A DNA stretch of 64,000 nt. It comes from Vreelandella azerica. Its GTDB lineage: Bacteria > Pseudomonadota > Gammaproteobacteria > Pseudomonadales > Halomonadaceae. Where the stretch lies: positions 62,001 through 126,000 of the forward strand of contig NZ_JABFHI010000003.1 of the NCBI RefSeq assembly GCF_013112225.1, in the 5' to 3' direction. Position 1 is the stretch's first letter. Each line of letters begins with the position of its first letter. The notes under the pieces are model-generated. The model worked only from the letters and a program-made list of their open reading frames with translations. It searched no databases and was not told where the DNA came from. Position numbers and translations under genes: made by a program. This document shows, one piece after another, positions 1 through 64,000 of the stretch.

Positions 1-1250
1 CCAAACAGCGCCATGCGCTGCTGCACCGCTGGTTCACGCTGATCATGGAGCATGCCGACGACCTGGCCCGCCTGATGACCCTGGAACAGGGCAAGCCGCT
101 AGTGGAATCACGCGGCGAGGTGGCCTACGGCGCCTCCTTTATCGAGTTTTTTGCCGAAGAAGCCAAGCGCATGGCCGGTGAAACCCTGCCCACCCACGCC
201 GCCGACAAGCGCCTGCTGGTGCTGCGCGAGCCGGTCGGTGTGGTCGCCGCCATCACCCCGTGGAACTTCCCGCTGGCGATGATCACCCGAAAATGCGCCC
301 CCGCCTTGGCAGCGGGATGCACGGTAGTGATCAAGCCCGCCGAAGCCACGCCGCTGACGGCCCTGGCCGCAGCCTACCTGGCGCTGGAAGCAGGCCTGCC
401 CGCGGGTACCATCAATGTAGTGACCGCCAAAACACCGGCGGCCGTGGGGGATGTGCTGACCAGCGATGCGCGGGTACGCAAGGTGTCCTTCACCGGCTCC
501 ACCCCAGTAGGCAAGCACCTGATGGCCCAGTGCGCGAGCACCGTCAAGAAAACCGCCATGGAACTCGGCGGCAATGCGCCCTTTATTGTCTTTGATGATG
601 CCGATATTGATGCGGCGGTCAGCGGTGCCCTGGCATCAAAATACCGCAACGCCGGGCAAACCTGTGTCTGCACCAACCGCTTCCTGGTTCAGGACGGCAT
701 CTACGACCGTTTTGTTGCCAAGCTGGCAGAACGGGTGGAAGCGCTGCAGGTAGGTAATGGCCTGGAAGACGGCACCACCATTGGCCCGCTGATCAACCAG
801 GCGGCGATTGATAAGGTGCAGCGCCATGTGGATGACGCCGTAAGCCAAGGCGCCCGCCTGATCTGCGGCGGCAAGCCCCATGCGGCAGGCGAGCGCTTCT
901 TCGCCCCCACGGTGCTGGCGGATGTTACCCCGGATATGCGGGTCGCCACGGAAGAAACCTTTGGCCCGCTGGCGCCGGTTTTCCGCTTCACCAAGGATGA
1001 AGACGCCATCGCCATGGCCAACGACACGCCCTTTGGCCTGGCCGCCTATTTCTACGCCAGCGATTACCGGCGCATCTGGCACACCATGGAAGCCCTGGAA
1101 TACGGCATGGTTGGGGTCAACGAAGGCATTATCTCCACCGAACTGGCGCCCTTTGGCGGTGTGAAGGAATCCGGCCTCGGCCGCGAAGGCTCCCACCACG
1201 GCCTGGAAGAATTCACCGAGCTGAAATACGTCTGCGTCGGCGGGCTGTAA
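1..1250 (+). CDS. gabD: NAD(P)-dependent succinate-semialdehyde dehydrogenase, 5'-truncated
   Basis: Oxidises succinate semialdehyde to succinate with NAD(P)+, the last step of the GABA shunt, in the cytoplasm. The reading frame is open from base 3 at the window edge, so the N-terminal part lies outside. Counting from the Met codon at 45, the nucleotide-binding segment TPWNFPLAM is near residues 71-79, FTGSTPVGK at 149-157, the general-base Glu in MELGGNAP at 173 and the catalytic Cys in NAGQTCVCTNR at 207. The whole C-terminal half is present and ends in TAA. The residues around EQGKPL and the active site fit GabD better than betaine-aldehyde dehydrogenases, but specificity within the aldehyde dehydrogenase superfamily is inferred. 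Any gabT partner would be upstream, outside the window. Confidence 0.88.
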   Translation, partial: KQRHALLHRWFTLIMEHADDLARLMTLEQGKPLVESRGEVAYGASFIEFFAEEAKRMAGETLPTHAADKRLLVLREPVGVVAAITPWNFPLAMITRKCAPALAAGCTVVIKPAEATPLTALAAAYLALEAGLPAGTINVVTAKTPAAVGDVLTSDARVRKVSFTGSTPVGKHLMAQCASTVKKTAMELGGNAPFIVFDDADIDAAVSGALASKYRNAGQTCVCTNRFLVQDGIYDRFVAKLAERVEALQVGNGLEDGTTIGPLINQAAIDKVQRHVDDAVSQGARLICGGKPHAAGERFFAPTVLADVTPDMRVATEETFGPLAPVFRFTKDEDAIAMANDTPFGLAAYFYASDYRRIWHTMEALEYGMVGVNEGIISTELAPFGGVKESGLGREGSHHGLEEFTELKYVCVGGL

Positions 1251-1262
1251 ACCACACGGCCT

Positions 1263-1310
1263 GATGGTAGCGGGGATGATCGCCTTTCTGCGCGAGCATC
1301 CCCTACCATC
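1263..1310. terminator. Hairpin downstream of gabD
   Basis: An inverted repeat (GATGGTA-gc-GGGGATG against CATCCCC-TACCATC) starts 12 bases after the gabD stop. There is no T-run, so it may be a processing or attenuation hairpin rather than a classical intrinsic terminator. Confidence 0.5.
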
Positions 1311-1384
1311 ATTCCCGAACGCCCCCAGTACTGTCACTCCCGCAAACACCCCAGCACCGTCATTCCCGAACCTCCCCCAGCACC
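1311..1384. repeat. Tandem half-units of the intergenic repeat
   Basis: Three degenerate units of about 30 bp, each built around GTCATTCCCGAA plus a C-rich spacer, lead into the first full repeat copy. They look like stacked left ends of the element at 1385. Similar half-units stand before the copies at 3580 and 4252. Confidence 0.6.
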
Positions 1385-1600
1385 GTCATTCCCGAATGGG
1401 GTAATCGGGAATCCACCTTGACCTTTTCAGCCGAAGCCACCCAACCCTAAAGCCACAATGGATTCCCGCTAAAAGCATGCGGGAATGACGGGGTGGTGGG
1501 CCACAAACGTAGGGTGGCTTCGCGAAGCAAGCCACCCACTCGCCGCAGGCGAGCGGGGTTACCGGGCAGCAAGCCCAGCTCAACGCCTTTGACGATAGCG
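1385..1600. repeat. Palindromic intergenic repeat, copy 1
   Basis: The 105-bp core (1385-1489) is bounded by imperfect inverted ends: GTCATTCCCG...CGGGAATCCA on the left and TGGATTCCCGC...GCGGGAATGAC on the right. The tail carries two more palindromes, GGTGGCTT...AAGCCACC and CTCGCC...GGCGAG, and continues to about 1600 with sequence shared with copy 4. It encodes no plausible protein. The ATTCCC(N)GGGAAT ends recall dRS3/MITE-type elements in other proteobacteria; that link is by resemblance only. Copies also start at 2693, 3580 and 4252. Confidence 0.85.
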
Positions 1601-1761
1601 TGAAGGTGAATAACGCACAGCATCCCTAATCACCAAATGTAACTTATGGGCTGGCAGCTCGTTTCGGATATTGCGATTTTTGTTTATTTCGAATAGCCTG
1701 ATGGTAACAATGAAACACGAAAAGCAGCCAGCAATAGCAAGTTCTGCCAGGAGGTCATGCC

Positions 1762-2214
1762 ATGAACACAGCCACCCCGGATACCTTGCCCCACGACGTG
1801 GAACTCACCCGTCTGGCCAGGGCCAGCGCCACCGAACTCAGCCAACTGCTCCGTGGGCGACCCGAAAGCGACCGGGCGCATATCAAGCTGGATGGGGCGG
1901 ATCTAGTGCTGCCTCGTCAGGCGCTGGTGCTGCTGCGTGACCTACTGACCGAAATGGCTCAGGGCAATGCCGTGACTCTTCTGCCGACTCATGCCGAGAT
2001 AACGACCCAGGAAGCCGCCAACATGCTCAATGTCTCGCGGCCCCATCTGGTCAAGCTGATCGAGGAGGGTGCGATTCCCTTCACCCGAGTGGGCACGCAC
2101 CGCCGCATTCGCCTGCCGGACTTGCTGGCCTACAAGCGCCAGCAGGAGGAAGCATCCGAGGCCGCACTGCAGGCGCTGGCCGACCAGGCCCAGGATCTGG
2201 ACATGGGCTACTGA
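1762..2214 (+). CDS. Excisionase-type HTH antitoxin of a VapBC-like pair
   Basis: A 150-residue DNA-binding protein. A helix-turn-helix of the excisionase/MerR-like type lies at about residues 74-125 (TTQEAANMLNVSRPHLVKLI, then GTHRRIRLPDLLAYK), and the tail is acidic and Ala-rich. This family sits directly upstream of PIN-domain RNase toxins and acts as antitoxin and autorepressor. A ribosome-binding site (AGGAGG, about 1749-1754) precedes the ATG. The stop overlaps the next ATG (TGATG), as expected for coupled antitoxin-toxin translation, but the toxin is only a fragment. As an orphan it may still repress its own promoter. Copy 1 of the intergenic repeat lies upstream. Confidence 0.75.
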   Translation: MNTATPDTLPHDVELTRLARASATELSQLLRGRPESDRAHIKLDGADLVLPRQALVLLRDLLTEMAQGNAVTLLPTHAEITTQEAANMLNVSRPHLVKLIEEGAIPFTRVGTHRRIRLPDLLAYKRQQEEASEAALQALADQAQDLDMGY

Positions 2215-2324
2215 TGCGCTTCGTGGTCGTCTATGACGCCTGCGTGCTTTATCCCGCCCCTTTGCGAGATCTGTTGATGCGCCTGGCCACTTCGGGGCTC
2301 TACGCGAGAACGAAATACTTATGA
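2214..2324 (+). pseudogene. PIN-domain (VapC-like) toxin, N-terminal fragment
   Basis: Reads MRFVVVYDACVLYPAPLRDL and continues for 36 codons to a TGA. The start matches PIN RNases, including the first metal-binding Asp in VVYDACVLYP. Homology ends near residue 30 and the rest of the domain (about 150 residues in the family) is missing. The ATG overlaps the stop of the antitoxin gene at 1762. The 3' end overlaps sequence that looks like a BrnT toxin tail in another frame, so this is a recombination scar rather than a point mutation. A catalytically active toxin is not expected. Confidence 0.7.
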
Positions 2325-2335
2325 AGGGTACAGAC

Positions 2336-2545
2336 ATGCGTGATCACTACGACTTTTCCGAATCCGTCAAGAATCCATATGCCAAGAAGCTCAAGAAGCA
2401 AGTTACGATCCGGCTGGATGAAGACACCGTTGCCTACTTTAAGGATCTTGCTGAGGAAAAGGGACTTCCGTATCAAAGCCTTATAAACCTATACCTGCGT
2501 GATTGCGCTCAATCACACAAGGATCTGAAAATCGAGTGGCAGTGA
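2336..2545 (+). CDS. BrnA-like ribbon-helix-helix antitoxin
   Basis: A small protein of 69 residues from the ATG at 2336, chosen because GAAGGG lies 8 bases upstream and the family begins with MRxHYDF. An earlier in-frame ATG at 2321 has no such site. The core KKQVTIRLDEDTVAYFKDLA is a CopG/Arc-type ribbon-helix-helix DNA-binding unit, followed by GLPYQSLINLYLRDC, typical of BrnA/DUF4415-type antitoxins. The usual BrnT toxin upstream is reduced to a possible C-terminal scrap, so the antitoxin is orphaned. An attC-like site follows at 2573. Confidence 0.75.
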   Translation: MRDHYDFSESVKNPYAKKLKKQVTIRLDEDTVAYFKDLAEEKGLPYQSLINLYLRDCAQSHKDLKIEWQ

Positions 2546-2572
2546 ACAGTTAGCAAGCAGCTTATGTCGAAC

Positions 2573-2635
2573 TGTTCAACGCTCTGGACAAAAAACGGTC
2601 TCCATGCTGGCTTGCCGTAGAGCCAGGCGTTATAT
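2573..2635 (+). other. attC-like (integron cassette) recombination site, candidate
   Basis: The segment opens with GTTCAAC and closes with GCGTTATAT. Its ends can pair (GC-T-CTGG against CCAGGC, then ACGG against CCGT), leaving an unpaired T, as in single-stranded attC folds. It sits just after the antitoxin stop, where a cassette attC is expected. It is weaker than the site at 5826. No integron integrase gene is in the window. Confidence 0.4.
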
Positions 2636-2692
2636 CAAGCAGAGTTGGAATAGAGATGGTACACGTAGCGGATATTTTCGAGCCCCAGCACC

Positions 2693-2849
2693 GTCATTCC
2701 CGAATGGGGTAATCTGGAATCCACCTTGACCTTTTCTACCTAAGCCACCCAACCCTAAAGCCACAATGGATTCCCGCTAAAAGCATGCGGGAATGACAGG
2801 GCGGTGGGCCACAAACGTAGGGTAGCTTCGCGCAGCAAGCCAGCAACTT
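2693..2849. repeat. Palindromic intergenic repeat, copy 2
   Basis: The 105-bp core (2693-2797) differs from copy 1 at a few bases (TCTGGAATCC in the left arm). The tail stops early, about 30 bases before the higBA promoter. Together with 2546-2692 it fills the 366-bp gap between the BrnA-like gene and higB. Confidence 0.85.
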
Positions 2850-2876
2850 GACCCTGTACCTCGGCATTCAGCTATT

Positions 2877-2905
2877 TTGTTGCGCGGTGCGCAATATGCT
2901 ACTAT
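2877..2905 (+). promoter_or_regulatory. higBA promoter with overlapping operator palindrome
   Basis: A -35-like TTGTTG (2877-2882) and a -10-like TACTAT (2900-2905) are 17 bases apart. A perfect palindrome TTGCGC-GGT-GCGCAA (2880-2894) overlaps the -35 and spacer, where HigA autorepression would act. The higB ATG lies 6 bases after the -10, so the transcript would be leaderless or nearly so. No ribosome-binding site is seen. Confidence 0.6.
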
Positions 2906-2911
2906 CTCCTA

Positions 2912-3190
2912 ATGATCAAATCATTTCGTCACAAAGGGCTGAAACGTTTCTACTCGACCGGCAGCACATCTGGCATCCAGCCGGATCACGCCGAGAAACT
3001 GCGTATGCAGTTGGCTGCTTTGGATACCGCCACTTCAGTGGAAGACATGAACATTCCCGGTTTTCGGCTTCATCCATTGAAAGGTAAAGACAGAGGGCGA
3101 TGGTCGATTCGGGTTAATGGAAATTGGCGTATGACGTTCGGGTTTAAGGATGGCAACGCCTACGTTCTTGACTATGAGGATTATCACTAA
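2912..3190 (+). CDS. higB: HigB-type toxin (RelE/ParE fold ribosome-dependent RNase)
   Basis: A 92-residue protein starting MIKSFRHKGLKRFYSTG, the usual opening of the HigB/GraT family. It continues with LHPLKGKDRGRWSIRVNGNWRMTF, which contains the conserved core and Arg-rich face, and ends in YEDYH. Family members cleave translated mRNA on the ribosome and are neutralised by the downstream HigA. Toxin-before-antitoxin order is typical of hig loci. The stop overlaps the higA ATG by one base (TAATG). The frame is intact and of normal length. It stands between two copies of the intergenic repeat. Confidence 0.9.
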   Translation: MIKSFRHKGLKRFYSTGSTSGIQPDHAEKLRMQLAALDTATSVEDMNIPGFRLHPLKGKDRGRWSIRVNGNWRMTFGFKDGNAYVLDYEDYH

Positions 3191-3483
3191 TGACTATGCA
3201 CAAACCGCCGCATCCTGGGGAATTCATTCGGGAAGTTTACCTGAAGCCTTTTGACATCAGTTCCCGTCAGCTTGCGTCTAACCTGAAGGTTTCGCCCTCT
3301 ACGCTGTCTCGTCTTCTAAAAGGGGATAGTGGTGTCAGCCCGGAAATGTCTCTGCGGCTATCCAAGGTTCTCGGGCGTACTCCTGAGAGCTGGTTGGCGA
3401 TGCAGGATATGTACGACCTTTGGTTAGCTCGAAATACTGTCAATCTTGATGAAATTCACCCTCTGGATTTTGATGCAGCGTAA
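3190..3483 (+). CDS. higA: HigA-type antitoxin, XRE-family HTH
   Basis: A 97-residue antitoxin and autorepressor. It begins HKPPHPGEFIREVYL, the conserved HigA N-terminus, then has an XRE helix-turn-helix at about residues 30-75 (RQLASNLKVSPSTLSRLLKG and MSLRLSKVLGRTPESWL). Translation is probably coupled to higB. The most likely operator is the TTGCGC/GCGCAA palindrome at 2880. Length and frame are normal, so the pair is probably functional. Confidence 0.9.
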   Translation: MTMHKPPHPGEFIREVYLKPFDISSRQLASNLKVSPSTLSRLLKGDSGVSPEMSLRLSKVLGRTPESWLAMQDMYDLWLARNTVNLDEIHPLDFDAA

Positions 3484-3509
3484 CCAGTAGCCGTTGACCA
3501 ACGCACCTA

Positions 3510-3763
3510 CGCAAACACCCCAACACCGGCATTCCCGAAAGCACCTCAACACTGCCATTCTTGAAACCATCTCATCACCGTCATTCCCGAATGGGGTAAT
3601 CGGGAATCCACCTTGACCTTTTCAGCCGAAGCCACCCAATCCTAAGGTCACAATGGATTCCCGTTAAAAGCATGCGGGAATGACGAGGGGGTGGGCCACA
3701 AACGTAGGGTGGCTTCGCGCAGCAAGCCAGCAACTCGCCGCAGACGAACGGGGTTAGCAGGCG
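3510..3763. repeat. Palindromic intergenic repeat, copy 3, with preceding half-units
   Basis: The core occupies 3580-3684 and is preceded by two degenerate CATTCCCGAA-type half-units (3510-3579). The tail keeps the GGTGGCTTCGCG palindrome arm, but the CTCGCC/GGCGAG stem has decayed. It fills most of the 430-bp gap between higA and the next antitoxin gene; nothing else is seen there. Confidence 0.8.
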
Positions 3764-3950
3764 GCGGACAACGATATTGCGCCCATCGAAATGGTGAATA
3801 GCAATACCCAAGCCAGGCCTCTCTATAATGCGTACGCAGCAAATTGACGATCACGGTTCTTATCGTGTGTGTTGACTCCGACGTAAAAACCGACTTACGC
3901 AAGTGCCGTTGGAGTGCGTTATACTTTTGCTAACCACAGAGGAGCTACCC

Positions 3951-4171
3951 ATGAGCACCCCTTAGATCCGATTGTGAGTGAGTTTGAAACTCAGGAGCAA
4001 GCAGATAGCTACAAACGCTGGTTCCGTGAACGCGTCCAAGCCAGCTTAGCTGATTCCCGTCCGGGTATTCCCCATGATGAAGTCATGGCGGAAATGGACG
4101 CCTTGATAGATGCAAAACGTCCTCATGCTGCTGGATGCGAGTGCCCTGGCAAGCTCGAACGCATACGTTGA
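3951..4171 (+). CDS. PaaA2/'stability determinant'-like antitoxin, frameshifted at its start
   Basis: The intact family start would read MSTPLDPIVSEFETQEQA. Here ATGAGCACC is followed by four C instead of five, which puts a stop in frame after four codons. Beyond that the frame is open for about 70 residues, with WFRERVQASLADSRPGIPHD and MAEMDALIDAKR, matching small antitoxins found upstream of ParE-type toxins. No ParE toxin follows: copy 4 of the repeat begins 80 bases on. A ribosome-binding site (GAGG, 3940-3943) lies 7 bases before the ATG. The frameshift is probably a sequencing error; the missing toxin appears real. Confidence 0.6.
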
Positions 4172-4209
4172 CGCTAACGGCTTGCCCCTCGCACGTCTCC
4201 GTCAGCTTT

Positions 4210-4465
4210 GAACTCCCCTAACACCGTCATTCCTGAACTGCCCCCCTCACCGTCATTCCCGAATGGGGTAATCGGGAATCCACCTTGACCTTTTCCGCCG
4301 AAGCCACCCAACCCAAAAGCCACAATGGATTCCCGCTAAAAGCATGCGGGAATGACGGAGGTGGGCCACAAACGTAGGGCGGCTTCGCGAAGCAAGCCAC
4401 CAACTCGCCGCAGGCGAGCGGGGTTAGCAGACAGCAAGCTCAGCACAGCGCCTTTGACGATAGCG
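4210..4465. repeat. Palindromic intergenic repeat, copy 4, with half-unit
   Basis: A half-unit at 4210-4251 precedes the core (4252-4356). The tail runs to about 4465 and matches the far tail of copy 1, including GCCTTTGACGATAGCG. Weaker similarity continues to about 4515 (ATTACCAATTGTAACCTAT against ATCACCAAATGTAACTTAT in copy 1). It occupies most of the 398-bp space before the gene at 4570. Confidence 0.85.
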
Positions 4466-4569
4466 ACAAAAGTATTATCCCCAGTATCACAAATTACCAA
4501 TTGTAACCTATAGAAACATGCTGCATTAGCTGATAATGTGACTTCAAAGACGCCAAGGAAGAGCACCTA

Positions 4570-4956
4570 ATGACGCAAGACGCGACAACCACCCAAACAT
4601 CACTCCGCCAGCCCGGTATATCCAGGTTGGCTTATCAATACGTTGGCAGCCCAATCGCCCAGCTAGCGACACTATCAGTCTGTGTCCCTATCAACTCGGC
4701 ACATGCCAATAACGACGATCCAGCTCCCTACAGCGTGGTGAACTACCCAGCGTTATTGATTTGGGCAAAACTTGCTCGCGCGCGAATTCTGGATATGTGG
4801 CAGGTATATGCTTATGCGCATCTAAAATCAATGGGTTGGAAGAAATGTGGCGCGTCGGATAATACTGTTAAAAGCGCAACGGTGTTCATCCAATATCAGG
4901 ATGCGCAGTCCAATCACTGTTATGCCTTTAAAATGAAACATGAGTTCTATAAATGA
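4570..4956 (+). CDS. Hypothetical protein, unrecognised (128 aa)
   Basis: I do not recognise this protein. It has a GGAAGA ribosome-binding site 8 bases before the ATG. A Thr/Gln-rich N-terminus is followed by a moderately hydrophobic middle (VVNYPALLIWAKLARARILD) and a polar C-terminus with three Cys. There is no clear signal peptide. Its stop overlaps the ATG of the next gene (ATGA), which suggests a translationally coupled set with the genes at 4953 and 5369. Base composition is AT-richer than the core genes. The upstream part may be chimeric. A shortened or shifted frame cannot be excluded. Confidence 0.45.
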   Translation: MTQDATTTQTSLRQPGISRLAYQYVGSPIAQLATLSVCVPINSAHANNDDPAPYSVVNYPALLIWAKLARARILDMWQVYAYAHLKSMGWKKCGASDNTVKSATVFIQYQDAQSNHCYAFKMKHEFYK

Positions 4957-5366
4957 GTGAAATAAACAAACAACATATCAAAAATAGAGTGGAAGATTGG
5001 GAGCAACGTATAGAAAGCGTCTTTTCGCTTGTAAAGAATTCGTTGTCTGGCAACTCGGAAATTGAATTTGTTGAAAATAAAACACTACAGATGAATGAGG
5101 AGTTGATGCAGAAGTTTGGTGTCTCTCCTGTTTCTTTGCCTGTTCTAGAGGTTAAGCGGAAAGGTGTTCTCGTTGCATCTTTTAAGCCGATCGGATTATG
5201 GGTAATCGGTGCCAATGGACGGATCGATATTTTAACTAAAGAAGGTTCTTATATATTGGTTGACCTAGAAGGTAAAGATAAACCATCGGATTGGCGTGTT
5301 TACACACCTAAAAACAGGAAGAAAAGCATACCTTTCGATAGAGAATTTGTGCTAGGGCTGATTTAG
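4953..5366 (+). CDS. Hypothetical protein paired with a HEPN protein (137 aa)
   Basis: The family is not recognised. The N-terminal half is charged and helical (KNRVEDWEQRIESVFSLVKN). The C-terminal half looks like beta strands (LEVKRKGVLVASFKPIGLWV, NGRIDILTKEGSYILVDLEG). It overlaps the upstream gene by ATGA and ends 2 bases before the HEPN gene start at 5369, so the two are probably co-translated. The arrangement suggests a partner, possibly the antitoxin or sensor, of the HEPN protein. That role is inferred from context only. AT-rich composition and a downstream attC-like site point to horizontal origin. Confidence 0.6.
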   Translation: MSEINKQHIKNRVEDWEQRIESVFSLVKNSLSGNSEIEFVENKTLQMNEELMQKFGVSPVSLPVLEVKRKGVLVASFKPIGLWVIGANGRIDILTKEGSYILVDLEGKDKPSDWRVYTPKNRKKSIPFDREFVLGLI

Positions 5367-5368
5367 TC

Positions 5369-5831
5369 ATGGGTATTTTTGACGAACTGGAAGCGCAATA
5401 CAATGATATTGATAACAAATTTGCATCAATTGAGTTCGAAGCTACCAGTAGAGGTTGGAGAAAAAAAAGAAGAGAAGTATAAAAGGAAGCGAGAACTTAA
5501 TGATCAGGCATATTTTCTTTTTATGTTCTCTCGATTTGAAGATAGAATAAGGGATGAAAGCTCTCAACTAATAACAAGGAAGCAGACCTTTATAACATCA
5601 TGGAAGCAACGAGCTGTATGGGATATTCTGCCAAGTGCATCAAGAGGTGAAATGCCGTTCAAGAAGCGCCTAGCTCTGTTGTTAGAAAAAGGTGGAAGCG
5701 ACTACAATTTAGTTGTTGATTATTATAAAGAGCGTAATTCAATTGCTCACGGTGGTAACTTCATTTCCCCGATAAGTATGCCTAGCGTAATCTCAGAGCT
5801 AAAAAGGCTGCACCGGGCAGTCAAGGCATAA
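5369..5831 (+). CDS. HEPN-like protein, frame interrupted at a poly-A run
   Basis: The ATG at 5369 reads MGIFDELEAQYNDIDNKFAS and then stops shortly after a run of eight A (5461-5468). With seven A the frame runs on to 5831, about 153 residues. The body is alpha-helical and has YFLFMFSRFEDRIRDES followed by ERNSIAHGG, which contains the R-x4-H motif that marks the catalytic site of HEPN ribonucleases. HEPN proteins commonly act as toxins or anti-phage effectors with a partner protein, here probably the product at 4953. The stop lies inside the R'' box of an attC-like site. The poly-A slip may be an error or a slippage site. Confidence 0.6.
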
Positions 5832-5897
5832 CAAATTGCTGCACTCGGATAAATTACTCGCTGTGCTCATAATTTACCGGTGAGCAAGGCGTTATAA
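5826..5897 (+). other. attC-like integron recombination site
   Basis: The 72-base site has outer boxes GCATAAC and GTTATAA. Between them a long imperfect hairpin forms: TTGCT-g-CAC-t-CGG-a-TAAATTA pairs with TAATTTA-CCG-GTG-AGCAA. The three unpaired bases on one side are the extrahelical bases by which integron integrases recognise folded attC. It starts at the stop of the HEPN gene, the usual cassette layout. No integrase or attI is visible. Confidence 0.6.
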
Positions 5898-5907
5898 ATA
5901 CAACGTA

Positions 5908-6980
5908 AGTAGTTATGCAAAAGTTATCGTGTTATCTACGCCATAACCGTTACAGACGCCTTTCACCGCCTGACAGAGCCTATCGAAAGAGCTATAGGCC
6001 GTCAGTGGTAACCAGCGATATTTGATTTCACGCCAAAGAATTTCGATCAGATTCAACTCAGGCGAGTATGGCGACAGATAAATCAGGTGAATACGGTGGG
6101 TCATCCAATCAATGATTTTCCGTCGAAATGCCTTGGAGTGATGCATTTTGGCATTGTCTAGCACAACAACAGCGAAGGCATCAGGATCTTTCTGTGCTGC
6201 AAATTGGTCAAACGCCTCTATAACCGTTTCACTATTCACCGTGTCCATTGTCATATGATGAAAGAACATCCCTTTTCTGGATAAAAACCTAATACATTCA
6301 ATCTCTTGCTATGAGAGTAAGCAGTGACTTCCCAGGGTTGCCCTATTGGGCTCCATGCATAAGGCAGTGATGAAGACTGCGAAAATCCAGTTTCATCAAA
6401 GAAGTAAAGATCACAGGTGCCGCTGTCTTCCCATTCTTTCAGCGTTGATCAGGCCTTGCGTATTGCGGAAATCTGTCTCGTCACGCCGTGCCTTCAGCGA
6501 GTAGCGAACACGTTTACAACTGTTACCGTTTTTTTAGAGCACGACGTAGGGTATCTCGACTGACCACTTTCCCGGTTTTTTCTTGAAACTTGGCATGCAG
6601 CACCGGCAACTGATGAGGATGATCTTCAACAAGCTGCTGCAATAACGCTATCTCGCCATCATTGAGAAGGTTTGGCCGCCCGTCGCGGGGTTTGTCTTGC
6701 AGACCGTCAATACCGTCTGCTTCCCACTGGGATAGCCATGTCGATACCGTATCGCGCTTGACCCCGAGAATGTCACGAATTTGATTGATCGTGTGCCCTT
6801 TATGGCTCAATAAGATGGCATGAGCGCGACGGCGTAAGGCTCGCTTTTCACCGTACTGATAAGCGTTATTTACAATGCGCTGTTGGTCTGGTGTCAAAGA
6901 GATGAAGCGTAACGGCTTGGACATGATGTATCTCCTCGTTGAGTTACATCTTTATACCCTATAATTATTGCATAGGCACT
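5908..6980 (-). mobile_element. IS630-family insertion sequence, about 1.07 kb
   Basis: Imperfect terminal inverted repeats can be read at both ends: left (from 5906) TAAGTAGTTATGCAAAAGTT, and right (reverse complement of 6963-6982) TAAGTGCCTATGCAATAATT. TA flanks each end (5906-5907, 6981-6982), the target duplication of the IS630/Tc1 superfamily. One transposase gene fills the element on the minus strand. The right end lies only 4 bases before the ATG of the DUF262 gene, so the insertion probably separated that gene from its original promoter. Confidence 0.8.
5913..6924 (-). CDS. IS630-family transposase, frame broken about three times
   Basis: Catalyses cut-and-paste transposition into TA. 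The N-terminal part (6924 to 6523) carries a homeodomain-like HTH (INQIRDILGVKRDTVSTWL) and the linker typical of IS630. The first catalytic Asp is in LYFFDETGFS, the second in VVVLDNAKMHH and the Glu in SPELNLIEILW, so the DDE triad is complete across frames. Frame changes fall near 6524 (after a run of seven A), near 6440 and near 6275 (a run of five T where six are expected). With those corrected the protein would be about 337 residues, the normal length. AGGAG precedes the ATG at 6924. Real decay and sequence error cannot be separated here. Confidence 0.8.
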
Positions 6981-6986
6981 TAACCA

Positions 6987-8595
6987 ATGGAGCACCATAG
7001 AAAAGCTATGAGAACTGCAGAGTTAACGCCAACAGCACAAAAAATTGACCGTCTTATTAGGCGGATCGATGAGGGCGACATCAAAATTCCAGCTTTTCAA
7101 CGTGGTTATGTTTGGAATCAAAGCCAGGTAATTGAGTTGTTGGAAAGTGTTGTCGCTGAATTTCCAATAGGTAGTGTTTTGTTGTGGAATACGGAAGAAA
7201 AGTTGAAGTCCACGAGAAACATCGCAGGATATAAGATTCCAGAGAGAGGAGAAAACTACCCCGTAAACTATGCGTTGGATGGTCAACAGCGCATGGCTAG
7301 TATTTATGGCGTTTTCAGCCAACAAACTGTTCAGGAGCCTGATGATACAGGATATAATCCCAATCCTGATATTTTTGAAATTAGCTACGATTTTATCTCT
7401 TCTTCTTTTGTTCCAAACAATGAAGTTAAGAATGCAGACGCGGCTATACCATTGCGGTCTCTGCTTGACGTACAAACTCTGATACCTGCTTTGGGTAGCT
7501 TGGATTCAAAATATCATCAAAGGGCTCAATCGCTCGCCTCCCAATTCCTAAATTATGAAGTCCCCGTCGTCACGATTGAAAATCGAAATAGAGAGGATGT
7601 CGGTCTAATTTTCGAAAGAATCAATAATACAGGGACAAAGCTTGGCCCCTTGGATTTGATGACCGCTTGGACATGGACCGATGACTTTCACCTTCTCGAG
7701 GCCAGCAACAGTTTGTTGGGAGAGTTGGAAGATAAGGGCTTTGGCGGGATTAAGCACAAAGTAATATTGCAGATAATATCCGGAGTTATTCAGGAAACAA
7801 CTATAAGTAAAAATATTCTTAACCTTAAAGGGGAAGATGTACGCGACAACTGGGATAGAATTGTTGATGCAATAAAGAAAGCCATTGATTTTCTGGCAAC
7901 TGACTTGAAGTGTCTTCATTTGGACTTTTTACCATATGCAGCAACTGATACCCTTAACCTGCTTTTTTGACTCTATTAAAAGGCCGACTGCACAGCAAAT
8001 ATCACAAGTTAAACAGTATTTCTGGAAAACATCGTTTTCTAATAGATATACTTCTGGTCAGTCAAATGCAAAAATGGACTCTGATATTGAGAGGATTAAG
8101 GAAATAGCAGACGGTGAGTCGAACGTCTTTTCGTCTTATGAGTACACCGTTACAGAAAATACTCTAATAAACACAAAGTTTTCGAAAGCAAATCCTTTGA
8201 CTAGGGCGTTTCTTCTTCTGATGGCGCAATACCATCCTGTTGACCTTGTAAAAAATCAAAGGGTAGATTTAGGAACGTCGCTCGCAAGCTACAACAGAAA
8301 AGAATATCATCACGTCTTTCCGCAGGCATACTTAAAATCTAAAAGTGTGCATCATGATGATATTTTTTGTGTCTTAAATTTTTGTTTCCTTTCGTCTGAT
8401 TCTAATAAGGCGATTTCAAGAAAAGCGCCATCGACATATTTTGAGACATTAGTCCCGCAAGATACCTTTACTGACGTACTATCAAGCAATGTATTGCCAA
8501 TAAATAAAACGATTTATCAAAAAGATGATTATAAAACGTTCATAGATCGTAGGGCGAGTGAGGTGGTATCTAAAATAGATGAGCTTACCGCCTAA
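6987..8595 (+). CDS. GmrSD-like DUF262-HNH nuclease (type IV restriction-like), one frameshift
   Basis: The N-terminal DUF262 domain (about residues 15-230) has IKIPAFQRGYVWN and YALDGQQRMASI. DGQQR is the family's nucleotide-binding/hydrolysis signature. The C-terminal part has KEYHHVFPQAYL, VLNFCFLSSDSNKAIS and APSTYF, the HNH-type nuclease pattern of COG1479 proteins. Related enzymes (GmrSD, BrxU) cut modified phage DNA. The frame changes near 7940 (one surplus base) and runs on to 8595, giving about 535 residues. The start is 6987 or the Met codon at 7008; neither has a strong ribosome-binding site. An IS630 element abuts the start. Substrate is unknown. Confidence 0.75.
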
Positions 8596-8625
8596 GATGA
8601 GTATCTATAACAATCACAGTCACTC

Positions 8626-8670
8626 GGACACCCTTGTCTACGCTCCTTCGTCGCTTCGGCAAGGGTGTCG
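8626..8670. terminator. Stem-loop after the DUF262 gene
   Basis: A 10-bp perfect stem (GACACCCTTG against CAAGGGTGTC) lies 30 bases after the DUF262 stop. There is no T-run, so its role as a terminator is uncertain. Confidence 0.4.
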
Positions 8671-8893
8671 GTGCTGTAAGCGTTGAGGCTGTAGGAAAAG
8701 GTCTAAGGCCTATTTTGAGTCGAAATTGGACAATAAATAAGCTAAAAATAGGGTCTATTTTTAAAATCTGGAGCACTTATGATTGAAAGCACTCCTAGAT
8801 TTTACGTAGGAACGCGGTCGGACAAAGGGGCGGGAGTTTTTCTACAGACTCGTTAAGTGTGTACACAAAGAGTGAGTTTTGAAGTTTTAAATA

Positions 8894-9019
8894 ATCTATA
8901 AAAATATCACTGGCCTTAGCTGCCCGATTTTCGGTTATCAGTGGAATGCGCCAGCCATAGAGTCTGATGAAGCGAAAAAAGTAATACTGTTTCTCGAGAA
9001 TAAGTGTGTTCTCAGGTAA
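8894..9019 (+). pseudogene. Remnant resembling a DUF6650-type protein
   Basis: A frame open between two stops reads NITGLSCPIFGYQWNAPAIE followed by EAKKVILFLENKCVLR. The ISCPxFGxxWNPP...VxxFLEDxRVL pattern is known from a family of small proteins of unknown function. No start codon with a ribosome-binding site precedes it, and it ends after about 40 codons, so it is treated as a fragment. The rest of 8596-9138 shows no convincing gene. Confidence 0.35.
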
Positions 9020-9138
9020 TGCAATACATGGCGGAGGCGCTTTTATTAGTCTCGGAGGTTGATTCCAGGACCTGCTCTAACAAAGGCTAAATACGGCGAC
9101 GGTTTTAAGAGGCAAACGAGCAAAGGAGTTGATTGCGG

Positions 9139-9551
9139 GTGGAGCAGTTCAATTTATTAGTCGGCCTGTTGTTTGGGAGGCTTTATGAGGAGTTCCCTGT
9201 AGCTCTACGAGTGACGCCTGCGCAATTTCTCGAGGAAGCAATCGAAGAAGATGATTACGGGGCTCATTCAATTTCGTAGAGTATTTTGAGAGCACCGTAA
9301 GGTGGCTCGAGACTGCCGGGTATATTTGGGTCAATCAGGATCTTTCCGACGATGCAGGACCAGAGTTCGATGTCGTGCTCAGTGAGAAAGGATTAGAATC
9401 TTTGCGCAGGGTCCCTATATCACTCGAGGGAACGGCATCTATTGGTGAGCGGCTCTCAAGTTTCGGGCGGTCAAAAGCTTCTGAAGCTATTGGTACTCTA
9501 GTTTCCCTTGCGATTACGAGCACAGTTAGCGGAGGCAGCATTTCCTCTTAA
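9139..9551 (+). CDS. Small hypothetical protein, possible winged-helix, one frameshift
   Basis: The function is not recognised. A GTG at 9139 follows AAAGGAG (9122-9128) by 10 bases and opens VEQFNLLVGLLFGRLYEEFP. A missing base near 9268 breaks the frame after FLEEAIEEDDYGAH. The continuation FVEYFESTVRWLETAGYIWV, then SEKGLESLRRVP, has the helix-wing look of a small winged-helix fold. The C-terminal segment (GTLVSLAITSTVSGGS) is hydrophobic. Corrected length is about 137 residues. It sits between the DUF262 nuclease and hsdS, converging on hsdS. Confidence 0.55.
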
Positions 9552-9690
9552 CGGTAGATGTCATTCAAGTTTATGCCCGACCAGGCAATAGTCTTATGGG
9601 CGCTCTAGTCGGGCGCCGCTAAGCGCAGCGTAAAGCGCTATATCAATTGCTCCTAAAAAGCTGCTCTTAAGCCATTAACCTCGCTAGCCG

Positions 9691-11035
9691 CTAATCACCA
9701 TCAGCCGCCTTCTTCACCACCTTACGCGGTTTCTTTTTCCCGGCCACCGCCGCCCGCTCAGCCTGGATACGTTTCAGCAACGCCTCGGCTGAGTTCTCGC
9801 CGCTAATCAGCTCGGGGTTGTCCTTGCGCCACTGCTCGGTAAGCTCGCCGCGAAAGGCCTTGGCGAGTATCGACTGGGTGAGGTTATTAACGCGGGCCAG
9901 GGCGTTATTCACCTGCTGCTCGATCCGGTCAGCGTGGGCGAAGAGTTCGTCTACGCGGCGGACGATTTCGGTTTGTTCAGCCATAGATGGGTGTGGCAAT
10001 AGCATGGATTTTAGCTCCTTTACTCCCTTTAGATTGGGAATCGCAGAGCCTGTGCTATTTGCAAATATTGCTTTTTGAAATTCAGGCGAACGGAATACTA
10101 GCTTGAAAAATTTATCATCATAAATATGATTGTTAAGACGAACTCGAAGTAGAGCTTGATTGATAACCCCTGGCTCACTCCCCGTCGGAACTTGAGTTAT
10201 TCGACCCAAGCTTACGCCAGAACAGCTAATTAGAAAGTCGCCGTCTTTTACCTCAAAAGCTTTAAGTTCTTCAAATTTTTCGGGTGTAATGTAATACCTG
10301 ACAAATGAACAGTCATCATTAATCGGACAATATTGCTCGTAGACTTTATAACCTGACTCTACAAATATGCTTTTTTTTCAAGGCGCTACCAAAGGGGCCT
10401 CTTTTAAAAGAAGTTTTTTTGTCGCGAAGGACTTCCTCCCATGTTATGTCTCCGAATTTTTCGAGAGATCTTCCATCACGCCACTCTTCCGTCAACTTCC
10501 CACTGACCGCCGCAGCCAGCACAGACTGACGAAAACGCTTGAGAATCTGCGGAATGCGTTCAAGGCGGGTTTGGGTGGTTTCCACCTGAGCCAGCAGGGT
10601 ATCGAGTTTATCGGCGATGACTTTTTGTTCGGCTATAGGGGGCACGCTAAATTCAAGTTCTTTTAGAAACTTGAAATGACGTGAGTAACCTTTGTTGGGA
10701 ATCTCTAGTGATCGGAGCTGGAGATAAGCAAACCGAGGTATAAAGTATGGTTCAGCCTTTAGAATTTTTGTTCCATCTGCCCCTGGTACAAAACTGAAGT
10801 CGATCCACTTCACTGCACGAGTATGATCGCCAAAGACAATCAGTGGTTCAGTAACTGAAATCAGTTTTTCAGAGTCATCGACATAGCCGCTAATCTTCCC
10901 TTGGCCTTGATCGACAACAGGGTACTTGCCGGTAGGAGTACAATCCTTTGTTTTGACCTTTTTGCCAGTCGTGGATATCTGGGTGAATCCATCTGCGGCT
11001 ATTATATTTTTCCATTCTGAGGGTTGGGAGTTCAT
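9691..11035 (-). CDS. hsdS: Type I restriction-modification specificity subunit, one frameshift
   Basis: HsdS selects the bipartite DNA target for the HsdMS methylase and HsdRMS nuclease. The N-terminal target domain spans about residues 1-130. It is followed by the first helical spacer ([20 protein letters not shown] and [17 protein letters not shown]), a second target domain, and a second spacer ([35 protein letters not shown]). The frame breaks in a run of eight A near 10373-10380; seven A restore about 447 residues, a normal length. Its ATG directly follows the hsdM stop (TAAATG). It ends with a Lys-rich tail. The two target domains should each read a half-site, which cannot be predicted by eye. 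Confidence 0.9.
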
Positions 11036-12663
11036 TTACTTCACCTCTCCCATCACTTCCCGCAAAAGCACCTTAGCCCCATCCGCCTCCTCTTCAGCAC
11101 CAAGCTCCCGCATCAAAGCATCAAGCTCCCCCAACGCCTGCACCAGCTCACCCATAGCCTCACCCGCCAGTACCTCCGGCGCGGGTAGGTTGGCGGCGTC
11201 TACGCTGTCGCTGTCTTTTAGCCAGCTGATATCCAACGAGTCGCCCTTGTGCTCGGCAATCCACGCCCGGCTGAAACAGCGCCAGCGGCTGTGAAGCATG
11301 CGCTCGTCCACGCCCTGGTTTTCATCCGTGGCCTTGGTGGCTTCCGGCAGCTCGATCTTGTCCGAGTGAAAGCTGTATTCGCCTTCCTGGCGCGGGCTGT
11401 CGCCATTGGGGCTTTCGCCATAGACGGCTTCAAACGGCTTCAGGTGCGTTTCACCGAACGGCGTGCGTTTGCCAAAGCTGGGCATATTGGTGCGCAGGTC
11501 ATACACCCAGACGTTTTCCGTGCAGTACTCTTCCTGATACTTGTCTGCCGCGCTGCCCTTGGTGAAAAAGAGCACATTGGTTTTCACGCCCTGAGCGTAA
11601 AAAATACCGGTGGGCAGACGCAGTATGGTGTGCAGGTTGCACTTGTCCATCAGGTCGCGGCGTACCTCGGTGCCCACACCGGCTTCAAACAGCACGTTAT
11701 CCGGCAGCACCACGGCGGCGCGGCCACCGGGTTTGAGGTTGCGGTAGATATGCTGCAGAAAGGCCAGCTGCTTGTTGCTGGTTTTATAGGTCAGGTCGTC
11801 GCGGGTGATGCTGGCATCGCCGCCCTTGCTGGTGCCAAAGGGCGGGTTGGCGAGAATCATATCGGCCTTTTCCAGCCCGGCACCTGCCTGGCCCAGGGCG
11901 TTGCCCAGGTGCACCACGCCTTCGTCGTCGCCTTCCATGCCGTGCAGCAGGCAGTTCATCAGCGCCAGGCGGCGGGTGCCTGGCACCAGCTCGATACCCA
12001 CATAGGCGCGGGTGGCCTGAAAGGTTTTCTGCTCGCCGGTCAGGTCGTAGAGGTCATCGGTGTGGGCCTTGATGTACTCGTGGGCGGCAATCAGAAAGCC
12101 CGCCGTTCCCGCTGAGGGGTCCTGAATGCGCTCACCGGGCTGGGGCTTCAGGCAGTTGACCATGGTGTTGATCAAGGCGCGGGGGTGAAATACTGCCCCG
12201 CGCCGGATTTGGTTTCGTTGGCGTTCTTTTCCAGCAGGCCTTCGTAGAGATCCCCCAGGCCATCCTGCTGGGCGCTGAACCAGTCGATCTGATCCAGCGT
12301 CTTGATCATCTGCTCCAGATGGCGCGGCTCGCGCAGCCGGGTCTGGGCATCGGCGTAGATGGCGCTGATCAGCGGGTCGCTGTGAATCAGGCGCCCCGTG
12401 CCGTCGCGGCCACTGGAAAGGCTGAGCAGGATGCGTTTGTAGTCATTCAGCAGGTCAAGGCCGGATTTACCGTTCAGGTCGCTCCAGCGGCAGCCCGCCG
12501 GCAGCGGGTGCTTTTTCAGGGTGCCGGCTTCGGTATTCTCATGCACCATCTTGATAAACAGCAGCATCACCAGCTCAGTGACGTAATCCGAGTAGTTGAT
12601 GCCGTCATCGCGCAGCACGTCGCACAGGTTCCAGAGTTTCTGGACGATATCGTTGTGGGTCAT
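11036..12663 (-). CDS. hsdM: Type I restriction-modification DNA methyltransferase subunit, one frameshift
   Basis: N6-adenine methyltransferase subunit using S-adenosylmethionine. An N-terminal helical domain (DIVQKLWNLCDVLRDDGINY) is followed by the SAM-binding motif DPSAGTAGF and the catalytic NPPF in MILANPPFGTS. The frame breaks near 12180, where GQYFTPRALINTMV should read through; a run of five C appears to lack one. The corrected length is about 542 residues. The Met at 12663 is taken as start because the family begins there; a TTG at 12693 would add ten residues. It abuts hsdS. The 202 bases upstream hold three palindromes. Confidence 0.92.
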
Positions 12664-12744
12664 GGGGTTCCGGTGTTTTTTAAGCGCGTTCAAGGAACAG
12701 CGCTACATGTATAAAAAGTGGCAAAATCTTTGCACGTTGTGGGC

Positions 12745-12852
12745 GGCATGTATAGAAAAGCCGGTTTTCTATACATGCCAGCCGACCTATGTCGAAAAAA
12801 AGCCCAAAAAATCGACATAGGTTGGGGCTATGTCGATGGCATCAACATAGCC
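12745..12852. promoter_or_regulatory. Three consecutive palindromes between hsdR and hsdM
   Basis: First, a 15-bp perfect stem GGCATGTATAGAAAA/TTTTCTATACATGCC with a 5-base loop (12745-12779). Second, CCTATGTCGA/TCGACATAGG (12786-12821). Third, GGCTATGT/ACATAGCC (12826-12852), which repeats CTATGTCGA in its left arm. They lie in the hsdM upstream region and just after the hsdR stop, so they may be repressor sites for hsdMS, an hsdR terminator, or both. Confidence 0.55.
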
Positions 12853-12865
12853 TTCACAAGCCACA

Positions 12866-15800
12866 TCAGGCGCTCTGCTCTGGCCACATGGTCTCGTTCA
12901 ACTCCTTCAGCACGCTATCCAGCTGCTCGCCGAGTATCTTGTCCATCTGTTTGGCGCCGCCGTCATCGGCAAAGCGCTGGTTGACGAACTCCCGGTCGAT
13001 AATCACTTCGTGGACGAGCTGCTTGGCCAGGCGCTCCAGCCATTTGCGCTGGTTCGGGGTCCAGTTGTGCTGGGTGAGAATGCGGTCCATGGCGTGGGTG
13101 ACGCGCTGTTCAAAGGGAATCAGCGCCTCGCCCAGGGCGGCGCGGCGGATGTAGCCGATAATGCTGGCGGCGATATCCTGGTTGGTCTGGTTGCGCACCG
13201 CGCTTTGCAGGCGGGCTTCGGAATAGCCGTGGTTATCCAGCAGCAGCTTGATTTCGCGCAGCTGTTCGCGGGTCAGATCGCGGGGCTGGTTGACCACCAC
13301 TGCTAGCGCCGCCGACTGGTTGAGCTGTTCCTTGATAAAGCGGTTGAATTCGTCCAGGTAGTCTTCCGGTTTGGCATGTTGGCCATAGCTCTGGCTGCGT
13401 TCGCGGATTTCGTCGTCGTGCTCGGAGATAATCGGCAGGTGCTCGCTGCCCACCAGGGCTTTGACCTCGGCCAGCTGGTGCAACAGACCGCTGTGCTGCT
13501 TGATGAAGGCGGATGCCTGACGCGGGCCTAGCTGATGCAGGTGGCTGTGCAGGGCTTTGGGTTCCACGCCCCAGCTGTGTTCCAGTTCAGCGAGTTTATG
13601 CTTCAGCGGTGGGCTGTTGTCGGCTTTTTGTCGGCCTTGCGCAGTACCCGCATGACCTTCTGGCTGAGCTGGTTGAGCACCACATCGGCCTGGCTTTCCT
13701 CCGGGTGTCCGCCGGGGCTGGCCAGCGCCTGTTCCAGCTGGTCATCATCAGTGAGTTCTTCTACCAGCTGCTCCAGGGTGATATGCGGGTCTTTGACCAG
13801 CGGCTTCATGGTGTTCACATCCTGCAGGGCGGCATAGATATCCACCGGGTCGTAGATGCGGAACACCGTCTTGCCGATCTCATCGCAGCGGCGGGTGGCG
13901 CGGCCAATCATCTGTTCGTACAGGATGCGCGAACGAATCCGGCGCATAAACACCAGATGGCTGATGCGCGGTACATCAATGCCGGTGGTGAGCAGGTCGA
14001 CGGTGATGGCGATATTGGGGTAGCGCTCGTTCTTGTAGCGGCGGATAAGCTGCCCGACCTTTTCGCTCTGGCCGGTGATCTTGGCCACCGCCGCCTCGTG
14101 GTAGCTGCCGTTGTAGAGCGCTTTGAAGGCGCTATCCAGCTGGGTTTTCACCATATCGGCATGCAGGTCAGTGGCGCAGAAGATCAGGGTCTTTTCGTCG
14201 CCGAAGGGGTCGAGCTCCTGCACCAGCTGTTCGCAGATCACCCGGTTGAAGTTTTCGTTGATCACCCGGCGGTTGAAGGCGTCCACCTCAAAGTTGAGCT
14301 CGTCTTCCAGCTCGGTGGTGTCGATTTCGCCGGTGCGAATGTTGAGCGTGTCCACCGGCTTGCCTTTTTCGAAGGTGATGCCGTTCTGGGTCAGCAGGGT
14401 TTCATAGCGGATGGGCGGTTCGTGGTCGATCAGCCAGTCGTCGGCTACTGCTTCACGGTAGGAGTAGGTGTAGACCGGCTTGCCGAAAATCTCGCTGGTG
14501 TGCCTGGCCGGGGTGGCGGTGAGGGCAATCTTTACCGCATCGAAGTAATCCAGCACCCGGCGGTAGCTGGAGAGGTACTGCTGGGAATCCCGGGTGGCCA
14601 GTTCGCCTTCGGTCATTTCCTGGTCGAGGGTGTAACCGCGGTGGGCCTCGTCGATGATAATGCAGTCGAACTGATCAATCGGCGGCGCTGCGTCGCTCAT
14701 GAAGATGCGCTTGACCATGGCCTGCACGGTGGCCACCTGAATGCGGGTTTCCGCCTCGGCGGCCATATCGCCCAACTCCGCGACGTTGTAGATCTTGCTG
14801 AGAGTGTGGTTCTGCTCCAGCGGCGCTTCATTAAAGGCATCAAGGGCCTGCTGGCCGAGGGCGGTGCGGTCGACCAGAAACAGGATGCGCTGGAAGCGTT
14901 CGGCTTTCAGGAAGCGGTACATCAGGCCGATGATGGTGCGGGTCTTGCCGGTGCCGGTGGCCATGGCCAGAAGTGCGGTGCGCTGGCCGTGGGAAAGGGC
15001 ATGTTCGGTGGCGGCAATGGCCTTCTGCTGGTAGTCACGCAATTTCAGGTAGCCAAAGGGTTCGGCCTGCAGGCGTTTTTCAGCGTCTTCCCTGTCGCGC
15101 TGGAGCATGTCCAGCAGGCCACCTGGGGTGTGAAACCGGGGCAGGGCGCGGCTTAAGTGGCTGGGGTCGCGAACATCGCGGAACCAGGTGCCAGAGGTCT
15201 CCGCCAGCTGCGGCACATAGGGGCGACCGTTGCAGGAATACACAAAGGGCACATGATAGTGGCTATCTTCCTCGGCAGGCCAGGCGATGGTGCGGCCGAT
15301 CAATTCCCAGGCGGCGATTAGTGGGGCGTCGACCTTGAGGCCTTTGCTGTAGCGTTCGGCCTGACGGATCTTGCCCGCCACGTTGGTGTTTTCTTTTTGG
15401 CTTCCACCACGGCAATGGGGGTTAACCCGGCAAACAACACGTAATCAGCCCGGCCACGCTGTTGAGCGTCGCTCTGGGTGGGCCATTCGGCAATGGCCCG
15501 GTAGGTGCCTTTTTCCGGGCGGGCCCCTTTCTGGTAGGTGATCTCCTGGCTGTCGGCTTCCCAACCGGCATCCTGCAGCTGTTGGTCAATCAGGATGCGG
15601 GTGACTTCTTCGCTCATCACCAGGCTATAGCTAGCCGCCTGAGTCTTTCTGGCCACCTGCTGGCGCTGCTGGTCGGCACTCTGTGCGTCCTGTTGGGCCA
15701 GCTTGTGTTGCAGGGCGCTGATTTTCTGCTCGTAGGCGGTTTGCTGCTGGCTCAAGGCCTGTTCGTGCTGGCGGGCCTGCTTGGCCAGGGCGCGGGATTC

Positions 15801-16391
15801 TTCATCCATGGCCAGCGCCAGGGCTTCGTATTCGGCTTTTTCTTTCTCGATCAGCTGGCTGAGCTGCTGGCTGCTGTCCAGCTCGCTGTTGGCCTTTTGC
15901 AGGTCGTGGCGGAGCTTTTCGATATCGCTCTGCAGCTGGCGCAGCTGGGCGCTGGGGTCAGCGGGCGGGATAAAGGGGCCGGGCTTGAATTGAGCACCCG
16001 CTTTGCCAAAGGAACGGTGAAACCAGATGGCCAGATCGCGGGCCACCCTGAGGCCACTCATGGCCTCTTTATGCTGGGTGCGAAACTGGTGGGTGGCCTT
16101 GTTACCTTCAACCCGCAGGATGTGGAACAGCTCCTTGATCTGCGGTTCCAGGCGCAACTCACGGTTCAGGCGGTAAAGGAGCTCCGCCTGGGTGGTCTGG
16201 TCATCAAAGGGGATACCGGAAAGGGCGGCTAGATGCTGGGAGAGCGCCTCGCCCAGCTGGCGCAGCTTGATCAGGGTGGTGTTGGGGTCGCTGGCAAAGG
16301 CACGCTCAGCGGATTCCGCCAGCTCCACAAACAGAGCATTATGCTCGTTGAGAAACGCGAAGTTCTGTGATGTCGGGTTGCTGGCTGGCAC
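12866..16391 (-). CDS. hsdR: Type I restriction endonuclease subunit R, two frameshifts
   Basis: The motor and nuclease of the type I complex. The N-terminal part ends in a PD-(D/E)XK nuclease core (GRADYVLFAGLTPIAVVEAKK). The helicase has Walker A in MATGTGKTRT and the DEAH box in IIDEAHRGYT. The C-terminal EcoEI-type domain contains WTPNQRKWLERLAKQLV. Frames change near 15390 (just after the VEAKK motif) and near 13608 (a run of five A). Corrected length is about 1,174 residues. The GTG at 16391 is taken as start because AGGGAG lies 6 bases upstream; a TTG at 16430 also opens the frame. Gene order is R-M-S. Confidence 0.92.
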
Positions 16392-16550
16392 ACACGGCTC
16401 CCTTTGCTGTCGCACTTGTCCATTAATCAAGATGCTTCAATGTATGCTGCCAGCTTAAGCCTTTATCCGGTTCAGGTGAAATGAATAGCCTGGGTGTAAA
16501 CTACTGGCATGGCCTCGCATAGCAGGCCACGAGGCGCATGCCATGTGCGA

Positions 16551-16903
16551 TTATTGAAGAGTGTTGCCCTCTTCGATCATGCCTGTGCCAACGCTTTCGC
16601 CGTCCTTGAACCATTCCAGCTGGTTACCATTGATCTCGGCTGCATAGCAGCCGTAATCGGTGTCGGGGTAGCAGACACCGTCTTCGGTGATCTCATAGTT
16701 ACCTCCACCGGAGGCATCTTCGTAGGTGCCATCCTCGGCGAAGTAGCTGTTATAGATGCCTCCGCCCATGCCCCCTTGAAGGTATTGCCGACCAGCGCCG
16801 AGCGCACTTCCTCCTCGCTGGACGCGGCCATGGCCGCCGTGGTCATCGTGCCCATTACAACAGCCGCTGCAAACGCGCTTCGTGCCATCATGGATATGCT
16901 CAT
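16551..16903 (-). CDS. Small exported protein of unknown function, one frameshift
   Basis: The ATG at 16903 follows GGGAGA by 7 bases. A signal peptide (MARSAFAAAVVMGTMTTAAM, cleavage probably after AMA) precedes SSEEEVRSALVGNTFKG. One G is missing near 16770, after which GGGIYNSYFAEDGTYEDASG and a Gly/Tyr/Asp-rich domain with two Cys (GVCYPDTDYGCYAAEINGNQ) follow. The corrected length is about 117 residues. The Cys pair could form a disulphide in the periplasm. The fold resembles small periplasmic beta-rich proteins that monitor a ligand, but no family is recognised. Confidence 0.6.
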
Positions 16904-16907
16904 CAAG

Positions 16908-17273
16908 TATCTCCCGTCTGAACGTTCAATGGATTGACCGTGTTTCAGTCAGACGCTCCGTCGATAGACTGGGCTATCAGGCGGCCTACTTAAAGTTAGC
17001 GCCACGGGTACAGTCAATACATTCCTGTACAGGATGTCCAGGCCTTGTTTAATATTTGTGATGGATTTGACGGCATTTCTGTGATCTTGTGCACTCGAAA
17101 GAACCTGCTTCCTGTGGTCCTGTTGCGCTTTGTGACGCTCATCGAATCGAGTTCGTGAAAGACGTTCGAGGATAGACACTTGCCGAGTGGGTTGATTGAT
17201 TTTATTGAAAATATACGTGGGGTTCCTCAGGTCTTAAACACCGCCAATACGTTCGTTCAAAAAGGAGAAAGCC
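16908..17273. other. Intergenic region, no gene seen
   Basis: A 366-bp region between the divergent exported-protein gene and the deaminase gene. Short open frames occur on the minus strand but lack start signals and family resemblance. The deaminase ribosome-binding site AAAGGAG lies at its right end. Confidence 0.5.
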
Positions 17274-17735
17274 ATGACACATCAGGAATGGGTAGCGCAG
17301 TGCATCGAGCTTGCTCTCGACAACGCTAAACAGGGGCAGGCGCCTTTCGCCGCTCTGGTAGTGCAGGATGGTCATTTGGTCGGAACAGGCGTCAACGATG
17401 TAAAAGCTACTCAAGACGTGGCCGGTCATGCCGAGATTCGGGCGCTTCAGGCTGCTGCCAAGTACATGGGTACCAGGCGCTTAGCGGGATGTGTGCTCTA
17501 TACCAGCTGCGAGCCTTGCCCCATGTGTCTGGGTGCCATTTACTGGAGTGGCATCACGCAGGTTTATTACGGGCTCTCTGTCGCGGAGCAGGCGGCATTC
17601 GATGAGCTTCCAGCGTTTCAGTACGCAGAATTGTGCCGCGTTGCCCATGAACGCCGTGTTCAGATGGTGCAGGCCACCCCCGATAACATAGATCCTCGTC
17701 GCCCCTTTAACCATGCGTACAGCGCCGGAGCGTAG
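17274..17735 (+). CDS. Nucleoside/guanine deaminase of the cytidine deaminase superfamily
   Basis: A zinc-dependent hydrolytic deaminase of 153 residues. The zinc site is H52-A-E54 (GHAEIRAL, Glu being the proton shuttle) and PCPMC (Cys82, Cys85). It resembles guanine deaminases and TadA-like nucleoside deaminases: NDVKATQDVAGHAE fits a free-base or nucleoside deaminase more than tRNA-editing TadA. The C-terminal RRPFNHAYS is common in the guanine deaminase branch. AAAGGAG lies 9 bases upstream of the ATG. The gene stands alone. Its exact substrate is uncertain. Confidence 0.8.
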   Translation: MTHQEWVAQCIELALDNAKQGQAPFAALVVQDGHLVGTGVNDVKATQDVAGHAEIRALQAAAKYMGTRRLAGCVLYTSCEPCPMCLGAIYWSGITQVYYGLSVAEQAAFDELPAFQYAELCRVAHERRVQMVQATPDNIDPRRPFNHAYSAGA

Positions 17736-17775
17736 GCACCAGCGCTGGCACATTCTATGTGGAGAGGCTCAGGCT

Positions 17776-17803
17776 TTGTGGCTATGACGCCACCGCGCCA
17801 CAA
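17776..17803. terminator. Hairpin between convergent genes
   Basis: TTGTGGC pairs with GCCACAA around a 14-base loop, between the deaminase stop and the end of the convergent CLCA_X gene. No long T-run follows on either strand. Confidence 0.4.
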
Positions 17804-17872
17804 GGTCAATCAATGACCATTTTCCCTGCAGCCAGGGTGACAAGCGCATGGAGAGGGGAATAACAGAAAGCT

Positions 17873-18622
17873 TCACCCAGGCTTTTCCTGCTCCCGGTAG
17901 AGCGCTTGACCAAGTGCTGAGAAATACCTCTCGAAGGCCTGATTAATTTGCTGGCGCTGCCGTCCCTGAGGGTATAAGCCCGCATGAGCCTCATCGGACT
18001 GGATAGTGCCGTTCACCAGGAAACGGTTGCCGGGCTGGCAATCTTCCACAAAGGCTTCGAATGCCCGGGCACACATCTCCTCAGGCCTGGCGTAATACAG
18101 TACTTTTAACTGGTTATCGGCTTTCTGTGACGCCTCAAAAAGCTGACTGGGTGCGGTGCCATCATCGGTGAGTAAGACCGCCTTGAGGCAATCGGCCAGC
18201 CGCTGATTGAGAGGGTGGCGCCTTTGCGCCGTTCCTTCCAGCCAGGCACTGGAGGCGAACTGAAGAGGGGCGGTATGAAGAAAGGCTTTCGCCCCTATGT
18301 AGTGATCAAACGCGTGAAACCATTCGTGGGCCAGGCTTCCGGCACCGGCATTTTTGGCCAGCGCCAGCTGTCGGCTGGCAGGTAAATAATGCGCGGCCAC
18401 ACCCAGCTGGCCTCCGATGCCATATTGCAACCCCAGGGTGCCACGCAGGGACACCAGGTGTTCCGGGCCCTGGAGTGCCGCCATTAAATCTTCCAGTGCG
18501 TGCAGGAAATAACCGGCGGCACGATCACGCTCAGCCGGTGTGACCCAGCGTCCGATTTCGATACTTCGAAAATCAAATCGGCGTCGTATCGTGACGAAGG
18601 AAATATCCGCATGAGCTGTCAT
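17873..18622 (-). CDS. CLCA_X family protein with a putative metallopeptidase motif
   Basis: A 249-residue protein of a family named CLCA_X in proteobacterial annotations. The central AHEWFHAFDHYIG (about residues 98-110) gives H-E-x-x-H followed by a third His, a zincin-like site. ARPEEMCARAFEAFVEDCQ near the C-terminus resembles the active-site-supporting segment of large polyvalent (LPD) proteins of phages and mobile elements. There is no signal peptide, so it is cytoplasmic. AAGGAG lies 6 bases before the ATG. Peptidase activity is inferred from the motif only. Confidence 0.75.
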   Translation of the reverse strand: MTAHADISFVTIRRRFDFRSIEIGRWVTPAERDRAAGYFLHALEDLMAALQGPEHLVSLRGTLGLQYGIGGQLGVAAHYLPASRQLALAKNAGAGSLAHEWFHAFDHYIGAKAFLHTAPLQFASSAWLEGTAQRRHPLNQRLADCLKAVLLTDDGTAPSQLFEASQKADNQLKVLYYARPEEMCARAFEAFVEDCQPGNRFLVNGTIQSDEAHAGLYPQGRQRQQINQAFERYFSALGQALYREQEKPG

Positions 18623-18840
18623 GAATGTCTCCTTCGGCTTAATGAAGGCACCGCCTTCGGTACGACGACTTCATGCCAACGCAAACGAGCAGATTTTTTG
18701 AACGGCTATATTAACACGCCAGTCGTTTATATATTCTACAGCGGCCTATAGCCGTGGGACAGGGCGTATCCTGAGCAACCTGTTTGATTGCCGGATGAAT
18801 ATGCAGTGGGCGATGCCAGGCACGTCCGAAGGAATCCTTT

Positions 18841-19320
18841 ATGTACACGGGAGAGCAACATCTGATGAATGATCTGCACGAACATGGCGTTGGCCTTGAT
18901 GCCAGCGTAGAACGTCATACGGAATCTGAAGCCATTGTGGATACTGACAGTCGCTCTGCGGCTGTTGACGGTCATGAGTATCCCGCCTTATCCCTGGAAG
19001 AGGTCACCCCACGGGTGGACGATATTCTGGAAGCGGCCAAAACCCTTACCTCGGCAGCAAAAAAGCGTGAGAAAAATCTTGTTGAAAAAGAGGAAGCCGA
19101 GCAGGCCGCAAGGGCGCTTCAAAAAGAGGCCAATGATGCCTTTGAGGCCCGCCTGGCAAAACGGGTGACAGCGGAGATGCGCAGCTTTGAAGAGGTTCAG
19201 AAGGACGTATTGAAAGCATTGAAAAAACTCGACAAGGCAGTGGAAAGCGCTGATGAAGAAACGGAAAAATCACAGGGCGCTTACAAGGAATTGCTGAGCA
19301 TTATTACTCCGCCAAACTAA
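18841..19320 (+). CDS. Coiled-coil hypothetical protein A (159 aa)
   Basis: The function is unknown. After an acidic N-terminus of about 55 residues, the protein is almost wholly helical and charged: RVDDILEAAKTLTSAAKKRE, then KEEAEQAARALQKEANDAFE and VLKALKKLDKAVESADEETE, ending in a short hydrophobic YKELLSII. It aligns along its length with the product of the gene at 19346, so the two arose by duplication. There is no signal peptide or membrane segment. A second Met at residue 9 is an alternative start. Confidence 0.65.
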   Translation: MYTGEQHLMNDLHEHGVGLDASVERHTESEAIVDTDSRSAAVDGHEYPALSLEEVTPRVDDILEAAKTLTSAAKKREKNLVEKEEAEQAARALQKEANDAFEARLAKRVTAEMRSFEEVQKDVLKALKKLDKAVESADEETEKSQGAYKELLSIITPPN

Positions 19321-19345
19321 GCGCTTTAAGCAAACGGGGAAATAT

Positions 19346-19723
19346 ATGCGTACTAATGTATCCAGCAACGCCGTTATCAGCTTACCCCAAGCGATGGCGC
19401 ATTCCGGTGATATTCTGACAGCCGCCCAGAAGCTCGCATCAGCGGTACATAAGGCGCGCAAGAAACGCCTTGAGGAAGAACAGGCCCGCGAATTGGCAGA
19501 GCGGCTTCGTCACGAAGTGAGAGAGGCAATCAAGGCCTTGCCGGAAGGCGATTACTCGGGGCATCTTCACATTGAAAAGACAATCCAGAGGGAACTGGTA
19601 AAAGCGAACAATGACGTTGACCGGGCTATTGATGGGGCGAACAGGCAGGCAGAGAAGTCTGAACAGGCTTATGCGGATCTGCTAGCCGTACTTTTGAACA
19701 GCCGCGCTGGCCAGTCAGGCTGA
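19346..19723 (+). CDS. Coiled-coil hypothetical protein B (125 aa), paralogue of A
   Basis: Shares with protein A the pattern GDILTAAQKLASAVHKARKK, a Lys/Glu-rich helix (EEEQARELAERLRHEVREAI) and an end SEQAYADLLAVLL. The segment PEGDYSGHLHIEKTIQREL replaces a Phe/Glu-rich stretch in A. It lies 25 bases after gene A with a strong terminator following, so the two form an operon. Both are probably cytoplasmic helical-bundle proteins that may pair with each other; this is inferred from the duplication. Confidence 0.65.
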   Translation: MRTNVSSNAVISLPQAMAHSGDILTAAQKLASAVHKARKKRLEEEQARELAERLRHEVREAIKALPEGDYSGHLHIEKTIQRELVKANNDVDRAIDGANRQAEKSEQAYADLLAVLLNSRAGQSG

Positions 19724-19754
19724 CTGTTAGGGGCTGTTGACGTTTCATCTTCAA

Positions 19755-19798
19755 CCAAAAACGGCCACTTGCTTTATTAGCTAAGTGGCCGTTTTCAT
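19755..19798. terminator. Intrinsic terminator after the coiled-coil pair
   Basis: AAAACGGCCACTT pairs with AAGTGGCCGTTTT, a 13-bp stem with A- and T-rich flanks. It can stop both the coiled-coil operon and tRNA-Pro transcription from the opposite strand. Confidence 0.85.
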
Positions 19799-19807
19799 TG
19801 AATTCTT

Positions 19808-19884
19808 TGGTCGGAATAGCAGGATTCGAACCTACGACCTCTGCCTCCCGAAGGCAGCGCTCTACCAAGCTGAGCTATATTCCG
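19808..19884 (-). tRNA. tRNA-Pro (anticodon CGG)
   Basis: On the minus strand the 77-nt cloverleaf begins CGGAATA and ends TATTCCG-A-CCA, with the CCA encoded. The anticodon arm CTGCC-TTCGGGA-GGCAG gives anticodon CGG, reading CCG. The T arm carries GGTTCGAATCC. It lies between the terminator at 19755 and ispB. No phage-like integration is seen beside it. Confidence 0.97.
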
Positions 19885-20011
19885 ATGCGTTGCGGTATGT
19901 GCCGTTCAACGGAGGAGGATAATACGGGGCGGTGTGGCTTTTTTTCAAGCCCTGTTGGCTGAAAACTGTTGATTATAACGCCAGCTGTTGTTGCTCTTGA
20001 TCAATTCTTGA

Positions 20012-21027
20012 TCAGGTGTCGCGGTCTACGGCGAGGCGGGCAAGATGTGCCATGGTATCGCGGAAGGGACTAGGGGGCAGGGCGTCCAGCTGTGCCAGAG
20101 CCCGGTCGGCCATTTCATCAGCGCGGGCACGGGTGTAGTCCAGGGCGCCGGTGGTGTGCACAATCTCAAGCACTGCATCCAGCTGCTCCAGCCCGCCTTT
20201 GCGAATCACCTGACGAATCAGCTTGGCCTGTTCGGGAGTGCCGCGTTCCATGGCGTTGATCAGTGGCAGCGTTGGCTTGCCTTCGGCCAGATCGTCGCCC
20301 ACGTTCTTGCCCATGGCATCCGCGTTGCCCTGATAGTCCAGCAGGTCATCCACCAGCTGAAAAGCTAGCCCCAGATAGCGGCCATACAGCTTCAGGGCTT
20401 CTTCCTGTTCGGGGGTGGCGTTGGCAAGCACGGCGCCGCTGTGTGAGGCGGCTTCGAACAGCATGGCCGTCTTGCCCTGAATGGTCTCGAAGTAGTCGGC
20501 TTCAGAAATGCTCGGGTTGCCGATATTGGTCAGCTGCTGCACTTCGCCTTCAGCAATGGTGCAGGTGGCGGCAGACAGGATGGCCATGATGCGCATGGAG
20601 CCTACATCGACCATCATCTGAAAGGAGCGGGAATACAGAAAGTCACCGACCAGTACGCAGGGGCGTTGCCCCAGGCGTCGTTAGCAGTTTTCTTGCCGCG
20701 CCGCAGGTGCGACTCGTCGACTACGTCATCGTGCAGCAGGGTGGAGGTGTGCATGAATTCAATCAGGGTGGCGAGCAGGATATGTTTATCTTCCTGATAA
20801 CCAAGCGAGCGCGCTGCAAGCAGGACCATCAGCGGGCGAAGACGCTTGCCGCCGCTTTCAATAATATATTCGCTGATGGTCGCTACCAGTGGCACTTTGG
20901 AGCTGAGCTGTTCAACAATGGTGCGGTTAACCGCGATGAAATCATCCGCCACCACGGCGTGCAGCGGGGCAGGAGAGGAGCTGGCAGGCGAGGTTGGAGA
21001 AGCGTTCGCAGTCATTGATTCATTCAT
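20012..21027 (-). CDS. ispB: Octaprenyl diphosphate synthase, one frameshift
   Basis: A trans-polyprenyl synthase that makes the ubiquinone side chain from FPP and IPP. Both Asp-rich motifs are present: LLHDDVVDE (allylic substrate) and LVDDLLDY. The frame breaks near 20650, between NAPA and VLVGDFLYSR, where one base (or four) is missing. Corrected length is about 338 residues, normal for the family. The gene is essential in relatives, which argues for a sequence error. The ATG at 21027 is taken as start; a TTG at 21057 and an ATG at 21015 are alternatives. It is divergent from rplU, the usual order in gammaproteobacteria. Confidence 0.92.
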
Positions 21028-21141
21028 CGCGGCAGGTGAAAGTGGCGACAGCGCCAAATAGAGTTGATGTCATGCTATGGTCAGCTCTGTTGGCCGTCAA
21101 GCCGTGTCAAAAAAGCCAGCCATTGACAACGGCCAGAATAG

Positions 21142-21170
21142 TTGTAGTACGCGGGTAAAGTCGCTATAAT
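21142..21170 (+). promoter_or_regulatory. Sigma-70 promoter of rplU-rpmA
   Basis: TTGTAG (21142-21147) and a consensus TATAAT (21165-21170) are separated by 17 bases. A GC-rich discriminator (TCGCGGCCC) follows, as in stringently controlled ribosomal promoters. The leader to rplU is about 130 bases, long enough for regulation. Confidence 0.7.
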
Positions 21171-21305
21171 TCGCGGCCCGCTCATCATGCTCCCTGTCAG
21201 ATGGCTGCCGAAAGGGGCGCTACTCGCAGCAGGTCGATCAAGAGCCACGCAGATGAGCGCCGTGGCAATGTGCCGCGGCATTTATAAGCCGTCTCGGAGA
21301 GAAAC

Positions 21306-21617
21306 ATGTACGCAGTCATTAAAAGCGGTGGTAAGCAGTACCGCGTTCAGGAAGGTCAGACACTGAAGCTCGAGAAGCTGGAAATTCCGACCGGCGAAAT
21401 CATCGAGTTTGACGAAGTTCTGCTGGTAGCAGACGGTGACGACGTTACCGTTGGCGCTCCGCTGGTTGAAGGCGCTAAGGTATCCGCTGAGATCGTTGAT
21501 CATGGCCGTGCCAAGAAGATCAACATCATCAAGTTCCGTCGTCGTAAGCACAGCATGAAGCGTCAGGGCCACCGTCAGTGGTTCACTGAAGTCAAAATTA
21601 CCGGAATTTCTGCGTAA
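21306..21617 (+). CDS. rplU: 50S ribosomal protein L21
   Basis: A 103-residue large-subunit protein binding 23S rRNA. It begins [20 protein letters not shown], the L21 signature, and has the C-terminal [27 protein letters not shown] ribosome-binding site precedes the ATG. Intact and of normal length. It forms the rplU-rpmA operon with the next gene. Confidence 0.98.
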
Positions 21618-21660
21618 GCAGTCATTTTCTAGGTTATTTCCTTTGTAGGAGGTTTTTACC

Positions 21661-21918
21661 ATGGCACATAAGAAGGCAGCGGGCTCCACGCGTAACGGCC
21701 GCGATTCCGAATCCAAACGTTTGGGTGTGAAGCTTTTCGGCGGTCAGGCCGTCGCTCCGGGTAACATCATTGTTCGTCAGCGCGGCACCAAGTTCCATGC
21801 GGGCGCGGGTGTTGGCCTGGGCCGTGACCACACGCTGTTCGCACTTGACGAAGGCGTTGTGAAGTTCGAGACCAAAGGCCCGAAAAGCCGCAAGTTCGTC
21901 AGCGTTGTTTCTGCCTAA
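21661..21918 (+). CDS. rpmA: 50S ribosomal protein L27
   Basis: An 85-residue protein whose N-terminus reaches the peptidyl-transferase centre. It begins [20 protein letters not shown], contains [20 protein letters not shown], and is intact. AGGAGG stands 8 bases before the ATG. It is followed by an intrinsic terminator, then by obgE. Confidence 0.98.
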
Positions 21919-21948
21919 GCATTTTTGCCAGGCAAGACGTTGAACAGG

Positions 21949-21976
21949 AAAAGCCCCGCTACGGCGGGGCTTTTTG
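21949..21976 (+). terminator. Intrinsic terminator after rpmA
   Basis: AAGCCCCGC-TAC-GGCGGGGCTTTTTG: a GC-rich stem followed by five T, 31 bases after the rpmA stop. Confidence 0.9.
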
Positions 21977-21993
21977 TCTGCTAACGTCATTGA

Positions 21994-23261
<1,268 letters not shown>

Positions 23262-23307
23262 ACACCTTGCATCATAGTGAGGGAAGCGACGGTATGGGAG
23301 AAAGACT

Positions 23308-24441
23308 GTGAGCGAGCATGAGCTGGGGCGGGAAAGTCTGAGTCGCGCGCGCCGCGTCGTGGTCAAGATCGGTAGCGCCCTGTTGACCAACGACGGGCGT
23401 GGCCTGGATACCGATGGCATCGGTGGCTGGGTTGACCAGATTGCCGAGCTGCATCAGCGCGGTGTTGAAGTGGTATTGGTCTCGTCAGGGGCCGTGGCGG
23501 CGGGCATGGTGCGCCTTGGCTGGCAGGCACGGCCAAGTGCGGTGCATGAGTTGCAGGCCGCCGCTGCAGTGGGACAGAACGGCCTGACCCAGTGCTATGA
23601 GCAGCATTTTGCCCGCCACGGTATTCTGACCGCCCAAGTCCTGCTGACTCACGATGACCTTTCCAACCGCAAGCGCTACCTGAATGCGCTCTCGGCCCTG
23701 CGCACCCTGGTGGAAATGCGGGTGGTGCCGGTGATCAATGAAAATGACACCGTGGTGACCGACGAGATCCGCTTTGGCGACAACGATACGTTGGGGGCGC
23801 TGGTCGCCAATCTGCTCGAAGCCGAAGCGTTGTTCCTGCTGACCGACCAGGAAGGCCTGTTTGATGCCGACCCTCGCCACCATGCAGACGCTCAACTTAT
23901 TGCCGAAGGCTGGGCCGATGACCCGCGTCTGGTAGCGGTGGCAGGCACCGGTGGTGCGTTAGGGCGCGGTGGCATGAGCACCAAGGTGCGCGCTGCCCAG
24001 CTGGCCGCGCGCTCCGGTGCTGTCACCGTGATTGCCAGTGGCCGCCAGCCGAATGTTTTGACCCGCCTGATGGCCGGTGAAGCCCTGGGCACCCTGCTGC
24101 GCCCTGAGCAGGCGCCGATGGCCGCGCGCAAGCGCTGGCTGGCGGGCCAGCTGCAGGTGCGCGGTTCGCTGGTGCTGGACGCCGGTGCGGTCAAGGTATT
24201 GCGTGATAAAGGCTCCAGCCTGCTGGCGGTCGGTGTGCGTGAGGTGCAAGGCAGCTTCAAACGCGGCGATATGGTGCTCTGCGTGGATGAGCAGGGCACT
24301 CGGGTAGCCAAAGGGCTGGTCAATTATGGCGCGGACGAAGCGCGTCGGCTGGCGGGTAAACCCAGCCACCAGATCGAAGCCATTCTGGGTTATGTTGAGG
24401 CCCACGAGCTGATTCACCGCGATAATCTGGTGATTGTCTGA
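23308..24441 (+). CDS. proB: Glutamate 5-kinase
   Basis: Phosphorylates glutamate with ATP, the first step of proline synthesis. The amino-acid kinase domain (about residues 1-270) begins [17 protein letters not shown] and carries [19 protein letters not shown] and [20 protein letters not shown]-terminal PUA domain follows (about 290-370). Length 377 and an intact frame are normal. Proline is an osmolyte in halophiles, so feedback control may be loosened, but the sequence alone does not show this. It lies 46 bases after obgE. Confidence 0.96.
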
Positions 24442-24442
24442 T

Positions 24443-24465
24443 CCAACCGGCTTGAGGCTGGTTGG
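24443..24465. terminator. Hairpin between convergent proB and DUF1853 genes
   Basis: CCAACC pairs with GGTTGG within CCAACCGGCTTGAGGCTGGT, ending one base before the DUF1853 stop codon. There is no T-run. Confidence 0.4.
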
Positions 24466-25533
24466 CTAAGGCGGCGCTGGGAGCGGGATATGCGTTGGCC
24501 ACTGATTGGGCACAATAAAAATACGTGTTGTCTGGTCGTCGGCAGGGGTATAGCACATCAGCTGCTGCGGCCAGCGCTTTGGGCCTGTTTGCTTTTGGTC
24601 TGCGTATAGGTGTGTCTGCTCTACAATCTCTGCCAGGGAGTGCCATTGCTCCAGCGGCGGTGGCGCCAGCCAGTGAGGTTTGGTCAGCCAGGTGGCCAGA
24701 GTGTCCGGTGCAAGACTTGCGGCCAGCGCTGGCCAGTCGCTGGCATGGCACCAAATACCACGACGATGTTCCGGCGTAGCCCCTTCCGGTGGCGGTAAAT
24801 CCGCATGCCACGGGTAATAAAGAATGCCTGGCATGGCCATCTGATGCGCTATTGCCACAGGTTCGGGGCCGTTATTTGCCAGGCTGTCGCGCGGGGTAAG
24901 CCAGTGGCGTAAGGCGCGCCGGGCGTCTGCCGTGGTGGAAAGCGGCAACTGGCGATGCTGCATGTGGTAGCGCTTGATATCGAGGCTGTCGAATCCGCCG
25001 GGGCCAATCCAGCGGCTCTGGCTATCGGCGGCCCCCGGCCCGTCCGGTAACCCCAGATAAAACTTGATGGCCACTTCAAGATGAATGGGCGTGGGGTTCT
25101 GGCAGGTGCGGTAGAGCATATCCAGCTCACCGCGGGTATTGCGCTGGGCAAAGATGCGTACATTGCGGGCCAGTAGCCGCGTGCCAGGAGCGTGGTCAAG
25201 CAAGTAATGCCACAGCCGTTCATGGTAATGGCCCATCCGCGCGTGGCGCAGTTCACGCAGTGGCAGATGATGTAGGGCATCCTGCTGACAATGCAGCCAG
25301 GCATCAATATCAGCCGATGACTGCAAGCCCAGGGTTGCAAGGCTCGGGCGCCCGGGAATATTCCCCAGCGTCACCAGATCCGGCGCGTTCAGCAGCCAGG
25401 CCATATCGCGCATCACGCTACTGCGCCAGCCTGATGGCACGCCTTCCAGTGTGGCAGAGTGAGTGTGTCCGCCTGTGTCATCCTGTGGCAGGAAAAAGTG
25501 TCTCAAAAGGCTTGCCTCCTGTAGCACCATCAC
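24466..25533 (-). CDS. DUF1853 family protein
   Basis: A 355-residue cytoplasmic protein of unknown function. It has the family landmarks GELDMLYR, HLEVAIKFYLGL, and WIGPGGFDSLDIKRYHMQHR. The HLEVAIKFY and ELD pattern recalls the metal-binding core of PD-(D/E)XK-like nucleases, but activity is not shown for the family. The second Met (25530) is an equally good start. Convergent with proB, whose stop is 24 bases away. The frame is intact. Confidence 0.8.
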   Translation of the reverse strand: MMVLQEASLLRHFFLPQDDTGGHTHSATLEGVPSGWRSSVMRDMAWLLNAPDLVTLGNIPGRPSLATLGLQSSADIDAWLHCQQDALHHLPLRELRHARMGHYHERLWHYLLDHAPGTRLLARNVRIFAQRNTRGELDMLYRTCQNPTPIHLEVAIKFYLGLPDGPGAADSQSRWIGPGGFDSLDIKRYHMQHRQLPLSTTADARRALRHWLTPRDSLANNGPEPVAIAHQMAMPGILYYPWHADLPPPEGATPEHRRGIWCHASDWPALAASLAPDTLATWLTKPHWLAPPPLEQWHSLAEIVEQTHLYADQKQTGPKRWPQQLMCYTPADDQTTRIFIVPNQWPTHIPLPAPP

Positions 25534-25594
25534 CGGCGTAGCCGCTGGCCAACGCCGATGATGGTTGAGGTTATCCTGCCACTAATGCCCGGTG

Positions 25595-26065
25595 TCAGTC
25601 ACGTTCGATGTGGCTGATTTGAGCAGCACCCTGGCGTAGCCTGATTTCAAGCTCGCGCCCATTGGCATCCCGGCCTTCAATGTCGATCATACCGCTTTCG
25701 TCAATCGCGATTTCTTCAAAGGTTGTCATGCCTTCTGAGCGGGCGAGCTCAAAGGCTGAACGCACCTCCTCGTCACTCATGCCCCAGGCACCGGTGATCA
25801 GGCGTTCGCGTTTTTCACTTAGAGTGTCGCCGTTTTCCAGATCAAAACGAACCTCGGCGTTCCATTCATCATCCAGCCAGCCTTCTACTTCAGCCTGCCC
25901 CGGGCGTTTGATTTCGATTTCTTCAAGATAGGTAAACCCATAAGCGGAAGTCCGTTCAAGAATGTGGTCGATGCGGTTGATATCCATGGTGTCGTCCGCC
26001 TGGGCAGTGCCGATAAACAGCAGGGCCGCGGCGGGGATCAGCAGAGCTTTCTTGATAGAGGTCAT
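25595..26065 (-). CDS. Exported protein with two PepSY-like domains
   Basis: From the Met at 26065 (AAGGAG 6 bases upstream) a signal peptide TSIKKALLIPAAALLFIGTA ends at AQA/DD. Two similar units follow: DHILERTSAYGFTYLEEIEI with EVEGWLDDEWNAEVRFDLEN, and ELARSEGMTTFEEIAIDESG with IEGRDANGRELEIRL. These match PepSY/PepSY_2 domains, often periplasmic modulators beside two-component systems. It is divergent from another PepSY gene and a response regulator-sensor pair, so it may be part of that regulon. Two upstream Met codons (26068, 26095) are alternatives. Confidence 0.75.
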   Translation of the reverse strand: MTSIKKALLIPAAALLFIGTAQADDTMDINRIDHILERTSAYGFTYLEEIEIKRPGQAEVEGWLDDEWNAEVRFDLENGDTLSEKRERLITGAWGMSDEEVRSAFELARSEGMTTFEEIAIDESGMIDIEGRDANGRELEIRLRQGAAQISHIERD

Positions 26066-26218
26066 CATATTCTCCTTGGGTGAATCAAACGTCACGCATG
26101 TGGATTGAAAGGAACGTCAGCGTGACCGTGATCACTGTTATAGCACTGCTTGGCTTACCTGGAGCTGACACCTGGGTTCATCGACGGTTCATGTTCCTTT
26201 TGGCATGCTGAGTAAATG

Positions 26219-26565
26219 ATGAGATTTGATCACTACCTTTATCGCCGTGCCCTGAAGGGCGGCCTGCTTGCCTTGGGGTGCCTGCTTTTTCTGCCTCCCC
26301 GTGGGCAGACCAGCACTGGCATTCGCTGCATGATGATGTCCAGCGAGGTGAAGTGGTGCCCCTGGAAAATATTCTGGACTGGCTGGAAGCGCACTATATC
26401 GGCGACGTGCTGGAAGTGGAAGTCGAACGGGATGACGGTGAGGTAGAGTATGAAATCAAGCTGCTCGGTGAGCGGGGCCAGATTGTTGAGTTCGAGTTTG
26501 ATGGCCACACCGGCCAGCTGATGGAAATCGAGGGAGTGCACATTGATGCCATGCGCAGGCCGTGA
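26219..26565 (+). CDS. PepSY domain protein upstream of a two-component system, one frameshift
   Basis: MRFDHYLYRRALKGGLLALG begins a signal peptide or anchor. The frame changes near 26300 (in CTGCCTCCCCGTGG), after which SPWADQHWHSLHDDVQRGEV and ENILDWLEAHYIGDVLEVEV, then EIKLLGERGQIVEFEFDGHT give a PepSY domain. Its stop lies 24 bases before the response-regulator start, so they are co-transcribed. Periplasmic PepSY proteins in this position are thought to tune the sensor. Corrected length is about 115 residues. No strong ribosome-binding site is seen at 26216-26219. Confidence 0.65.
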
Positions 26566-26589
26566 TGCGCCCTCTAAGGAGGATGTCAT

Positions 26590-27264
26590 TTGAAATGCCT
26601 GTTGGTAGAAGATGACCTGGCTTTGGCGGGGGCGCTGATGGATGTTCTGCGTCAGGGCGATTGGCTGGCGGAATCTGCCGCCACCGGCCAGGAAGCGGAT
26701 TTCCTGGTGCGTACCGAAACCTATGATGCTGTCATTCTTGATCTGGGCTTGCCCGATGGTGACGGCGTGCGCTGGCTGAGTGCCTGGCGAGAAGGCGGAA
26801 TCAACCTGCCTGTGTTGATCCTGACCGCCCGCGAGCGCTGGGCTGACAAGGCGGCAGGATTTTCCGCCGGTGCCGATGATTATGTCACCAAGCCTTTTGA
26901 AGCCGCTGAAGTGCTGTTTCGCCTGCATGCGCTGGTAAGGCGTAGCCACGGCCATGCCCATCCGCTGCTGAGCGTGGGTGAGTTGACCCTCGACACCCAT
27001 ACTCAGCACGTTGCTCTGGCCAGTCGGCCGGTGTCGCTAACCGCCCAGGAAACCCGCTTGCTGTGCTATCTGATGCAGGCGGCGCCCCGCGTGGTTAGCC
27101 GTACTGAGCTTTCCGAGCATGTGTATGATCGCGATCATGAGCCGGATTCCAACGTGATTGACGTCCAGGTCAGCCGTCTACGCCGCAAACTGGGAGCCTG
27201 GCGGATTGCCACCCTGCGTGGTCAAGGATATCGGTTGCTGGCGGAGCCACTTGATACGCCATGA
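26590..27264 (+). CDS. OmpR/PhoP-type response regulator
   Basis: A 224-residue transcription factor. The receiver has the acidic pocket LLVEDD, the phospho-acceptor Asp51 in VILDLGLPDGDG, and the conserved Lys in DDYVTKPF. The C-terminal winged helix (about 125-218) has LTAQETRLLCYLM and SRLRRKLG. Translation starts at a TTG, supported by AAGGAGG 7 bases upstream. Its stop overlaps the sensor ATG (27261). It resembles PhoP/QseB regulators; the signal is unknown. Confidence 0.88.
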   Translation: MKCLLVEDDLALAGALMDVLRQGDWLAESAATGQEADFLVRTETYDAVILDLGLPDGDGVRWLSAWREGGINLPVLILTARERWADKAAGFSAGADDYVTKPFEAAEVLFRLHALVRRSHGHAHPLLSVGELTLDTHTQHVALASRPVSLTAQETRLLCYLMQAAPRVVSRTELSEHVYDRDHEPDSNVIDVQVSRLRRKLGAWRIATLRGQGYRLLAEPLDTP

Positions 27265-28627
27265 CGCGACCTAGCCTGACTCACTATCATCGTCGCTGGA
27301 GGCGGCGTTCGATTGCCAGCCGTTTGCTGCTCGCTGCCTTATTGATCGTGGGCCTGGCGCTCCCTGCGGCGGGTATTTTGCTGTCCCAGCATTATCGTGA
27401 AGCTGCCACGCAGGGGTTTGATAACCGCCTGACGGCAGTGCTTAACGTTCTGTTGGCCGGGGTGGAAGTTGATCCGCAGACGGGCAAGCTGATGATGGAT
27501 CGTGCGCTGGGCGATCCGCGCTTTGAGCAGGTGTTCTCAGGCTGGTACTGGCAGATCAGTGATGGCGGCGAGCGTACTCTGACCTCACGTTCGTTATGGG
27601 ATCAGCGCCTGCCCGTGCATAGCGGTGAAAAAGCCGCGAATACCCTGAGCGGCCCGCGCGAACAAACCTTGCGGATGGTTGAGCGCGTTATCCAGTTGGC
27701 GTCGCTGCCATCTGTCCTGCATGTCAGTATCGCCGCCAGTGATGCGGAACTGAACGCTGATATTCACTCCTTCAGCCAATGGTTATGGGCTGGGCTGGCC
27801 GCATTGGGGGCGTTTTACTGGTTGTGCTGGCGCTGCAGGTTCGCTGGGGGCTGTCCCCACTGCGCCGCTTGCGCGCTAATCTGCAAGCCATTCATGACGG
27901 ACGCGCCGAGCAGCTGCCCAATGACTTTCCGGATGAGTTGAATGCCCTGGCCAGCGCAATGAATGCCTTGCTAGCTAGAGATCAACGCCTGATTGAGCGA
28001 GGGCGGCATACAGCAGGCAATCTTGCCCACGCCCTTAAAACCCCATTGAGTGTGATGCGTTTGCAGCTCGCCCAACTGCCAGAGGCCCAGCGGCCTCGCT
28101 GGGAGGCAGAGCTTGCGCGTATTGATAATGCCGTTCGTCATCACCTGGCAAGAGCATCAGCGGTAGGGGAAGGTGCCCGCATAGCCCCCTTGAAGCTATC
28201 CACCACCCTTGCACCTATGCTTTCAGGCCTTGCCAGGCTGGCCCAGCGGCGCGGGCTCACACTGTGCTCCCAATGGCATGGGGAACGCTCTGTCTACCTT
28301 GATGAGCAGGATGCCCAAGAGCTGGTTGGCAATCTTCTGGATAATGCGCTGCGCTGGGCAAGCCATGCGGTCATGATGGAAGCTGCCTGCCAGGGGAAGT
28401 GGCTGACCCTGCAGATCAGCGATGATGGCCCCGGCATGACGGATGAGCAATGCCAAGCCGCCTTTGAACGCGGCAGCCGCCTTGATGAGCGGCGCTCGCA
28501 GAGCGGTTTAGGGCTTTCCATCGTGGCAGATCTGGTGGCACTCTATCAGGGAGAATTGACGCTATCACGGGCAGCACAGGGAGGGTTGCAGGTCACCGTG
28601 ATGTTGCCTGTCGTAGCACAGCCTTGA
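27261..28627 (+). CDS. Membrane sensor histidine kinase, one frameshift
   Basis: Partner of the regulator upstream. The first membrane segment is LLLAALLIVGLALPAAGILL. A periplasmic domain of about 130 residues follows, then the second membrane segment (WAGLAALGA...VLLVVLAL), a HAMP linker (GLSPLRRLRANLQAIH), the His box NLAHALKTPLS, the N box NLLDNALRWA, G1 DDGPGM and G2 GLGLSIV. The frame breaks near 27810 inside the second membrane segment. Corrected length is about 455 residues, similar to PhoQ/QseC. A short adjacent PepSY protein suggests a periplasmic signal. Confidence 0.88.
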
Positions 28628-28635
28628 GGGTTTCC

Positions 28636-30613
28636 ATGCCTGGATCAGAACAGACACCTTTATTTGCGCCAACCCTATCGACACAAACGCCGTCGACAGA
28701 CACCCTGCCAGATATTCTGGTGGGGCCCTTGCTGCGTAGAATAACGTCAGGCCGCTGGGTGATGTGGTTAGTGGCCTCTCGGGACGTGAGACTTCAGCTC
28801 AAGTTACAGCCTGAAAGTCAGCCCGCACGACACTACGCGCTTGAAGATGCCCAGCAATGTGTGTGGCTAGGGCGCCACGCTTGCCTGTACCTGATTGACC
28901 TGGAACTGGAATCGCCGCTGCCGACCGATATGCTGATTGATTATGACGTCTTGGTGGAAGGCGCGGATGGTGAGGTGTCCGGTATCGGACAATGGGCGCC
29001 CTGGCTATGTTATGAAGATAGAAACTGCCCGAACCTGGTCATTGCCTCTGATCATCGACGGCTGCTGCATGGTTCCTGTCGCAAGCCTCATCATGATGGC
29101 CCGGATGGCCTGGTGCGCGCTGATAGCTGGTTGGAGAGCCGCCTGATGGATAGCGAGCAGCGCCCGGCCTGGCTGTTGATGACCGGTGACCAGGTGTATG
29201 TCGATGACGTGGCTGGCCCGCTGCTGCGGGCAATTCATGCCCTGATTGCGCGCCTGGGGCTGGTAGATGAAGTGCTGGAAGGGGCGACCGTGGGCGACAG
29301 CCAGGCGCTGTATCAATCAGCTAACAGCTACTACCAGCGTGAGGCGTTGTTGCCTGATGCGACCAGCAATGCCGCCTTGCGCGAGCGCTTTTTGGTGGCG
29401 TCAAAAAACCGATATTCACCTCGGCCAATGCTCAGAATCACCTGATGACACTGGCAGAAATGCTAGCCATGTATTTTCTGACCTGGTCACCCACGCCCTG
29501 GCGGCTGATCGAGGTGACAGCGCCCAAGCTGGAGGCGTCAGAAGCGCAGCTTTACCAGCAGGAGAGAGGCATTATTGATGCCTTTGTGGAGGGTTTGCCC
29601 CAGTGTGCCCGGGTGATGGCGCATATTCCCAGCCTGATGATTTTTGATGATCATGACGTCACCGACGACTGGAACCTGACCGCTGACTGGGAAATGACGG
29701 CCTATGGCCATCCGTTTTCCAAGCGGATTATCGGTAATGCGCTGTTTGCCTATCTGCTCTGCCAGGGCTGGGGGAATGCACCGGAAAAACTGCAAGGGCT
29801 GATTGATAGCGCTCAGGCGCTGTTGCGCACTTCTTCACCCGCACCCAGGCCGCTAGTGGCTGAACAGCATGATGAGTTTATCGAACAACTGCTGCGCTTT
29901 CAGGGCTGGGAATACCAGCTGTCGGGCAGCCCGCCCTTGATTGTGCTGGATACCCGTACCCGCCGCTGGCGTAGTGAAAGCAACCCCAAGCGGCCCTCTG
30001 GGCTGATGGACTGGGAAGCGCTGATGGAATTGCAGCAGGCACTGATTGATGCTCCAGGCGCGATCATTGTGTCTCCCGCGCCGATGTTTGGCGTCAAATT
30101 GATCGAGGGCATCCAGAAGATCTTCACCTGGCTGGGCAAACCCTTGGTAGTCGATGCCGAGAACTGGATGGCCCATCGCGGTGCGGCCAGCGTGTTGTTG
30201 CAGATCTGGCGGCATTCAAAAACCCCGGGTAATTTCGTCATCCTTTCCGGTGATGTGCACTATTCATTTGCTTATGACATTCTGATCAGCCATCGCGAGG
30301 ATGCACCTCACCTTTGGCAGGTTACTTCAAGCGGGATCAAGAATACTTTTCCAGAGATGCTGTTAAATACCTTTGACCGCCTTAACCGCTGGCTTTATGC
30401 CCCCTGTCGCCGCTCAACTGGTTGACCCGGCGCCGCAAATTCACTGTCTATCCCCGCGACCCTGAACAGGCAAAGGCAGGTGAGCGGCTATGGAACGGTA
30501 GTGGCATTGGACTTGTGACTCTGGATAAAGAAGGCCGACCGTTAGACATCCGCCAACTGGATGCCAATGGCATGGATGTGGTCTTTCCGCCGCCCAAAGC
30601 ATTGAGGCGTTAA
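28636..30613 (+). CDS. PhoD-like alkaline phosphatase family protein, two frameshifts
   Basis: A metallophosphoesterase of the PhoD family. Metal-binding stretches are MTGDQVYVDDV, MIFDDHDVTDDWN and LSGDVHYSF. There is no signal peptide, unlike classic secreted PhoD, so it may be cytoplasmic. Frames change near 29405 (in a run of six A) and near 30402 (CCCCTG, one C missing), giving about 659 residues. The ATG at 28636 follows the sensor-kinase stop by 8 bases, so it could share the operon. It ends near the chemoreceptor remnant. The substrate is unknown; phosphodiester substrates are usual in the family. Confidence 0.75.
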
Positions 30614-30699
30614 ACAGTCCACTCCTTATCACACTTTTCTGCCTCCCCCGAATTCTCTTTCTCTGTATTCCCACGTAGCGTACTGAGGAGCAGTAGGCT

Positions 30700-31033
30700 T
30701 CTCTGGTGCAGACGGCCTCAAGTATGGAAGAAATCACCGCGACCGTTCGCCAGAGCGCTGATAACGCTCAAGAAAATTTCCGAGCGGGTGCAGAAAGTCG
30801 CTAATCTGGTCGATGAAATGGCCTCTGCGACCACAGAGCAGTCATCAGGGATTGAGGAAATCAACCGTGCCATGACCCAGCTGGAAGAGGTTACCCAGCA
30901 GAACGCTGCTCTAGTAGAGGAAGTCGCGGCTGCCAGCCGCTCGCTGGATGAGCAGGCAGAAGAAATGGCAGAAATGATCGGTAAATATCAGGTTCACGAC
31001 GTGGGCACCACGCCGCGGCTTGCGTCTTCCTAG
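30700..31033 (+). pseudogene. Chemoreceptor (MCP) signalling-domain remnant
   Basis: Two pieces of a methyl-accepting chemotaxis protein are joined: QTASSMEEITATVRQSADNA, then, after a frame change near 30770, ERVQKVANLVDEMASATTEQ and EEVTQQNAALVEEVAAASRS to the end. The middle of the domain, including the hairpin tip that contacts CheA/CheW, is missing, as are the sensor and membrane parts. This is therefore a real deletion, not merely an indel error. No promoter is evident. Confidence 0.7.
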
Positions 31034-31150
31034 CCACAGCCGTCATGATATCTGGGCGCTTTTATAACGAGCGCCTGGCTGTCTTAAGGCATTTTTGCCA
31101 GAGAGTCTGCCTGGATATTGACGATCAGCGTAGGTAGGAGGCCTCTGGCC

Positions 31151-31936
31151 ATGACCCATCCTTTTAACTCTGCCAGTAGTGGCCACCCCGATAAAAAAGC
31201 CTCAACGGTTGATACGCTTTCCGGACTGCGCTTTGAGCAGTTTTATGTGGCCGTTGAGCAGAGCCCGGTGGCGACAGCCATTACCGATGCGAATGGTTGC
31301 ATCGAGTTCGTCAACCAGCGTTTTCTGGAAATCACCGGCTACGACCGTGAGGAGCTTCTGGGTAAAACGCCCGCCTTGATTCAGTCTGGCATGACACCGA
31401 ATGCGGTCTACGACACCATGTGGGCAACGCTTAAGGCCGGTGATGTCTGGAAAGGTGAAATTCTCAATCGACGCAAGAATGGCGAGCTGTACTGGGAGAA
31501 GCAGACCATCACGCCGGTCAAGCATTCCGACGGTGAGATTCTCAACTATGTTGCCGTCAAGGAAGATATTACCCACTGGCGTCGCCAGGAAAATGAGCTG
31601 CGCTTGATGGCCGCCGCGTTTGAAACCGGCCAGGCTGCCCTGATTACCGATGCGGATGTGGTCATTGAGCGGGTGAATCAGGCATTTGAGGAGATTACCG
31701 GTTATTCAAGCGCTGAAGCGGTAGGGCAAACGCCACGCCTGCTTAAGTCTGGCCACCACGATGACGACTTCTATCAGCAGATGTGGCGTTCACTGCGTGA
31801 AAAGGGGCACTGGCAGGGCCAGGTGTGGAACCGCAACAAAAGCGGTGACATTGCCCTTTACTGGCAAGCCATCACCGCTGTGCATGATGATGAGGGCCAA
31901 GTGCTCCGCTTTGTGGCCGTGTTTCACGCCCTTTAA
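31151..31936 (+). CDS. Protein with two PAS domains and no output domain
   Basis: The ATG at 31151 is chosen for AGGAGG about 10 bases upstream. Two PAS-PAC units follow: VEQSPVATAITDANGCIEFV with GYDREELLGKTP and NRRKNGELYWE (about 35-155), and AAFETGQAALITDADVVIER with GYSSAEAVGQTPRLLKSG (about 160-262). PAS units of this type precede GGDEF/EAL or chemoreceptor domains. Here the protein ends after the second unit. It stands beside a chemoreceptor remnant, so it may be a truncated receptor or free-standing sensor. Ligand unknown. Confidence 0.75.
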   Translation: MTHPFNSASSGHPDKKASTVDTLSGLRFEQFYVAVEQSPVATAITDANGCIEFVNQRFLEITGYDREELLGKTPALIQSGMTPNAVYDTMWATLKAGDVWKGEILNRRKNGELYWEKQTITPVKHSDGEILNYVAVKEDITHWRRQENELRLMAAAFETGQAALITDADVVIERVNQAFEEITGYSSAEAVGQTPRLLKSGHHDDDFYQQMWRSLREKGHWQGQVWNRNKSGDIALYWQAITAVHDDEGQVLRFVAVFHAL

Positions 31937-31943
31937 TAAACCG

Positions 31944-32861
31944 TCAGGCGGCGCGGGAGTTGTCAGCGCTCATGCTGGGATCAACCGCTTGGCCACCAGT
32001 ATCAGCGGCCAGATTGCCTCTGGCAGGCATGGCGCTGGCGTCAATGCCGTCTCCCGTATTGCCAGCAGCGCTGCTGGCGGTGTCGGCTTGTGCATTCTCA
32101 GCATCAGCAGCGCTGCTGTTTTCTGCGCCCGATGCGCGGGCATTGTTCATTTCGCTTTGCAGCCTGGAGGCTTCCAGTTTGGCTTCCAGCAAATACTGGC
32201 GCGCCTGAGCAGCGACCTGCAGATCCTTGGATGAAGGCTCTGCCGGTGCCAAGGCCGCAGAAATTACAGTTTGCATTTTCTCGACGGTAGCTTGAGGGTC
32301 ACCTTTCACTGGGCCGTAATCAATCGGCACTTCGCCGCCCACCGCATAGCGGTTGCCATCCGGGCCGGATTGATAATCATAGCTGGCACTGCCGGTGTAG
32401 GGGCCGCCGGCAATTTCATGGGCACGCTCGTGTTGGCGAACTTCTTGATCTCTCTGCTTGAGCTGCTCAACCTGACGAATTTCCTGTTCGTTCAGCGGCG
32501 TGCCGTCCGGACGTGTGGGAGCGTTACCAAAAGGGTTTTCGTTACTTTCCCGGCTTTCTTGAGTCTCGTCGCCTGGCTGTGCGGGGCGGTTCTGTTCTGA
32601 CCCTTCCGGCGCGTTGACAGGCGCAGCATTATCAGTGGAACGCTCGGTAGACCGGCGGCCGTTGGCGGTGCCTTCAGCCGGGTTGGCGGTAGAGGAAGCT
32701 ACCCGCGCGTAGTCATTGCCTGTTTCGGCAAACGGGCGCTGGTCTGCCTGTGAAAGTGTCGCCCCTGCGGCACGCTCGCTACCGCCTATGCGGTTCGTCG
32801 CAGAGGCAGTGACCGACCAGTAGGTCGACGGTAATGCGCTACTGACAGCTGAGATGGACAT
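31944..32861 (-). CDS. SprA-related putative metalloprotease (CJM1_0395 family)
   Basis: A disordered Ser/Asn/Glu-rich N-terminus of about 135 residues is followed by the family core: RQVEQLKQRDQEVRQHERAH, EIAGGPYTGSASYDYQSGPD, and RYAVGGEVPIDYGPVKGDPQ. HERAH gives the HExxH zinc motif. An Ala/Asn-rich C-terminus follows. The Met at 32861 (MSISAVSS) is taken as start as in relatives; a frame from 32933 adds 24 residues. It converges on the PAS gene with only 7 bases between stops. Protease activity is predicted, not shown. Confidence 0.75.
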   Translation of the reverse strand: MSISAVSSALPSTYWSVTASATNRIGGSERAAGATLSQADQRPFAETGNDYARVASSTANPAEGTANGRRSTERSTDNAAPVNAPEGSEQNRPAQPGDETQESRESNENPFGNAPTRPDGTPLNEQEIRQVEQLKQRDQEVRQHERAHEIAGGPYTGSASYDYQSGPDGNRYAVGGEVPIDYGPVKGDPQATVEKMQTVISAALAPAEPSSKDLQVAAQARQYLLEAKLEASRLQSEMNNARASGAENSSAADAENAQADTASSAAGNTGDGIDASAMPARGNLAADTGGQAVDPSMSADNSRAA

Positions 32862-32954
32862 AAGCGGTACCGAGAAAGTAAACGATGAAGTAACATTGTA
32901 GACCAGTATCGGCAACTCGTCCTCAGACTGCAAGACAGGAACATCACAACGTCA

Positions 32955-33185
32955 ATGCCTTCTATTGATATCGTATTGCATCTTTCCTATGACGAATGCC
33001 TAGCCCACTATGAAGGGCGGATAGGTAATGTGCGCACCCGCAGCCTGGATGGCCGCTGGGTGATTTTTCCGGCGGAAGCCATTCGCCGCGTCGTCAGCCG
33101 AGACGGCGTACATGGGGCGTTTCGGCTGAACTTTTCCGACCAGGGAAAATTTATCAGCATCGAACCCTTGGCCGCGCGGCGTTAG
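32955..33185 (+). CDS. DUF2835 family protein
   Basis: A 76-residue protein. IDIVLHLSYDECLAHYEGRI, RSLDGRWVIFPAEAIRRVVS and VHGAFRLNFSDQGKFISIEP match DUF2835, a small beta-rich family common in gammaproteobacteria. Function unknown. Divergent from the SprA-related gene. The frame is intact. Confidence 0.85.
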   Translation: MPSIDIVLHLSYDECLAHYEGRIGNVRTRSLDGRWVIFPAEAIRRVVSRDGVHGAFRLNFSDQGKFISIEPLAARR

Positions 33186-33322
33186 TGGCCGAAGGCGAGT
33201 GTGACGTTTGTCTCTGGTGTTGCCAGATGAGTGCCAGTAGGGTTTAGCACAACAAGTAGGTAGGCTTGTTTACCTGTTGCTGACGTTTATCAGCACATCC
33301 TTTCTTTGACCGTGGAGTCGTT

Positions 33323-33994
33323 ATGATTCGTGTCCATCATCTGGAAAAGTCTCGCTCGCATCGGGTTCTCTGGCTTCTGGAGATCCTTGCGCTTGACTAT
33401 GAAATCGTTACCTATGCCCGCGATAACGACACTCAACTGGCGCCTCAGGCATTAAAAGAGATCCACCCGCTGGGTAAGTCGCCGGTGGTCACTGATGGCG
33501 ATATTACCATTGCCGAATCAGGCGCTATCGTCGATTACCTGCTGATGCGTTATGGCCAAGGGCAAACGGAGCCGTCACCGGATAATAGCGCGGCCTGGGT
33601 CAATGAACGTTACTGGCGGCACTATGCGGAAGGCTCCTTGATGCCGCTGCTGGTGATGCGTCTGGTGTTTAGCCAGTTGCCCAAACAATCACCCCTTTTG
33701 ATCAAGCCAATCGCCAAGGGCATCAATGCCACGGTCAATGAGCGTTTTCTGGCGCCTCAGCTGGCAGAGCACCTCTCCATGATCGAGGCACACCTGGAGC
33801 CACGCGGCCAGTTCTCCAGCACCTGGCCAAGCGGTGCGGATGTGCAGATGAGCTTTCCGCTGCAGGCGTTGGCCCTGTCTGATTCATTGCGCGATTATCC
33901 AGCGATCAGCCGCTATGTGGCACGTATTGAAGCTGACTCGGCCTGGCAGCGTGTTGTCGAGCGCGCCGGACCCATGACGCTGCCGGGCATATAG
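33323..33994 (+). CDS. Glutathione S-transferase
   Basis: A 223-residue cytosolic enzyme of the GST superfamily. The thioredoxin-like N-terminal domain includes HHLEKSRSHRVLWLLEILAL, the cis-Pro segment KSPVV and the glutathione-binding ESGAIVDYLL. A helical C-terminal domain follows. The catalytic residue is probably Ser10 or Ser12 in KSRSHR. Related proteins are stress or detoxification enzymes; substrate unknown. Its stop is 2 bases before the GTG of the c-di-GMP gene, so co-transcription is likely. Confidence 0.88.
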   Translation: MIRVHHLEKSRSHRVLWLLEILALDYEIVTYARDNDTQLAPQALKEIHPLGKSPVVTDGDITIAESGAIVDYLLMRYGQGQTEPSPDNSAAWVNERYWRHYAEGSLMPLLVMRLVFSQLPKQSPLLIKPIAKGINATVNERFLAPQLAEHLSMIEAHLEPRGQFSSTWPSGADVQMSFPLQALALSDSLRDYPAISRYVARIEADSAWQRVVERAGPMTLPGI

Positions 33995-33996
33995 CC

Positions 33997-36637
33997 GTGC
34001 GGGGTGTGTTTGCCTGCCTTATGCCCGTTGCCTTGTCGCTGCTGCTCCTGACGCCTGCTGAGTCTCAGTCGCTGTCGCTGAAAGTGGGTGTCTACGACAA
34101 TCCGCCCAAACTATTTGCCGGTGCGGAAGGCGAACTCCGCGGTATTTTAGGCGAGCTGCTGGTTGAGATGGCCAATGCCGAAGGCTGGCAGCTTGAGAGT
34201 GTCAATTGCCAGTGGCAAGAGTGCCTGGATGGGCTTGCCTCTGGTGAGATCGATATCCTGCCGGATGTTGCCTGGAGTGCCAGCCGTGCAGGCTGGATGG
34301 AGTTTCATCAGGAACCGGCCCTGCACAGCTGGTCGCAGATCTATCAGCGTGAGGGGCTCGGGTTGGATGCCATTCTGGATCTGGACGGTAGGCGCCTGGC
34401 CGTGGTGAACGGCTCCATCCAGCAGCGTTATCTGGCTGAGTTGTCCGGACGTTTTGCCATTGAGATTGACTGGCTGGGTGTGGAGAGCTTTGCCGATGGT
34501 TTTGACGCGGTCAAGGAGGGCAGGGCTGATGCTGCCGTTGCCAATCATCTCTTTGGTGGCTGGCGCGCCGCTGAAATGGGCTTGCAGGAAACAGCGATCA
34601 TTTTTCAGCCTGTACGCCTTTATTACGCTGTTTCTGTTCAGGCGCCGCAAGGCGTTCTGGCGCGCATTGATGAGTATCTGAAAGAGTGGAAGGCACAGGC
34701 GGGTTCTGTCTATTACACCACACTGCGCGAGTGGCGCGCTGAGCCTGGCGTACCCCGGACACCGGCATGGCTGCCCTGGACGCTGGCGGCCTTGCTGATG
34801 ATGCTGTTGGCGGCACTTGCTGGTTACTGGCTGCAGCGCCAGCGCAGTGCGCATAGCGCGGCGCGCCTTGAAGCTCAGCGGGAAATGCTGGAAACCATCC
34901 TGGACAGTCTTGAAGCTCACGTCTATATCAAATCGCCGACCCTTGAATACCGCTACGTCAATAACAAACTGTGTAACTTTCTTAAGCGTTCTTCCAGCGA
35001 GATTCTGGGGCATCGTGATAGTGAGTTTTTGACGCGGCAACGGTGGCTGAGTGGGCCGACATTGACCGTCGTGTGATGGCCAGTGGTAAAAAGACCACTA
35101 CCGAAGAAAGCCTGGCGCTCAAAGGTGATAAGCAGGTGCGCACTTTTCTGTCTATCAAGATGCCATTGGTGATGGCGCCAGGGGAAGCACCATCGTTGTG
35201 TGGTATCTCCACCGACTTGACCGACTACCTTGAAATGCAGTCGCGCACTCATTATCTGGCGTTTTACGATGCCCTGACAGGTTTGCCAAACCGCCGCCTG
35301 TTGCTTGAGTCGCTGGCATCCGTGTTAGAGAAAAAAATACCTGATGGCCGTTTTACCGCCCTGCTGGTGGTTGATCTGGACAGCTTCAGGTTGGTCAATG
35401 ATATTCATGGCCATGATAGCGGAGACCGGCTTTTAAGGCGGGGGTGGCAGAATGCCTACAGCACTGTCTGGCATCAGCGTTCAATGAGCATAAAGCTGTG
35501 CTGACAGGTGGCGATACCGCTACGTTGGAAGCCGCAGAGTCAGGCGGTGAAACCCATAAACATTTGATACTTTCACGCTTCAGTAGCGATGAGTTTGTGC
35601 TATTGGTAGATGATATCGATGGCAACTCTGAGGACGTCGCTAATCAGATTGAGCGCTTGGGCCGTCAGCTGATTGATGCCGTTGGGCGCCTCAGCGTGCA
35701 GGATGCCCTGCCGATCAGTGCCAGTATCGGCATTACTCTCTTTCAGGAAACCGTGGCACAGGTTGATGTGGTGTTGCAGCAGGCTGACATGGCGCTTCAG
35801 CAAGCCAAGGCGGCAGGCGGCAATACGCTGCGTTTTTTCAATGCCGACATGCAGACCAGTGTGCTGGAACGAGCCAGCCTTGAAGCAGATTTATACCAGG
35901 CGCTTGAGCGCGATGAATTGAGGCTTTTCTATCAGCGCCAGGTCAATGAGCAGGGAGTGACAACAGGAGTGGAGGCGCTGCTGCGCTGGCAGCACCCTGA
36001 GCGTGGTATGGTGTCTCCTGGGCTTTTTATTCCTCTGGCGGAAAACAACGGGCTGATTGTGCCGATTGGCCGCTGGGTGTTGGAAAAAGCTGCCCGCCAG
36101 TTGGCGCTGTGGACTCAGAATGCCGCTTATTCGACATTGACCATTTCCGTCAATGTCAGCTCGGTTCAGTTCCAGCAGTCCGAATTTGTTAGTGATGTGG
36201 AGAAGATTCTGCACCGCACCGAGGCACCGCCTGGACGGTTGGTGCTGGAAGTCACCGAGAGCCTTCTGATGCACGACCCAGCCCGTGTGCGGCTGACCAT
36301 GTTGCAGCTGCGTGAGCATGGCGTGCGTTTTGCCCTGGATGATTTTGGTACCGGGTATTCGTCATTAAGCTATCTCAAGCGTCTGCCGCTGGATGAGTTG
36401 AAGATCGATCAATCCTTTGTGCGTGAACTGCTGGCTGATAAAGCCGATGCGGCGATTGTCGAGACCACGATTCTGCTGGCAAGCAGTCTTGGCTTGAAAG
36501 TGGTGGCAGAAGGGGTTGAAGAGGCGGAGCAGCTTGCCTGGTTAAAAGCCCATGGCTGCGGGCTGTATCAGGGATTCCTGTTTGGTCGCCCCGCCCCGAT
36601 AGAGGTTGCCTTTGACGGCGACACGACACACGCCTAA
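33997..36637 (+). CDS. SBP-PAS-GGDEF-EAL c-di-GMP protein, two frameshifts
   Basis: A membrane signalling protein. A signal peptide is followed by a periplasmic solute-binding domain (LKVGVYDNPPKLFAGAEGEL, about 28-240), a membrane segment (LPWTLAALLMMLLAALAGYW), PAS, GGDEF and EAL. The GGDEF site reads SRFSSDEF, degenerate, so cyclase activity is unlikely. The EAL domain has GVEALLRW, NVSSVQF, EVTES, DDFGTGYSS and KIDQSF, so c-di-GMP hydrolysis is likely. Frames change near 35027 (run of T) and near 35437 (run of G). The GTG at 33997 is taken as start. About 880 residues when corrected. c-di-GMP hydrolases control Lap adhesin release in relatives. Confidence 0.85.
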
Positions 36638-36907
36638 CCGCTGGCAAGCCTGGCTGACAGGTGATAGACTATGCCATCCTCTCAGACAAGACCCGTGAAC
36701 GGGCAGTTTTCAACACTGCCAGTTGCACATTTTGGTAAGGCAAAACGCCAATCCAATTAAGCGGTTACCGCATTATTTACTGAGCGGTAACTGAGTGTCG
36801 GAAACGTCGCAGCAGGCACTGTCTGATTAACAGCCAGGTGCCAAGCGATGAATATACAGTTAATCCGTTGCCATTAACGGCAACCTTTTTCTCCAAGGAG
36901 ATACCCT

Positions 36908-37174
36908 GTGGCGAACAGCAAGCAAGCTCGCAAGCGCGCCCGCCAGGCCGAGAAGCGTCGCGTCCTGAAATCCAGCCAGCGCAGCATGGTCCGTACTTAT
37001 ATCAAGCACGTGATCAAGGCGATCAATACTGGTGACCATGCCAAGTCAATGGAAGCTTTCCATGCCATGCAGCCGGTTATCGACCGCATTGCGGACAAGG
37101 ACGTGCTCTCCAAGAAGAAGGCTGCTCGCCTGAAGAGCCGCTTGAACAAGCGTATCAAGGCTCTGGCGGCGTAA
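36908..37174 (+). CDS. rpsT: 30S ribosomal protein S20
   Basis: An 88-residue small-subunit protein, Lys/Arg- and Ala-rich. It begins ANSKQARKRARQAEKRR and has the conserved AMQPVIDRIADKDVL. Translation starts at a GTG with CAAGGAGA upstream; non-ATG starts are common for rpsT and linked to autoregulation. An intrinsic terminator follows. The frame is intact. Confidence 0.97.
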   Translation: MANSKQARKRARQAEKRRVLKSSQRSMVRTYIKHVIKAINTGDHAKSMEAFHAMQPVIDRIADKDVLSKKKAARLKSRLNKRIKALAA

Positions 37175-37189
37175 GCCGGCAAGCGCCTT

Positions 37190-37217
37190 AAAAAAACCGG
37201 CCAAGGCCGGTTTTTTT
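37190..37217 (+). terminator. Intrinsic terminator after rpsT
   Basis: AAACCGGCC-AA-GGCCGGTTTTTTT, a perfect stem with a run of seven T, 16 bases after the rpsT stop. The A-rich left flank makes it bidirectional. Confidence 0.92.
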
Positions 37218-37306
37218 GTGTCTGTCAGCTGTGTTGCCTGCCATAACGACGTCAACACGATTGGGTCAACGCCCGTCTTAATGGATGAGACGCAAGAGAG
37301 GCTGCC

Positions 37307-38881
37307 ATGAGTAGACCAACGCCTGATCGCACTGATCAGCCGCCCGCCCGTCGTGGGCTGATGGGCTCGGGGCTGATTGTCAGTGCAATGACGATGCTTT
37401 CTCGCGTCATGGGGTTGGCGCGGGATGTGGTGATTGCCGCCCTTTTAGGGGCAGGCACCGGTGCAGACGCCTTTTTGTGGCGTTCAAGATCCCCAATTTT
37501 TTGCGCCGTCTATTTGCGGAGGGAGCCTTCAACCAGGCCTTTGTTCCGGTGCTCTCGGAGTATTCCACGACGCGCACCCGGGAAGAGATCCGCGATTTGC
37601 TTAACGCGGTCGCCGGTAGTCTGGCCGCCGTGCTGGCGCTGATTACCGCCTTGGCTATGCTCGCAGCTCCCTGGCTGGTATGGGTGTTTGCGCCCGGCTT
37701 CGGGCGTGACCCAGAAAAGCTGGCGCTGACGGCGGACATGCTGCAGTTGACCTTTCCGTACCTGTTGTTGATCTCATTAACAGCGTTTTCAGGCAGCGTG
37801 CTGAATACCTGGAACCGTTTTGCAGTACCGGCCTTTACGCCTGTGCTGCTGAATCTTTCACTGATTGGCGCTGCGCTTTTGCTGGTGCCGCTGATGGATA
37901 CTCCGGCCATGGCGCTGGCTTGGGGGTGCTGATTGCTGGTGCCGCCCAGCTGGCTTTTCAGGTGCCGTTTCTTTTTCGCCTGGGGCTTTTGCCTAAGCCC
38001 TGGCCGAATTTTGCCCATGAAGGAGTGCGGCGCATTCTGAAGCTGATGGCACCGGCGCTGTTCGGGGTCTCGGTATCGCAAATCAACCTCTTATTGGATA
38101 CCGTTCTGGCTTCATTTCTGGCAGCGGGTAGCGTTTCCTGGCTGTATTATTCAGACCGTCTGGTCGAGCTGCCGCTAGGGGTGTTTGGCGTTGCGATTGG
38201 CACGGTGATTCTGCCGGCGCTTTCCAAACGCCATGCCAGCCAGTCTCGGGAGCATTTTTCAGCCATGCTGGATTGGGCAATACGCATGGTGCTGTTGCTG
38301 GGCCTGCCTGCGGCGCTGGCGCTGGCGGTGCTGGCCGAGCCGCTGCTGATTACCCTGTTCCACTATGGCGCCATGACCGATCACGATATTCAGATGGCCG
38401 CGATGAGCCTGCGCGCCTATGCGTTTGGCCTCTTGGCCTTCATGCTGATCAAGGTGTTGGCGCCGGGTTTCTTTGCCCGTCAGGACACTAAGACGCCGGT
38501 CAAAATCGGTATCATTGCCATGCTGGCGAATATGGTCTTCAACCTGATTCTGATCTGGCCGCTAGCCCATGCCGGGCTGGCGCTGGCGACGGCTTTGTCG
38601 GCCTTTATGAATGCAGGCATGCTGGGCTATCTATTGCGTAAGCAAGGTATTCTGGTGTTTCAGCCAGGCTGGCCGCGTTTTGCACTCCAGCTGGTGGGGG
38701 CAGTGCGGTGATGAGCATTGGCCTTTACTGGCTGGCACCGGAATGGCAGGCCTGGCTCGAGTTTTCGCTTTTCCAGCGGGTTGGTTGGGTGAGCGTGCTG
38801 GTAGGGTTGGGCGCCGGTGTCTACTTTGCCTGGCTGGCGGCCTTTGGTCTGCGCCTTAAACAACTTAAAATGCACAGTTAA
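37307..38881 (+). CDS. murJ: Lipid II flippase MurJ, three frameshifts
   Basis: Moves lipid II across the inner membrane for peptidoglycan synthesis; essential. It begins GLIVSAMTMLSRVMGLARDV, with the Arg-rich first helix and DAFxxAFKIPNFLRRLFAEGAF. Frames change near 37480, near 37922 (AMALAWG to GVLIAGAAQL) and near 38710 (LQLVGAV to VMSIGLYWL). Corrected length is about 524 residues with some 14 membrane helices, as in the family. The essential role argues that the breaks are sequence errors. It lies 132 bases after rpsT, the usual order in relatives. Confidence 0.93.
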
Positions 38882-38968
38882 GGTTACAATACGGTGCCAG
38901 GCATACATTGACGCGGGCAGGTTGGTTATAATCGCCTGATGTTACAGGTTTCACACAGTTGAGGTGCC

Positions 38969-40036
38969 ATGCGCGTTATTCGAGGGCTGCACAATCTGAC
39001 CGATGCACACCGGGGTTGCGTGGCAACCATCGGTAACTTTGATGGTGTGCACCGTGGGCATCAGGCCATTTTGCAGCAGTGCCGCGAACACGCGGCCCGC
39101 CATGATGTGCCGCTGACGGTGGTTGTATTTGAACCTCAACCGCGTGAGTTCTTCGCTGGCGAGCAGGCACCGCCACGGCTGACCCGCCTGCGTGAGAAAG
39201 TTCGCCTTTTGATGGCTCATGGCGCTGAACAGGTGCTGTGTCTGCCGTTCAACGATGCGCTACGCAGTCTCACCGGGCGTGAATTTATTGATCAAGTGCT
39301 GATCAAGGGGCTGGACGTCCGCCATCTGGTAGTGGGGGATGATTTCCGCTTTGGCTGCGACCGGCGCGGTGACTTCAATCTCTTGAAAGCAGTCGGTCGC
39401 GAGCAGGGGTTTGGCGTCGAACACACCCGTACGTTCACCGTGGCTGACGAACGGGTTTCCAGCACCCGGGTGAGAACTCTGCTGGCCAGCGGTAATTTTC
39501 ACGCCTCAGCGCGTCTATTGGGGCGTCCTTATTCACTAAGCGGGCGCGTAGTGCGCGACCAGCAGCTGGGGCGCACCATTGGTGTGCCCACCGCTAACCT
39601 GCCGCTGCTACCGCAACCGCTGACCTTGCGTGGGGTGTTTGCAACGGTAGCAGAGCTTGAAGACGGGTGCTGCTACCCGAGCGTGGCCAATATTGGTTAT
39701 CGCCCTACCGTCGGCGCGCAGCGCCCGACGCTGGAAGTGCACCTGTTTGACTTTGACCGTAATATCTATGGCCAGCGCTGCACGGTTTACCCCTGCGCCA
39801 GGCTGCGGGGCGAAACCCGCTTTGATGATTTTGATACCCTGAAAGCACAGATTTACGCGGATCAGGCGCGCGCGCGACGCTATCTGGCCAATTATCAGGG
39901 CGCAAACCAGGCCTTGCCACTTGCCTCGGCGCCGGCCCCTTTATCTGATATTTCTGCCGCTGATATTCCCGCAGCGACAGCTATTTTCTCTGACACAAGG
40001 TCAGCGGACGATTCCGCTGACGCTAACGACGGCTGA
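38969..40036 (+). CDS. ribF: Bifunctional riboflavin kinase / FAD synthetase
   Basis: Makes FMN then FAD. The N-terminal nucleotidyl-transferase has [13 protein letters not shown] (HxGH-like) and the ST-R motif in ERVSSTRVR. The C-terminal kinase has [12 protein letters not shown] and [11 protein letters not shown] 45-residue Ala/Ser/Asp-rich tail after LANYQG is longer than usual and looks disordered. It begins 87 bases after murJ and ends 7 bases before ileS. The frame is intact. Confidence 0.95.
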
Positions 40037-40043
40037 CCGGATT

Positions 40044-42874
40044 ATGGATTACAAGCACACGCTGAACCTGCCTGAAACAGACTTTCCGATGCGCGGCATG
40101 CTGCCCAAGCAGGAGCCTGGCCGGGTTTCCAAATGGCAGGACATGAACCTGTATCAGCGCCTGCGCGAGGCGCGCGCGGGCAGGCCACAGTTTGTTCTGC
40201 ACGATGGCCCTCCCTACGCCAATGGCAGCATTCATATCGGTCACGCCGTCAACAAGATTCTCAAGGATATTATTGTCAAGTCCAAGAACCTGGCCGGTTT
40301 TGATGCCCCTTACGTGCCGGGCTGGGACTGCCATGGCCTGCCGATTGAGCATAAGGTGGAAACCACCCACGGTAAGCATCTGGGAGCGGATAAAGCTCGC
40401 GAGCTGTGCCGTGACTATGCCACGTCACAGATTGAAACCCAGCTGACGGATTTTGTCCGCCTGGGTATTATCGGCGATTGGGAACACCCCTACCGCTCGA
40501 TGGATTACGCCAACGAAGCGGGTGAGATGCGTGCCCTGGCCGATATGGTCGATGCGGGCTACGTGTTTAAGGGGCTAAAGCCGGTTAACTGGTGCTTTGA
40601 CTGCGGCTCGGCGCTGGCCGAGGCCGAAGTTGAATATGCCGACAAGACATCAGACGCCATTGATGTGGCTTTCCCGGTGGAAGACGCTGACAAGCTGGCG
40701 GCGGCGTTCGGCCTTGATGCTTTGCCCAAGCCGACCTCCATCGTGATCTGGACCACCACACCCTGGACGATTCCGGCCAACCAGGCGCTTAACGTTCATC
40801 CTGAGTTTACCTATGCGCTGGTCGATGTGGGTGACAAGTTGCTGGTACTGGCAGAAGAGCTGGTGGAAAGCTGCTTGGAACGCTATGAGCTGAGCGGCGA
40901 GGTAATCGCCACGACTCAGGGCAAGCAGCTGGATCTGATCAACTTCCGCCATCCTTTCTATGAGCGCCTCTCACCGGTGTATCTGGCCGACTATGTGGAA
41001 TCTGAGGTAGGCAGCACCGGTATTGTTCACTCCTCGCCTTCCTACGGGGTTGATGACTTCAACACCTGCCGTGAGCACGGCATGAGCTTTGATGACATGC
41101 TCAACCCGGTGCAGGGCAACGGTGTGTATGTTGATGATCTGCCTTTCTTTGGCGGCCAGATGATCTGGAAGGCCAACCCGCAGATTGTCGAAAAGCTGCG
41201 CGAGGTGGGCGCGCTGATGAATCACAAGCGCTATCAGCACAGCTATATGCACTGCTGGCGCCATAAAACGCCGGTTATTTACCGGGCTACGGCGCAGTGG
41301 TTTGTGGGCATGGATATTCAGGGTAAAGACGGCCAGACCCTGCGTGACAAGGCGCTCAAGGGGATCGAGGATACCGTCTTTACACCTGCCTGGGGTCAGG
41401 CGCGGCTGCACAGCATGATTGCCAATCGCCCGGACTGGTGTATTTCCCGCCAGCGTAACTGGGGCGTGCCGATTCCTTTCTTCCTTCACAAGCAGACTGG
41501 CGAGTTGCATCCTAGAACGCTTGAGCTGATGGAGGAAGCGGCCAAGCGCGTCGAGCAGGATGGCATTGAGGCGTGGTTCAAGCTTGACCCCGCTGAACTG
41601 TTGGGGGCAGAAGCCGCGGAGTACGATAAGGTCACCGATACCCTGGATGTGTGGTTTGACTCCGGCACCACCCACCGCCACGTGCTGCGCGGCTCTCACC
41701 CGCATGGGCATGCCAGCGGCCCGCAGGCTGACCTGTATCTGGAAGGCTCCGACCAGCATCGTGGCTGGTTCCATTCGTCACTGCTGACCGGCTGCGCGAT
41801 TGACGGTCACCCGCCTTACCGTGGCCTGCTGACCCATGGGTTTACCGTCGATGCCCAGGGTCGCAAGATGTCAAAATCTGTGGGCAATGTGGTAGCGCCC
41901 CAGGAAGTGATGGACAAGCTGGGGGCTGACATCCTGCGTCTATGGGTGGCCTCAACGGATTACTCCGGTGAAATGGCGGTTTCCGATGAAATCCTCAAGC
42001 GCACGGCGGATGTGTATCGGCGTATTCGCAACACGGCGCGTTTCCTGCTTTCCAACCTCAACGGCTTTGATCCGGCGCGTGATCAGGTCGCCTTTGGCGA
42101 TATGCTGGCGCTGGATCAATGGGTGGTCGACCGCGCTGCCCAGCTGCAGAGGCGGATTGAAAAAGCCTATGAAGAATACCGCTTCCTGGATGTCTACCAG
42201 CAGGTTCATGGGTTCTGCGCCCGGGAGCTGGGCGGTTTCTATCTGGATGTGATCAAGGATCGCCAGTACACCACTCAGGTAGATTCGCTGGCTCGGCGCA
42301 GTGTGCAAACTGCGCTTTATCATGTGGTGGAAGCGCTTTCCCGTTGGGTAGCGCCGATCCTGTCGTTCACCGCTGAAGAAATCTACACCCATATTCCGGG
42401 TGAGCGGGGCGATAGCGTTCTGCTGGAAGAGTATTATCAGGGTCTTGGCACCCTGGATGATCAGGCGGAGCTGGGGCGTGATTTCTGGGAGCAGGTGCTG
42501 GAAGTCAAGCATGCGGTCAACAAGTGCCTGGAAGATGCACGTAATGCCAAGGTGATCAAGGGCAGCCTGGCCGCGGATGTTACCCTGTATGTAGATGACA
42601 GCCTGCAGCAGACGCTGACCAAGCTGGGCGATGAGCTGCGTTTCGTGATGCTGACCAGCGAGGTACATCTGGCGCCGCTTGCCGAGGGAGACAACGCCGA
42701 AGTCACTGAGCTTGCTAACCTCAAGGTGGCTGTAGCGGCCAGCGAACACACCAAGTGTGAGCGCTGCTGGCATCACCGTGAAGATGTCGGCACCCATGCG
42801 GATCATCCGGATCTATGCGGACGCTGTATCAGCAACCTGCCGGAAGGCCCGGGGAGACGCGCCGCTATGCCTGA
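40044..42874 (+). CDS. ileS: Isoleucyl-tRNA synthetase, frameshift near the end
   Basis: Charges tRNA-Ile. It has the class I motifs GSIHIGHAV (HIGH) and KMSKSVGN (KMSKS), an editing domain, and the C-terminal zinc knuckle CERCWH...CGRC. The ATG at 40044 starts [20 protein letters not shown]; the frame extends further upstream but that part is ribF in another frame. At 42851-42854 a run of four G should be five: then the protein ends GPGETRRYA and stops at 42874, about 943 residues. As given, the frame runs into lspA and mimics a fusion. The tail overlaps the lspA start by 8 bases. Confidence 0.95.
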
Positions 42875-43394
42875 TCAGGCGGGCTCGCAAGCGCCGCTGG
42901 CGCCCATGCGTCAACCGCTGCGCTGGCTGTGGCTGGCGCTGGTGGTGATAGCGCTGGATCTGGCAACTAAATATGCCGCCAGCCACTGGCTGAATTATGC
43001 CCAGCCGGTAGAGGTGCTGCCGTTCTTTAACCTGACGCTGTTGCACAATACCGGCGCGGCGTTCAGCTTTCTGGCCGGGCACCCTGGTTGGCAGCGTTGG
43101 TTCTTTGCTGCGGTGGCTATTGGGGCAAGTATTGCCCTGACGGTCTGGCTGTCGCGGTTGAAGACGGATGAAAAGCTGCTGGCGATTGCACTGCCGCTGA
43201 TTATTGGCGGCGCTTTGGGTAACCTTTATGATCGGCTAGTACACGGCTATGTGGTGGATTTTCTGTCGTTCCACGTGGCGGGCTGGTATTACCCAGCGTT
43301 TAATATCGCGGATATCGGTATTACCCTGGGCGCTGCGGGCATGATCTGGGAATCACTCTTTGCCGACCGTCGGCGTAAACAACGCAAGGCTTGA
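42867..43394 (+). CDS. lspA: Prolipoprotein signal peptidase (signal peptidase II)
   Basis: An inner-membrane aspartic peptidase that cleaves lipoprotein signal peptides. It has four membrane helices, the conserved LDLATKYAA and NTGAAFSF, and the catalytic Asp residues in [10 protein letters not shown] and YVVDFLSFH. The ATG at 42867 lies inside the end of ileS, the normal coupled arrangement. Length 175 residues. Any apparent fusion to IleS comes from a missing G upstream. It is followed 35 bases later by fkpB. Confidence 0.94.
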
Positions 43395-43429
43395 TGCCTG
43401 CTTCTACTTTTCAAGGGCACAGATTACCG

Positions 43430-43876
43430 ATGAGCGATTATCTGATTGACGATGGTATGGAAATTACCCTGCACTTCACCTTGACGCTTGAAGATGGCAC
43501 GGTAGTGGATTCAACCCGTGAAAAAGCCCCCGCCACCTTCCAGTTTGGTGATGGCAACCTGCCGCCGGGCTTTGAAAACCCGATCAAGGGGCTGGGGGTT
43601 GGCCAGGGCGGACGCTACACCATTACGCCTGAGCATGCCTTTGGCCAGCATAATCCGCAGAATATTCAGACCCTCAAACGTGAAGATTTTGGTGACCAGG
43701 AACCCGAGATTGGTATGGTGATGTCGTTTGCCGATAAAGCGGGAACCGAACTGCCCGGAGTGGTCAAAACCATTGATGACGAGCGGGTCGAGGTGGATTT
43801 CAACCACCCGCTGGCAGGGCGTACGCTGACGTTTGAAGTTGAAGTGCTGAATGTGACGCCGGTCACCAAGCATTAG
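43430..43876 (+). CDS. fkpB: FKBP-type peptidyl-prolyl isomerase (SlpA/FkpB)
   Basis: A 148-residue slow-type FKBP that catalyses cis-trans prolyl isomerisation. It has LTLEDGTVVDST, GDGNLPPGFENPIKGL and a flap/IF domain (PEHAFGQHNPQNIQTLKRED). The Met at 43430 (MSDYLIDDGMEI) is taken as start; a TTG at 43391 would add 13 residues. It sits between lspA and ispH, as in E. coli. The frame is intact. Confidence 0.92.
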   Translation: MSDYLIDDGMEITLHFTLTLEDGTVVDSTREKAPATFQFGDGNLPPGFENPIKGLGVGQGGRYTITPEHAFGQHNPQNIQTLKREDFGDQEPEIGMVMSFADKAGTELPGVVKTIDDERVEVDFNHPLAGRTLTFEVEVLNVTPVTKH

Positions 43877-43924
43877 GGGCTAGTTTTATTTATTAACCGA
43901 TGCGTGAGGCATCAAGGCGCTTTT

Positions 43925-44937
43925 ATGCAGTCACCAGAGCTTTCATCACAAGGTGCAACAGAGCTTGCCGAGCCGACTCAGCCGGTGCAGATCAAGCTGG
44001 CCAACCCGCGCGGATTCTGCGCGGGCGTCGACCGGGCAATTGATATCGTCAATCGTGCGCTGGATGTGTTTGGCGCACCGATCTATGTACGTCATGAAGT
44101 GGTACACAATCGCTATGTGGTCGATACCCTGCGTGAACGTGGGGCAGTATTTGTTGAGGAACTCGATGAAGTGCCGGATGACGTCATCGTGATCTTCTCG
44201 GCCCATGGCGTTTCTCGGGCGGTGCAGCAGGATGCCGAGCGCCGCGGTCTCAAGGTGTTTGATGCCACCTGCCCGCTGGTCACCAAGGTGCATATGGAAG
44301 TGCTGCGCTACGCCAAGCGCGGTCAGGAATGTATTCTGATTGGTCATGAGGGCCACCCTGAAGTAGAAGGCACCATGGGTCGCTACGACGACTCGAAAGG
44401 GGGCGTATCTATCTGGTCGAAGACGAAGAGGATGTGGCCCGCCTGACAGTCAATGACCCGACAACCCTGGCGTTTGTTACCCAGACCACGCTCTCCATGG
44501 ATGATACCGCTCGGGTCATTGATGCCCTGCGTGACAAGTTCCCTGAGATCCAGGGGCCGCGCAAGGACGATATCTGCTACGCCACCCAGAACCGTCAGGA
44601 TGCGGTACGTGAACTGGCCGCAGATAGCGATCTGGTGCTGGTCGTCGGCAGCGCCAACAGTTCCAACTCCAACCGCCTGCGTGAGCTGTCCGAACGTATG
44701 GGCACGGCCGCGTATCTGGTGGATGACGCTGAACAGATTGACGAAAGCTGGCTGAAAGGCGTCAGCCGTATCGGCATCACCGCCGGTGCCAGTGCCCCTG
44801 AAGTACTGGTAAAAGGTGTGATTGAGCGGCTGCAGTCACTGGGGGCGACAGCACCACAGGAGTTGGTGGGTCGTGAGGAAACGATCACGTTTTCAATGCC
44901 CAGCGAACTGCGCGAACGGGTTATTGCCAGCAGTTAG
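43925..44937 (+). CDS. ispH: 4-hydroxy-3-methylbut-2-enyl diphosphate reductase, one frameshift
   Basis: The last enzyme of the MEP isoprenoid pathway, a [4Fe-4S] protein that forms IPP and DMAPP. The three cluster Cys are in [22 protein letters not shown] and [11 protein letters not shown]. The product-binding [10 protein letters not shown] is present. The frame breaks near 44402 (AAAGGGGGCG; one G missing) between DDSKGG and IYLVEDEED. Corrected length is about 337 residues, including a short N-terminal extension. Essential, so error is likely. It follows fkpB by 48 bases. Confidence 0.94.
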
Positions 44938-45013
44938 AGCACTCTCTTCTAATGCAATCAACGGGGGCTTGCGACATACTGCCTGTCTACTCGAGCAGCC
45001 TATGGAGCACCCC

Positions 45014-45418
45014 GTGTCCTCTTACTCCCCTTACGTTTTACGCCTGCGTGCTGGACGCTTCCAGCACGGCTTTACGCTGATCGAAATGCTGATTGTCGTG
45101 GCCGTCATCGGAATACTGGCAGCCATCGGCTACCCGCGCTATACCGCCTATGTGGAGCGTTCCCTGCGCAGCGATGCCCACGCAGGGCTGCTGCAGGCAG
45201 CCTCGGAAATGGAGCGCTGCTATTCGCGTGAATATTCCTATGAAGACTGCACGCCTGATACAGCAGAATCCCCGGACGGCAGCTATACTATTACTAAATC
45301 AGTAGAAGACGATGATGGCGGGTTTACGCTAACCGCAGCCACAGAGCGCAGCGATGGCTGTGACAGTGGTATTACCCTCAATGCCCTTGGAGAGCGTGCA
45401 CCGCAAGAATGCTGGTAA
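45014..45418 (+). CDS. pilE: Type IV pilin PilE-like minor pilin
   Basis: A prepilin with leader ending HG/FTLIEMLIVVAVIGILAAI, cleaved by PilD before Phe with Glu at +5. The mature protein has a globular domain with paired Cys (MERCYSREYSYEDC; CDSGITL...ECW). GTG at 45014 is favoured because GGAG stands 6 bases upstream; ATG at 45002 is an alternative. About 133 residues. It begins a cluster with pilV, pilW and pilX. PilE-type minor pilins prime the pilus tip. Confidence 0.88.
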   Translation: MSSYSPYVLRLRAGRFQHGFTLIEMLIVVAVIGILAAIGYPRYTAYVERSLRSDAHAGLLQAASEMERCYSREYSYEDCTPDTAESPDGSYTITKSVEDDDGGFTLTAATERSDGCDSGITLNALGERAPQECW

Positions 45419-45454
45419 TCATGGGATAACATCGCGCATGTGCAGGGAGGCACA

Positions 45455-45868
45455 ATGGCATATCGAATCGCAGCGGGCAGACAAGCGGGTTTTGGGCTGA
45501 TAGAAGTCTTGGTAGCGCTGGTAGTTCTGGCCTTTGGGCTGTTGGGGATGGCTGCACTCCAGCTGAATGCGCTGAAAAGTGCTACCCAAAGCTATCAGCG
45601 CAGTGTTGCTACCCTGGCGGCTATTGATGCCCAGGAACGTCTTTGGGCAGCCTTGGCCAATTCCCCGGACGGCAACTGCAGCGGGCTTACCGCCAGTGTC
45701 AGAAGTGACTGGCAAACCGCCTGGTTTGCCGATAGCCAGACACCACTTGCGGCGCTAAGCGGCCATCTCAAAGGTTCCGGCTGTACCTTTGAAGTTGAGG
45801 TTACCCTGAACGATGGTAACCCTGCTTATTCCTATACCTTCCGCTTGCCCGACCTGAGCGATGCCTGA
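45455..45868 (+). CDS. pilV: Type IV pilus minor pilin PilV
   Basis: The leader QAGFGLIEVLVALVVLAFGL has the prepilin cut site G/FGLIE and a hydrophobic helix, then an IDAQERLWAALANSPDGNC domain. The ATG at 45455 follows GGGAGG; a GTG at 45440 is upstream. About 137 residues. It ends 2 bases before pilW. PilV is a minor pilin needed for pilus assembly. Confidence 0.85.
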   Translation: MAYRIAAGRQAGFGLIEVLVALVVLAFGLLGMAALQLNALKSATQSYQRSVATLAAIDAQERLWAALANSPDGNCSGLTASVRSDWQTAWFADSQTPLAALSGHLKGSGCTFEVEVTLNDGNPAYSYTFRLPDLSDA

Positions 45869-45870
45869 TC

Positions 45871-46428
45871 ATGAAGCGTCAGGCGGGGATTACCCTGGTG
45901 GAACTGATGGTCGCTCTGGCCATTGCGGCGCTTACCATCCTCGGGGCAGGGCAGCTTTACTTGTCAGCACTGACTACTTTCCAGCAGGTAGACGCTTTAA
46001 GCCGTCGTCAGGAAACGCTGATTTTTGTAACGGAAACGCTGATCCGCGATATCCGCAATGCTCATACGGTCACTCATGAAAGCCATGCCATCAAGCTGGC
46101 GGTGCCCAAGGATGCGTTATCCAGCTGTGCAACACCTGACTTGGATAAACGTTATTACCTCAATCCGGCTCCATCGGGCGGTTATTCACTGACTCTCAGC
46201 GAATGCAGGGAGCCTGGGGGATGGAAAACCAGCCAGCCGTTGATCAGTGGCTTTCATGATGACAGTGCGTTTGCCGTAGAGGCGAAAGGCAAGGGCCGCT
46301 ATCAGCTGACTTTGCAGCTTAGCGCTGATAACTCCCAGGGCTATGAAACCATTGCCTTCAACGTGCAGAGCAGGGTTGCTGCGCTGGCCCAGCATGATGC
46401 GAGCACAGTGCTCACAGGAGGTAAGTGA
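45871..46428 (+). CDS. pilW: Type IV pilus minor pilin PilW
   Basis: A 185-residue prepilin with cut site QAG/ITLVELMVALAIAALTIL. Glu at +5 is kept; the residue after the cut is Ile rather than Phe, as in many PilW. The globular part contains two Cys (SSCATPD, SECREPG). It overlaps pilX start signals. Same operon as pilV. Confidence 0.83.
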   Translation: MKRQAGITLVELMVALAIAALTILGAGQLYLSALTTFQQVDALSRRQETLIFVTETLIRDIRNAHTVTHESHAIKLAVPKDALSSCATPDLDKRYYLNPAPSGGYSLTLSECREPGGWKTSQPLISGFHDDSAFAVEAKGKGRYQLTLQLSADNSQGYETIAFNVQSRVAALAQHDASTVLTGGK

Positions 46429-46931
46429 TGCAGGCGCAGCGCGGCGTAGCGCTGGTGATTGTTATGGTGCTGCTGGCCAGTACCGCCCTAATAGCTATTT
46501 CCGCCATGCATGCCAGCTTGCTGGAAAATAAACAGGCGGCCAGCTACCGTGCGGCGGCGCTGGTGCAGATGGCCAGCGAAGGTGTGGCTGTCATGCTGCT
46601 GGAAAATCCGGCGAATTCAGCGCTGGCCAGCTGTGCAGGTCATCACGACTGGGGTGATTTTAACGCTTTCAGCAGTGTATACCCAGCCGTACAGCTTGAG
46701 TGTCGTCAATGTGTTGACAGCATTGCCGGTCATTGCCTGAGCAATGGAGATAAGCTTGACGTTGTAATCGATGGCGTGGCGGTTGAGCACAGTGTCACGG
46801 CCACCGTCTTGCTGCGTGCACAGCTGATTGACCAGGCCAGGGCGCGCGCAATTGCCAGCCGAACCCTGGTGATGACCCGTCTGTATGATGAGATTGACGC
46901 AGCCGCGACGCTACGCTGGCATGCGTTATAG
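46428..46931 (+). CDS. pilX: Type IV pilus minor pilin PilX
   Basis: Begins MQAQRGVALVIVMVLLASTA, a short leader with G/VALVI, where the usual Glu5 is replaced, as in PilX/GspK-type minor pilins. Several Cys (LASCAGHHDW, LECRQCVDSIAGHC) follow. The ATG at 46428 has AGGAGG 6 bases upstream; the GTG at 46425 is less likely. 167 residues. No pilY1 follows: trpS comes next, 110 bases on. Confidence 0.8.
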   Translation: MQAQRGVALVIVMVLLASTALIAISAMHASLLENKQAASYRAAALVQMASEGVAVMLLENPANSALASCAGHHDWGDFNAFSSVYPAVQLECRQCVDSIAGHCLSNGDKLDVVIDGVAVEHSVTATVLLRAQLIDQARARAIASRTLVMTRLYDEIDAAATLRWHAL

Positions 46932-47041
46932 CCTGTTGCCCGTAGCGCTGAATGTTCAGGCATGGATTGACGGTTGGCGATGGTCGCCTTGGCGCAGGCG
47001 TCGCGTTATCATTGACGCATTTGACCAAGAGCCTTAACCGC

Positions 47042-48063
47042 ATGCATCCAACCAGCAAAACTCGCGTTCTTACCGGTATTACCACCACAGGTACGCCGCA
47101 CTTGGGGAACTATGTCGGAGCGATCAAACCGGCGATCGAAGCCAGTCAGGACTCTAACGTCCAGTCGTTCTATTTTCTGGCTGATTACCACGCCCTGATC
47201 AAGTGTCAGGATCCTAAACGCGTACAGCAATCGCGGCTGGAAATCGCGGCCACCTGGCTGGCGCTGGGGCTCGATACCGATAACGCCATCTTCTACCGTC
47301 AATCGGATATCGTTGAGATCCCCGAGTTGACCTGGATGCTGTCCTGCGTGTGCGCCAAGGGTCTGATGAACCGCGCTCATGCCTATAAAGCCGCCGTGGC
47401 TGAAAACGAAGAAGCGGGTAATCAGGACCCGGATAAAGGCATTACCATGGGGCTGTTTGGCTACCCAGTGCTGATGGCGGCGGATATTCTGATGTTCAAT
47501 GCCAACAAGGTGCCGGTGGGGCGTGATCAGATTCAGCATATTGAAATGGCGCGGGATATCGCCGGGCGCTTTAATCATCTCTACAAAGGCCAGTACTTCA
47601 CTCTGCCGGAAGCAGTGGTGGATGAAAAAGTGGAAGTGTTGGGGGCCTGGATGGCCGCAAGATGTCAAAAAGCTACAACAATACTATTCCGCTGTTTGTC
47701 AGTGAGAAAAAACTGCTGAAGCTGGTGCGCAAGATCAAGACCAATTCGCTGGAGCCTGGCGAGCCAAAAGACCCGGAGACCTGCACGCTGTTTCAGATCT
47801 ATTCTGCCTTTGCCTCAGCGTCAGACGTGGCTGCCATGCGCGAGCAATATGCCCAGGGTATTGGTTGGGGAGATGCCAAAAATCAGCTGTTTGAATATCT
47901 CAATGCCCATCTGGAAGCTCCTCGTGAGCGCTACAATGCGCTAATGGAAGACCCAGCGCATATTGAGGCGGTACTGCAAAAAGGCGCCGAGCGCGCCCGT
48001 GAAGAAGCTGCCATCACCATGGATAAATTGCGCAGTGCCGCTGGGCTTGGGCGCTTTATCTAA
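47042..48063 (+). CDS. trpS: Tryptophanyl-tRNA synthetase, one frameshift
   Basis: Charges tRNA-Trp. It has [13 protein letters not shown] (HIGH-like) and, in the second frame, [10 protein letters not shown]. The frame breaks near 47650 in GTTGGGGGCC (one G missing), between VEVLG and LDGRKMSKS. Corrected length is about 340 residues, normal for bacterial TrpRS. Essential, so sequence error is likely. It stands alone, with a terminator about 100 bases after the stop. Confidence 0.94.
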
Positions 48064-48160
48064 GCTGATATTCTTGTTTTGTCTATTAACCTTTGAATAA
48101 GTAATTTTACGCTATTTCACCCTCACGGTACCCTGAGCCAATTCGTCAACAGCCCCTGAA

Positions 48161-48187
48161 CGCCGGTTACTCAACCGGCGCTTTTAC
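48161..48187 (+). terminator. Terminator-like hairpin before the YeeE/YedE gene
   Basis: CGCCGGTT-ACTC-AACCGGCG followed by CTTTTACTT. It lies about 100 bases after trpS and 25 bases before the transporter ATG. Confidence 0.65.
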
Positions 48188-48211
48188 TTCGAGTTGCTCA
48201 AGGTGATTACC

Positions 48212-49441
48212 ATGTCGACCGCTTCCTCCCCTGTTTCTTCATCCCTGACCGCTTCGCCACCTTCGCGCCTTGCCTTGGCGGCTGGCGCCCTGATTATTCT
48301 TGGCTCCTTGTTGGTGGGTATGGTGTTTGATGCCAGTAACGGTCTGTTGATGCTGGTAGGTGGCCTGCTGGGTATGGTGCTTTACCACGCGGCCTTTGGT
48401 TTTACTGCCGCTTGGCGGGTTTTTATTACTGAACGCAAAGGGCGCGGTTTACGCGCCCAGATGGTAATGCTGGCCCTTGCGGTTGTGCTGTTTTTCCCAG
48501 CGTTGGATGCAGGTTCACTGTTCGGCACCTCTGTTTATGGCTTTGTCGCCCCGATTGGGCTTTCAGTGATTGTGGGGGCCTTTATCTTCGGCGTAGGAAT
48601 GCAGCTAGGCGGTGGCTGTGCGTCAGGTACCCTGTTTACTGCCGGTGGCGGTAATGCCCGCATGTTGATTACATTAGTGTTCTTTATTGTCGGTTCAGTG
48701 ATTGGTTCGGCACATTTTACCTGGTGGCAAAGCTTGCCGGCCTTTGCGCCCGTCTCGCTGGTCAAACTTGCTGGCGCTTGGGGCGGTGTCGCCATTAGCC
48801 TTGCGCTTTTCACCGCTATTGCTGTCTTTACGGTAGTCATGGAGAAACGTCGTCATGGACAGCTTGAGCGTACCAGCGTCGTCAACAAGCAAGGGACTGA
48901 ACGTTGGTTGAGTGGCCCCTGGCCGCTGTTGTTTGGGGCAGTGGCATTGGCGCTGTTGAATTTTGCCACTCTGGCACTGGCAGGCCGCCCCTGGGGCATT
49001 ACATCGGCTTTTGCACTATGGGGAGCCAAGGCGTATCAGTTAGTGGGCGGTGATGTCACCCAGTGGGGTTACTGGCAATCTTCATGGAATGCAGCCGCAT
49101 TGAATTCCAGCATCTGGGGCGATATCACTACCGTCATGAACGTTGGCATTATGTTGGGTGCCTTGATGGCGGCGAGCCTGGCGGGGCGCTTTGCGCCTAA
49201 CTTCAGGATACCTTTACGTTCAGTTGCAGCCGCAGTGATTGGCGGCATCATGTTGGGCTACGGCGCGCGACTGGCATTTGGCTGTAACATTGGCGCCTAT
49301 TTCAGTGGTATTGCATCAGGCAGTCTGCATGGCTGGATATGGCTGATTGCCGCTTTTGTCGGCAACATGGCAGGCATTCGGTTACGGCCATTGTTCTTCC
49401 CGGGTGAACGTCAACTTTCTCCAATCGCCAAAGGGTGCTAG
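48212..49441 (+). CDS. YeeE/YedE family sulfur-compound transporter
   Basis: A polytopic inner-membrane protein of 409 residues with about ten hydrophobic segments. Two conserved Cys-containing loops, GGGCASGTLFTAGGGNARM and RLAFGCNIGAYFSGIASGSL, mark the YeeE/YedE family, for which thiosulfate uptake via the Cys residues is known (YeeE). ATG at 48212 follows CAAGGTG. No sulfur-metabolism partner (such as TusA) is next to it. The frame is intact. Confidence 0.85.
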   Translation: MSTASSPVSSSLTASPPSRLALAAGALIILGSLLVGMVFDASNGLLMLVGGLLGMVLYHAAFGFTAAWRVFITERKGRGLRAQMVMLALAVVLFFPALDAGSLFGTSVYGFVAPIGLSVIVGAFIFGVGMQLGGGCASGTLFTAGGGNARMLITLVFFIVGSVIGSAHFTWWQSLPAFAPVSLVKLAGAWGGVAISLALFTAIAVFTVVMEKRRHGQLERTSVVNKQGTERWLSGPWPLLFGAVALALLNFATLALAGRPWGITSAFALWGAKAYQLVGGDVTQWGYWQSSWNAAALNSSIWGDITTVMNVGIMLGALMAASLAGRFAPNFRIPLRSVAAAVIGGIMLGYGARLAFGCNIGAYFSGIASGSLHGWIWLIAAFVGNMAGIRLRPLFFPGERQLSPIAKGC

Positions 49442-49449
49442 TCCATATT

Positions 49450-49480
49450 AAAAACCCCGATCAGTGATCGGGGTTTTTTA
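49450..49480 (+). terminator. Intrinsic terminator after YeeE/YedE gene
   Basis: AAAACCCCGATCA-GTGATCGGGGTTTTTTA: a perfect stem with T-run, 9 bases after the stop. Bidirectional. Confidence 0.92.
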
Positions 49481-50073
49481 AGCAATTCGAATAGTTATAG
49501 TCAATTAAACTGAGTTTATAGCAGTATATTATAACTTTATTTATATGCAAAATTCTTATATAGCCGGTGGCTGTGAGTCATGAAATGCTTGGTAGACGCT
49601 TATGGTAGAAGGTAAAAAATATCCGTATCAGTAGCGCTGAGTGGAAGTTGTCGCCTGATAGCAGGTGCTATGGTGGATGATGTGGTTGTTCTAAAGCGAA
49701 CTTAGGAGTAAGGCAGGATGTAACCCTAGTTGCGTGGGAATTTATCAGATTTTTTAGGCGAAAATTTTTTGCGTGGATTAGAATGTTAAATCGGGTTACG
49801 TTATATTGCTCATAGCATTGAAATACTCTGGCAGCACTTAAATAAAATTTATCTGTTCCATGCAAAAATTTTGCGCCGCACGACTGGGTCATTTTGCTCT
49901 TGATGGACGTAGAGGCAATGTCTGAAGCGGCTGGCTATAAATCGTCCAAAAGCTTGGTGCCGGAAGAAAATAATTAAAAAATGTTTCTCTAGGCACTGCG
50001 TGCGCTCACCACAACGTCTTCATCAACAGTCCTGCTGAAATAGCCTGACTGAGTGACACATAAGGGATCAACA
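49481..50073. other. AT-rich intergenic region upstream of the Lap-type locus
   Basis: About 590 bases without a convincing gene, clearly richer in A+T than the flanking genes. Short open frames lack start signals. It precedes the TolC-OmpA-SPOR gene and is likely to hold its promoter and control sites; none can be assigned confidently. AAGGGA (50062-50067) is the ribosome-binding site of the next gene. Confidence 0.5.
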
Positions 50074-52299
50074 ATGGATATGAAACCAATGTACACACTA
50101 GGCAAGTCAGCGGTTCGCAAAGCGACACTGCTTTCTACAGCGGCTTTTGTAGGAGGAGGCTTGGCACTGTTGCCGTTGACACAGGCCGTTGCTCAGTCGT
50201 TGCCCAACGGTATGTCGGCAGCAGGTTCCGCCGATCTACGCTCGGTGGTTCAGCAGACGATTACTCAGAACCCCGAAGTGAAGGCTGCCTTCCAAGCGTT
50301 TAGCGCTGCAGGCTTTGATACTGATGAAGCGCGCGGAGGTTTTTTGCCCACGCTGGACGCCACAGCAGGTATCGGGCGTGAAAGTGTGGAAGGGGATGGT
50401 CGAGGCAGTTTTGATAGCGATTTTGTGCAACTTGAACTCAATCAGATGGTTTTTGATGGTTTTGCAACGGCCAATGAAGTTGAGCGTCTCAACAAGGCAC
50501 GTCTAGTACGTTACTACGAACTGTTGGATGCCAGTGAGCAGGTCGCTCTTGAAGCTGCCCGTGCTTACGCAGATGTCAAACGTCACAGGGAACTGGTGCG
50601 CCTGGCGCAAGATAACTATGCCGAGCATCTGCGGGTTTATAATCAGATTGAAGAGCGTGCTCTCTCAGGGGCTGGGCGAGGCGTGGATCTTGAGCAGATA
50701 TCTGGCCGACTGGCATTGGCCGAATCCAATCTGATGACAGAGGCTTCCAACCTTCACGATGTGTCAGCTCGCTATAAGCGCATAGTGGGTGATTTACCTG
50801 CTGAAACCCTTGAGCAGGCGCCTGAAATGGCTGGGTTTTTGCCACCTTCGGTCACTGACGCGGTCAACCTGGCTTTTGAAGGTAATCCGGAATTTCATGC
50901 GGCCATTGAGAATATTGACGCAGCCCGTGCTCAGCAGGATGTGACCCGCTCCGGCTTTCAACCACGTATGGATATTGTTGGGCGTGCTGGCACCAACAAT
51001 AACAGCGATGCAGGCCTGCAGGGGCGCCGTGATGAACAGAGCATTGAGCTAGTGGCCAGCGTTAATCTATTCCGCGGTGGCTCTGACCTGGCTTCTTTCC
51101 GCGCAGCCAGTGAGCGTATTGATCTTGCAGTTAATGAACGTGAGCTGATCTGTCATAACATTCGCCAGACTACTCAGATTGCCTACAACGATACCCAGCG
51201 CCTGCGCGAGCAGATGGAGTACCTTAACCAGCACCGTCAGTCAATTGACCGCGTGCGCGGCGCCTATCAGCAGCAGTTTGATATTGGCGAGCGTACCTTG
51301 CTGGACGTGCTTGACAGTGAAAACGAATACTTCGAAGCCAGCCGCGCTTACGTTAACGCTGAATATGACGTGCTGATTGCGGATGCGCGTACACTGGCCT
51401 CGATGGGGCAGCTGTTGCAAACTCTGGAAGTGGCCAATAGTGATATCCCGAGCCTGTCTGATCTTAACAGTCAGGGTGTCAATATCGACCCGGAAACCGT
51501 GTGTCCGGTTGAGGGCCCGGAAGGCTTTACGTTAGCCGACCTGGTAGGTGATGTGACAGCACAGCCTACCCGTGCACCGGATGCGATTCTGTCGGCAGAT
51601 GCATTGTTTGCTATTGACAGTGCGGTGCTTAGTGCAGAAGCGCGTTCGGAGCTGATGCAGCTGGTCGATCAGATTCGTGGTCGCGAAGATCTTGGGCGCA
51701 TCTATATCGCTGGCCATGCGGATACTACCGGTAATGACGCGATTAATGAGCCGTTGTCACGTCGGCGCGCTGAGAGTGTCGCTAACTTCCTTATCCAGCA
51801 AGGAGTAAACGGCAGCCTGATACAAACCGAAGGGTTCGGTTCCCGCCAGCCGGTAGCCAGCAACGACACAGCGCAAGGGCGACGCCAAAATCGGCGCGTT
51901 GAGGTGACCTTGGAAACCTTGGGTGAACTCGGCGATTATATGGTAACCGATACTCGCAGCGCCCAACCTGTGCCGACCTTATCGGCTGAGCAACAGCAGG
52001 GCAGCTTGAATGCGAGCTACGCCGGGTCAACTTCGTCGCGTCAGCAACCCGCGCAAACAATGCGCCAAACCGCTAATCAGTCAACCGCCAATTTCTATCT
52101 GCAGGTTATGGCATTGAGCAACGAGGAATCTGCTCGTGAGCTACAACGGTCACTACAGCAGCGCGTGGATGGTTCGGTTCGGGTGGTTAACGGAGGTGGT
52201 TTCTTCCGCGTCCAGGTAGGCACCAATGGCAATCCGATGGAGTTGCGCCGTCAACTTGATTCATTGGGCTACTATGATGCCTTCCCTGTCAGCAGTTAA
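50074..52299 (+). CDS. TolC-family outer-membrane protein with OmpA and SPOR domains
   Basis: The type I secretion outer-membrane pore (LapE-like). A signal peptide (to about residue 41, AVAQS) precedes the TolC fold (about 50-440): LRSVVQQTITQNPEVKAAFQ, then a duplicated half, and RTLLDVLDSENEYFEASRAY near the end. An OmpA-like peptidoglycan-binding domain follows (about 510-620, IAGHADTTGNDA, LSRRRAESVANFL, GRRQNRRVEV). After a Gln/Ser-rich linker comes a SPOR domain (about 675-738, NFYLQVMALSNEESARELQR, GGFFRVQVG). ATG at 50074 has AAGGGA 6 bases upstream. The three-domain build is unusual. 741 residues; frame intact. Confidence 0.88.
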   Translation: MDMKPMYTLGKSAVRKATLLSTAAFVGGGLALLPLTQAVAQSLPNGMSAAGSADLRSVVQQTITQNPEVKAAFQAFSAAGFDTDEARGGFLPTLDATAGIGRESVEGDGRGSFDSDFVQLELNQMVFDGFATANEVERLNKARLVRYYELLDASEQVALEAARAYADVKRHRELVRLAQDNYAEHLRVYNQIEERALSGAGRGVDLEQISGRLALAESNLMTEASNLHDVSARYKRIVGDLPAETLEQAPEMAGFLPPSVTDAVNLAFEGNPEFHAAIENIDAARAQQDVTRSGFQPRMDIVGRAGTNNNSDAGLQGRRDEQSIELVASVNLFRGGSDLASFRAASERIDLAVNERELICHNIRQTTQIAYNDTQRLREQMEYLNQHRQSIDRVRGAYQQQFDIGERTLLDVLDSENEYFEASRAYVNAEYDVLIADARTLASMGQLLQTLEVANSDIPSLSDLNSQGVNIDPETVCPVEGPEGFTLADLVGDVTAQPTRAPDAILSADALFAIDSAVLSAEARSELMQLVDQIRGREDLGRIYIAGHADTTGNDAINEPLSRRRAESVANFLIQQGVNGSLIQTEGFGSRQPVASNDTAQGRRQNRRVEVTLETLGELGDYMVTDTRSAQPVPTLSAEQQQGSLNASYAGSTSSRQQPAQTMRQTANQSTANFYLQVMALSNEESARELQRSLQQRVDGSVRVVNGGGFFRVQVGTNGNPMELRRQLDSLGYYDAFPVSS

Positions 52300-52405
52300 T
52301 TAATCGCGTTTAATGAAGCCGGCTACTCCGCATCCTGAACAGGAAGCGGAGTAGCTAGAGTGAGCGTGCTGCTAAATGCTGATCCTACCCTAGATAGAGG
52401 TCTGT

Positions 52406-54574
52406 GTGCCTAACGAAAGCCACTTGATGCCAGAAGAGCCCGCGACCTTGGCGGAGGCGGATGAACTGCTGGAATGCCTGCTGAGTATTGCCCACCAGCA
52501 CCACCACGAGACCACCCGGGAAGCGCTGCGGGCGGGGTTGCCGCTGGAAGAGGGCAAGCTGACCCCGGGCGTCGTGGGCCGCGCCGCTGCTCGCGCTGAC
52601 CTGACCGCGCGGATTGTCAAAAGCCCGCTGGGCGAGCTGAACCCGGCGCTGTTTCCGGTCATCCTGCTGCTGGAATCAGGCCGTGCCTGTCTGCTGCAAG
52701 AGGTGGATCTGAGCACCGGGCAGGCGACGGTCAGCTTTCCGGAACTCAGCGACGCCACCACCGATATCAGCCTGCACGGCCTGGCAGAGGCCTACAGCGG
52801 CCAGGCCATCTATGTGCGCCCCAAGTTCCGCTTTGACGCCCGCGGGCCGGAAGTCAAACAGTCCCGCGAGCGCCACTGGTTCTGGGGCGTGATCCGCGAA
52901 AACCGCAAGCTCTATCGGGATGTGATCCTGGGCTCGGTGCTGATCAACCTGTTTGCCGTGGCCATGCCGCTGTTTGTGATGAACGTCTACGACCGGGTAG
53001 TGCCCAACGCCGCCACTGAAACGCTCTGGGTGCTGGCAGTAGGCATTCTGATCGTGCTGTGTTTTGATCTAGCCTTGCGCCTGATGCGCAACTTCTTTGT
53101 CGATCTCGCCGCCAGTCGGGCAGACGTCAAGCTGACGTCCTCAATCATGCAGCGGGTACTGGGCATGCGCATGGAAGCCAAGCCGGCCTCCACCGGCTCC
53201 TTCACCTCCACCCTGCAGTCGTTTGAATCGGTCAGGGCCTTTATCGGCTCGGCCACTATCGTTGCCCTGGTGGACCTGCCCTTTGTGCTACTGTTCATGA
53301 CCATTATTGCCCTGATCGGCGTGCCCCTGGTGATCCCGATTGTGGTGGGCGCGGTGTTTGTCCTGCTGTACGCCATGGCCGCCCAAAGCAAGCTGCACGA
53401 ACTCTCCGAGACCACCTGGCGGATCAGCGCCCAGCGTAACTCCACCCTAGTGGAAGCAGTGGGCAATCTGGAAACCGTCAAGGCCCTGCGCGGCGAAAGC
53501 CGCCTGCAGGGCAACTGGGAACGGGCCTCGGCCTTTCTGTCCCGCACCGCCGCCCAGCTGCGTCTGGTCAGCACCTCGGTGACCAGTGTGGCCCTCTGGG
53601 CCCAGCACACCGTCTCGGTGGTGATCATTATCATCGGCGTCTACCTGATCATTGAAGGTGAGTTGACCCAGGGCGGCCTGATAGCCGCCTACCTGCTGTC
53701 CTCCCGAGCCATGGCGCCGATCAGCCAGGCCGCCGGCCTAATGGCCCAATACCACCAGTCGGCCACCGCCCTGGAAGCGCTTAACGGCGTGATGGACAAA
53801 CCCCAGGAACGCACCGACAGCAAACGCTACATTGACCGCCCCGTGGTGCAGGGCGACCTTCGCTTTGACAGCGTCTCACTGCGCTACCCGGACGAAGAAC
53901 GCGATGCCCTGCGCGAGGTCAGTTTCCGCCTTAAACCCGGCGAAAAAGTCGCCCTGATCGGGCGGATTGGCTCCGGTAAATCCACCCTCAACAAGCTGCT
54001 GCTGGGGTTCTACCAGCCCACCAGCGGTGCTGTGCTGCTCGACGATGTGGACATTCGCCAGTACGACCCCCTGCAACTACGCCGCCATATCGGCTATGTG
54101 CCCCAGGATATCACCCTGTTCTACGGCTCTCTGCGCGACAACATTGTCGCTGGCGGCGGTATTGACGGCGTGGATGACGACAAGCTGCTCGACGCCATCA
54201 ACCTCAGCGGCCTGGCCGATCTGGTGCGTTCCCACCCGCAAGGCGTGGATCTACCCGTGGGGGAAGGCGGCAGCCTGCTCTCCGGCGGCCAGCGTCAGGC
54301 AATTGCAATTGCCCGCGCCGTGGTGCATGCGCCCCAGGTGCTGCTGCTCGATGAGCCCTCCAGCGCCATGGACCACGCCAGCGAAGACCGGCTCAAGAAA
54401 CAGCTGACCCGCTACGCCGCCGACAAAACCCTGATCGTGGTGACTCACCGCACCTCACTGCTCTCCCTGGTCGACCGGATTATCGTTATGGACGGCGGCA
54501 AGGTGATGGCCGACGGCCCCCGCGAGCAGGTGGTGGAAGCGCTGCGCAAAGGGCAAATCGGGAGGGCCAGCTAA
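52406..54574 (+). CDS. lapB: LapB/HlyB-type ABC exporter for the adhesin
   Basis: Inner-membrane ATPase/permease of a type I secretion system. The first 145 residues are a C39 peptidase-like domain without the catalytic Cys, which serves substrate binding rather than cutting. Membrane helices span about 160-430. The ATPase has Walker A GRIGSGKST (about 518), LSGGQRQ (about 624) and Walker B LLLDEPSSAMD (about 645). A GTG at 52406 is the start. 722 residues, intact. It overlaps lapC (GCTAATGG). Named after LapB because the retention-type adhesin follows; identity is by architecture. Confidence 0.88.
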   Translation: MPNESHLMPEEPATLAEADELLECLLSIAHQHHHETTREALRAGLPLEEGKLTPGVVGRAAARADLTARIVKSPLGELNPALFPVILLLESGRACLLQEVDLSTGQATVSFPELSDATTDISLHGLAEAYSGQAIYVRPKFRFDARGPEVKQSRERHWFWGVIRENRKLYRDVILGSVLINLFAVAMPLFVMNVYDRVVPNAATETLWVLAVGILIVLCFDLALRLMRNFFVDLAASRADVKLTSSIMQRVLGMRMEAKPASTGSFTSTLQSFESVRAFIGSATIVALVDLPFVLLFMTIIALIGVPLVIPIVVGAVFVLLYAMAAQSKLHELSETTWRISAQRNSTLVEAVGNLETVKALRGESRLQGNWERASAFLSRTAAQLRLVSTSVTSVALWAQHTVSVVIIIIGVYLIIEGELTQGGLIAAYLLSSRAMAPISQAAGLMAQYHQSATALEALNGVMDKPQERTDSKRYIDRPVVQGDLRFDSVSLRYPDEERDALREVSFRLKPGEKVALIGRIGSGKSTLNKLLLGFYQPTSGAVLLDDVDIRQYDPLQLRRHIGYVPQDITLFYGSLRDNIVAGGGIDGVDDDKLLDAINLSGLADLVRSHPQGVDLPVGEGGSLLSGGQRQAIAIARAVVHAPQVLLLDEPSSAMDHASEDRLKKQLTRYAADKTLIVVTHRTSLLSLVDRIIVMDGGKVMADGPREQVVEALRKGQIGRAS

Positions 54575-56002
54575 TGGCGAAAAAACAGCAGCCAACCGCC
54601 GAAGAAAAAGTTTCGAGAACCTTGGCCGCTTTACTGCCAAAGGCGGCAAGTTCTTCCGCCCCTTTATGGACCGGCTGTTTTCCAAGCGGGTCACCTCCGC
54701 CCACCTCAACCGTGACTGGGCCAGCGACGCCGACTGGGCGCGGCTGCAGCAGAACCCGCTGCGTGCCCGGCTGTTTCTGTACACCGTAGTGCTCGCGGTG
54801 GTGGCCCTGATCACCTGGTCTTATTTTGCCGAGATCGACGAAGTCACCCGCGGCCAGGGCCGAGTGATACCCGCCCAGCAGCTGCAGAAAGTGCAATCCT
54901 TTGACGGCGGCGTGGTGCAGGCCATCAAGGTACGCGAAGGCCAGCTGATCGAGACGGGGCAAGTGCTGATGGAAATCGACCCAACCCGCTTTGTCTCGGA
55001 CTTCCGCGAAAACCAGTCCCAGGTGCAAGCCCTGCGCGCCCGCGCCGAACGGCTGCGCGCCCTGGTCACCGATACCCCCTTTGCCCCTGATGAAGACCTG
55101 CTTCGCGACGCCCCCTCCGTGGTGGCCCAGGAGCGCGAAGCCTACGACAGCCGCCGGGAAGAACTGCGCGAACAGGAAACCGTGCTGCGTGATCGTATCC
55201 GCCAGCGTGAGGCCGAGCTGCTGGAAGCCCGGCTGCGCCGCGATACCGCCTCCCGGGAACTCAACATGGCCAACCAGGAACTCCAGCTCACCCGGCCGCT
55301 GCTGCAATCCGGCGCCGTCTCCGAGGTCGAAGTCCTGCGCCTGGAGCGGGAAGTCTCGCGCAACCGCGGCGAGCGCGACCAAGCCAACGCCGCCATCGAC
55401 CGCTTGCAGGCCGCGGTGGAAGAAAGTCAATCCCAGCTGCGTGAGCTCGGCGCCGAACGGCGCAGCGAATGGCGCAACGACCTGGCCAACACCATTGGGG
55501 ATATCCAATCGCTTGAAGAAGCCAGTACCGGACTGGAAGACCGCGTCCAACTTTCAGAAATTCGCTCGCCGGTCAACGGCGTTGTCCAGCAGCTGTATAT
55601 CAACACCCGCGGCGGGGTGGTTCAGCCCGGCCAGGAGGTGGTCGACATCGTCCCCAGCGGCGAACAGCTGCTGGTTGAAGCGCGGATTGCCCCCAGGACA
55701 TCGCTTTCCTACGCCCCGGCCAGCCGGCCACCGTCAAGCTGACCGCCTACGACTACGCCGTCTACGGCGGGCTGGAGGCCGAGCTTGAGCATATCAGCGC
55801 CGACACCATTACCGACGAAGAAGGCAACACCTTTTACCAGGTGCGGGTGCGCACCCAGGAAGGCCAGGTCGACACCGACGAAATAGACGTCATCCCCGGC
55901 ATGACCGCCCAGGTCGACATCATGACCGGCAAGCGCACGGTGATGGAATTTCTGCTCAAGCCGGTGTTACGGGCCTGGAACAATTCATTGGGAGAACGCT
56001 GA
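54574..56002 (+). CDS. lapC: LapC/HlyD-type membrane fusion protein, two frameshifts
   Basis: Links the ABC exporter to the outer-membrane pore. A cytoplasmic N-terminus, one membrane segment (LFLYTVVLAVVALITWSYFA), a lipoyl-like domain (GVVQAIKVREGQLIETGQVL), a long coiled coil (about 130-330) and a beta-barrel end (VRTQEGQVDTDEIDVIPGMT, HlyD family signature region) follow. Frames change near 54615 and near 55700 (ARIAPR to DIAFLRPGQPATV). Corrected length is about 476 residues. The stop overlaps the LuxR-type regulator ATG (TGATG). Confidence 0.88.
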
Positions 56003-56637
56003 TGAACCACCTCTTTATCACCCCCGCCGCGCGTTTACAGCCCCGCTGGCAGGCAGCGTTTCCACAGGCCACGCTCGCCGCCGTCGCCCCTGAAACAGAC
56101 CGCCTGACACCACCGCCGGATATCATATGGATTGTCTGCGAAGGCGAACAGCAACCCCTCTCAGCGCCCCTTCTGGAGGCAGTAACCCGTTTATCCGCCG
56201 AGAGCGCCGTGGTCGTGCTGGCCAACGCCCCTCAGCAGGCCGATGCCCTGCAGGCCCTGCAAGCCGGGGCGCGAGGCTATGCCCACGCGCTCAGCCCGGT
56301 GGCCACGCTGCAGCAGATTGCCACCGTGGTGACGAATGCCGGGATCTGGGTACCCGCCGACCTGATGGCTCAGGTGATGGGGCACACCTGGCAAGCGCTC
56401 AACGGCGAACAGCGTCTCAGGCACGCCCTGCTGGACAAACTCACCGAGCGCGAACGGGAGGTGGCGCTGGCGGTGGTACAAGGGGCAAGCAACAAACAAG
56501 TGGCACGCACCCTCAACATTACCGAGCGGACGGTCAAGGCGCACCTGACCTCGATTTTTCATAAGCTTGAGATTACGGATCGGATGCAGCTGATGTTGAA
56601 ATTGACGGAGAAGGTATCAGCTAAAGAAAGAATTTAA
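56002..56637 (+). CDS. LuxR/NarL-type transcriptional regulator
   Basis: A 211-residue protein. The N-terminal 130 residues resemble a receiver fold (DIIWIVCEGEQQPL, VVVLANAPQQADALQALQAG, ARGYAHA) but lack the clear phospho-acceptor Asp. The C-terminal LuxR helix-turn-helix is LTEREREVALAVVQGASNKQ and TLNITERTVKAHLTSIFHKL. It overlaps lapC and precedes the adhesin gene, a conserved place for a regulator in such clusters; it probably controls the adhesin or the operon. Signal unknown. Confidence 0.85.
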   Translation: MNHLFITPAARLQPRWQAAFPQATLAAVAPETDRLTPPPDIIWIVCEGEQQPLSAPLLEAVTRLSAESAVVVLANAPQQADALQALQAGARGYAHALSPVATLQQIATVVTNAGIWVPADLMAQVMGHTWQALNGEQRLRHALLDKLTEREREVALAVVQGASNKQVARTLNITERTVKAHLTSIFHKLEITDRMQLMLKLTEKVSAKERI

Positions 56638-56655
56638 AAACTACAAATAAAATCA

Positions 56656-56911
56656 ATATTTTAACTGTAGATGCAGGTCGTCAGCGAATATCCACATCAG
56701 TAATATTCGCTGGCATTTTTTTCTCCCGCCCTATCCCTTCCTGTCTCATATCCTCTGTAGCAGTACATCTCTCAAGCAAGTACAGGAAGCTCTAAATTAA
56801 CATTTTTTAACTGTACCTCAGTCCAATACTTTTCTTGCCCTGCCTGGATACACTTGTTAATAAATCAAAATTAACATTTTGAAACTTTGCGCCTGTTTAA
56901 AACGCGCAAAG
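56656..56911 (+). promoter_or_regulatory. Repeated AT motifs and an inverted repeat upstream of the adhesin gene
   Basis: TTTTAACTGTA occurs at 56659-56669 and TTTTTTAACTGTA at 56803-56815. TTAACATTTT occurs at 56797 and 56871. A perfect 8-bp inverted repeat CTTTGCGC/GCGCAAAG (56885-56911) lies just before the ribosome-binding site. They are candidate sites for the LuxR-type regulator or other control; none is a recognised operator. Confidence 0.45.
56682..56722 (+). terminator. Intrinsic terminator after the T1SS operon
   Basis: CAGCGAATAT pairs exactly with ATATTCGCTG around an 11-base loop, followed by GCATTTTTTT. It separates lapB-lapC-luxR transcription from the adhesin gene. Confidence 0.88.
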
Positions 56912-56942
56912 CATTCAGGCCAAGTCAAAAAAGGGGTATCCC

Positions 56943-59900
56943 ATGAGTATTGCTACTGTTGTTGCCATTACCGGTCAGGCCTTTGCCCGTGACGAAGATG
57001 GAAACCTTCGAGAGCTAAGCGTCGGGGATACCCTTCAGGAAGGCGAAACCTTGGTGACCTCGCCCAATGGCGAGGTTCAACTGGACTTTAACGATGGCCT
57101 TCCACCCACCTCCATTGGAGGGGGTGAAGAAGTTGCCATGAACGGTGATGTTGACGCAGAAAGCGCCGCGGATGAAGGTGAGTCCGCTACTCAGGATGAT
57201 GAGCTGGAAGCGATTCTCGCCGCCCTGGAAGATGAAGAAGGCGATATTCTTGAGCTGCTCGAAGCCACTGCAGCCGGTGGTGGCGCCGCCGGTGGTGGTG
57301 GTGGTGGCTCTGACTTTGTTCAGTTGGCGCGCATTGTTGAGCCTGTTGAAGGTCTCCAATATGATTTTGATGGCGGCATAGAGGGTGGCCTGACAACGGC
57401 TGAATTTTCAGGAATCGCAGCTGCCGAGGTAGAAGAAGAGCCTGAATCCGCGCCGCTGCCTGAGCCTACCATCTCGATTAATGAGATTGGCGTGATCAAT
57501 AGTATTGATGCTGAAGAGGGCAATAACATCACCATCACAGGTTCAGTCGGTGGTGACGCCCGTGAAGGCGATACGATTACACTGACAGTGGGTGATGACA
57601 CCTTTAACGGCACCGTCACGGAAGATTTGACCTACGCCATTGATGTACCGGGGGCACTGCTGGCTGAGAATGATAGTGTTGATGCAGAAGTGACCGGTAC
57701 AGACGAAAACGATATCGATTATTCTGCTGAGACAAGCACTGATTACACCGTTGATCTGGAAGCCACGGCAACCATTATCATTGACACCATCACCGATGAC
57801 GATGTGATCAACGGTGAAGAGGCTGAAGACAACATTACCATTACCGGTAGCGTCCGCGGCGACGCCAGTGAAGGCGATACCGTCACTCTTACCGTAGGTG
57901 AAGACACGTACACAGGTACGGTGGGTGAAGACCTGACCTACGCCATCGACGTGCCGGGCAGTGTGCTGGCCGAGAACAGTAATGTTGGAGGTGAAGTCAC
58001 CGGCATCGATGAAAATGGTAATGAGTTCACGGCTGAGACCAGCCGTGATTACGCCGTTGATCTGGAAGCTATTGCTACTGTGACCATCGACACCATTGCT
58101 GGTGACGACATAATCAATACTGAAGAGGCTGATCAAGAGTTTACCACCATCAGCGGTACGGTTAGTGGTGATGTCGTTGTGGGTGACACTGTCACCCTAA
58201 GCGTCAACGGAACTACCACGACGACTGATGTGCTGGCAGATGGCGATGGCAACCTGATTTACAGCACTACAGTGGCTACCGCTGACCTTCTGGCAGATAA
58301 CAGCATTCAAGCCAGCGTTACAGCTACCGATGAGGCTGGTAATAGCCAGACCGCCACCGCAACGCGTGATGTTGATATCGACGCTTCTCCGGCATTAACC
58401 CTGACGGTCGCCGATGCGGGCACCATCAACGAAGGCGATACCGCCACCTTTGATGTCAGCCTGAGCAACCCGGTCGATAACGCCACCACCCTGACCTTTG
58501 AGCTGGGCGGCGAGATCGACGGCGATGACGTGGGGATTCCCACTGCCAGCATTGGCGGTACGGGTGTCGCGGTCACTGACAACGGTGACGGCACCTTCAG
58601 TGTTGACGTGCCCGCCGGTACCACCGACGGCATCGCGATCAGCGTACCGACCAGCGATGACGATGTGTTTGAAGGGCCGGAAGCTCTCACCCTTACCGCG
58701 ACCTTGAGCGGCGAGACTGCAGCAGGTAGCGCACTCCCGGCCGACCTGACCGACACCGGCAATGCCACCCTGGTCGATGACGGCACCGGCACCCCAGATG
58801 ATCCCAATGAAGACCCGGATGACGACACCCCGACCCTGACGGTTGCCGATGCAGGCACCATCAACGAAGGCGATACGGCCACCTTTGATGTCAGCCTGAG
58901 CAACCCGGTGGATAACGCCACCACCCTGACCTTTGAGCTGGGCGGCGATATCGATGACGATGACGTGGAGACGCCCACTGCCAGCATTGGCGGTACGGGT
59001 GTCGCGGTCACTGACAACGGTGACGGCACCTTCAGTGTTGACGTGCCCGCCGGTACCACCGATGGCATCGCGATCAGCGTACCGACTAGCGATGACGATG
59101 TGTTTGAAGGGCCGGAAGCTCTCACCCTTACCGCGACCCTGAGCGGCGAGACTGCTGCCGGTAATGCCCTGCCAGACGGCATCACTGATAGTGGGGATGC
59201 CACCCTGGTCGATGACGGCACCGGCACCCCGGATGATCCCAATGAAGACCCGGATGACGACACCCCGACCCTGACGGTTGCCGATGCAGGCACCATCAAC
59301 GAAGGCGATACCGCCACCTTCAATGTAGAGCTGACGAATCCGGTCGATAACACCACCACCCTGACCTTTGAGCTGGGCGGCGAGATCGACGGCGATGACG
59401 TGGCTACCCCGGTCGCCAATATCGGCGGCACAGAGGTCACGGTCACTGACAACGGTGACGGCACCTTCAGTGTTGACGTGCCCGCCGGTACCACCGACGG
59501 CATCGCGATCAGCGTACCGACCAGCGATGACGATGTGTTTGAAGGGCCGGAAGCCCTCACTCTGACTGCGACCTTGAGCGGCGAGACGGCGGCGGGGAAT
59601 GCACTCCCGGCCGACCTGACCGACACCGGCAATGCCACGATCCTCGACGATGACCTGCCGACGATCTCGGTGAGTAATACCGTGGACGATGACGCAGTCA
59701 CCGTGACCGAAGGCACGGATGACTTTGCCGTCTTTGAAGTCAACCTGAGTAATCCCGCGGCCAGCGACCTGAGTTTTGATCTGGCTCTGAACGCAGGGAC
59801 TGCGGACCTGGCAGACGACTTCGGGCCTGGTCTGGAGGTCTCTACGGACGGCGGTAATACCTGGACGGCAAGCACGGTTGCCACGTTTGCGGCAGGTGAT

Positions 59901-62900
59901 ACCAGTGTGCTGGTCCGCACCCCGATCACCGACGACAATGTGGCAGAACCGACGGAAGCGTTCACGCTGACGGCGAGCGAACAAACCACCGACAGCACGG
60001 TGAACGGCAGTGCCACCAACACGGCCACGATCCTCGACGATGACCTGCCGACGATCTCGGTGAGTAATACCGTGGACGATGACGCAGTCACCGTGACCGA
60101 AGGCACGGATGACTTTGCCGTCTTTGAAGTCAACCTGAGTAATCCCGCGGCCAGCGACCTGAGTTTTGATCTGGCTCTGAACGCAGGGACTGCGGACCTG
60201 GCAGACGACTTCGGGCCTGGTCTGGAGGTCTCTACGGACGGCGGTAATACCTGGACGGCAAGCACGGTTGCCACGTTTGCGGCAGGTGATACCAGTGTGC
60301 TGGTCCGCACCCCGATCACCGACGACAATGTGGCAGAACCGACGGAAGCGTTCACGCTGACGGCGAGCGAACAAACTACCGACAGCACGGTGAACGGCAG
60401 TGCCACCAACACGGCCACGATCCTCGACGATGACCTGCCGACGGTGTCGATCAACAGTGTGGGCGGCGATAGGGTTACCGTGACCGAAGGCACGGATGAC
60501 TTTGCCGTCTTTGAAGTCAACCTGAGTAATCCCGCGGCCAGCGACCTGAGTTTTGATCTGGCTCTGAACGCAGGGACTGCGGACCTGGCAGACGACTTCG
60601 GGCCTGGTCTGGAGGTCTCTACGGACGGCGGTAATACCTGGACGGCAAGCACGGTTGCCACGTTTGCGGCAGGTGATACCAGTGTGCTGGTCCGCACCCC
60701 GATCACCGATGACAATGTGGCAGAACCGACGGAAGCGTTCACGCTGACGGCGAGCGAACAAACCACCGACAGCACGGTGAACGGCAGTGCCACCAACACG
60801 GCCACGATCCTCGACGATGACCTGCCGACGATCTCGGTGAGTAATACCGTGGACGATGACGCAGTCACCGTGACCGAAGGCACGGATGACTTTGCCGTCT
60901 TTGAAGTCAACCTGAGTAATCCCGCGGCCAGCGACCTGAGTTTTGATCTGGCTCTGAACGCAGGGACTGCGGACCTGGCAGACGACTTCGGGCCTGGTCT
61001 GGAGGTCTCTACGGACGGCGGTAATACCTGGACGGCAAGCACGGTTGCCACGTTTGCGGCAGGTGATACCAGTGTGCTGGTCCGCACCCCGATCACCGAC
61101 GACAATGTGGCAGAACCGACGGAAGCGTTCACGCTGACGGCGAGCGAACAAACCACCGACAGCACGGTGAACGGCAGTGCCACCAACACGGCCACGATCC
61201 TCGACGATGACCTGCCGACGATCTCGGTGAGTAATACCGTGGACGATGACGCAGTCACCGTGACCGAAGGCACGGATGACTTTGCCGTCTTTGAAGTCAA
61301 CCTGAGTAATCCCGCGGCCAGCGACCTGAGTTTTGATCTGGCTCTGAACGCAGGGACTGCGGACCTGGCAGACGACTTCGGGCCTGGTCTGGAGGTCTCT
61401 ACGGACGGCGGTAATACCTGGACGGCAAGCACGGTTGCCACGTTTGCGGCAGGTGATACCAGTGTGCTGGTCCGCACCCCGATCACCGACGACAATGTGG
61501 CAGAACCGACGGAAGCGTTCACGCTGACGGCGAGCGAACAAACCACCGACAGCACGGTGAACGGCAGTGCCACCAACACGGCCACGATCCTCGACGATGA
61601 CCTGCCGACGATCTCGGTGAGTAATACCGTGGACGATGACGCAGTCACCGTGACCGAAGGCACGGATGACTTTGCCGTCTTTGAAGTCAACCTGAGTAAT
61701 CCCGCGGCCAGCGACCTGAGTTTTGATCTGGCTCTGAACGCAGGGACTGCGGACCTGGCAGACGACTTCGGGCCTGGTCTGGAGGTCTCTACGGACGGCG
61801 GTAATACCTGGACGGCAAGCACGGTTGCCACGTTTGCGGCAGGTGATACCAGTGTGCTGGTCCGCACCCCGATCACCGACGACAATGTGGCAGAACCGAC
61901 GGAAGCGTTCACGCTGACGGCGAGCGAACAAACCACCGACAGCACGGTGAACGGCAGTGCCACCAACACGGCCACGATCCTCGACGATGACCTGCCGACG
62001 ATCTCGGTGAGTAATACCGTGGACGATGACGCAGTCACCGTGACCGAAGGCACGGATGACTTTGCCGTCTTTGAAGTCAACCTGAGTAATCCCGCGGCCA
62101 GCGACCTGAGTTTTGATCTGGCTCTGAACGCAGGGACTGCGGACCTGGCAGACGACTTCGGGCCTGGTCTGGAGGTCTCTACGGACGGCGGTAATACCTG
62201 GACGGCAAGCACGGTTGCCACGTTTGCGGCAGGTGATACCAGTGTGCTGGTCCGCACCCCGATCACCGACGACAATGTGGCAGAACCGACGGAAGCGTTC
62301 ACGCTGACGGCGAGCGAACAAACCACCGACAGCACGGTGAACGGCAGTGCCACCAACACGGCCACGATCCTCGACGATGACCTGCCGACGGTGTCGATCA
62401 ACAGTGTGGGCGGCGATAGGGTCACCGTGACCGAAGACAATGTGGCAGAACCGACGGAAGCGTTCACGCTGACGGCCGAACAAACCACCGACAGCACGGT
62501 GAACGGCAGTGCCACCAGCACGGCCACGATCCTCGACGATGACCTGCCGACGGTGGTGAGTAATACCGTGGGCGGCGATAGGCAGTTACCGTGACCGCGA
62601 TGACTTTGCCGTCTTTGAAGTCAACCTGAGTAATCCCGCGGCCAGCGACCTGAGTTTTGATCTGGCTCTGAACGCAGGGACTGCGGACCTGGCAGACGAC
62701 TTCGGGCCTGGTCTGGAGGTCTCTACGGACGGCGGTAATACCTGGACGGCAAGCACGGTTGCCACGTTTGCGGCAGGTGATACCAGTGTGCTGGTCCGCA
62801 CCCCGATCACCGACGACAATGTGGCAGAACCGACGGAAGCGTTCACGCTGACGGCGAGCGAACAAACCACCGACAGCACGGTGAACGGCAGTGCCACCAA

Positions 62901-64000
62901 CACGGCCACGATCCTCGACGATGACCTGCCGACGATCTCGGTGAGTAATACCGTGGACGATGACGCAGTCACCGTGACCGAAGGCACGGATGACTTTGCC
63001 GTCTTTGAAGTCAACCTGAGTAATCCCGCGGCCAGCGACCTGAGTTTTGATCTGGCTCTGAACGCAGGGACTGCGGACCTGGCAGACGACTTCGGGCCTG
63101 GTCTGGAGGTCTCTACGGACGGCGGTAATACCTGGACGGCAAGCACGGTTGCCACGTTTGCGGCAGGTGATACCAGTGTGCTGGTCCGCACCCCGATCAC
63201 CGACGACAATGTGGCAGAACCGACGGAAGCGTTCACGCTGACGGCGAGCGAACAAACCACCGACAGCACGGTGAACGGCAGTGCCACCAACACGGCCACG
63301 ATCCTCGACGATGACCTGCCGACGATCTCGGTGAGTAATACCGTGGACGATGACGCAGTCACCGTGACCGAAGGCACGGATGACTTTGCCGTCTTTGAAG
63401 TCAACCTGAGTAATCCCGCGGCCAGCGACCTGAGTTTTGATCTGGCTCTGAACGCAGGGACTGCGGACCTGGCAGACGACTTCGGGCCTGGTCTGGAGGT
63501 CTCTACGGACGGCGGTAATACCTGGACGGCAAGCACGGTTGCCACGTTTGCGGCAGGTGATACCAGTGTGCTGGTCCGCACCCCGATCACCGACACAATG
63601 TGGCAGAACCGACGGAAGCGTTCACGCTGACGGCGAGCGAACAAACCACCGACAGCACGGTGAACGGCAGTGCCACCAACACGGCCACGATCCTCGACAA
63701 CGATGTAAGCGTAACTACTAGCAATGATCTGATTGTTGATGAAGACGACTTACCAATAATAGGTAACAATGACTCAGCGGCAGGCGATGATGATCAGGTA
63801 TTGAGCGGTACCATCGTGTATTGCCCACGGGGAATACACTGGCATCCTCCGAGCCGATTGCACTCTCGGTGGATGTGTCATCGTTAACAACCTCGGATGG
63901 GCAGTCTGTTTCAAGTGTTTGGGATGCAGGCAGTAATACCCTGGTTGCTTATACCGGCAGTGATGCCAGTGACACAGATAGCCATGTGTTCACTATTACA
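56943..64000 (+). CDS. LapA-like retention-module giant repeat adhesin, incomplete, frameshifted
   Basis: A secreted biofilm adhesin. Residues 1-105 form a retention module (ATVVAITGQAFARDEDGNLR, LQEGETLVTSPNGEVQLDFN). TAAG at 109-112 in LEATAAGGG is the LapG-type cleavage motif, at the same place as in Pseudomonas LapA. Ig-like repeats of about 102 residues (TITGSVGGDAREGDTITLTV) follow, then three 145-residue and at least ten 130-residue Calx-beta-like repeats, then DLIVDEDDLPIIGNN, opening a T1SS-143/DUF5801-type region. Frames change near 62585, 63593 and 63820. The C-terminal RTX and secretion signal lie beyond the window. It follows its own exporter genes. Confidence 0.9.
57480..58390 (+). 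repeat. Three Ig-like repeats of about 306 bp
   Basis: Units marked by NNITITGSV (57523), DNITITGSV (57829) and TTISGTV (58141) each run to ATVTIDTI-type linkers. They diverge from each other in sequence, in contrast to the next families, so they are older. This is the Ig-like stalk type common in LapA/Bap proteins. Confidence 0.75.
58401..59640 (+). repeat. Three repeats of 435 bp (Calx-beta-like, family 1)
   Basis: Units begin with CTGACGGT(C/T)GCCGATGC at 58401, 58836 and 59271, exactly 435 bp apart; the third is cut at about 370 bp by the start of the next family. Each encodes LTVADAGTINEGDTATF to TAAGxALP, with an acidic linker (DDPNEDPDDDTP) that may bind Ca2+ at 58790 and 59225. Confidence 0.9.
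59641..63690 (+). repeat. Near-identical 390-bp repeats (Calx-beta-like, family 2)
   Basis: Units start with TCCTCGACGATGACCTGCCG at 59641, 60031, 60421, 60808, 61198, 61588, 61978, 62368, 62530, 62912 and 63302; the array ends at 63690. Most are exactly 390 bp and differ by only a few bases. The units at 60421 and 62368 begin with the variant VSINSVGGDR in place of ISVSNTVDDD. The one at 62368 is only 162 bp, and the one at 62530 begins with scrambled sequence. Each encodes about 130 residues. Confidence 0.95.

Follow-up and report, generated by a model that had tools for sequence, protein, structure and literature searches.

A TolC-type pore protein with OmpA-like and SPOR domains encoded beside a retention-module adhesin in Vreelandella azerica

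The DNA considered here, hereafter the window, is a whole stretch of 64,000 nucleotides from a contig of Vreelandella azerica, a member of the Halomonadaceae. Its forward strand carries a gene for a TolC-type outer-membrane pore protein, followed on the same strand by genes for an ABC transporter, an HlyD-type adaptor, a LuxR-type regulator and a retention-module adhesin, in that order. The relevant features are listed below in window coordinates.

50074..52299, plus strand, TolC-OmpA-SPOR outer-membrane pore protein of 741 residues (intact ORF, profile matches, AlphaFold2, Foldseek)
50230..51432, plus strand, TolC core (type I secretion outer-membrane factor), residues 53-453
51151..51153, plus strand, Cys360, one half of a conserved pair, within the long helix of TolC repeat 2
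51502..51504, plus strand, Cys477 at the root of the tail, the other half of that pair
51604..51894, plus strand, OmpA-like peptidoglycan-binding domain, residues 511-607 (Pfam match)
51721-51723 and 51766-51768, plus strand, Asp550 and Arg565, ligand positions within the OmpA-like domain
52084..52284, plus strand, SPOR domain, residues 671-737 (Pfam match)
52406..54574, plus strand, type I secretion ABC transporter of LssB/LapB type (TIGR03375, 946.2 bits against a cut-off of 693.1)
54552..55999, plus strand, HlyD/LapC-type adaptor stretch (matches the adaptor of the related genome G034)
56002..56637, plus strand, LuxR-type regulator (Pfam GerE and sigma-70 region 4 models)
56943..62594, plus strand, N-terminal part of the retention-module adhesin with Ig-like, Ca-tandemer and Calx-beta repeats (profile matches)
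57267..57278, plus strand, TAAG motif at adhesin residues 109-112, a LapG-type cleavage site by resemblance

Translation of the pore gene yields 741 residues with zero internal stops; an in-frame GTG at 50053 offers an alternative start that would give 748 residues, and the N-terminus, judged by eye, resembles a Sec signal peptide. Pfam recognizes OEP in two stretches (E 3.8e-49), OmpA (PF00691) at residues 511-607 (E 5.4e-21, 75.2 bits against a cut-off of 27.2) and SPOR (PF05036) at residues 671-737 (E 7.6e-9, 36.2 bits against a cut-off of 21), while the NCBIfam model TIGR01844 covers residues 53-453 with 276.4 bits (cut-off 225.15). Asp550 and Arg565 stand at the positions that contact the ligand in OmpA-family structures. 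The AlphaFold2 monomer model, built on 55 aligned sequences, has a mean pLDDT of 85.1 and a confident TolC protomer, OmpA domain and SPOR domain; blocks of ten residues score 86-97 both in OmpA (511-610) and in SPOR (671-740), and residues 623-670 fall below 50. Foldseek placed solved TolC chains on top (7ng9, E 5e-22) and, at lower ranks, peptidoglycan-binding OmpA domains (6jfw, E 1e-8; 3td5, E 6e-7), the latter an OmpA domain from Acinetobacter whose structure includes a bound stem peptide; no SPOR entry appeared among the best 50 matches listed. The original prediction of a single intact protein carrying TolC, OmpA and SPOR in this order is borne out by the profile matches and by the confident folds, which Foldseek corroborates for TolC and OmpA. 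An assembly artefact was ruled out as the source of the fusion by a place in G034 that is 98% identical to the pore and by a 71% identical paralogue in the same genome, both of which keep the three-domain order.

The genes around the pore form a recognizable Lap set. The adhesin, starting 4.6 kb downstream of the pore gene, bears a retention module (NF033682, 93.2 bits against a cut-off of 50), and its adjacency within the same operon agrees with what had been proposed. The TAAG motif follows this module; the LapG cleavage consensus is given as [T/A/P]AAG in PMC13090378. Eleven motifs of DDxP-ending repeats occur in the window ORF, DDxP proteins being a group described in the accessible text of PMC7730722. 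Beyond position 62594 the repeats run on in other frames, and the G034 counterpart of the adhesin has 6336 residues with RTX-like motifs near its end. Long near-identical Calx-beta repeats fill the region 56943-64000, and an antisense open frame (58307-62527, minus strand, 1406 residues) looks like a shadow of the adhesin repeats. The pore is encoded with its ABC and HlyD partners, although the HlyD frame is broken here: the adaptor stretch spans two frames with a switch near 55690, its longest ORF (54666-55742) encodes 358 residues, and the G034 adaptor has 489 intact residues, so that either a sequencing error or real decay may be at work. No receiver domain was found by Pfam in the LuxR-type regulator at E 0.001.

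On the same contig beyond the window, genes for LapD (PF16448, contig position 131490) and LapG (PF06035, 132177) lie between two paralogous operons; these genes and the second operon begin 19-21 kb downstream of the pore gene. The second operon, 21 kb downstream (within contig 131490-143500, locus L010), encodes a TolC-OmpA-SPOR protein 71% identical to the window pore, an ABC transporter, an HlyD protein, a LuxR regulator and a retention adhesin. Its ABC gene is split into three ORFs, perhaps through gene decay, perhaps through errors of sequencing. G034 has both operons as well; the second spans loci L044-L046, and LapG- and LapD-type ORFs of 240 and 633 residues, respectively, again separate the two. 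The second G034 adhesin has 3175 residues with DUF5801 repeats; since [TAP]AAG is absent from its first 250 residues and a GGxGxD motif is also absent, it may escape LapG.

Several described systems resemble this arrangement. The Lap system of Pseudomonas fluorescens (LapA/LapEBC/LapD/LapG) likewise has a TolC-like pore, LapE, serving a retention-module adhesin with the same exporter partners, together with LapD, LapG and a TAAG motif. In the portions of PMC13090378 and PMC6890996 at hand LapE is called only a TolC-like pore, a comparison made by description, whereas the pore described here carries OmpA and SPOR. The BpfA cluster of Shewanella oneidensis comprises the pore AggA, an OmpA-family protein, an ABC transporter, an adaptor and LapG and LapD homologues, but the OmpA protein, SO4321, is a separate gene instead of being fused to the pore, and SPOR is not mentioned in the available text (PMC4523816). 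According to the same text, SO4321 lies in the bpfA cluster and has a reported role in biofilm formation, and its function is given as unknown by its authors. In Pasteurella pneumotropica the pnxIII locus (PnxIIIE, PnxIIIA, TolC) encodes an RTX exoprotein, its type I exporter and a protein with an OmpA domain; however, pnxIIIE is a separate OmpA gene, the portion seen does not present the locus as a Lap system, and the authors report there that PnxIIIA associates with itself, a complex with the OmpA-domain protein not being claimed (PMC3075217). Finally, TolC of Escherichia coli is likewise supplemented, in the zone from its equatorial domain up to the outer membrane, by YbjP. YbjP is a separate lipoprotein, however, and according to the data in the excerpt of PMC13082787 it may not bind peptidoglycan avidly.

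How widespread is the fusion? The family was represented by 250 genomes, and the pore is matched at E <= 1e-100 at 144 places in 135 of them. Counted by eye from the table, at least 36 of these places (34 genomes) align into SPOR, a lower bound inasmuch as alignments may end before a diverged SPOR domain (for instance in G497, where the frame has 743 residues), and one of them, G513:C12, covers residues 394-739 only; 49 align through OmpA only and 59 stop before OmpA, some of the latter keeping SPOR alone. A unique architecture is rejected by these 36 or more places. The proposal that TolC-OmpA-SPOR is not a described system fared better on one side than on the other: no description of this or of a TolC-OmpA fusion was recognized among the matches listed in the open-licence PMC literature, and neither is mentioned in the parts seen of PMC12153261, PMC8277102, PMC8125075 and PMC12758282, but the architecture is common in the family. 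It is a recurrent and modular form of the known Lap-type pore, not a lone curiosity.

The same modularity is seen in a wider sample. In the best 80 of 571 relatives, OmpA and SPOR occur together in 8, every one of them under a Halomonas or Billgrantia title, and OmpA occurs without SPOR in 35, including members of Rhodoferax, Marinobacter, Stutzerimonas, Alishewanella, Gilvimarinus and Desulfuromonadales. SPOR alone is found in 3 and an NTF2-like Cds6_C domain in 6; the 28 without any of these domains include the partial gene L146 as well as L123 and L128, whose OmpA pieces, in a neighbouring frame, look like frame breaks of a fused gene. Other arrangements comprise an OmpA domain ahead of TolC instead of behind it (L187, 2124-3962), two OmpA domains on one TolC (L144), and OmpA preceded by thrombospondin-type repeats in L069 and by a bacterial Ig domain in L173. 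Profile matches above 25 bits, within at most 9 kb on each side, revealed no separate OmpA gene beside tailless pores of the family, nor did a single-sequence search beside L051, L053 and L055-L057. Outside the family, genome G217 (L215, minus strand) has an OmpA-domain ORF (1902-2447) that precedes a tailless TolC (542-1885) by 16 bases, and carries two retention adhesins on another contig. In L051 (9322-11185), from the single-contig, same-genus genome G036, SPOR lies in an ORF overlapping an early-ending TolC; the fusion may be naturally split there or interrupted by a frame shift.

The tail has changed often. On a TolC-core tree of 158 rows, a quick build with several long branches, the tail state needs 35 changes, with 19 for OmpA and 15 for SPOR; when well-supported branches alone are counted, at least 10 changes are needed for each domain. 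The tailless proteins of L030-L032, L118 and L124, all from the genus, end in a short stretch like the final SPOR residues, which suits an in-frame loss. In the OmpA-domain tree, weakly resolved with its 105 columns, 24 family tails cluster with L122 of the Ectothiorhodospiraceae and the L123 piece. This tree would suit a single old OmpA tail in the family followed by later losses, and leaves origins elsewhere unsettled.

The root of the tail carries one half of a conserved cysteine pair. Cys477 sits 34 residues past the last long barrel helix, and in the AlphaFold2 model, with helix 337-404 running down and helix 409-443 running up, residue 360 lies slightly membrane-ward of the end of the last helix. 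Of 160 TolC proteins in the alignment, 113 have both cysteines, 0 the core cysteine alone, 4 the tail-root cysteine alone and 43 neither; the set was chosen by likeness to the query and is non-random, with related rows that are not independent. Exactly two cysteines after residue 30 are found in 86 of the 113 pair-bearing proteins. The pair is also present in tailless members and marks the pore subfamily to which the window protein belongs; a putative Cys360-Cys477 disulfide would fasten the tail, at its root, to the equatorial region of the barrel. In L131, L132, L142, L147, L162 and L166 the pair coexists with a C-terminal NTF2-like Cds6_C domain in the OmpA/SPOR slot, and such tails show that the slot also accepts other domains. 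SPOR tails are carried by TolC proteins outside the cysteine-pair subfamily in L176 and L178, so wall-binding tails arise on other TolC lines too.

Where present, the tail domains evolve under constraint. The OmpA ligand positions hold Asp in 55 of 62 rows and Arg in all 62 (the window protein being counted twice). In pairs in which both genes keep the domain, and with synonymous sites near saturation in several of them, dN/dS is 0-0.10 for OmpA in eight of the nine pairs with a value and 0.28 in the ninth (a tenth gave none), and 0.05-0.33 for SPOR in all 8 pairs; the TolC core gives 0.01-0.17 across 13 pairs. In 6 of 8 pairs the least constrained part is the linker ahead of SPOR. From the low dN/dS and the conserved ligand residues, OmpA and SPOR look functional where present, though dropped by some lineages. 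The ligand Asp is replaced in 7 of the 62 rows, so some OmpA tails may not bind stem peptides.

Does the tail follow the adhesin? Within the syntenic operons of the Halomonadaceae, a retention adhesin lies beside 25 of 26 tailed pores vs 13 of 15 tailless ones (p = 0.54), a comparison covering 41 of 49 tabulated loci: the other eight had less than 1.5 kb downstream, seven of them showing a retention module and L117 having no sequence there. Omission of two tailless rows with a tail in a neighbouring frame gives 11 of 13 (p = 0.25). L095 was left out of this comparison, LuxR and HlyD being absent from its stretch, and the adhesin of L055-L057 was found by profile search after being missed by single-sequence search. 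Within the family, losing the tail is therefore not associated with losing the adjoining retention adhesin (p = 0.54). Across fetched stretches, which differ in length and are in several cases short, a retention module is nearby for 45 of 59 wall-tail pores, 16 of 35 tailless pores and 0 of the 6 NTF2-tailed ones listed above, with second TolC genes in L154, L164 and L172 included and the second G034 operon cut across L044 and L045.

In a class sample of 43 TolC places, with adjacency defined as a retention match of at least 50 bits within 25 kb on the same contig and with tallies made by hand for the Fisher tests, a tail is found in 7 of 17 adhesin-adjacent places vs 5 of 26 others (p = 0.17). 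Of the 9 pores that have the cysteine pair, 8 adjoin a retention adhesin, vs 9 of the 34 others (p = 0.001), and 7 have a wall-binding tail, vs 5 of 34 (p = 0.0007). At most four candidates were scored per genome; the genome of the window itself supplies 2 of the 43 places and one other genus another 2, a weak 34-bit retention match beside the TolC of G303 was scored as non-adjacent, and 7 of the places, added to the sample later, have neither the pair nor a tail. Since pair-bearing pores are adhesin-adjacent and tailed, yet within the family the adhesin adjoins pores with or without a tail, the tail goes with the pore subfamily that serves retention adhesins and is optional inside it. The architecture is common in the family, which speaks against the original prediction, and linked to retention adhesins, which speaks for it; its suggestion that the tail carries the adhesin load loses ground, a need for the tail being unsupported when 13 of 15 tailless family pores still adjoin a retention adhesin. 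Its further suggestion, that the tail places the pore at division sites, is conjectural.

OmpA domains bind the diaminopimelate stem, and SPOR domains bind denuded glycan at the septum. The window protein is, in our judgement, probably a Lap pore, dedicated to its adhesin, that brings its own peptidoglycan tether; the tether would strengthen the arrangement without being indispensable to it. The C-terminal tail would leave the barrel near the periplasmic equator and could reach the wall, where OmpA would bind the peptide stem of peptidoglycan and SPOR the glycan strands stripped of stems. If the pore forms a trimer, it would present three OmpA and three SPOR domains. The tail would tie the adhesin-loaded pore to the wall and share the pull on the adhesin, a form of strain relief. 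The pore itself would correspond to LapE, as the outer-membrane component of a type I secretion system that works in two steps in the Lap manner: the giant adhesin would be pushed out by the ABC and HlyD proteins, its N-terminal retention module would jam in the pore and keep it at the surface, and LapG, under the control of LapD and c-di-GMP, would end retention by cutting at TAAG. According to PMC13090378 and PMC6890996, a Lap adhesin remains lodged inside its TolC-like pore as long as LapG has not cut off the retention module. In E. coli, as set out in the section seen of PMC13082787, peptidoglycan lies between AcrA and TolC, and the TolC equatorial domain is proposed to touch it; by analogy, the tail of the window pore would leave the barrel roughly there. 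We infer the fastening to the wall, as originally predicted, from this analogy, the conserved ligand residues and the low dN/dS. The recurrence on TolC pores of OmpA, SPOR, both, two OmpA domains or an N-terminal OmpA favours a tether, as do the separate OmpA genes of the S. oneidensis bpfA cluster, of the P. pneumotropica pnxIII operon and ahead of the tailless TolC in G217, and 59 of 144 family places ending before OmpA (some with SPOR) indicate that the tail is dispensable, against its necessity.

Rather improbable, to our minds, is that the tail serves placement and not load. SPOR would then direct the pore to the septum, and OmpA to other sites, at which the wall offers space or undergoes remodelling and the tripartite exporter can assemble across it. 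The affinity of SPOR for denuded septal glycan would suit such a role, but tailless relatives with the same operon are common, so that assembly does not need the tail, and the OmpA-only tails of 49 family places would not mark the septum. The position of E. coli peptidoglycan between AcrA and TolC, against the equatorial domain, is also in its favour (excerpt of PMC13082787). Less probable still is a general tether of outer membrane to wall, in the manner of OmpA or Pal, with only an incidental link to adhesin export: there are OmpA tails on TolC proteins (L062, L138, L163) whose 20 kb stretches showed no retention module, but the pore genes belong to adhesin operons and the module is found near 45 of the 59 wall-tailed pores, several of the others having only a short stretch. 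That the tail binds a protein (retention module, LapG or adaptor) and tunes adhesin release, with wall binding secondary, is the least probable: the NTF2-like domain in 6 of the best 80 loci means that the slot need not hold a wall binder and 7 of 62 OmpA rows lack the ligand Asp, but the Arg is conserved in all 62 and SPOR, an unrelated second wall binder, occupies the same slot.

For the tethered Lap pore, a bolder version, which we consider unlikely as a whole, holds that adhesin pores form a distinct TolC subfamily with a disulfide-clamped socket for exchangeable wall anchors (OmpA, SPOR or both) as a strain-relief mount, that pores loaded with adhesin and bearing SPOR would track the glycan of the septum and populate the new poles, and that SO4321 and PnxIIIE would be the unfused anchor. 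More modestly, the fusion of OmpA to the pore suggests by analogy that the separate OmpA proteins of other adhesin or exporter clusters may act at the pore. The transfer of force from the pore of a retained giant adhesin to the cell body is unaddressed in the portions of the Lap literature examined. The fusion described here offers a role for the OmpA-like SO4321, and the natural series of no tail, OmpA, SPOR and both in the syntenic operons of one family makes the question of load directly testable.
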